NCBI GenBank assembly: GCA_026988975.1
Contig: JALSKH010000224.1
Span: forward strand, 1 to 35,451
Length of the DNA stretch: 35,451 nucleotides
Source of the DNA: Campylobacteraceae bacterium
Lineage (GTDB): Bacteria; Campylobacterota; Campylobacteria; Campylobacterales; Sulfurospirillaceae
Direction: 5' to 3'
Below are positions 1 through 35,451 of the stretch, one piece after another. The notes under the pieces are model-generated. The model was not told the DNA's origin. It saw nothing but the letters and a program-made list of their open reading frames with translations, and did not search any database. How positions within the stretch are numbered: position 1 is the stretch's first letter; the number at the start of each line of letters is the position of its first letter. Position numbers and translations under genes: made by a program.

Positions 1-861
1 TATATCTCCTATAAACGAGATGATTTCATCCAGAGAGCTTTTAAAATGCTCTATTTTTGGATAGATTAACTCTCCCTTTGAGTAGAGTTTTGCTACCTCT
101 TTATCGTTTTTTATCTTTGTGATTATCGGTATATCCTCGTTTTTGCAATAAATCTCAACACTATCATCTCCTATGCCATATCTGTTTATGATGACTCCAA
201 ACTTTTGCTTCAAAACTCTCATAGTTTCGACTGCGAGTTTTAGGTCATTTAGTCCAAAAGGGGTGGCTTCTGTGATGAGTATAGCAAAGTCACTTTCACG
301 ACTAGCCTCTATGACAGGACAACTGGTTCCCGGAGGTGCATCAAAGATTTTTATACAATCTTTAAAATTCTTCTCTACATATTCGATAGTTTGGGATATC
401 ATAGGAACTGCCATCTCTTGCCCCAAATCCAATCTACCCTCTATAAAACTGAAGTTTTGTGCTTGATACTCTTTTATCTCTCCGATTTTTTGAGGATTCA
501 TAGGAAGTGAGTTTGTTGGACATAGTTCGCTACACGCATAGCAACTATGGCAAAGTTCAGGAAAAACCAAGATCTCAGAGGGGAGTGCTACGATAGCATT
601 AAAATTGCATACTTTTGCACACTCTCCACAGAGTATGCACTCCTCACTTTCCCACTTTGGCACCATTTTGTTACAAATCTGCTCATTTTTAAGAGACGAC
701 TTTATAAATAGTGCTGAGTTTGGCTCCTCTACATCCAAGTCACAAAGCACAACTTCTTGAGCTTTGCTGGCAAGATATGATGTAAGATTTGTGGAAATGG
801 TGGTTTTTCCTGTTCCACCTTTTCCACTTGCGATTGTGATTTTTAGATTATCTATTTGCAT
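1..861 (-). CDS. MinD-family P-loop ATPase with inserted 2x[4Fe-4S] ferredoxin domain (partial, runs off window)
   Basis: The minus frame is open from ATG 861 to the window edge (287 codons, no stop). It starts with a deviant Walker A, SGKGGTGKTT, at about residues 10-19, followed by the MinD/ParA-type DLDVEEPN. A ferredoxin insert at about residues 70-110 shows two clusters of Cys-x2-Cys-x2-Cys-x3-Cys (ECILCGECAKVC and LCHSCYACSELC). DAPPGTSCPV and ITEATPFGLND follow. This is the Fe-S MinD superfamily ATPase (COG1149 type), a soluble ATPase often found in pairs beside DUF134 and dinitrogenase-cofactor-type proteins. Its substrate is unknown; Fe-S or metal cofactor handling is the usual guess. 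Its start overlaps the end of the Gly-rich gene by 14 bases, so the two are probably translationally coupled. The C-terminus is not visible. Confidence 0.9.
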   Translation of the reverse strand, partial: MQIDNLKITIASGKGGTGKTTISTNLTSYLASKAQEVVLCDLDVEEPNSALFIKSSLKNEQICNKMVPKWESEECILCGECAKVCNFNAIVALPSEILVFPELCHSCYACSELCPTNSLPMNPQKIGEIKEYQAQNFSFIEGRLDLGQEMAVPMISQTIEYVEKNFKDCIKIFDAPPGTSCPVIEASRESDFAILITEATPFGLNDLKLAVETMRVLKQKFGVIINRYGIGDDSVEIYCKNEDIPIITKIKNDKEVAKLYSKGELIYPKIEHFKSSLDEIISFIGDI

Positions 862-1048
862 TTTGGTTTCTATTTGCACCATTCCCTCTGCCGTTGCCTG
901 CACCAAAGCCTACACCGTTTCCACGGCAGGCTTGAGTATTTCTATTTCTTCCACCTGTCCCATCTCTTCTACCCATGCCGTTGCCTGCGCCATTGCCTCT
1001 TCCTGCTCCTAAACCTCTTGAGCCTCTTTCTTGTCCTTTTCCTCTCAT
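848..1048 (-). CDS. small Gly/Arg/Asn-rich protein
   Basis: A 66-residue protein composed almost wholly of Gly, Arg, Asn and Ala in GNG/RGN-type repeats, with a single Cys near the middle and no hydrophobic segment. I chose ATG 1048 rather than the upstream in-frame ATG at 1129 because AAGGAG lies six bases before it and because the longer version would overlap the DUF134 gene. The ribosome binding site overlaps the DUF134 stop codon, and its own 3' end overlaps the MinD-like gene, so the three form one operon. Similar low-complexity Gly-rich small proteins (DUF5320-like) accompany MinD/DUF134 clusters in other bacteria. The function is unknown. The low complexity makes family assignment weak, but the ribosome binding site and tight spacing support a real gene. 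Confidence 0.7.
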   Translation of the reverse strand: MRGKGQERGSRGLGAGRGNGAGNGMGRRDGTGGRNRNTQACRGNGVGFGAGNGRGNGANRNQNANR

Positions 1049-1058
1049 GATAGTCTCC

Positions 1059-1496
1059 TTATTTTTGGATAAACTTTTTACACCCTTTTTGTGGGGTGCC
1101 ACTGTTTGTTGTGAACTCTTTGTCTCCATCTAAAAAGAGTTGGTATCTTTTACACTCATTTCTCTTAACGCATTTGTCATTATTGCACGCTACTACTTTT
1201 TCACTCATTTGTCTCTCCTGTACTTCTAAAATTTTATGATTCAAAATGGCATCAGCTATCTTTTTTCTAGCTGATTCTATGAGTCTTGAGAAAGTAGGAC
1301 GAGAGATATTCATTTTGTCTGCACACTCTTGTTGATATAAAGATTTCAAATCAGAGAGCCTTATCGCCTCCATCTCATCTTCATATATGGCAACAGTTTC
1401 TAGCAAGTCTCCTCTAATCCCACAAGGTTTAAAGCAAATCTCACTATGATCAGCATTGATATTTCTATTTTTTCGTCTTCTTCCGCAAGGATTCAT
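1059..1496 (-). CDS. DUF134-family HTH DNA-binding protein with Cys-rich tail
   Basis: 145 residues from ATG 1496. The N-terminus, MNPCGRRRKNRN, and the following segment with CFKPCGI are typical of DUF134. A sigma70 region 4-like helix-turn-helix (EDEMEAIRLSDLKSLYQQECADKMNISRPTFSRLI) occupies about residues 40-75. The tail beyond residue 95 carries four more Cys (CNNDKCVKRNEC, then GCKKF), which could bind a metal or Fe-S cluster. An in-frame ATG at 1553 would add 19 residues but lies in the promoter, so 1496 is preferred. It is first in the minus-strand operon with the Gly-rich and MinD-like genes. The promoter lies within a large inverted repeat (1505-1549), suggesting autoregulation. The family is clear; ligand and targets are not known. 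Confidence 0.85.
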   Translation of the reverse strand: MNPCGRRRKNRNINADHSEICFKPCGIRGDLLETVAIYEDEMEAIRLSDLKSLYQQECADKMNISRPTFSRLIESARKKIADAILNHKILEVQERQMSEKVVACNNDKCVKRNECKRYQLFLDGDKEFTTNSGTPQKGCKKFIQK

Positions 1497-1504
1497 TTCA
1501 TAGC

Positions 1505-1553
1505 CTTTTGAACATATGTGCGAAATTATATCGAACATATGTTCAAAAGTCAA
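1505..1553 (-). promoter_or_regulatory. promoter embedded in a 45-bp inverted-repeat operator (DUF134 operon)
   Basis: On the minus strand, TTGACT (1553-1548) and TATAAT (1530-1525) are separated by exactly 17 bases. Two 19-base arms, CTTTTGAACATATGTTCGA (minus, 1549-1531) and CTTTTGAACATATGTGCGA (plus, 1505-1523), match at 18 of 19 bases. They flank the seven bases that contain the -10 box. Each arm is itself a dyad centred on GAACATATGTTC. A dimeric repressor bound here would block polymerase; the first gene's own HTH product is the obvious candidate, by inference. Confidence 0.75.
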
Positions 1554-1575
1554 GAGAAATATCTTAAAAAAGTGC

Positions 1576-1581
1576 TATAAT
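1576..1581 (+). promoter_or_regulatory. extended -10 of the SpoIIAA-like gene
   Basis: TGCTATAAT places an extended -10 (TATAAT at 1576-1581) 32 bases before ATG 1613. No good -35 is visible at 17 bases. AAAGGAG at about 1601-1607 is the ribosome binding site. The bases just after the -10 (1581-1596) repeat the terminal sequence of the MITE seen later in the window. Confidence 0.5.
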
Positions 1582-1612
1582 AAGGTCAGTTAATAAAAAG
1601 AAAGGAGTCAAA

Positions 1613-1978
1613 ATGTTAAAAGTCATATTAGACGAAAAAGAAGCGATAGCTATCATAGAGCCGATAGATGCATTAAGCAAAGAAGATTTTGATTTTGCAA
1701 ATGAGATTATAAACCCATTTATCAAACAGCATGGAAAATTGAATGGTATCATTATCTATACTAAATCTTTTCCCGGTTGGGATTCGTTTGGCGCACTTAT
1801 AAGGCATTTGAAGTTTATAGATAATCACGAGAAAAAAGTTTCACATGTAGCATTTGTCACAGACTCGATAATCGGAGAATTTGCCGAACATGTAGCGAGC
1901 CATTTTGTCAGTGCAAAAGTAAAAACTTTTAAATTTGACGAGCTAGAGGATGCTAAGAAGTGGATAAAAAATAGCTAA
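1613..1978 (+). CDS. SpoIIAA-like (STAS-fold) protein
   Basis: 121 residues resembling the SpoIIAA-like family (Pfam STAS-like, former DUF3478). It has the N-terminal MLKVILDEKEAIAIIEPIDALSKEDF, then GIIIYTKSFPGWDSFGALIRHLKFI and HVAFVTDSIIGEFAEHVASHFV. These are alternating beta strands and amphipathic helices with no membrane segment. Members are small soluble proteins of unsettled role; structural work links the fold to STAS domains and lipid or protein binding. AAAGGAG precedes ATG 1613 at a good distance. It is divergent from the DUF134 operon with a short shared promoter region, and its stop codon lies inside a hairpin terminator. Monocistronic as far as can be seen. The family is fairly sure and the function is not. 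Confidence 0.8.
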   Translation: MLKVILDEKEAIAIIEPIDALSKEDFDFANEIINPFIKQHGKLNGIIIYTKSFPGWDSFGALIRHLKFIDNHEKKVSHVAFVTDSIIGEFAEHVASHFVSAKVKTFKFDELEDAKKWIKNS

Positions 1979-1995
1979 TTTAGCTATTTTTTATC
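1963..1995. terminator. perfect 16-bp hairpin terminator overlapping a stop codon
   Basis: The arms GATAAAAAATAGCTAA (1963-1978) and TTAGCTATTTTTTATC (1980-1995) are perfect complements around one central base. The right arm supplies a U-run after the core AGCTAA stem, and the left arm does so in the other direction. It ends the SpoIIAA-like transcript and marks the left edge of the accessory island. Confidence 0.65.
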
Positions 1996-2092
1996 GCTCA
2001 TTGTCACATCCAATAAAGTTTGAGAATAACTTTGAATCATTGTAAATGCTTTGTTCTGAGTGTATACTTACTTAAAATAAATTTATTAATGC

Positions 2093-2098
2093 TATAAT
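2093..2098 (+). promoter_or_regulatory. extended -10 of the methyltransferase gene
   Basis: TGCTATAAT (TATAAT at 2093-2098) lies 30 bases before the GTG start. Candidate -35 sequences (TTACTT at 2068-2073, 19-base spacer) are weak. A poor -35 with an extended -10 is common in Campylobacterota. Confidence 0.45.
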
Positions 2099-2127
2099 TA
2101 TAAACATAGTTTAAATAAAGGGATAAT

Positions 2128-3186
2128 GTGAATTTAATGGCTATAGACCTTTTTTGCGGCGCAGGCGGTTTAACACAGGGTTTGCATGATGCTGATTTTA
2201 AAACATTATTAGCTATAGATATTGAACCAGTAGCAATAGAAACTTTTAAAATGAACCATGCTAAAAAAGTTCCTCATATCCTTAAACAAGATATTAAAGA
2301 TTTAACTGCTGAAACGATATTTAAACTAACTGGTTTAAAAAAAGGTGAGCTTGATCTTTTAGCTGGTTGTCCTCCTTGCCAAGGGTTTTCTTCAATGCGT
2401 ACCAAAAACGGTAAAGTAAAAATTGATGACTCTCGTAATGATTTAGTATTTCAATATATGCGCTTAGTAAGAGAACTTTTACCAAAAGCCGTGATGATGG
2501 AAAATGTACCCGGTCTTGCAAAAGATGATCGAATGAAAAAAGTTTTAAATGAGTTAAAAGAACTTGGATACCATGTAGATGATGATACGGTTCAAGTAGT
2601 TAATTTAGCAGATTACGGTGTTCCTCAACGCAGAAGGAGAATGGCATTAGCAACGGTTAAAGAAAGACCGTTTACTCTTAAAAAACCAAACATGAAAAAG
2701 AAAACCGTAAAAGATACTATAGGAGGAAAAAATACACTACCTCCCGTAGGAACCAGCGGTGATATACTTCATGATTGGAAAACAAGAAGAACACAAAAAA
2801 TGCTAGACTATTTTAAAGTTTTACCAAAAGACGGGGGAAGCCGAAGCGATACACCAAGAGAGTATTGGAGACCTTGTCATCTTAAGTACCCTCAAGGCTT
2901 TAAAGATGTTTACGGACGAATGAAGTGGGATGATGTAGCACCTACAATTACAGGTGGATGCGACAACCCTTCTAAAGGGCGTTTCATTCATCCTGAAGAA
3001 AATCGAGCTATCACCCTCAGAGAAGCAGCTCTGCTTCAAACATTTCCTAAAGACTATAAATTTGCTACTTCAAAAGGAAAAACGGGTGTTGCACTTATGA
3101 TAGGTAATGCTTTGCCTCCGAAGTTCATCAAATATATTTCTTCGCAGTTAAAAGAAACCCTATTATCTACTGATAAGAGCGTCTAA
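2128..3186 (+). CDS. dcm: DNA (cytosine-5-)-methyltransferase
   Basis: 352 residues with the ordered C5-methyltransferase motifs. Motif I is DLFCGAGG (about residues 7-14); motif IV is GCPPCQGFS with the catalytic Cys (about 80-88); motif VI is MENVPG; motif VIII is PQRRRRM. A variable target-recognition stretch of about 100 residues follows, and motif X ends with GNALPP. It transfers methyl from S-adenosylmethionine to C5 of cytosine; the target site cannot be read from sequence. The GTG at 2128 has AAAGGG at a good distance and is preferred over ATG 2137. The stop lies inside the 3' end of the convergent receiver gene (20-bp overlap), and a Vsr-type gene lies nearby. This fits a solitary or restriction-linked methyltransferase of a defence island. 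The symbol is family-level. Confidence 0.95.
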   Translation: MNLMAIDLFCGAGGLTQGLHDADFKTLLAIDIEPVAIETFKMNHAKKVPHILKQDIKDLTAETIFKLTGLKKGELDLLAGCPPCQGFSSMRTKNGKVKIDDSRNDLVFQYMRLVRELLPKAVMMENVPGLAKDDRMKKVLNELKELGYHVDDDTVQVVNLADYGVPQRRRRMALATVKERPFTLKKPNMKKKTVKDTIGGKNTLPPVGTSGDILHDWKTRRTQKMLDYFKVLPKDGGSRSDTPREYWRPCHLKYPQGFKDVYGRMKWDDVAPTITGGCDNPSKGRFIHPEENRAITLREAALLQTFPKDYKFATSKGKTGVALMIGNALPPKFIKYISSQLKETLLSTDKSV

Positions 3187-4933
3187 GATATTCAGATTCA
3201 TTAAAACCAACTCTTGACAATTGTGCGGCAAATTTATTTAAGATTGCTTGTGCTTTATCTCTTTTAAGATTTGAAATCCATATATATTTATTATCTTTAT
3301 CATCAAAAAAATACCAAAAATCACCTTCTTTTTTAGCTAAAAGAGGTTCCGTATCAAACCCATCTTTTTTCTTGAGTATGATAACGGCAAGATTTTCAGT
3401 TTTATAATCTATAGCAAATTTTCTATATTTATTATCTTGTATAATTAACTCAAATTTTTTATTTGTTGCTGTCTCTTCTCTTAATGTTAACGGTAAAATT
3501 ATAAAGGGTGCTGTTCCACATTTTATTCTAGCAGCATCACATCTTGGAACAATACAAATAAAATACGAATCAGTATACTGTTTTTTTATAACTGTTCCTA
3601 AGGTCATAATTGGTTCAGGAGAATCATATTGTTTTTTTATTGTGGATAATATAGAAAGTTCTTTTTCAAGCTTTTCAGCTTTATTGTTATCTGAAAACAA
3701 ATATTTTGTTAAATCTTTTATTGGTTTTTTCTTTTTTGCTTCAAGAAGTCTACAATTGATAGCTGGATCACATTCTTTCTTATCATTAAGGTTACAGTAC
3801 CCATTTTCAAAAATATTTTGTAAAAGTTCTAATAATTTTTCTTTATTTTCTATGATTTTATTTTTCCCATCATCGGTACCTATATCACATGATGCATCCA
3901 AATCAAAAGTATTAATAATTCTATTATTATCATCATTATTATTAAACTGATAATTTTCATCAAGAAAAAATCTTTTATATCTTTCATCACTAAAATATTT
4001 ATTAAACCATTTCATAATCTGATCAATATTTAATGCAGTATTTACTTGCGTGTTATCTTCTAATATTGATTGTATTTCTGAAATAAAAATATCTAGCATG
4101 AAATTTTCAGCATCTTTGGGGTGGGGAAGTAGCATTCTATGTGATAAGTACGCTTCATCTAGCTCTTTGGAAAACACTCCAAGAATTTTATGAGTATTTT
4201 TTCTAAGCTCAGCTAATGACTGTAATGCCATATTTGGAATTAAACCTGCTACTTGACTTGTAAAGTCGTTTATTATAGATTCAACAAGCCCTTTTTCGTC
4301 TTTTAAGACATCTTCATCTTTAGGATATCTTTGAGTGGCTTCTTTTGCATAAATTTTAATTTGAAGATTATCATAAATTAAAGAATAAACATCTGGCATT
4401 TCTGGCTCTCCGAGTTCATTATCTAAATAATTTTTTACTAATTTTATTTTGTCCTTTAAGTTATTTTCTCCTGAATAAATTACAATATTGCGTAATGATT
4501 TTTGAGTATTGCCATTGGTATCTTGTATTATTGACTTTATGAGAGCTTTTGCTGTTTCTCCATCAGTTTCTACAGATTTTAACTTCCAATCTAAAATAAC
4601 AATATCTGCTTTTTTTAAAATATCTTTATATACTTGTATCTCATTGCCAGTTGGTCTAAGTGTTGTGCATAAAAGACCTTTTTGGGCAAATCCATCTGAA
4701 AGTTTTTTTGCATTAAGTTGATGTAGTTTATTATCTTCTACGGAAGTCTGCTTTTTTCTTGCCCTGGTAGTGCCTCTTCCTATTGCAGCTGGCAATTCAG
4801 TTGAGGTAGAAATTTGAGTAGGAGATTGACAATCCTCATTAAAAAATGCTTCGTCATCCACAATCACAACCGTTTGAAGAAAATTAGTAATCACACCTTT
4901 TGAATATTCTATAAACTCACTCATTTTCTTCAT
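3167..4933 (-). CDS. receiver-domain (response-regulator-like) protein with uncharacterised C-terminal region
   Basis: 588 residues. The N-terminal ~200 look like a receiver domain enlarged by inserts. The acidic pair is VVIVDDE (D26, D27), the phosphoacceptor is ILDWKLK (D115), the hydroxyl position is IVIYSGE (S154) and the Lys is KIYAKEA (about K197). Residues 29-75 form a long Thr/Ser/Lys-rich insertion between the first strand and helix. The ~390-residue remainder matches nothing I recognise. It holds a Cys cluster (CNLNDKKECDPAINC) and a later segment, ICIVPRCDAARIKC, and no evident HTH. The gene starts within the end of the large ATPase gene: ATG 4933, or ATG 4924 overlapping the stop by eight bases. 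The two are therefore coupled. I infer that the receiver takes phosphate from the kinase-like C-terminus of its neighbour and that the C-terminal part is the effector. Its own end overlaps the methyltransferase gene by 20 bp. Confidence 0.8.
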   Translation of the reverse strand: MKKMSEFIEYSKGVITNFLQTVVIVDDEAFFNEDCQSPTQISTSTELPAAIGRGTTRARKKQTSVEDNKLHQLNAKKLSDGFAQKGLLCTTLRPTGNEIQVYKDILKKADIVILDWKLKSVETDGETAKALIKSIIQDTNGNTQKSLRNIVIYSGENNLKDKIKLVKNYLDNELGEPEMPDVYSLIYDNLQIKIYAKEATQRYPKDEDVLKDEKGLVESIINDFTSQVAGLIPNMALQSLAELRKNTHKILGVFSKELDEAYLSHRMLLPHPKDAENFMLDIFISEIQSILEDNTQVNTALNIDQIMKWFNKYFSDERYKRFFLDENYQFNNNDDNNRIINTFDLDASCDIGTDDGKNKIIENKEKLLELLQNIFENGYCNLNDKKECDPAINCRLLEAKKKKPIKDLTKYLFSDNNKAEKLEKELSILSTIKKQYDSPEPIMTLGTVIKKQYTDSYFICIVPRCDAARIKCGTAPFIILPLTLREETATNKKFELIIQDNKYRKFAIDYKTENLAVIILKKKDGFDTEPLLAKKEGDFWYFFDDKDNKYIWISNLKRDKAQAILNKFAAQLSRVGFNESEYLRRSYQ

Positions 4934-7900
4934 CTTTTTTCAAAATTTCAAATGTAGTACCCTTGTCTGTATCTAATAACTTTATATCATATCCTAATTC
5001 ATTCAAAGATTGTTTTGCAATATAAAGTCCCATTCCTCTACCTCCCGGTTTACTACTGAAACCAAAGTCAAAAATCACTTCTCGCATCTCTTTTCTAATA
5101 CCAGGACCGTTATCTGATACAATAAAATGATCATCTAATGTATCAAAAGTAATTGTTTTGTCTTTTATCAAAGAACCTTTTAACCAATATATTGAGTTAT
5201 CAACAAGATTGATAAAAACCGGATAAAAAGTTGATGGATATCCTTTTTCTAAATGTTTTCTAAAACTATCCGTCACATTAAATGTAATGTCATGTCGTTC
5301 AAACCTTATTTTAAAAAGATTTTCTATAAAATCGGATATTTCATATCCTTTGATATTTATCTCTTTGCGATAGAGTCTTCTATTGAGAGGAGTAAATAGA
5401 GACAGATAACCGTCAATGTGTTCAAATCCACTTCTGACATCATTATAAATACTTGCAATATTTTCATTAACATCTGCCCATGCTTTTAATCGTCTAAGAT
5501 TTCTTCTAACTGTACGGATGCTACTATCAAATTCATGATTAATGATGTTGATCGCTATACCTACTTGAGCGAGCTCCATATCTAACTTATGCTGTTCTTG
5601 AACTTCACTTAATATTCTCTCATTAGCCTCTTGGACATCAAGATTACTGACGATATTTCCTTCGTCGTCGAATTCCCAGTCAACTCCTTCAAGTAATGTA
5701 CTAATCGTTTCAAGCGTTTTTTTCTCCCTTTGAGATACTTTTTCTATAATTTCTTCGTACTCAAGTCTTTTAGCTGCTATTTCATCTTCACTCATACCCG
5801 AAAAATCTGTTTTATTAAAATCGTCTGCAACGGTTCTTATAGTCTCCTCAATTGTTTTAATACTGTGCTTTGTCGCTTCTTCAACCTCATTTTTCACTTC
5901 TTCTTTTTTTTCAGTAACTGTTTTCTTCTCATTATTGATCTCTTTTTTTGTCTCTTTATATATCTCATCTAGTGACTGCTCTATCCTTTTTCTTCTATCT
6001 ATCTCTAACTGTGCAGTTTCAATTGCTTGAGAAATGATTGAACTTATCTCTTGTCTTTTAGGATTAAATACCGTTTCTATCGCATTGTCTTTTTCAGACT
6101 TGTATGTCATCCAAAGATCATTATCTTTTTTCGTTTTGATAGTTACACCGGTTGGACGAGAAATGATATATGATTGTTCAATCTCTTTAAACTTTTCCAA
6201 ATACCTCTTTTCAATTGCAATAATTTCATAAGCAAGTTTTTCATTATCGCTAAACGAAAGTTTATTATCTATCTCACCGTGAAGATGCTTAATAAGATTA
6301 TCTGCCTCATCAATATGTTTTAGAGCCTGCATATTCGATAAAGCTCTTTTAAATTTAGCTAAAAAGTTTTTTAGTTTTTCACTTTTTTTCTTTTCTTGTT
6401 GTTTCCTTCTGTGATTTGCTTTTAAATGTTCTTCCTTTTCTTTTAAATACAGATCAGCATAGATACCGTCTTCATAGGTAAAATCCTGAGAGAGTCTTTT
6501 TAAAAAGTTTTTCAATATCTTTTTAAATTGTTGATATGCTTTATTTTCTTGGAAGCCTTCCCGACCGGCTTTTTCTTTAAGATTTTTATTACTTTTGTGA
6601 TTTATCTCAATTGCACCAAACATTCTACGATAACTAAAATAACTTCTTAAATTTAAGGTTCTTTCTTTTTCAATTTCTAAAAAATCAAAGTCAATATCTC
6701 CATATGGTAAAACACGAATACCGTTTTTATAGATATAGAGCCCTCCTATTTGAAAACATTTAGCTTTTAAAATTTTATAATTTTCTAATGGCATAGATGT
6801 TTCCGATGCTTGTCCTTGAATTGCAGCAAAATTTAAAGAAAAAGAACCACATTCAATTTTTTTTCCTTTTGCATCTTTCCATGGCAAATGGTACTCGAGA
6901 GGTTCTTGTCCATACATTGTAATTTTTCCATGAAAAGTTCCATATTCATCAAAAATACCCTCAAACCTATGGTCAGCATTTAAAAAATCTTTTGGAGTGA
7001 AAAAAGAATCTTGTTTTATAATATCTATAGAAAGGTCATCTGAACGATTATGCCATTTAAAAGATGCTTTGATTTTAGGCGGTTTATGATTCAGTGTCAT
7101 AGTATTTGTAAAACCGAGTAAATGCTTACGAAGTTTCGAATTTCCCTCAGATTCATTTCCTAAATCTTCTTTGATAATAGGATCAGAAGGTAAAATATAA
7201 AAGTGTGTTCCGCTCGAAACTCGTAAGTCAGGTTCTTTCAAAAACTCTGCTTCTTTTAGAGGATCAATAGTAAATTGCTCTAACTCATTGGAAATAGCAT
7301 GAAATAAATCTTCCGGTACTTTATCTGATAATTGGTGCAAGTTATCTTTAACTTCTTGTATCATGTCGGAAACATCACCAGCACCAGGGAGAGTGCCAGA
7401 TGAAAAAGTTTTAATCGGAATAGTAATCTCATCGATATTTACACCGGGTATTTCAAACATTTTCCAATTAATAAATGCTGCCACTAAATCATGATAACTT
7501 TCTTTATTATCAACAAAGCGTTTTGCTCTTGTCAAAATTAAAACTTGGGGTCCGATAATAGATATTGCAAGTCTTCCGATTCCTTTTTCTCCCATAGACG
7601 GACGCTCTTCTTTTGTTGGATCCTTAGGAGGCGGTATCAAAGACTTTGATACATCTACTTTACTATCTGTTCCAAGTGTAAGCCAGCGATTAATGAAATC
7701 ATCTAAAGTCATTCCTAGACCGTCATCACGCAATACAAAAAGCCCATCAGAAACATAATAATCTACCAATACGTCATCAGCATACGCATCATGTGCATTT
7801 TTAAATAATTCATTAATTGCAGTAGGAATACCGGCTATCTGCTGCCGTCCAAGCATATCTACCGTCCTAGCTCTCGTTTTAAAACTTACTGCCTTGTTTT

Positions 7901-8282
7901 TACTACGCAAGCCACCTTTTAGACATATATTTTCAATAACCTCTTTTGTTGTATATCTTACCGCATTTTGTGCATTGTATTGTTCTTTATTTTCATGCAG
8001 AGCTCCATTTGCATCTTTTAACGGGACTTCATTTTTAAACGGTTGATAATCAATCACTTTGGCGTAGAAGTGATCTTGAACTTTTTTATCATCAAAAATG
8101 CTATCTATTTTACCATAACCGAAATATACACCTTTTCCTTTTTTAGACTGTTCATAATAAACGAACTCTGAACCTGATTGAATGTAATTTTTGAGCTTTT
8201 TAGAAAAATGATATAAAATCCCAATAAAGTTATTGTAGTTTGAGTTATCTCTATATTGAGATAAAATTAAATATTTTTTCAT
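4917..8282 (-). CDS. large dual GHKL ATPase: EVE/PUA-like + MutL/MORC-type GHKL + coiled coil + histidine-kinase-like C-terminus
   Basis: 1121 residues, ATG 8282. Residues 1-120 show a pattern (FVYY, VYFGYGKI, HFYAKVIDYQPF, then AVRYTT) resembling the EVE/PUA-like module at the N-terminus of some HNH endonucleases; it may read modified bases (inference). Residues 140-260 hold a GHKL ATPase: N-box ELFKNAHDAYADD (E158, N162, D165), DDGLGM (186-191) and GEKGIGRLAI (231-240), the MutL/Hsp90/MORC style. Residues about 600-900 are charged and heptad-like, probably coiled coil. The C-terminus has an H-box-like IINHEF (H916), an N-box LVDNS (about 1028), DNGPGI (1057-1062) and GRGMGLYIA (1081-1089), a histidine-kinase HATPase. 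No membrane segments are seen. The ATG overlaps the Vsr stop (ATGA) and the 3' end overlaps the receiver gene. Bacterial MutL/MORC-like ATPases beside methylases and Vsr-like nucleases are known from genome analyses; this two-ATPase form is the striking part. Confidence 0.85.
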   Translation of the reverse strand: MKKYLILSQYRDNSNYNNFIGILYHFSKKLKNYIQSGSEFVYYEQSKKGKGVYFGYGKIDSIFDDKKVQDHFYAKVIDYQPFKNEVPLKDANGALHENKEQYNAQNAVRYTTKEVIENICLKGGLRSKNKAVSFKTRARTVDMLGRQQIAGIPTAINELFKNAHDAYADDVLVDYYVSDGLFVLRDDGLGMTLDDFINRWLTLGTDSKVDVSKSLIPPPKDPTKEERPSMGEKGIGRLAISIIGPQVLILTRAKRFVDNKESYHDLVAAFINWKMFEIPGVNIDEITIPIKTFSSGTLPGAGDVSDMIQEVKDNLHQLSDKVPEDLFHAISNELEQFTIDPLKEAEFLKEPDLRVSSGTHFYILPSDPIIKEDLGNESEGNSKLRKHLLGFTNTMTLNHKPPKIKASFKWHNRSDDLSIDIIKQDSFFTPKDFLNADHRFEGIFDEYGTFHGKITMYGQEPLEYHLPWKDAKGKKIECGSFSLNFAAIQGQASETSMPLENYKILKAKCFQIGGLYIYKNGIRVLPYGDIDFDFLEIEKERTLNLRSYFSYRRMFGAIEINHKSNKNLKEKAGREGFQENKAYQQFKKILKNFLKRLSQDFTYEDGIYADLYLKEKEEHLKANHRRKQQEKKKSEKLKNFLAKFKRALSNMQALKHIDEADNLIKHLHGEIDNKLSFSDNEKLAYEIIAIEKRYLEKFKEIEQSYIISRPTGVTIKTKKDNDLWMTYKSEKDNAIETVFNPKRQEISSIISQAIETAQLEIDRRKRIEQSLDEIYKETKKEINNEKKTVTEKKEEVKNEVEEATKHSIKTIEETIRTVADDFNKTDFSGMSEDEIAAKRLEYEEIIEKVSQREKKTLETISTLLEGVDWEFDDEGNIVSNLDVQEANERILSEVQEQHKLDMELAQVGIAINIINHEFDSSIRTVRRNLRRLKAWADVNENIASIYNDVRSGFEHIDGYLSLFTPLNRRLYRKEINIKGYEISDFIENLFKIRFERHDITFNVTDSFRKHLEKGYPSTFYPVFINLVDNSIYWLKGSLIKDKTITFDTLDDHFIVSDNGPGIRKEMREVIFDFGFSSKPGGRGMGLYIAKQSLNELGYDIKLLDTDKGTTFEILKKDEENE

Positions 8283-8666
8283 CTCTTATCCATTATTTTC
8301 CTGATTTTTTCAATACACTGCATAGTATTAATTTCTATCTTTTTTTCCCAAAATCGTATCATTTTCAAGCCTTTATTTTGCAATCTTTTGTTTACCTCTT
8401 TATCTCTCTCAATATTTCTCTTAATTTTTTTTTCCAAAAATCAGAGTTTTTCTTAAATCCCTCATCTTCTAAAAATTTCTTTCCATGCCAAAACTTACTA
8501 TCACAAAAAATAGCAATCTTTTTACCCTTAAAACAGAAGTCCGGTTTACCAAAGATATCTCCGCATTGTTTTCTATACCTTAAAACATTATTCCACATAG
8601 CTTTTGCAAGAGCCACTCTATTTTACTATTTTTATCTTTTATTTTTCTTGCCGTTTTTGAATCCAT
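8279..8666 (-). pseudogene. vsr: Vsr-type (very short patch repair) endonuclease, two frameshifts
   Basis: Three frames together give one Vsr-like protein of about 128 residues. The start is MDSKTARKIKDKNSKIE (ATG 8666). The centre is VALAKAMWNNVLRYRK, then GKPDFCFKGKKIAIFCDSKFWHGKKF with the conserved Asp and FWHG. The end is RNIERDKEVNKRLQ, then RFWEKKIEINTMQCIEKI, with stop TGA overlapping the next ATG. The first frame break is near 8613-8616, where one base seems missing in GAGTGG. The second is at an A9 run (minus, 8433-8425) where ten A would restore the frame. The zinc-binding Cys of E. coli Vsr are absent, as in the short Vsr subgroup linked to restriction loci. It is first in the operon with the GHKL protein and the receiver. 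It is a true pseudogene, a phase-variable gene or a sequencing artefact; the sequence cannot decide which. Confidence 0.8.
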
Positions 8667-8781
8667 ATTATAAAATTTACTTAATACTTTCTACTTTCAT
8701 ATATCCTATCTAAAGCAGATAACTCTTCAAGCGTTTTTATATGTATCTTATTACCCCCTTTGCATAGTTTTCTCCAACTCA

Positions 8782-8787
8782 ATTATA
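8782..8787 (-). promoter_or_regulatory. possible -10 for the Vsr-GHKL-receiver operon
   Basis: GCTATAAT on the minus strand places TATAAT at 8787-8782, about 115 bases before the Vsr start. No clear -35 is seen. It is the only strong -10 between mnmG and the operon, so it is a candidate only. Confidence 0.3.
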
Positions 8788-9056
8788 GCTTTTTAAAATT
8801 CTATACATATTAAAATATATTCAAAATAAATTAAATCACTTGAATCAATTTTCCAAGAATCACAACCATCAATTTAGTAAAATCATCTTTACCTAAGTTC
8901 TCCCTTATTTCATGATTTTTTGTAAAAAATCTAAGATTTATCTTTTATGTATTTTTGAAATGCTAGTAATCAAAAACCCTGAGACAAGCCTTTTAGCTGA
9001 ACGCTAAAACTTTTTCGCAAGCTCAAAGTAGGGGTGTGTTAAAGAATTGATCTTTA

Positions 9057-9076
9057 CCGCGATGCAAGCATCGGGG
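9057..9076. repeat. REP-like short palindrome
   Basis: CGATGC-AA-GCATCG (9060-9073) is a perfect stem, extended by CC/GG beyond one mismatch. GC-rich palindromes of this shape recall the REP-type sequences mobilised by REP-associated transposases. Only one copy of this sequence is in the window and no transposase is nearby, so the class is a guess. Confidence 0.3.
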
Positions 9077-9223
9077 AATTAACCCTCTTACTGATTAAAA
9101 ACACAAAGGTATCATTCTGATTTTGAATCATAAATTCTAAAACAATCTCTTTATACTTTTTCACCTCAAATTATCCCGTTATCAAACTTTATTGTGCGTA
9201 TTATCATACTTTAGTGTCCATTA

Positions 9224-11098
9224 TCAATCTTCCTTGCTTCTTGCACTCATTTTTACATAAATATGTAGTATATCTATAGCAGCAGGTGTAATTCCGCTTA
9301 TCTCACTTGCTGCAAAAAGTGTTGGTGGATTGAATTTTTCTAATTTTTCTACTACTTCATTGCTTAAGCCGGATATGGAGCCAAAGTCCATCATCGGTGG
9401 GATTTTTATATTCATCATATTTTTCATTTTGTCTATTTGCATCTTTTGCTTTTGGATGTAGTTTTTATACTTTGCTTCCACAAGTATCTGTTTTTTTGCA
9501 TCAGTTGTAAAATTTTCAAAGATATCTGAGAGTTTTTCAAGTTTTTCCAAATCAAATGATTTTCTAGCCACTATCTTTTGGAGACTTACTTTGTCTGTGA
9601 TTTTATCTTCATCTAGTGTAGCTAAAAAAGCTATATTTTCTTTAGATGGAGTTAGCATAGTCTCTTCTAAAAATGCCAAACCCTCTTTTATCTCTAACTG
9701 TTTTTTTACTATTTTGTCATAAGTTTTTTCATCAATCAAGCCTAGTTTGTATCCATATGAGCTAAGTCTTATATCGGCATTGTCCTCTCTTAAAAGCAGA
9801 CGATATTCGGCACGACTTGTGAACATTCTATATGGCTCTTTTGTGCCCTTTGTGACTAAATCATCTATCAAAACACCGATATAGGCTTCATCTCTTCGCA
9901 ATATCAAAGGCTCTTTCTCTTCTATGCTAAGACTTGCATTTATGCCTGCCATCAATCCTTGTGCTGCTGCCTCCTCATACCCTGTTGTGCCATTTATCTG
10001 ACCAGCTAGATAGAGTCCATTTACTTTTTTGGTTTCAAGCGTATGTTTTAACTCTGTCGGGTCTATATAGTCATACTCTATGGCATATCCAAAGCGTACA
10101 ATTCTGGCATTTTCAAGACCTTTTATAGATCTTATCATGGTTAGTTGAGTATCAACAGGAAGAGATGTTGTTAGACCGTTTATGTAGTATTCTGTTGCCT
10201 CTTTTGTTTGTGGTTCTATAAAAAGATGGTGTCTATCCTTATCGCTAAATCTGTTTACTTTGTCCTCGATGCTTGGGCAATATCTAGGTCCAGTTCCCTC
10301 TATCTGACCAGTAAACAGAGGTGCTCTGTGAAAATTACTCTCTATGATAGAGTGTGTGCCTTTGTTCGTATAAGTTATATAGCAAGGAAGTTGATGAGGG
10401 TTGAAATATTCACTATCTGTTCTGAAACTAAATGGTTTTGGATTTTCATCTCCACTTTGCTTCTCCATCTTTGAGAAATCAATACTTTTTGCGTCAATCC
10501 TAGCACAAGTTCCAGTCTTTAGTCGTCCTAAATTTAATCCAAGTTTTCGCAAAGAATCAGACAAATTAACAGACGGAAATTCTCCAAATCTTCCTGCTTC
10601 TTGCTTGTTTTGCCCTATATGTATGAGTCCTTTCATGAAAGTACCGGTTGTGAGGATGATTTTTTTGGCTATATAGATATTTCCAAGGTGAGTTTTGATG
10701 CCAGTAACCCCCAAATCATCGCTCAAAATCTCTTGTGCAATCTCTTGGGAAACATTTAGGTTTTCTGTATTTAGAACTATGTTTCGCATAAAGATTCTAT
10801 ATCTATCCATATCGATTTGAGCTCGACTTCCTTGAACTGCCGGACCTTTTGATTGGTTGAGGATTCTAAACTGAATTCCCGTTGCATCAGTGGTGATGCC
10901 CATCTGACCGCCAAGTGCATCCACTTCTTTGACAAGATGCCCCTTAGCAAGCCCACCTATAGCAGGGTTGCAACTAGCCGCACCAATCTGCTCAACAAGC
11001 ATAGTTAAAAGCAAAGTCCTGTGTCCAAGCCTCGCACTAACAAGTGCAGCCTCTATACCAGCGTGACCGCCGCCAACTACGATAATGTCATATTTCAT
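9224..11098 (-). CDS. mnmG: tRNA uridine-5-carboxymethylaminomethyl(34) synthesis enzyme MnmG (GidA)
   Basis: 624 residues, close to the usual ~630. The N-terminus has the FAD-binding [19 protein letters not shown]. Family landmarks follow: [45 protein letters not shown] and [25 protein letters not shown]. MnmG works with the GTPase MnmE to place a carboxymethylaminomethyl (or aminomethyl) group on U34 of certain tRNAs, using FAD and methylene-tetrahydrofolate. ATG 11098 is preceded by AAGGAT. The gene is divergent from the M3 peptidase, with the -10 boxes of the two genes facing each other within about 40 bp. Its 3' end faces the accessory island across a 557-bp spacer. Confidence 0.97.
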
Positions 11099-11125
11099 CT
11101 ATATAATCCTTTGAATTGGGACGAT

Positions 11126-11131
11126 ATTATA
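11126..11131 (-). promoter_or_regulatory. -10 of mnmG
   Basis: TATAAT reads on the minus strand at 11131-11126, with TTAGAA (11154-11149) 17 bases upstream as a poor -35. The leader before ATG 11098 is about 20 bases. It overlaps the promoter of the divergent peptidase gene. Confidence 0.5.
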
Positions 11132-11138
11132 GCCTATT

Positions 11139-11168
11139 TTGGATTAGTTTCTAAATACCTGCTATAAT
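11139..11168 (+). promoter_or_regulatory. promoter of the M3 peptidase gene
   Basis: TTGGAT (11139-11144) and TATAAT (11163-11168) are 18 bases apart. The expected start of transcription is about 17 bases before ATG 11192, leaving room for the ribosome binding site GGAG at 11182-11185. Confidence 0.55.
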
Positions 11169-11191
11169 TTCAAAAAAATTTGGAGATATAT

Positions 11192-13135
11192 ATGGATAAG
11201 TTTTTGAAGTTTAATGTTGATTTGGATAATTTTGTAGATGAACTGAAACAAAAGATTGATGAAAACAATGAAAAAATAGAAAAGTTACTTAAGGTTGAAG
11301 ATAAAACATATACAAATTTTGTAAAGCCTTTGGAACTCATGGATGAAGACTTGGAGCTATTTTTTACACCTCTTAGTCATCTAAATTCGGTAAACAATAG
11401 TGAAAAAACTCAAGAGATTTATACTCAGGCTCTATATATCATAACGGAATATTCTACTAAACTTTCTCAAAATCTTGAAGTTTATGAGGCATTTAAAACT
11501 ATAGAAGATAAAAAAGATAGATTAAATCAAGAGCAAAAAAGAGTCTTGGAGTTAAATCTGCAAAATTTTGAATTAAGCGGTGCAAATTTAAATAAAGATA
11601 AAAAAGCTAGACTTGAAGAGATAAATCTTAGAGAGTCAGAACTCTCAAATGAGTTTTCTCAAAATCTACTTGATGCAATAGCAAAGTATGAGCTTATATT
11701 AGATGAGAGTGATGTTGAAGGCTTAAGTAGTGAAGATAAAAAGAGTTATGAATGTGAGATAGATGGAGTTAAAAAGTATAGATTTACTCTTCAAATGCCT
11801 TCTTATATAACCTATATGACTTATGGACAAAACAGAGAAAAAAGAGAGGAGTTATATAGAGCTTTCACTACAAAAGCTCCTCAAAATGGGAAAATCATAG
11901 ACGAACTTATGCGTTTAAGAGATGAAAAAGCTAAGATTTTAGGATTTGACAATTTTGCCCAATACTCTTTGCACCCAAAGATGGCAAAAGATGAAAAGAG
12001 TGTAGTTGAGTTTTTGCAAGAGTTAGTTTCTAAAGCAAAACCAGTGGCAAGAAAAGAGCTTGAAGAGTTAAGAGAGTTTGCTGATGTTGATGAGCTTAAG
12101 AGCTATGATCTTGGATTTTATTCTGAGAAACTTAAAAAAGAAAAGTATGATTATGATCAAGAGCTTTATCGTCCATATTTTGAACAAAACTCAGTAGTAC
12201 AGGGGCTTTTTAAGTTTTTAAATTCACTTTTTGGCATAGAGTTTGTTAAAAATAGTGAGAAACTTTGGCATGATACAGCAACTTCATATGACATCTTGGT
12301 TGATGGCAAAGTGAGAGCTAGAGTCTATCTTGATCTTGAGAGCAGAGCTAGCAAAAGAGGTGGCGCATGGATGCATAATTGGCAAAGTCACCATGTTGAT
12401 GGTGATGGAGTTGAACACCTGGCATCTGCTTTTATCGTTGCAAATTTTCCTGATTCTTTAAATTCACCATCTCTTTTGAGACATGATGATGTGGTGACGC
12501 TTTTTCACGAGATGGGTCATGCACTTCATCATATGTTGAGCCGTGTTGATGAAAATGGAGTGAGTGGAATAGCAGGAGTGGAGTGGGATGCCGTGGAGTT
12601 CCCATCTCAGTTTTTGGAAAATTTTGCTTATGAGCCAAAAGTTTTGAAGATGTTCGCTAAACACTATAAGAGTAGCGAAGTTTTGAGTGATGAGATGATA
12701 AACAAGATCGTTGAAGTCAAAAACTTTCATTCGGCTCTTGGTATGCTAAGGCAGGTAGAGTTTTCACTGTTTGATTTTAAGCTCCATCAATCTCTACATG
12801 TAGAGGAGGAAATTCAAGATTTGCTTGACTCTATAAGAGAGGAGACTTCGCTGATAAAACCACCGCCATACAATAAATTTCAAAATGGTTTTGCTCACAT
12901 ATTCGCAGGCGGGTATGCGGCTGGATACTACAGCTACAAATGGGCAGAAGTGCTCAGTGCGGACGCTTTTTTTGCGATAGTTGACCAAGGTATATTTGAT
13001 ACAAAATTAGGAAGAGATTACTTAGATATCATACTATCCAAAGGTGGAAGTCAAAGCATGAGAGAGTTATATCTTGAGCTTATGGGAAAAGAGCCCGAAG
13101 TGAAAAGTTTGCTCAGGCTAAATGGTATAAATTAA
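11192..13135 (+). CDS. prlC: M3 family zinc oligopeptidase (oligopeptidase A / PrlC type)
   Basis: 647 residues from ATG 11192; a TTG at 11180 is also in frame, but the ribosome binding site GGAG lies between the two, which decides the start. The zinc site FHEMGHALHHMLS is at about residues 436-448, and the second Glu lies in the VEFPSQFLENF segment. The neighbouring SGIAGVEWDAVEFPSQF is the hallmark of the OpdA/thimet (M3A) branch rather than PepF. Near the C-terminus, GYAAGYYSYKWAEVLSADAF is also typical. It degrades short cytoplasmic peptides, including cleaved signal peptides in E. coli. No signal peptide or membrane segment is visible. It is monocistronic, with a strong terminator about 140 bases downstream. 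Confidence 0.92.
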   Translation: MDKFLKFNVDLDNFVDELKQKIDENNEKIEKLLKVEDKTYTNFVKPLELMDEDLELFFTPLSHLNSVNNSEKTQEIYTQALYIITEYSTKLSQNLEVYEAFKTIEDKKDRLNQEQKRVLELNLQNFELSGANLNKDKKARLEEINLRESELSNEFSQNLLDAIAKYELILDESDVEGLSSEDKKSYECEIDGVKKYRFTLQMPSYITYMTYGQNREKREELYRAFTTKAPQNGKIIDELMRLRDEKAKILGFDNFAQYSLHPKMAKDEKSVVEFLQELVSKAKPVARKELEELREFADVDELKSYDLGFYSEKLKKEKYDYDQELYRPYFEQNSVVQGLFKFLNSLFGIEFVKNSEKLWHDTATSYDILVDGKVRARVYLDLESRASKRGGAWMHNWQSHHVDGDGVEHLASAFIVANFPDSLNSPSLLRHDDVVTLFHEMGHALHHMLSRVDENGVSGIAGVEWDAVEFPSQFLENFAYEPKVLKMFAKHYKSSEVLSDEMINKIVEVKNFHSALGMLRQVEFSLFDFKLHQSLHVEEEIQDLLDSIREETSLIKPPPYNKFQNGFAHIFAGGYAAGYYSYKWAEVLSADAFFAIVDQGIFDTKLGRDYLDIILSKGGSQSMRELYLELMGKEPEVKSLLRLNGIN

Positions 13136-13270
13136 AATAGTTGTGAAAATAGGATAAAATGACTCTTATTTACTTTTTGTTTAATAAAGGTTACCTTTCA
13201 TTTAGGTTTAAATCCTATACTTTCATTACCAAGACGCAACCCTCCTTTTTAGAAAATGAATATATTTTTT

Positions 13271-13311
13271 AAAAAAAAGCGTCCGAGATGCCCACCTCGG
13301 ACGCTTTTTTT
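13271..13311. terminator. strong intrinsic terminator
   Basis: The arms GCGTCCGAG (13279-13287) and CTCGGACGC (13296-13304) form a perfect GC-rich 9-bp stem with an 8-base loop. Seven T follow it and eight A precede it, so it can work in both directions. It ends transcription after prlC or of a short RNA from 13136-13311. Confidence 0.9.
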
Positions 13312-13378
13312 ATGCCCAAATTTTACTCAAAAACCTATATTTGCCAGATTTTAGTTTATGCTTGGCAATAAATTGGGG

Positions 13379-13384
13379 TATAAT
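13379..13384 (+). promoter_or_regulatory. -10 box six bases from a start codon (leaderless mRNA likely)
   Basis: TATAAT at 13379-13384 is followed by five bases and then ATG 13390, so transcription would start at or beside the A of the ATG. Just upstream lies the dyad TTGCCA (13341-13346) and TGGCAA (13363-13368), a possible operator. No normal -35 is seen. Confidence 0.5.
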
Positions 13385-13389
13385 AACAC

Positions 13390-14238
13390 ATGAAAAATTT
13401 TTATGAAGATGAAAAAACAGAAAAATTAGTCCAAGAGTTGATGCAGAGTTCTAGCTATAAAATTGCTCAAGAGGATATAGAGTTTATAGAGTCGTATGAA
13501 GCTCGCTCCTTTAGGCTAGGGCTTGATTATTTAAAAGCTGAATTAGTTATGAAAAAATATGGCATAGACCATACAGTTGTAGTTTTTGGAAGTGCGAGAA
13601 TTTGCCCAAGAGATGTGTTAGAGAAAAATATATCCAAGATAAAAGATGAGTTGAAAAATCATCCAGACTCAAAAGAGTTAAAAGAAAAATTACTTAGCGA
13701 GCAAAAACTTTTAAAACAAAGCAGATACTACGATGATGCCAGAGAGTTTGGAAGGCTAGTTGGAATACATGGTAAAAACCTAGATGACTCTCCTGTGACA
13801 CTAGCTACAGGCGGAGGACCTGGCATCATGGAAGCAGCAAACAGAGGTGCTTATGATGTAGAAGCAAACTCCATCGGTTTTAATATAAACTTACCAAGAG
13901 AACAGTATCCAAATCCATATATAACACCGGAATTGTGCTTTCAGTTTCACTATTTTGCCATAAGAAAACTCCATTTTGTGAGTAGAGCCAAAGCACTAGT
14001 AGTTTATCCCGGAGGCTTCGGTACACTTGATGAATTTTTTGAGGTTTTGACTTTGATCCAAACTAAAAAGAGTATAAAGATTCCAGTGGTGTTGGTTTGT
14101 GCAGAGTACTGGCGCAGAGTGGTTGATTTTGATTTTTTACTACAAGAGGGTGTCGTCTCAAAAGAGGATATAGGAATCTATAAGATAGTGGATAATGCAA
14201 ATGAAGCATGGCAATACATAGAGGATTGGTACAAATAA
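13390..14238 (+). CDS. LOG-family protein (TIGR00730; nucleotide 5'-monophosphate phosphoribohydrolase type)
   Basis: 282 residues. The core has VVVFGSARICPRD (about residue 60), LATGGGPGIMEAANRGA with a GGGPGIMEA nucleotide-binding loop, and VVYPGGFGTLDEFFE (about residue 206), the PGGxGTxxE motif of the LOG family. Members were long misannotated as lysine decarboxylases; characterised ones cleave the N-glycosidic bond of nucleoside 5'-monophosphates, some making free cytokinins. The natural substrate here is unknown. The protein is longer than plant LOG (~200 residues) because of an N-terminal helical extension, as in the long bacterial subgroup. No ribosome binding site precedes ATG 13390 and the -10 lies six bases upstream, so the mRNA is probably leaderless. 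It converges with the toxin gene one base away. Confidence 0.88.
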   Translation: MKNFYEDEKTEKLVQELMQSSSYKIAQEDIEFIESYEARSFRLGLDYLKAELVMKKYGIDHTVVVFGSARICPRDVLEKNISKIKDELKNHPDSKELKEKLLSEQKLLKQSRYYDDAREFGRLVGIHGKNLDDSPVTLATGGGPGIMEAANRGAYDVEANSIGFNINLPREQYPNPYITPELCFQFHYFAIRKLHFVSRAKALVVYPGGFGTLDEFFEVLTLIQTKKSIKIPVVLVCAEYWRRVVDFDFLLQEGVVSKEDIGIYKIVDNANEAWQYIEDWYK

Positions 14239-14239
14239 A

Positions 14240-14521
14240 CTACTGTTTATCAAGCCATTTAAAGATATCAAGTATTATTATTTTGTGCTTGTTGATATCA
14301 ACCAAATAAGGGATAGTGTAACCTTTAAAGATAAAGTCCCTGACATTTTCACCATTATGATAAAATGATTTTCTAAATTTATATGGGAAATTTGGTATTT
14401 GTTGAATTGCCAAATCCAACTCGTTTAAAAATTTTATTGCTTTATTGAGGCTATCTCTAGCTATATAATCAAGGATAATATCAAGGTTAGCTAGATAGTT
14501 CCTATCTCTAATTATTTGCAT
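14240..14521 (-). CDS. RelE/ParE-type toxin
   Basis: 93 residues from ATG 14521 (MQIIRDRNYLANLDIILDYI). The fold pattern is that of the ParE/RelE superfamily: an N-terminal strand, a helical hairpin with DSLNKAIKFLNELDLAI, FPYKFRKSFYHN, then the strands VRDFIFKGYTIPYLVD and KIIILDIFKW. An in-frame ATG at 14578 lies inside the upstream gene and is less likely. The start overlaps the end of the antitoxin gene by 14 bases, the usual coupling of such pairs. Whether it cuts mRNA (RelE) or poisons gyrase (ParE) cannot be told; the short Tyr/Ile-rich end looks more ParE-like. It is one base from the convergent LOG gene. Confidence 0.8.
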   Translation of the reverse strand: MQIIRDRNYLANLDIILDYIARDSLNKAIKFLNELDLAIQQIPNFPYKFRKSFYHNGENVRDFIFKGYTIPYLVDINKHKIIILDIFKWLDKQ

Positions 14522-14777
14522 ATTTAGTTTTAAGTTTTTGTACTGTTTTGTTGATATGTGCCTGATACTCACTTTCATTAAAATAAGTTCCAGTACTGTT
14601 TTTATAGTTTTTTACAGCCTTGCTAATTCTCTTTTTAGCTTCTTTAGATGTGATTGCGGGCTCTTCATTATCGTTAAGGTTGAGTAGAAATTCTTTAAAT
14701 TTTTCCTGAATATTTATGCCACTTTGCACTAAATTTAGGTATATATTGTCTTCGAGTTCTATTTTTAGTGTTTGCAT
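14508..14777 (-). CDS. antitoxin of a RelE/ParE-type pair
   Basis: 89 residues: MQTLKIELEDNIYLNLVQSG, a short strand-helix start typical of ribbon-helix-helix antitoxins. A charged linker follows, then a helical C-terminus rich in Lys and Asn (KRISKAVKNYKNSTGTYFNE). ATG 14777 has AAGGAAG at a good distance. The gene comes first, the toxin overlaps it by 14 bases, and a promoter lies about 30 bases upstream. The N-terminal part would bind the operator and the C-terminal part the toxin (family knowledge). Sequence similarity alone is weak; gene order and size carry the call. Confidence 0.75.
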   Translation of the reverse strand: MQTLKIELEDNIYLNLVQSGINIQEKFKEFLLNLNDNEEPAITSKEAKKRISKAVKNYKNSTGTYFNESEYQAHINKTVQKLKTKYANN

Positions 14778-14804
14778 GTTCTTCCTTGAAGTATTTTTCT
14801 TAGC

Positions 14805-14810
14805 ATTATA
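14805..14810 (-). promoter_or_regulatory. -10 of the toxin-antitoxin operon
   Basis: TATAAT on the minus strand (14810-14805), with TTACAA about 18 bases upstream as a fair -35. It lies back to back with the ribE promoter. Confidence 0.5.
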
Positions 14811-14820
14811 ACAAAATTAT

Positions 14821-14849
14821 TTGGTTTTTTGTAAAATTAGTGATACAAT
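14821..14849 (+). promoter_or_regulatory. promoter of ribE
   Basis: TTGGTT (14821-14826) and TACAAT (14844-14849) with a 17-base spacer, 31 bases before ATG 14881. AAGGA at 14870-14874 is the ribosome binding site. No FMN riboswitch is visible in the short leader. Confidence 0.45.
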
Positions 14850-14880
14850 TCTTTAGGACACATTATACGAAGGACAAATT

Positions 14881-15489
14881 ATGTTTACAGGGCTTATAAG
14901 AGAGTTTGCATCGGTTGTTAGTTATAAAAATTCTGTTTTGACTCTTAGGGCGGAGTATAGACCTAGTATCGGTGATAGTGTGGCGGTCAACGGTGTCTGT
15001 TTGACTGTTGTCTCTTTGGGTGATGCTCAGTTTTCACTTGAACTTTCAAATGAGACTAGAAGTTTGATGGCAGTCAAAAATCTTAAAGGAAGAGTTCATG
15101 TAGAACCTGCTATGAAACTAAGTGACAGACTAGAGGGGCATATAGTCCAGGGGCATGTAGATTGTATTGGTGTTATCAAATCCATAGAGAAAAATCAAAA
15201 CGCAACTGACTTCTATATATCATATCCAAAAGAGTTTTTCAGATACATTGTGCCAAAAGGTAGTATCGCGATTGATGGTGTTAGTTTGACTATAAACGAA
15301 GTTTCAAAAGAACATTTTAGACTCACAATCATACCTCATACACTTTCCCAAACTCTGTTTGGAGAGTATAGCTTAGCTCAAGAGGTAAATATAGAGACAG
15401 ACATGTTTGCACGGTATATATATCATATGATAAACACAAAAGATGCCATGAGTTGGAGTGAAGTTGACAGTATAATGGCAAAATTTTAG
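14881..15489 (+). CDS. ribE: riboflavin synthase, alpha subunit
   Basis: 202 residues built of two lumazine-binding repeats. The first has MFTGLIREF, GDSVAVNGVCLTV and LEGHIVQGHVDCIG; the second has GSIAIDGVSLTINEV and a C-terminal HMI helix. It joins two molecules of 6,7-dimethyl-8-ribityllumazine into riboflavin plus the pyrimidinedione. The length is normal for the family (~200-215). ATG 14881 follows AAGGA. The next gene begins at the very next base after its stop, so the two are co-transcribed. Confidence 0.96.
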   Translation: MFTGLIREFASVVSYKNSVLTLRAEYRPSIGDSVAVNGVCLTVVSLGDAQFSLELSNETRSLMAVKNLKGRVHVEPAMKLSDRLEGHIVQGHVDCIGVIKSIEKNQNATDFYISYPKEFFRYIVPKGSIAIDGVSLTINEVSKEHFRLTIIPHTLSQTLFGEYSLAQEVNIETDMFARYIYHMINTKDAMSWSEVDSIMAKF

Positions 15490-18167
<2,678 letters not shown>

Positions 18168-18192
18168 ATTCTTGACAATTTAAAGTGTTCGA

Positions 18193-18198
18193 ATTATA
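18193..18198 (-). promoter_or_regulatory. -10 of thiC
   Basis: TGCTATAAT on the minus strand (TATAAT at 18198-18193), an extended -10 about 26 bases before the riboswitch. No good -35 is visible. Confidence 0.5.
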
Positions 18199-18220
18199 GC
18201 AGTAATTTTAAAAAAAGAGC

Positions 18221-20011
18221 TTAAATATATTTTGGTTTTGAAATCAGACGGGGAGATGGTTCGCCTATATAGTAGCCTTGTGCATAGTCAACTCCCATTT
18301 GAGTTACGATATCCAAGATTGTTTTTGAATGAACATACTCCGCAACTGTTTTGACTCCTAGTTTTTGTGCAAAATCAACTATAGTTTGAGATATGATTTT
18401 CATATCATCATTTTTATCTAGATTTTTTATCAGACTCCCATCTATCTTTATGTAATCAGGTTGTAATTTTACTATTCTCTCGAAGCTGGAGTATCCACTT
18501 CCAAAGTCATCTATAGCTACCTTTGCGCCAAACGATTTTGCTGTTTCTATAAAGTCTAGTACGATATCATAATTATCGATTCCTTCACTCTCTAATATCT
18601 CAAATACAACCCATGAACCTATATCATAATCGTTTAGTATTTTTAGTATAAATTCCATTGTCTCAGAGTTTACAATATCTAAAAAAGAGAGATTTATTGA
18701 AAATTCATTTGAGGAGTGTTGAAAATTTTCAAAAGCCTTTTTAATGAGGCTTTTTGAGAGAGGCGCATATAATTTTGAGTGTTTCGCAACTTTAAGAAAT
18801 TCGCATGGCGAATAGATAGAGCCATTCTCTTTTTTGATTCTTATGAGAGTTTCATATTTTTCTATCTTTTCTGTTTTTATATCCATGATTGGTTGGTAGT
18901 ATGGTACTATCATATCATTTTTCAATGACTCTTTGAGGATATTTATCATTTTTATATTATTTAGATACTCCTCTTCTTTTTTGCTTTTCGAGTCATATAT
19001 GATATATGTTTTTTTGCTTTTTTTTGCCTCTTTGTATGCTATGGAAGCGAGTTTTAGAAGGTTTGCTTTGCCTTGGGCGGCACCTATGGTGAATGTGATG
19101 TTTATATCCATTCCTAAACAGTGTAAACCATCTTTTGATATTTTTTTAGATGTGCCGTTTAGATATATATCGAGCTTCTCTTTTTCATATAAAAATGGTA
19201 TCAATATAGCATAGACATCCGATTCAAATTTATATAGCTTTGAGCTTTTGATAGGGAGATTATTGTTTAGCCATTTGGCTGTTGCTATCAAGACTTCATC
19301 ACCAAATTCATTTCCATATATGCTGTTGATAGCTTGAAAAGAGTCGATATTTAGTATGATTAGAGTTAAATTTTGTCTCTTTTTAAACTCGGCTTTATCT
19401 TTTATCAGCTGCATTCTGTTGGGGAGTTTGGTATGAGTATCTGCATAAGTATTGTCTTGAATAACTCTCTTTACAATCATGAGTTCTGTTAAATCATTTG
19501 CAATAAATAGATACTCTTTTAGTGAAGTAGAGCCATTTTCTATCGGTACGATAGAACATTTTACATATATCTGCTCCCCAAAAGGAATCTTCATATATAA
19601 AACACCTTCCCAAGACTGATCATATTTTAAAGTTTCATATATTTCGTTTTTTATATCATTTTGTTTTATTAAAAAGTCATCTAAATTTTTCCCTATGCAC
19701 TCCTCTTTTGAACAAAGAGTGAGTTGACAAAAAGATCGATTAACATAATTTATCTCAAAATTTTCATTGAATTTTGCCAAGGAAGAGCTGTTTTCAAATG
19801 CATCAAGATAGGCTTGTTTTGGGTTCTTGAGATCCTTTTCTTTACTCTTCTTATTGGATAATATTTTGACCAAATTTAATATTAAAATAAATATTACTAT
19901 TCCTAAAATCGAAAAGGAGATAATTTGTGAATTTTGTTTTATAAAATAGAGCAGAAATGTGAGTAGAATTATAAGAAAAATATTAAAATATACCTTATAT
20001 GTTTTACCCAT
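18221..20011 (-). CDS. membrane PAS-GGDEF(degenerate)-EAL protein, likely c-di-GMP phosphodiesterase
   Basis: 596 residues. Two membrane helices (about 8-24 and 30-50) are followed by a PAS domain (about 70-165, with FEINYVNRSFCQLTLCSKEECIGKN). A GGDEF domain (about 185-330) keeps LPNRMQLIKD and GNEFGDEVL, but the signature loop reads FESDVYAIL, so cyclase activity is unlikely. The EAL domain (about 350-590) reads ETLIR at the EAL position but keeps the rest of the active site: INLSFLD, FEILES, IDDFGSGYSS, YIKIDGSLI, TVAEYVH and DYAQGYYIG. A phosphodiesterase of cyclic di-GMP tethered to the inner membrane is most likely; the PAS ligand is unknown. It stands alone between thiC and rpsB. Confidence 0.9.
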   Translation of the reverse strand: MGKTYKVYFNIFLIILLTFLLYFIKQNSQIISFSILGIVIFILILNLVKILSNKKSKEKDLKNPKQAYLDAFENSSSLAKFNENFEINYVNRSFCQLTLCSKEECIGKNLDDFLIKQNDIKNEIYETLKYDQSWEGVLYMKIPFGEQIYVKCSIVPIENGSTSLKEYLFIANDLTELMIVKRVIQDNTYADTHTKLPNRMQLIKDKAEFKKRQNLTLIILNIDSFQAINSIYGNEFGDEVLIATAKWLNNNLPIKSSKLYKFESDVYAILIPFLYEKEKLDIYLNGTSKKISKDGLHCLGMDINITFTIGAAQGKANLLKLASIAYKEAKKSKKTYIIYDSKSKKEEEYLNNIKMINILKESLKNDMIVPYYQPIMDIKTEKIEKYETLIRIKKENGSIYSPCEFLKVAKHSKLYAPLSKSLIKKAFENFQHSSNEFSINLSFLDIVNSETMEFILKILNDYDIGSWVVFEILESEGIDNYDIVLDFIETAKSFGAKVAIDDFGSGYSSFERIVKLQPDYIKIDGSLIKNLDKNDDMKIISQTIVDFAQKLGVKTVAEYVHSKTILDIVTQMGVDYAQGYYIGEPSPRLISKPKYI

Positions 20012-20183
20012 TTTTAATCTACCCTTTTACAAAAAATAGCAACGATGAAACTCTATCTAAAATGACTTGAAAAAGTCTTAAATTTTTAACTGACCTGTAT
20101 AGTTTGCAAGATTCAGTTTATAATTTTTAGTTGCACATTTATATATATCGACAAATCGAAGCAATTTTTAAACAAAATTTCTG

Positions 20184-20317
20184 TATAATCCTTATTCGTT
20201 TAAAATCTCACACATGCCAATCCTTAAAAGGTTGCAGAGGATACTCTGTTGATGGGCGTGGAGGTAAAGCATATAGTTAGATGCTTAAACCAAAAAAATT
20301 AACATAAGGAGAGCTTC
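20184..20317 (+). promoter_or_regulatory. rpsB promoter and structured leader
   Basis: An extended -10, TGTATAAT (TATAAT at 20184-20189), starts a leader of about 120 bases. Three small hairpins are visible: CCTT/AAGG (20222-20231), CAGAG/CTCTG (20235-20248) and AAGCAT/ATGCTT (20267-20286). AAGGAGAG follows before ATG 20318. In other proteobacteria the rpsB leader is bound by S2; an analogous autoregulatory leader is plausible here. The rest of 20012-20183 is AT-rich and shows nothing recognisable. Confidence 0.5.
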
Positions 20318-21163
20318 ATGGTAGCCATGAAAGACTTGTTGGAATGCGGTGTACACTTCGGACACCAGACTAGAAGATGGAATCCAAAGATGAAAAAATA
20401 CATCTTTGGTGAGAGAAAAAATATCTATATCATAGATTTACAAAAAACACTTCGTTTTTTTAGATATACATATAATGTGGTAAAAGATGCTGCTACTGAG
20501 GGACAAACAATGTTGTTCGTTGGAACAAAAAAGCAAGCAAGTGGAGCAGTTAAAGAGTATGCCGAAAAATGCGGCATGCCATATGTAAACCACAGATGGC
20601 TAGGTGGAATGTTAACAAACTACCAAACAATCAAACAATCAATAAGAAAACTTGACATCATAGAGAAGATGGAAGAAGATGGCCAGATCGAGCTTTTGAC
20701 AAAAAAAGAGGCTTTGATGCTAAAAAGAAAAAAGGCTAAACTTTTAGATTATCTTGGTGGAATTAGAGAGATGAAAAAAATCCCTGATATGATTTTTGTT
20801 ATAGATACAGTTAAAGAGAAGATAGCTGTTCAAGAAGCTAGAAGACTTGGAATCAAAGTTATAGCTCCGCTGGATACAAACTGTGATCCTGATTTGGTTG
20901 ATTTGCCGATTCCGGGAAATGATGATGCTATAAGATCTGTTAGACTATTTTGTAAAGAGATGGCAGAAGCTATGAATGAAGGAAGAGAGATAAGAGAGCA
21001 AGATGCAGCGCAAGACGAAGTTCAAGAAGAAGTAGTTGCTAGCGAAGCAGAAAAAGCTGAAGTTTTAGCTGAGGTAGCCCAAGAAGTTGTAACTAGCGAA
21101 GCTGTAACAGAAGAAGTTGCTGAATCTCAAGCAGAATCAAAAGAAGAGACAGAGGAAAAATAA
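20318..21163 (+). CDS. rpsB: 30S ribosomal protein S2
   Basis: 281 residues. The N-terminus [27 protein letters not shown], then [11 protein letters not shown] and [18 protein letters not shown], are standard S2. The core ends near residue 225; the last ~55 residues are an Ala/Glu/Val-rich acidic tail (repeats of EEVVASEAE and [11 protein letters not shown] type) beyond the ~240-residue E. coli protein. Such acidic tails occur in Campylobacterota S2. S2 binds the head-body junction of the 30S subunit with S1. ATG 20318 follows AAGGAG. The stop overlaps the tsf start by one base (TAATG). Confidence 0.97.
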
Positions 21164-22230
21164 TGGCAGCAATAAGTGCAAAATTAGTAAAACAATTAAG
21201 AGATATGACCGGTGCTGGCATGATGGATTGTAAAAAAGCACTAAGTGAAACTGAAGGCGATATCGATAAAGCAGTTGATCTTTTAAGAGAAAAAGGTCTT
21301 GGAAAAGCAGCTAAAAAATCAGATAGACTTGCAAGCGAAGGTTTAGTGAGTGTTGTTGTGGATTCAAATCACAAAGAGGCAACTATAAGCGAGATAAACT
21401 CTGAAACAGATTTTGTTGCAAAAAATGAAAATTTTATAAATTTTACTCAAAACACAACTACTCATATCAAAAACAGCGGCACTTCTAGTGTTGAAGAGTT
21501 GATGAGTACAACTATAGATGGTACAAAATTTGAGGAGTATTTTAACTCTCAGATAGCAACTATCGGTGAAAACCTCGTACTTAGAAGATTTGTAACTCTA
21601 AAAGCTGGTGAAAATGGCGTTGTAAACGGATATGCTCACTCAAATGGTAGAGTTGGTGTTTTGATAGCTGCAAAGTGTGAAAATGAAGAAGTCGCAAGCA
21701 AAAGCGTAGAATTTATAAGACAACTTTGTATGCATGCGGCTGCTATGAAACCGACTTATCTTAGCTATAAAGAGCTTGATCCAGAGTTTATAGAAAAAGA
21801 GACAGTTGCTTTGAAAGCAGATATAGAAAAGCATAACGAAGAGTTAGCAAGGTTAAAGAAACCTCTTAAAAAAGTTCCATTGTATGGAAGTATGCTTCAA
21901 TTAACTGATGAAGTTATGGTAGAAGCAAAGAAAAATATAGAAGCAGAATTGAAAGCTCAAAATAAACCTGAAAAGATTTGGGATAGGATAGTTCCTGGTC
22001 AAATTGCCAGATTTATAGCTGATAACACTCAACTAGATCAACAATTTACACTACTTAGCCAATTTTATGTCATGGATGATAAAAAAACAGTTGAGCAAGT
22101 GATAGAAGAGAAATCAAAAGAGTTTGGTGGTAAAATCGAACTCGTTGAATATGTAAGATTTGAATTAGGCGAGGGCTTAGAGAAAAAAGGTTGTGATTTT
22201 GCAAGTGAAGTTGCAGAGCAATTAAAATAA
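21163..22230 (+). CDS. tsf: elongation factor Ts
   Basis: 355 residues. The N-terminal UBA-like domain has LVKQLRDMTGAGMMDCKKAL and DIDKAVDLLREKGLGKA, then INSETDFVAKNENF, the EF-Tu contact region with TDFV. It exchanges GDP for GTP on EF-Tu. The length exceeds E. coli (283) but equals the ~355 typical of Campylobacterota, owing to a larger second subdomain. It starts in the rpsB stop codon (TAATG), so the two are coupled. A perfect 9-bp hairpin follows ten bases after the stop. Confidence 0.97.
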   Translation: MAAISAKLVKQLRDMTGAGMMDCKKALSETEGDIDKAVDLLREKGLGKAAKKSDRLASEGLVSVVVDSNHKEATISEINSETDFVAKNENFINFTQNTTTHIKNSGTSSVEELMSTTIDGTKFEEYFNSQIATIGENLVLRRFVTLKAGENGVVNGYAHSNGRVGVLIAAKCENEEVASKSVEFIRQLCMHAAAMKPTYLSYKELDPEFIEKETVALKADIEKHNEELARLKKPLKKVPLYGSMLQLTDEVMVEAKKNIEAELKAQNKPEKIWDRIVPGQIARFIADNTQLDQQFTLLSQFYVMDDKKTVEQVIEEKSKEFGGKIELVEYVRFELGEGLEKKGCDFASEVAEQLK

Positions 22231-22239
22231 TTTTAAAAT

Positions 22240-22260
22240 AGCAGGGTAAGCTACCCTGCT
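22240..22260. terminator. hairpin after tsf
   Basis: AGCAGGGTA and TACCCTGCT pair perfectly across a three-base loop. No U-run follows, so it may be an mRNA 3' stabiliser or a weak attenuator rather than a full intrinsic terminator. The next gene starts 30 bases later. Confidence 0.5.
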
Positions 22261-22289
22261 ACCCTCCTGTCCTATTTGTAAGGATAAAA

Positions 22290-22916
22290 ATGCCATTGAT
22301 AGAAGCAGTAAATATCTCCCACTCTTTTGACTATCCTCTTTTTAAAGATATAAATTTTTCACTCCATGAGTCTGAATCGATCTCTATCACAGGCGTAAGC
22401 GGCAGCGGAAAATCTACACTCATGCACATATGCTCCACAATGTTAAAGCCAAACAGTGGTGTTGTAAAACTCTTCAATCAAGATATATATAGTTTAAATC
22501 AAAAAGAGCTTATAAAGATACGACGCGAAAAGCTAGGTATCATATTTCAAGCACACTATCTTTTTAGAGGACTTAGTGCTTATGAAAACCTTGAACTATC
22601 TACAATTTTGACAAAAAATAGTATAGATGATGATTTGCTAGAGAGATTTAAGATAAAAAAAGTGATGAGCCAAAAGATAGGAGAACTCTCCGGTGGACAA
22701 CAACAACGAGTCTCTATAGCTAGAGTGCTTACTAAAAAACCAAAGATTATCTTTGCAGATGAGCCTACAGGAAATCTTGACGAAGAGACGGCAAATGAAG
22801 TGATGGATATACTTTTTGATTATATAAAAGAGGTTCAAGGGGTATTGTTTTTAGTAACTCATGAAAAAAGTTTGGCTCAAAGATGCAAATACCATAGGGA
22901 TTTGAAAGAGGTTTGA
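22290..22916 (+). CDS. ABC transporter ATP-binding protein, LolD/FtsE-like
   Basis: 208 residues: Walker A GVSGSGKST (about 35-43), Q-loop IIFQAHYLF, signature LSGGQQQRVSIARVL (about 132), Walker B KIIFADEPTGNLDEETA, switch His VTHEKSL. The short length and EPTGNLD put it in the LolD/MacB/FtsE group of exporter-type ATPases that act with FtsX-like permeases. No permease lies beside it here; in several Campylobacterota such an ATPase gene precedes fliR, so the partner is probably encoded elsewhere. Its stop is one base before the fliR GTG. The substrate is unknown; lipoprotein release is one option. Confidence 0.88.
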   Translation: MPLIEAVNISHSFDYPLFKDINFSLHESESISITGVSGSGKSTLMHICSTMLKPNSGVVKLFNQDIYSLNQKELIKIRREKLGIIFQAHYLFRGLSAYENLELSTILTKNSIDDDLLERFKIKKVMSQKIGELSGGQQQRVSIARVLTKKPKIIFADEPTGNLDEETANEVMDILFDYIKEVQGVLFLVTHEKSLAQRCKYHRDLKEV

Positions 22917-22917
22917 T

Positions 22918-23685
22918 GTGCAATCTCTTGTAGAGTTTTTAGGTCAAAATCATGTCATACTCTTTTTGTTACTTTTTGCTAGAGTAACTGGACTTTTTGC
23001 TTTTTTCCCATTTTTTTCCCACATGAGTATCCCCGTAACTATTAAAACTGCACTAGCGATATTTATGGTGGTATTTCTCTACCCGCTTGCTACTATGCCT
23101 CACATAGAATTGAGCGTTGTCTCTATTTCGCTAGTAATGGTAAGCGAGCTGTTTTTGGGTTTGATTGCTGGCTTACTGCTAAATCTAGTATTTGCAATGC
23201 TTCAGATGGCAGGTATGCAAATCTCTTTTGTGATGGGCTTCACTATGGCTAGTGTTATAGACCCTCAATCCAATGTTTCAACTCCGATTATATCTCAAAT
23301 ATTAACACTATTTGGATTGATGGTTTTATTGGCTTTTAATGCACATCATTTGATGATTGTTTTTTTAGCTAAATCTTTACATTTATTACCGCTTGGTCAA
23401 TTTTACCCAGGTGGCAATTTGTGGAGATATCTTGTGAAATCTACAACGAGTATGTTTGTGTACGGTTTTATATTGTCATTCCCGATACTTGGCCTCTCTC
23501 TGCTCTCAGACCTAGTTTTTGGGATGCTTATGAAAACTATGCCACAATTTAATCTCTTAGTCGTTGGATTTCCTATTAAGATAATGGTAGGATTTGTAGT
23601 CTTGATAGCGTCTTTGAGTTCTATCATGTTTATATTTAAAAGAGAGTTTATGCAAGCGCTAGAACATCTTTTTACTCTTTTGTGA
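22918..23685 (+). CDS. fliR: flagellar type III export protein FliR
   Basis: 255 residues with about six hydrophobic helices, starting VILFLLLFARVTGLFAFFPFF and including QMAGMQISFVMGFTMASVIDPQSN, the best-conserved FliR stretch. FliR is part of the FliPQR gate of the flagellar export apparatus in the inner membrane. The GTG at 22918 is used; the ATG two bases upstream is out of frame and stops after five codons. It follows the ABC ATPase gene by one base and precedes chePep by 67 bases, tying this locus to motility. Confidence 0.95.
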   Translation: MQSLVEFLGQNHVILFLLLFARVTGLFAFFPFFSHMSIPVTIKTALAIFMVVFLYPLATMPHIELSVVSISLVMVSELFLGLIAGLLLNLVFAMLQMAGMQISFVMGFTMASVIDPQSNVSTPIISQILTLFGLMVLLAFNAHHLMIVFLAKSLHLLPLGQFYPGGNLWRYLVKSTTSMFVYGFILSFPILGLSLLSDLVFGMLMKTMPQFNLLVVGFPIKIMVGFVVLIASLSSIMFIFKREFMQALEHLFTLL

Positions 23686-23752
23686 CCCTCTTTAATGCAA
23701 TCATAATTTAGATTATATTAAAATGTAACATCCTAAAATCTAAGGAGTTAAA

Positions 23753-25087
23753 ATGCGTCTTCTTCTCATTAATAGCAACCCAGCAGTTTCCAGACTTATA
23801 AATCTCAGTGCCGAAAAATTTGGCTATGAAATAGAGGAGTTTAAAGGTGATGATTTTGATCTAAACGAGAGTTTTGATATCACAATAGCAGACAATGAAG
23901 CCGTAAGTGATAACTCCATGTTACTTCTAAGAGAGAGTGGTAATTTGGGTGATATTATATATATCGGACCAAAAGGATTGCCAAAACCTGTTTACGCAAA
24001 CTATTTTTTGCAAAAGCCTTTCTTGCCAACTGATTTTATTGATATGATTAAGAAAATTGAAAATTCAAAAAAACAGGAAACCAAAACAACAAATGAACAA
24101 GATGAAGATTTGACTTTTGTTGATGAAGATAATCACGATGAAATTGATAATAGTGAAGAAAATTTTAATATGGAAGCCTTAGATTTAGATGAATTGGATA
24201 GTTTAGATTTACCGATGCCAGAAGACGAGTTTAAAGATTTTGCTCAAGAGTTGTCACAAGAGAGTGAGGAAGATGAAGAGTCTGATATAAAAAACCAAGA
24301 CGAAAACCAAGAAGAAATTCTCGAAGAAAACAGTTTGGACGGTTTTGAAGAGCACGAGGCTGTTGATAATGAGAGTTTAGATGTAAACAGTGAAAATGAA
24401 GATAAAAATATAGACGACACTATCGAAGAATCTGAAGATAAAGAAGAGGTTGCTGAAGAGTTGGAAGTGCCCCAAGAGTTAAAACTAGAGGTAGAACCGA
24501 CTGAGGATGAGAACGGTAGCTCTATATTAGATAGCGAAGAGATTGATGAAGTAAAACATTTACTTGATGAAGATGAAGAAGATGTTGAAGATGAAGAAGA
24601 TGTTGAAGATGAAAAATTGGATGAAGAAGAGGAAATTTTAGAAGAATCAAATATAGAAGAAGCTATAGATGATTTATCAGATGATGAGGGAGTTTTTGAA
24701 GATATGTTATCGCAAAATGCAGAGCTAGACACGCCTCAGGAGATACTCGAAGAGATTCAAAGTCTGCAAGAGGGTGATGAGCAGAGTGAGAGTGAAGATA
24801 TTGGTGAAGAACAGGAGAAGATTGAAGATATTGGTGAAGAGATGGAACTTGCAAGCAAAGAAGAAAAAAGCAGTATAGATGATTTGAGCGAGGATGATTT
24901 GAAGGGGCTATTCTCTTCTGAGAGTGTGGATGAAGATCTGGATAAAAGTGTTGATATATCGGAACTTCAAGAAGAGTTGCAGACAAAAATAACAAAAGAT
25001 GTCAAAAAAGTTTTGGAAAAAGATGAGATAAGAGAGGCATTAAAAGGTTTGAAAGTAAATATCAGTATCTCTTTTGATGAAGAGTAG
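23753..25087 (+). CDS. chePep: ChePep, acidic chemotaxis regulator (poly-E-rich protein)
   Basis: 444 residues in three parts. Residues 1-100 resemble a receiver fold (MRLLLINSNPAVSRLINLS, TIADNEA, IIYIGPKG, FLQKPFLPTDFIDMI with the KPF motif). Residues 110-400 are low-complexity Glu/Asp/Ser, some with short tandem repeats such as EDEEDVEDEEDVEDE. The C-terminal ~45 residues (about 400-444) are ordered, ending EALKGLKVNISISFDEE. This architecture and the place just before gmk, tatA and argS match Helicobacter pylori HP0322, named ChePep, a polar regulator of chemotaxis and flagellar rotation in Campylobacterota. In the N-terminal fold the phosphoacceptor position is unclear. AAGGAG precedes ATG 23753. 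Confidence 0.85.
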   Translation: MRLLLINSNPAVSRLINLSAEKFGYEIEEFKGDDFDLNESFDITIADNEAVSDNSMLLLRESGNLGDIIYIGPKGLPKPVYANYFLQKPFLPTDFIDMIKKIENSKKQETKTTNEQDEDLTFVDEDNHDEIDNSEENFNMEALDLDELDSLDLPMPEDEFKDFAQELSQESEEDEESDIKNQDENQEEILEENSLDGFEEHEAVDNESLDVNSENEDKNIDDTIEESEDKEEVAEELEVPQELKLEVEPTEDENGSSILDSEEIDEVKHLLDEDEEDVEDEEDVEDEKLDEEEEILEESNIEEAIDDLSDDEGVFEDMLSQNAELDTPQEILEEIQSLQEGDEQSESEDIGEEQEKIEDIGEEMELASKEEKSSIDDLSEDDLKGLFSSESVDEDLDKSVDISELQEELQTKITKDVKKVLEKDEIREALKGLKVNISISFDEE

Positions 25088-25090
25088 AGG

Positions 25091-25699
25091 ATGAAAGGAA
25101 ATATTTTAGTAATTTCTGGTCCAAGCGGTTCGGGAAAAAGTTCTTTGATGCATGAGATGATGAAACGGGTAGAAAATACATATTTTTCTATATCTACCAC
25201 AACAAGACAGAAGAGAGATGGCGAAGTTGAGGGGAAGGATTACTTTTTTATAAGCAAAGATGAGTTTAAAAAAGGGATTGAAGAGGGGAATTTTTTGGAG
25301 TGGGCAAGGGTTCATGATAACTACTATGGTACATCACTGAAGCAGATATTGATAGAGTTGAGTGCTGGTAAGATTGTTATCTTTGATATAGATGTCCAAG
25401 GTCATAAAATCGCACAAGAAAAATTTGGAAATATCATCACCTCCGTTTTTGTAACCACTCCAAATCAAGAGATTTTAAAACAGAGACTAATTCAAAGAGG
25501 AACAGATACGCAAGAGTCGATACAAAAGAGATTAAATAATGCTATATCTGAAATGACAAGAGTAAAAGAGTACGACTTTTTGCTTATAAATGACTATTTT
25601 GACAAAACTTTGGATGATTTGGTCTCTATCGCGAATGCTTCAAAAAACAGAGTATCCTCAATAAATACCGAAGAGTTTATAAGTTCATGGCTTCAATAG
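25091..25699 (+). CDS. gmk: guanylate kinase
   Basis: 202 residues: P-loop VISGPSGSGKSSLMHEM (about 6-22), STTTRQKRDGEVEGKDYFFI with the GMP-binding Ser, Arg and Tyr, FLEWARVHDNYYGT, IFDIDVQGH, and the lid segment RLIQRGTDTQESIQKRL. It phosphorylates GMP to GDP with ATP. Normal length. It starts three bases after the chePep stop. The MITE copy begins 38 bases downstream, between this gene and tatA. Confidence 0.97.
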   Translation: MKGNILVISGPSGSGKSSLMHEMMKRVENTYFSISTTTRQKRDGEVEGKDYFFISKDEFKKGIEEGNFLEWARVHDNYYGTSLKQILIELSAGKIVIFDIDVQGHKIAQEKFGNIITSVFVTTPNQEILKQRLIQRGTDTQESIQKRLNNAISEMTRVKEYDFLLINDYFDKTLDDLVSIANASKNRVSSINTEEFISSWLQ

Positions 25700-25737
25700 T
25701 AAACATTAAAAAAATAATGGTATAATGCCAAACTTAA

Positions 25738-26009
25738 TAACTGACCTTACGCACTATAAACACACCTAGGCAGAATGAGAAAGCATCATATGCGAGGCAG
25801 TTTACTTTTAGCGTAGCCGTAGCTACGGTAGAAGTGAACTAACGAAGCAGATGGTGCTTTATCATTCTGTCCGTAGGATGATAAAATTTGCACCCTACTG
25901 CTGCGTCAGTATAGCTTCATAGTAGTATAACTACAATTTTGCTATACTTCCTTGCATTAGAGTGCAACTTTTATCACCTAGGTGTGCTTATAGTGCGTAA
26001 GGTCAGTTA
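25738..26009 (+). mobile_element. MITE copy 1 (33-bp terminal inverted repeats, two internal hairpins)
   Basis: Ends TAACTGACCTTACGCAC... and its complement form terminal inverted repeats of 33 bases (25738-25770 and 25977-26009) with one mismatch; the outermost TA on both sides fits a TA target duplication. The inside is two tandem long imperfect hairpins, about 25771-25872 (centred on CCGTAGCTACGG at 25817-25828) and 25873-25976. There is no coding capacity. A second copy, identical over 271 bp and inverted, lies at 28200-28470. No transposase is in the window; the TA target suggests a Tc1/mariner-IS630 type partner (inference). It ends 28 bases before the tatA start. Confidence 0.9.
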
Positions 26010-26037
26010 AAAATATAACAAAAACAAAGGAGACATT

Positions 26038-26250
26038 ATGGGTATGCCAAGTATGCCAGAATTGTTGATAATATTAGCTATAGTAGTTTTACTATTTGGA
26101 GCAAAGAAGATACCAGATCTTGCTAAAGGATTAGGTACGGGAATAAAAGATTTCAAAAAAGCGATCAAAGAAGATGAAAACAAAGAGAGCATTGATGCTA
26201 CGGCTAAACCTGCAGATACAAAACCTGTAGAAGAGCACAAAGAAGCCTAA
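26038..26250 (+). CDS. tatA: Sec-independent translocase protein TatA
   Basis: 70 residues: a short N-terminal [21 protein letters not shown] membrane helix, the [14 protein letters not shown] hinge and amphipathic helix, then a charged tail ([13 protein letters not shown]). TatA multimers form the channel of the twin-arginine pathway for folded proteins. AAAGGAG precedes ATG 26038. Gene order gmk-tatA-argS is as in H. pylori, but a MITE now separates gmk from tatA, so tatA expression may depend on a promoter within or before the element. Confidence 0.95.
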
Positions 26251-26261
26251 GGCTAAAAAAT

Positions 26262-27848
26262 TTGAAAAAAAAGATATTTGATACTATAAAAAATGAATTA
26301 AAGAGAGATTTTGTTTTAGAAAAACCAAAAGATCTCTCTTTCGGTCACTATGCAACACCTGTTGCGTTTTCTCTTGCTAAAGAGTTGAGAAAATCCCCTA
26401 TCTTAATCGCCCAAGAGTTAGCACAAAAATATACAAAAAACGATATTTTTCAAGAGGTAACAGCGCTAAAGGGCTATCTAAACTTTAAGCTAAGCAATGG
26501 GTTTCTAGACGAGTATAGTTCGTGGGCACTAACGCATGAAGATGAATTTGCAAGCGATAAACATGATGAAAAAATTCTACTAGAGTATGTTAGTGCAAAC
26601 CCAACGGGACCACTGCATATCGGTCATGCAAGAGGTGCAGTCATAGGCGATACACTATGCAGACTTGGCAGACATTTGGGATACGATATAGATAGTGAGT
26701 ATTATGTAAATGATGCCGGAAACCAGATAAGACTTTTGGGTTTATCAATCTATCTCTCAGGTATCGAAAATGTACTTAAAGAAAAAGCCGACTGGCCGGA
26801 AGAATATTACCGAGGCGAATATATAGTAGATTTAGCTAAAAAAGCAGCAAATGATTTTGATGAAAATATCTTCAAAGATGAAAAAAATATAGAGATTTTA
26901 TCTGACTGGGGCAAAGATATGATGCTCTCGCTCATAGAAGAAAATCTTCGCCAAATAGGCATAGAGTTTGACAACTTCGTCAGTGAAAAGTCACTATATG
27001 GAAAATGGGATGAGAGTTTTGCCAAGCTGCAAAAGAGTGATAAAACATATAAAAAAGATGAAAAAGTTTGGATACGCTCAAGTGACTTTGGAGATGAAAA
27101 AGATAGAGTCGTTGTTAGAGATGATGGAAGAGCTACATATTTAGCAGGAGACATCATCTATCACGACAATAAATACCAAAGAGGTTATGACAGATATATA
27201 AATATTTGGGGTGCAGATCACCACGGCTATATCGCTAGGGTAAAGGCTGCTATCAATTTTTTAGGATATGATGAGAGTAAATTAGAAGTTATATTGGCTC
27301 AAATGGTTTCACTTTTAAAGGGTGGAGAGCCTTTTAAGATGAGTAAAAGAAGTGGAAATTTTATCTTAATGAGCGATGTAGTCCAAGAGATTGGCAAAGA
27401 TGCGCTCCGTTTTATATTTTTAAGTAAAAAAGCAGATACTCATCTTGAATTTGATGTGGATGTACTGAAAAAGCAGGATAGTTCAAACCCTATCTTCTAT
27501 ATAAACTATGCTCATGCAAGAGTAAATCAAATTTTTCAAAAAAGTGGTAAAAAGATAGAAGATATAAGAGATATAGAGTTAAAAGATTTAACCCCAAATG
27601 CTAAAAATCTTCTATTTAATGCACTGCTATTGCCAGAAGTTGTAGAGGATGCGTTTCAAAGTCGTCAAATCCAAAGACTTAGTGACTATCTTGTATCTCT
27701 TGCTTCATCTCTACACAAGTTTTACAATGAAAACAGAGTAGTTGGAAGCGAAAATGAGGATACCTATCTAAAAATCTTCGCAACAGTTGCACTGAGTATT
27801 CGAGTGGGATTGAAACTAATGGGGATTGAAGCTAAGGATAAGATGTAA
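26262..27848 (+). CDS. argS: arginyl-tRNA synthetase
   Basis: 528 residues, class I. EYVSANPTGPLHIGHARGAVIGD holds the HIGH motif (about residues 118-121); FKMSKRSGNF is the KMSKS counterpart (about residue 358); the DALRFIFLSKKADTHLEFD region and C-terminal DALR-type anticodon domain follow. The N-terminal Add1 domain is present from the start. The start is TTG 26262 with AAGG nine bases upstream at the tatA stop; no in-frame ATG fits better. It charges tRNA-Arg. It overlaps nothing and converges with rsfS over a shared hairpin. Confidence 0.96.
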   Translation: MKKKIFDTIKNELKRDFVLEKPKDLSFGHYATPVAFSLAKELRKSPILIAQELAQKYTKNDIFQEVTALKGYLNFKLSNGFLDEYSSWALTHEDEFASDKHDEKILLEYVSANPTGPLHIGHARGAVIGDTLCRLGRHLGYDIDSEYYVNDAGNQIRLLGLSIYLSGIENVLKEKADWPEEYYRGEYIVDLAKKAANDFDENIFKDEKNIEILSDWGKDMMLSLIEENLRQIGIEFDNFVSEKSLYGKWDESFAKLQKSDKTYKKDEKVWIRSSDFGDEKDRVVVRDDGRATYLAGDIIYHDNKYQRGYDRYINIWGADHHGYIARVKAAINFLGYDESKLEVILAQMVSLLKGGEPFKMSKRSGNFILMSDVVQEIGKDALRFIFLSKKADTHLEFDVDVLKKQDSSNPIFYINYAHARVNQIFQKSGKKIEDIRDIELKDLTPNAKNLLFNALLLPEVVEDAFQSRQIQRLSDYLVSLASSLHKFYNENRVVGSENEDTYLKIFATVALSIRVGLKLMGIEAKDKM

Positions 27849-27857
27849 TCTTATCCT
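27835..27857. terminator. hairpin shared by the argS and rsfS stop codons
   Basis: AGGATAAGAT and ATCTTATCCT pair perfectly (10 bp) across the loop GTA, covering both stop codons. It has no U-run; it may still separate the two convergent transcripts or protect their ends. Confidence 0.45.
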
Positions 27858-28186
27858 GCTGTAACTTCTGGAGATTTGTATTCGCTTAAAAACTCCTCTA
27901 TATTGTATCTTGCCCTATAATCAGGACTCATGAGATGCACCAATATATCTCCCATATCTAGTATAACCCAATCATCTGATTCATCTATGTTTAGAAACTT
28001 TTCGCCCTCATTTTTCAATTCACCCTTTAGATAATCCAAAAGTGCCATACCATGTCTTTCACCAAGAGTAGTGGCAATAACTACGCTATCTACAAAATAG
28101 TCTCTATTTTGCATATCAAAAGACTGGATATTTTCCGCCTTTTTTTCATCTAATAATCTTACGATATTTTCAACTCTTTTTTTCAC
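27851..28186 (-). CDS. rsfS: ribosome silencing factor RsfS (Iojap)
   Basis: 111 residues with the DUF143/Iojap pattern: NIVRLLDEKKAENIQSFDM, DYFVDSVVIATTLGERHGMALLDYL, and DDWVILDMGDILVHLMSPDYRARYNIEEF. RsfS binds L14 of the 50S subunit and blocks subunit joining under starvation. The start is GTG 28186 (an ATG just before it is followed at once by TGA), with AAAAGG (28198-28193) as ribosome binding site. In relatives it follows nadD closely; here a MITE copy lies between, ending two to three bases before the ribosome binding site. Confidence 0.92.
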   Translation of the reverse strand: MKKRVENIVRLLDEKKAENIQSFDMQNRDYFVDSVVIATTLGERHGMALLDYLKGELKNEGEKFLNIDESDDWVILDMGDILVHLMSPDYRARYNIEEFLSEYKSPEVTAG

Positions 28187-28198
28187 ATTTTTCCTTTT

Positions 28199-28470
28199 AA
28201 ACTGACCTTACGCACTATAAGCACACCTAGGTGATAAAAGTTGCACTCTAATGCAAGGAAGTATAGCAAAATTGTAGTTATACTACTATGAAGCTATACT
28301 GACGCAGCAGTAGGGTGCAAATTTTATCATCCTACGGACAGAATGATAAAGCACCATCTGCTTCGTTAGTTCACTTCTACCGTAGCTACGGCTACGCTAA
28401 AAGTAAACTGCCTCGCATATGATGCTTTCTCATTCTGCCTAGGTGTGTTTATAGTGCGTAAGGTCAGTTA
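28199..28470 (-). mobile_element. MITE copy 2 (inverted, identical to copy 1)
   Basis: 271 bp (28200-28470) are the exact reverse complement of 25738-26008, by eye without mismatch. The flanking TA is seen on the right (28469-28470), while the left reads AA, so the target duplication is imperfect. It sits between nadD and rsfS; its right terminal bases supply the TAA stop codon of nadD and its left end adjoins the rsfS ribosome binding site. With copy 1 it brackets tatA, argS and rsfS (2.19 kb). Confidence 0.9.
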
Positions 28471-28995
28471 ATAATTCGTTTCAACTTCGTCTCTAATTTG
28501 ATTTGGTATATATGATAGATCTAAATCCTTACGAAGTTCGCAAGAGCTGATATCAACATCTATCTTGATCTTTTTCAACTCTATTGGTGTAATTATATCA
28601 TCTCTTGAAGCAATTACAAACTCCACTAGAGATTTTAACTCTTCAAAGCTACTCCACAAGGGTAGTTTCTCGTAATTATCTGCCCCGATAATCAAGTAGA
28701 TTTTTTTTGGTTTAAACTTTTGTTTTATGTATCTTATCGTCTCTATCGTTGGAGTTGCCCTTTTTTGTCTGATTTCAAAATCTAAAATCTCTATCTTGTC
28801 GTTTTTATCGAAGAGTTTATGGAGCCATTTTAGCCTAAGATTTGGTGGTGCATCAAATCCATCTTTAAAAGGATTTAAAAATGTAGGTACGACAAAAATC
28901 TTCTCTACATGTAGAGTCTTTAAAGCTTCCAAGACGATAAGTTCATGACCTATATGAGGTGGATCAAAAGAGCCTCCAAAAACTGCTAAATTCAT
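28468..28995 (-). CDS. nadD: nicotinate-nucleotide adenylyltransferase NadD
   Basis: 175 residues from ATG 28995: MNLAVFGGSFDPPHIGHELIV with the GGSFDPPHxGH nucleotidyl-transferase signature, FVVPTFLNPFKD, IYLIIGADNYEKLPLWSSFEEL, and the C-terminal ISSCELRKDLDLSYIPNQIRDEV with ISS-x-LR. It makes nicotinate adenine dinucleotide in NAD synthesis. An ATG at 29007 would add four residues; the GGA seven bases before 28995 favours the shorter form. The TAA stop overlaps the MITE end, so the last residues (ETNY) may have been changed by the insertion, though length is near normal. Divergent from gap. Confidence 0.94.
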   Translation of the reverse strand: MNLAVFGGSFDPPHIGHELIVLEALKTLHVEKIFVVPTFLNPFKDGFDAPPNLRLKWLHKLFDKNDKIEILDFEIRQKRATPTIETIRYIKQKFKPKKIYLIIGADNYEKLPLWSSFEELKSLVEFVIASRDDIITPIELKKIKIDVDISSCELRKDLDLSYIPNQIRDEVETNY

Positions 28996-29049
28996 ATGAA
29001 AATCCATTTTTTAGTTATTTTATATCATATTTTTGCTAAAATATAAAAA

Positions 29050-29130
29050 TAGACTTCTTTTAAAACTATTTCGTGAGGCTCAGACCAGCGGGAGGATTTG
29101 CCTCTAAGAAATAGTTTTAAAAGAAGTCTA
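29050..29130. repeat. 81-bp palindromic element in the gap leader (23-bp perfect arms)
   Basis: The arms 29050-29072 and 29108-29130 are perfect 23-base complements (TAGACTTCTTTTAAAAC... at the outside). The 35-base loop holds a second small stem, GAGGC (29075-29079) with GCCTC (29100-29104). TA is at both outer ends, as in a miniature insertion element, but it could equally be a stable 5' hairpin of the gap mRNA. No aptamer consensus that I know fits the loop. Confidence 0.8.
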
Positions 29131-29150
29131 ATACAACAAAAGGAATAACT

Positions 29151-30149
29151 ATGGCTCTAAAGATAGCTATAAACGGATTTGGTAGGATTGGACGAAGCGT
29201 TGCTAGGATAATAACTAAGAGAGATGATCTGGAGCTTACATGTGTAAATGATACAGCCCAAAGAGATACAACCAGACAACTTTTTAAGTACGATAGCGTG
29301 CATGGTGTGTATGACGGTGCAGTAGAAGTTTTAGAGGGCGATTATATGCAGATGGGAACCTCAAAGGTAAAAATGTTTCAAACTAGAGACCCAAAAGAGC
29401 TGAATTTTGCTGATTATGGTGTAGATGTTGTGCTTGAGTGTACAGGGGCATTTTTGACAACTGAAAAAGCACAGGCATTTGTAGATAATGGGATCAAAAA
29501 AGTGATCATGTCAGCACCGGCAAAAGATGATACGCCAACATTTGTTATAGGTGTAAATGAAGACAAATATGACAACCAAGCTATAATCTCAAATGCCAGT
29601 TGCACAACAAACTGCTTGGGACCAATTGCTAAGATATTAGATGATGCATTTGGCATCCAAAAGGGTTTGATGACTACTGTTCATGCATATACAAATGGGC
29701 AGAGTCTCATAGATTCAAAAGGAGCAAGAGATCCAAGAAGAGCTAGGGCAGCAGCAGTAAATATCATACCAACTACAACAGGAGCTGCAAAAGCTATAGG
29801 TTTGGTATTGCCGCAACTACAAGGCAAACTCCACGGTCAAAGTGTACGAGTACCAGTTCCAAATGTATCTATGGTGGATTTGAATGTTCTAGTAGGTAAA
29901 CAGACAAGCGTAGAGGAGATAAATGCACTTTTTAAAGCTAAAGCAGAGGGAGAATTAAAGGGGCTTTTGGGATTTGATATTGAAAAAAGAGTCTCTCAAG
30001 ATTTCCAAGGCTCTGCATATAGCTCTTTTGTAGCAGCTGATTTAACACAGGTGATATGCGGTGACATGGTCAAAGTAATGTCTTGGTATGATAATGAGTG
30101 GGGTTACTCTTCAAGATTGATAGATATGGCTCTACATGTAAGCAAATAG
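29151..30149 (+). CDS. gap: glyceraldehyde-3-phosphate dehydrogenase
   Basis: 332 residues: NAD-binding [15 protein letters not shown] (about 6-20), catalytic Cys in [13 protein letters not shown] (about 146-158), [31 protein letters not shown], and the C-terminal [13 protein letters not shown]. It interconverts glyceraldehyde-3-phosphate and 1,3-bisphosphoglycerate. AAAGGA precedes ATG 29151. It leads a gap-pgk-tpiA-fabI run; pgk starts ten bases after its stop. The long palindrome just upstream would lie in its mRNA leader if transcription starts near 29045. Confidence 0.97.
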
Positions 30150-30159
30150 GGGAAGCGAC

Positions 30160-31355
30160 ATGGTAAGATCAGTCCGGGATATGGACATAGAGGGAAAAAG
30201 AGTTTTCATCAGATGTGATTTTAATGTTCCTTTGGATGATTTTTTAAATATAACCGATGATAGAAGAATCAAATCAGCAGTTCCAACCATAAAGTACTGT
30301 TTAGACCATAACTGTGCAGTCATCCTGGCTAGCCATTTAGGCAGACCAGGAGGGGTGCATGATCCAAAACTCTCTTTGGAACCAGTACAAAAAAGATTAT
30401 CTAGACTTTTGGTTCCATCAGTTCAACTCTCAAATGATGTTGTAGGAGAAGATACTCAGGAGAAAGTGAAAAATCTCAAGCCTAGAGAAGTTTTACTATT
30501 GGAAAATCTAAGATTTGAAAAGGGTGAGACAAAAAATGATGAAAATTTTGCGAAAAAGTTAGCAGACCTGGCAGATTTTTATATAAATGATGCCTTTGGA
30601 GTTTGTCACAGAGCTCATGCTTCAGTAGAGGCTATTACCAGATTTTTTGATGAAGATCATAGCGCGGCTGGATTTTTGCTTCAAAAAGAGATAAATTTCT
30701 CCAGAAATCTCCTTAAAAATCCATCCCGTCCTTTTATAGCAGTAGTTGGGGGAAGTAAAGTCAGTGGAAAACTACAAGCTCTGAAAAATCTTTTACCAAG
30801 AGTAGATAAGCTACTAATCGGTGGTGGCATGGCATTTACATTTCTAAAAGCACAGGGCATAGATATAGGAAACTCTTTGGTAGAAGAGGATTTGGTTGAT
30901 GAGGCGACTTTTGTAATGGCGCGAGCTAAAGAGTTGGGAGTCAAACTCTATCTTCCTGTTGATGTAGTAGCGGCTCAAACTTGCTCTCAAGATTCTACTA
31001 TGAAGTTTGTACCAACTCAAGAGATTCCAAAAGGTTGGATGGGTTTAGATATAGGACCAGCAACTACTAGGCTCTTTCGAGAAGCACTAAATGATGGACA
31101 AACTATACTTTGGAATGGACCTATGGGAGTTTTTGAGATACCAAAATTTTCAAGAGGAAGTACACAAATCTCTCATACTATAGCTGAAGCTCATGCTACA
31201 ACCGTAGTCGGTGGTGGAGATACTGCCGATGTTGTCGCTAGAAGTGGTGATGCAGATGATATGGCATTTATATCAACAGGTGGTGGAGCTAGTTTGGAGC
31301 TTATAGAGGGCAAAGAGCTTCCAGGCGTTAAACCACTATATAATAAGGATGAAGA

Positions 31356-31359
<4 letters not shown>
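30160..31359 (+). CDS. pgk: phosphoglycerate kinase
   Basis: 399 residues: [14 protein letters not shown] with the substrate-binding Arg/Asp/Asn, [50 protein letters not shown], and the C-terminal [15 protein letters not shown]. It transfers phosphate from 1,3-bisphosphoglycerate to ADP (or the reverse in gluconeogenesis). Normal length. The ATG follows GGGGAAGCG. The stop TGA overlaps the TTG start of tpiA, so the two are coupled. Confidence 0.97.
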
Positions 31360-32884
<1,525 letters not shown>

Positions 32885-32885
32885 G

Positions 32886-33845
32886 ATGATAAAGACGGCA
32901 CTGCAAAAGATATTTTATGTGGTGCTGATGCTATTTATCATCTCTATCATCTCCTTTGGGGCTATTCATCTAGCCCCAAACTCTTTCTTTGCAAGTGGTG
33001 AATTAAATCCAAATATTACACCTCAGTCGCTTGAACAGTTAAAAAAAATATATGGCTTAGACAAGTCACTTTTTATGCAGTTTGTATCTTGGTTAAATGC
33101 ACTTTTACATCTTGATTTTGGTATATCTTTCGCTAGCGGTAAAATGGTAAAAGATGAGATTTTATCTCGCCTTCCTATCACGCTTTTGATAAATATAATT
33201 AGTATGATTTTTGTCTTTATCATTTCGATTTATCTAGGTATCACCGCAGCTTTTAAAAGTGGTACGAAGTATGATAAAATGACGAAAAATATCTCTTTAG
33301 TTAGTTATGCCATGCCATCATTTTATCTGGCTCTTATTTTGGTTATACTCTTTGCCGTAAAACTAGATATATTTCCTATCTCAGGTCTTCATTCGGTAAG
33401 CAAACTAGAGGGTTTTGCATATGTTCGAGATGAAGCTTGGCACTTGGTTTTACCTATATTTGTGATGGTGTTTGGTGGAGTTGGAAGTCTCAGTATGTAT
33501 ATACGAAGTCTAAGCCTAGATATTTTAAAGAGTGATTATATCTTTTTTGCAAAATCCAGAGGAGTCGGCAAAAAGGAGCTATTTTGGAGATATCTGCTTC
33601 CCAATCTATCTCCACCTGTTGTTACAATCTTGGGTCTTTCACTGCCGGGACTTATCGGAGGAAGTGTTATCTTAGAGTCCATATTTTCTATAAATGGCAT
33701 GGGATTGCTTTTTTATCAAAGTGCATTAAGCAGAGACTATCCAGTTATCATGGGTATCTTGATAATTTCTGCTTTTTTGACACTTTTGGGCAATATCTTA
33801 GCAGACTTGTTACTACTAAAATTAAATCCATTTTCAAAAAATTAA
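32886..33845 (+). CDS. ABC transporter permease, DppB/OppB family (orphan)
   Basis: 319 residues with six hydrophobic segments. The N-terminal MIKTALQKIFYVVLMLFIISIISF, the periplasmic LKKIYGLDKSLFMQFVSWL, and the conserved loop SLDILKSDYIFFAKSRGVGKKELFWRYLLPNL (the EAA-type ATPase contact) are typical of DppB/OppB. It would pair with a DppC-type permease and DppD/F ATPases to import peptides or nickel, but none is adjacent. It starts one base after the fabI stop and overlaps the convergent nusA gene by 4 bp. The substrate is unknown. Confidence 0.9.
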   Translation: MIKTALQKIFYVVLMLFIISIISFGAIHLAPNSFFASGELNPNITPQSLEQLKKIYGLDKSLFMQFVSWLNALLHLDFGISFASGKMVKDEILSRLPITLLINIISMIFVFIISIYLGITAAFKSGTKYDKMTKNISLVSYAMPSFYLALILVILFAVKLDIFPISGLHSVSKLEGFAYVRDEAWHLVLPIFVMVFGGVGSLSMYIRSLSLDILKSDYIFFAKSRGVGKKELFWRYLLPNLSPPVVTILGLSLPGLIGGSVILESIFSINGMGLLFYQSALSRDYPVIMGILIISAFLTLLGNILADLLLLKLNPFSKN

Positions 33846-34951
33846 CTTCCAAATAGATTTTTCAAGGCATTTGGGTCTTTTGTTTCATTAGAATCACTAG
33901 AACTGCTAGAACCTTCGAGTTCAACAAGTTCAATTTCATAGCCTGTAAGCATAGAGGTTAATCTTATATTTATACCACTTTTTCCTATGGCTTTAGACTT
34001 TTGATCAGCTAAGAGTGTGACGATAGCTTTGTTTTCGCTTACTACTTTTACATTTGAGATGATTGCCGGGCTTAAGGCTCTTGAGATAAAAATCTCTGGT
34101 ATGGTAGAGTACTCGATACAATCTATATTTTCACCGTGTAACTCTTGGCTTATTGCATTGATTCTAACGCCTTTTGTTCCGACGGTTGCCCCAACAGCAT
34201 CTATATTTGGATGAAGTGAAGTTAATGCAACTTTTGCTCGCTCTCCGGGAATCCTAGCGGAGGCATTTATCTCTATCATCTCATCTTTTATCTCAGGAAC
34301 TTCAAGTGCAAGAAGTGCTTCTAAAAATTTTGGACTAGTTCTTGAAAGCTCGACTACGATTCCTTGCACTCTATCTATATAAACTTTTCTTATGACACTT
34401 TTAACAACATCGCCAACTTTGAATTTTTCACCTTTGATTCTACTTCTTCTTGGAAGAATTGCTCGAACTTCGTTGACTTCTATATAAGTATTTTCTTCAT
34501 GATCAACTCTTACAACTGAGCCAAAAACACGATGACCAACCATATTTTTATATCTGTCAAAGATCTTTGTTTCAAGCAATCTTTGGATATGAAATTCTAG
34601 TTCTCTTTGTAGTGTGGCAGCTGCTGTTCGTCCTAGATTATCAAGAGGCAGTTCATAGGTAAGTTCGTCACCAACTTCTATGTCCGGATCGATCTCTCTT
34701 GCCTCTTTTAGTGATATATAATTTTCATTTTCTTCGTTTAACTCTTCGCTATCATCAGAAAGAACTATGACTTTTTGATAGAGTTTGAGTGTTTTTGTTT
34801 CAGGATTTATCTCTGCCCCATACTCATACTCTCTACCATATATTCTTTTTGCTGTATTGACCAAAGCGATAGTTACAGTCTCCTTGACTTCATCAATGCC
34901 AAGACCTTTTTCATTTGCGATAGATTCAATAATATCTAATATTTTACTCAA
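33842..34951 (-). CDS. nusA: transcription termination/antitermination factor NusA
   Basis: 369 residues: the N-terminal RNA-polymerase-binding domain (ILDIIESIANEKGLGIDEVKETV through about 120), the S1 domain (GHRVFGSVVRVDHEENTYIEV, about 135-200) and two KH domains (RIPGERAKVALTSLHPNIDAVGATVGTKG, then AIVTLLADQKSKAIGKSGINIRLTSML). The C-terminal acidic repeats of E. coli NusA are absent, as usual in this phylum; a Ser-rich tail ends it. It modulates pausing, termination and antitermination. ATG 34951 follows AGAGGT. It converges with the permease gene. Confidence 0.96.
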   Translation of the reverse strand: MSKILDIIESIANEKGLGIDEVKETVTIALVNTAKRIYGREYEYGAEINPETKTLKLYQKVIVLSDDSEELNEENENYISLKEAREIDPDIEVGDELTYELPLDNLGRTAAATLQRELEFHIQRLLETKIFDRYKNMVGHRVFGSVVRVDHEENTYIEVNEVRAILPRRSRIKGEKFKVGDVVKSVIRKVYIDRVQGIVVELSRTSPKFLEALLALEVPEIKDEMIEINASARIPGERAKVALTSLHPNIDAVGATVGTKGVRINAISQELHGENIDCIEYSTIPEIFISRALSPAIISNVKVVSENKAIVTLLADQKSKAIGKSGINIRLTSMLTGYEIELVELEGSSSSSDSNETKDPNALKNLFGS

Positions 34952-35102
34952 TTTTTACCTCTTTTTTTGAGCATAAAATATGCCCATAATTTTCGCAACA
35001 TAATAACATCAATTCTGGAGTTTTAAATAATTGCGAGTGAAGAGTACAATTATACCCAAAAAGCATTATATATTCAAGAATTAAATCTTTTGTTCAGCAA
35101 TT

Positions 35103-35327
35103 CTAAATGAAATAAACACCGATTTTAACGCACAAAACGGGGTCAGACCCCGTTTTGTGAACCTCCTGTGTAGCAAGATATAGCATTTTAAAAGCTGAAT
35201 CAACCGTAGGGAATGAGCCTTTGGATTTAGTTCTTCTTTTGATTGATGAATTTAACGATTCTATTGGATTTGTGGTATAAATCAACTTTTTTATAGCATC
35301 TGGGTATTTATAAAAAGTTGCAAGTAT
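35103..35327 (-). pseudogene. IS256-family (mutator-type) transposase C-terminal remnant
   Basis: The minus frame gives LATFYKYPDAIKKLIYTTNPIESLN, then SIKRRTKSKGSFP and AFKMLYLATQEVHK, the conserved C-terminal block of IS256-type transposases (IYTTN-IESLN). The family's usual ending (KKWT and beyond) is missing: a 29-bp palindrome starts right after VHK and the frame runs on into unrelated sequence. The upstream end is cut by the left end of the IS3-type element near 35325. A dead fragment. Confidence 0.8.
35131..35159. repeat. 29-bp perfect palindrome (GGGGTC-A-GACCCC core)
   Basis: CACAAAACGGGGTC and GACCCCGTTTTGTG are perfect complements around a single A. The GGGGTCAGACCCC core recalls palindromes linked to REP-associated transposases in other bacteria (from memory). 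It sits exactly at the broken end of the IS256 remnant and has T-runs inside its arms, so it could also stop transcription. Confidence 0.75.
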
Positions 35328-35451
35328 AATACCCCAAAAAATAAGACAAATTTAAATTTATAACAGTACAATAAACAAAGCAACAATAAAAGGACAGAAG
35401 ATGGCAAAAAAGAGAAAAGTTTATACAGCAGAATTCAAAGCTAAAATGGTT
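35325..35451 (+). mobile_element. left end of an IS3-family insertion sequence (continues beyond window)
   Basis: TATAATACCCCAAAAAATAA and the following GACA resemble the terminal inverted repeat of IS3-family elements (CCCCAAAAA...GACA type). About 75 bases later an OrfA reading frame begins. The exact end and target duplication cannot be set because the other end is outside the window. It interrupts or abuts the IS256 remnant. Confidence 0.6.
35401..35451 (+). CDS. IS3-family transposase OrfA, N-terminus only
   Basis: 17 codons, MAKKRKVYTAEFKAKMV, before the window ends. This is the typical start of the IS3/IS911 OrfA helix-turn-helix protein (KRRxYTxEFKxKxV). AAAGGA precedes ATG 35401 at a good distance. 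OrfB, with the DDE catalytic domain, would follow by a -1 frameshift outside the window. Confidence 0.8.
   Translation, partial: MAKKRKVYTAEFKAKMV

Follow-up and report, generated by a model that had tools for sequence, protein, structure and literature searches.

A conserved CATATG-centered dyad on the core promoter of DUF134 genes, the predicted operator of an uncharacterized regulator family

DeoR of Bacillus subtilis is the only solved relative of the DUF134 helix-turn-helix (PDB 7bhy, 8r7y). Its published dra-nupC-pdp operator is ATTGAACAAAATTTCAATTACCAATTTACATATGTTCAA, and residues R34 and R39 touch operator bases (PMC11229326). A second described system, the LexA/DinR SOS box of Gram-positive bacteria, has the consensus GAAC-N4-GTTC, and the boxes listed for S. 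aureus include CGAACATATGTTCT (PMC11442139). The MrpORP/ORP cluster of Desulfovibrio resembles the operon analyzed here in that Fe-S ATPases and Nitro_FeMo-Co domains stand in one cluster, a likeness of cluster content; MrpORP is described as an Fe-S carrier with ORP-complex targets (PMC6345978). DUF134 (UPF0251, COG1342; PF02001) is a family of its own, labeled "function unknown," whose proteins occur in many anaerobes and archaea and on enterobacterial plasmids. Our search of the literature on DUF134, UPF0251, and COG1342 and on the dyad sequences, with subscription journals and regulon databases outside its scope, found no DUF134 operator, regulon, or signal.

Here we describe the promoter of a DUF134 gene in a 35,451-nucleotide contig of a Campylobacteraceae bacterium (the window). 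As in other members of the family, the neighbors of the gene are NifX-like proteins and Mrp-type ATPases. We consider its dyads a real and conserved predicted operator of an uncharacterized regulator family, of which a prior description is possible.

Promoter, inverted repeat, and DUF134 gene in the window

The features of the locus are as follows.

1..861, minus strand: iron-sulfur P-loop ATPase (Mrp/MinD-like), cut by the contig end
848..1048, minus strand: small Gly/Asn/Arg-rich protein of the same operon, no family match
1059..1496, minus strand: DUF134 regulator gene, 145 aa, ATG at 1496; PF02001 at 67.7 bits against a cut-off of 27
1062..1208, minus strand: Cys-rich module (MSEKVVACNNDKCVKRNECKRY...GCKKFI), fused in frame to DUF134
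1242..1382, minus strand: DUF134 helix-turn-helix, helices 39-48, 55-61, and 66-85; AlphaFold pLDDT about 80-90 here
1504..1509, minus strand: probable ribosome-binding site AAAAGG, abutting dyad 2; AAAAGG/AGGA in relatives
1505-1523: left arm of the inverted repeat, CTTTTGAACATATGTGCGA, 19 bases
1508..1523, minus strand: dyad 2, GAACATATGTGC at 1510-1521, CATATG at 1513-1518; just past the -10 box, over the expected transcription start
1525..1530, minus strand: -10 box TATAAT, at the center of the 45-bp inverted repeat; retained in relatives
1531-1549: right arm of the inverted repeat, TCGAACATATGTTCAAAAG, 19 bases
1531..1546, minus strand: dyad 1, core GAACATATGTTC perfect at 1533-1544, CATATG at 1536-1541; within the 17-bp -35/-10 spacer
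1548..1553, minus strand: -35 box TTGACT of the DUF134 promoter; TTGAC-type -35 retained in relatives

The first-pass annotation had described a 45-bp inverted repeat centered on the -10 box of a TTGACT-17-TATAAT promoter, each arm being built on a dyad. On the minus strand, 1553 to 1490 reads TTGACTTTTGAACATATGTTCGATATAATTTCGCACATATGTTCAAAAGGCTATGAAATGAATC. The promoter is as described, with TTGACT at 1553-1548, a spacer of 17 bases, and TATAAT at 1530-1525, inside the seven central bases (1524-1530) of the repeat; it matches the consensus at 11 of 12 positions. The arms do pair at 18/19 (1505-1523 with 1531-1549), and at 91% when all 22 bases per arm are allowed. Because 1 of 200 dinucleotide shuffles of the window reached an 18/19 inverted repeat (any gap of 0-11; mean of the best per shuffle, 14.7), the repeat by itself is only moderately unlikely, and its significance comes from conservation. 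Both arms contain a dyad, that of dyad 2 being imperfect (GAACATATGTGC). Since each arm is built on a palindromic dyad, two dyads with centers 23 bp apart automatically form a long repeat.

We placed the start of the DUF134 gene at ATG 1496 by alignment with relatives and by the ribosome-binding site; TTG 1553, the start of the mechanical open reading frame, lies within the -35 box and was rejected on the same two grounds. With this start, the promoter stands upstream of the gene and not inside it. In the genome-wide profile search the protein scored 68.3 bits to PF02001. Sigma70 region 4 scored below its cut-off (19.8 versus 25.7 bits), and Pfam gave no region 2, so the protein does not qualify as a sigma-70 factor. 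Residues 1-95 are DUF134, and residues 97-145 form a Cys-rich module. Relatives encode this module as a gene of its own, with a stop codon TAA at the place that reads CAA here (within 1197-1220); the 145-aa protein is thus a natural fusion, a clue that the two proteins may act together. The stand-alone form of the Cys-rich protein had no Pfam or NCBIfam match; five small Cys proteins were left out of an alignment in which they were misplaced. Elsewhere in the family, DUF134 is found fused to Nitro_FeMo-Co (PF02579) or zinc-ribbon domains. The genome also has a second DUF134 gene (L037, G000:C62:3161-3403), 68% identical and followed by a small, probably exported protein; it is cut at a contig end, and its upstream region falls outside the assembled sequence.

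The operon is broken by contig ends, and its order is likely DUF134, Cys-rich protein, Gly-rich protein, Fe-S P-loop ATPases, and NifX-like protein. It probably continues past the end of this contig with a second ATPase and the NifX-like protein, which we saw on contig C218. The ortholog of the P-loop ATPase has CbiA, Fer4, and NUBPL-like Pfam domains. On the other side, we weighed whether the divergent STAS gene (1613-1978) might be a target; in relatives that keep the dyads it does not stand beside DUF134, and it is probably a bystander. A perfect 16-base inverted repeat directly after this SpoIIAA-like gene (1963-1995) is probably its terminator. Farther along the window (2128-8282), a C5 DNA methyltransferase lies beside a convergent gene pair with HEF_HK/HATPase and Response_reg_2 domains, a layout resembling a conflict or defense island; the pair had no PADLOC match.

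The helix-turn-helix and its resemblance to DeoR

In the AlphaFold model, residues 39-85 fold as a helix-turn-helix with a strand after it; outside this domain the model is poor (mean pLDDT, 62.3). The recognition helix reads ISRPTFSRL, and its R66 and R71 are invariant in 24 sequences. Searches of solved structures by sequence and by fold gave the same top match, B. subtilis DeoR bound to its operator: hmmsearch with the DUF134 helix-turn-helix found 7bhy at an E value of 6e-5, and the best Foldseek matches were to DeoR (1.3 A, 46% over 39 columns), with a weak structure E value of about 0.1, partly because the domain is small. The DeoR recognition helix, ISRPTVSRL, is nearly identical, and by our reading of the alignment, DeoR R34 and R39 probably correspond to DUF134 R66 and R71. 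For proteins with a residue other than Arg at the position of R71, the flanking G of the half-site shifts from -6 to -5 (G at -6 in 2/30 versus 218/298 half-sites), a correlation confounded with phylogeny.

The DeoR operator also resembles the predicted one of DUF134. It has half-sites of the form TTGAA-N6-TTCAA, contains CATATGTTCAA in its second half-operator, has a center spacing of 22 bp compared to 23 bp here, and likewise sits on the promoter. The likeness covers the helix-turn-helix and the operator. Unlike DeoR, the 145-aa DUF134 protein has no C-terminal sugar-phosphate effector domain (Pfam reports DUF134 and the subthreshold sigma-70 region 4 only); it is paired instead with Cys-rich, Nitro_FeMo-Co, or zinc-ribbon modules, and its predicted targets are metal-cofactor genes. 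DUF134 thus has the helix-turn-helix of the SorC/DeoR family without the effector domain, and falls outside that family.

The dyad across DUF134 genes and genomes

We collected 144 DUF134 matches in all loci, which gave 106 distinct upstream regions and 103 after clean-up. As the first-pass annotation had anticipated, the dyad recurs upstream of DUF134 in relatives, at about 90% of the 103 distinct genes: 92 have CATATG within 300 nt. Within 130 nt upstream, CATATG was present at 86/102 genes (shuffles: mean 6.5, maximum 17) and was the commonest of all 6-mers; two copies occurred in 58 of the 102 regions versus 0.18 in shuffles. The enrichment held with one gene per 80% protein cluster (37/47 versus 2.6 in shuffles) and per 60% cluster (11/16 versus 1.0). 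Among other genes of the same loci, CATATG stood upstream of 65/413, including divergent genes that share the operator. Most of the 11 DUF134 genes without CATATG within 300 nt have a similar dyad with one base changed; among the 103, no recognizable dyad was found upstream of L061, L069, and L139, of which L069 is inside an operon. The CATATG-centered dyad is the most conserved element upstream of DUF134, placed in one or two copies on the core promoter.

The promoter and both dyads are retained in 10 close homologs, while everything further upstream differs, and the pattern TTGACTTTTGAACATATGTTCGATATAATTTCGCACATATGTTCAAAA is common to relatives despite different upstream genes. Two groups of center-to-center distances stand out, 22-23 bp and 30-34 bp, which approximate two and three turns of the helix. 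In 32 Campylobacterota loci with named records, partly from the same genomes as the close homologs, we found three layouts: two dyads flanking the -10 box; a dyad only before it, with weaker -35 boxes (L060-L068); and a dyad only after it (L053, L054, L056). Because relatives with one dyad keep CATATG without the long repeat, we take the predicted operator unit to be the CATATG-centered dyad (TTGAACATATGTTCAA in this group), used twice here. The DUF134 operator proposed in the first pass therefore stands as to the conserved dyad, and the single 45-bp operator gives way to two separate dyads. A strict 35-bp pattern, too stringent to describe the family, occurred in only three places in 298 Campylobacterota genomes, all DUF134 promoters. 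L050 and L051 have an additional dyad pair about 100 nt upstream of DUF134, in a divergent promoter that apparently belongs to the gene for the operon's Gly-rich protein.

The dyad is also present upstream of DUF134 proteins about 35-40% identical in other phyla, whose genes were drawn from plasmid records, and it holds in distant members from Campylobacterota, Bacillota, and Pseudomonadota. DUF134 forms of 148-200 aa from the same bacterial family, about 40% identical, have TTGACATTATGCACATATGTGT and TTGAACATATGTCAA. Exact CATATG dyads were found in Selenomonas, Peptoclostridium, Roseburia, Pusillibacter, Subdoligranulum, an E. coli plasmid, Citrobacter, and Morganella. In Treponema (CAAATG twice) and Salinivibrio one base of the dyad is changed; the dyads of Parabacteroides and Acetoanaerobium are weak or unclear. 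Plasmids of Klebsiella, Citrobacter, and E. coli, some of them conjugative, carry DUF134 (L109, L111, L114, and about 170 further records); in the examples opened, a NifX-like gene adjoins DUF134 and the dyads are of the GCATATGC type. No relative was found among viral contigs or phage records.

A pattern search of the whole genome located one paired site, that at DUF134, and five further near-matches of GAACATATGTTC were rejected as targets, all lying inside coding genes. Within the genus, every paired TTGAACATATG site lies at DUF134, and three genomes without DUF134 (G002, G004, G005) are also without it. Another genome without DUF134 (G043) keeps the Cys-rich gene, with decayed promoter dyads (CATTCG, CAAATG). 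DUF134 is present in 34/249 genomes, and the close Fe-S ATPase occurs only in DUF134-bearing ones, 8/8 (P = 5.5e-8). Dyads also precede Fe-S ATPase operons without an adjacent DUF134 (L093, L094), adjoin a pair of Fe-S ATPase and DUF4405-type genes, again without one (L076), and precede a lone Cys-rich gene (L099/L166). Between DUF134 and divergent NifX-like genes, the divergent promoter TTGACATATG... carries a dyad, and where the gap is long, the dyads lie on the NifX side (L027, L034, L145, L146). DUF134 operons of relatives (L048, L057, L058, and others) also hold genes for ArsP-type permeases, NifU, TrmO, and flavin reductase; the permeases score below the cut-off for PF03773 and match PF11449, a heavy-metal exporter family. 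It is possible that these additional genes hint at the signal.

Predicted control by DUF134 and the alternatives to it

We think it very likely that DUF134 is the protein that binds the dyads. The best overall explanation, in which we have good confidence, is that the dyads at 1508-1523 and 1531-1546 form the operator for the DUF134 protein whose gene follows them directly. The main competitor is an unlinked transcription factor that binds the dyads and controls DUF134 together with the cofactor operon. Bystander regulation of a conserved operon would conserve the site too, dyads precede cofactor genes in trans, and co-conservation beside a gene cannot alone exclude another regulator of the operon. 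Yet the dyad tracks DUF134 across phyla and through very different neighborhoods, including enterobacterial plasmids; genomes without DUF134 lose the site or let it decay; and the DUF134 helix-turn-helix resembles one solved regulator, whose operator is TTGAA-N6-TTCAA. We therefore regard an unlinked factor as improbable. Still less probable, to the point of being very remote, is that the dyads are LexA (SOS) boxes, even though GAACATATGTTC is identical to the Gram-positive consensus and CGAACATATGTTCT is a listed S. aureus box. The LexA domain PF01726 is absent from this genome and exceeded its cut-off in 0/44 genomes of the family, with controls detected; the outer GAAC/GTTC bases are not retained (variants have GCAC, TGAC, or TGGC), CATATG alone being kept; and the genes concerned are not DNA-repair genes. 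Unless a divergent LexA is present, a LexA box is refuted for this genome. As for an RNA structure (attenuator) or a chance palindrome, the shuffle that reached 18/19 leaves some room for chance, but transcription takes in only the part past the -10 box, which rules out the long hairpin in RNA; relatives with one dyad and the CATATG statistics upstream of DUF134 led us to reject both, which we consider scarcely credible.

The direction of control is less certain. DUF134 is probably a repressor. Activation or dual control, with DUF134 bending or remodeling the promoter from its place in the spacer, would suit the dyad between the -35 and -10 boxes, as with MerR-type activators, and the weaker -35 boxes of the class with an upstream dyad only. 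Against it, a promoter so near consensus, with an optimal spacer of 17 bp, would need no remodeling, dyad 2 lies over the start site, and some relatives have the downstream dyad alone (L053, L054, L056); we judge activation unlikely.

Under repression by DUF134, a dimer would bind each dyad through the DeoR-like helix-turn-helix, and two dimers 23 bp (about two helical turns) apart would occupy the -35/-10 spacer and the start site. Since dyad 1 takes up the spacer and dyad 2 lies across the start site, occupancy should block polymerase, and the bound dimers would keep it off this near-consensus promoter. The outcome would be negative autoregulation of the operon DUF134 - Cys-rich - Gly-rich - Fe-S ATPases - NifX-like, which is the simplest reading and fits the position of the dyads on the promoter. 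Cooperative binding would not be universal, some relatives having a single dyad. In the least certain step, metal or Fe-S/Mo-Fe cluster status might release or strengthen the grip of DUF134 on DNA, as the Cys-rich module and the Nitro_FeMo-Co and zinc-ribbon fusions suggest; that metal-cluster status is the signal we put forward tentatively.

The dyads are very probably a switch for self-control of DUF134 and for neighboring iron-sulfur and molybdenum-iron cofactor genes. A broader and more speculative proposal is that DUF134 proteins are widespread metal- or Fe-S-cluster-responsive regulators with one ancestral operator (CATATG dyads with class-specific flanks), a DeoR-type helix-turn-helix, and a modular sensor. 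The sensor would be a NifX-like or zinc-ribbon domain in some DUF134 proteins and a detachable Cys-rich partner, fused here, in others, and the partner would replace the effector domain of DeoR. Given a conserved operator, DUF134 would become a family of regulators whose binding site can be tested, whose predicted regulon comprises Fe-S ATPases, NifX-like proteins, and metal permeases, and for which DeoR serves as the structural template. It may also offer a route to the signal that controls cofactor assembly in anaerobes.
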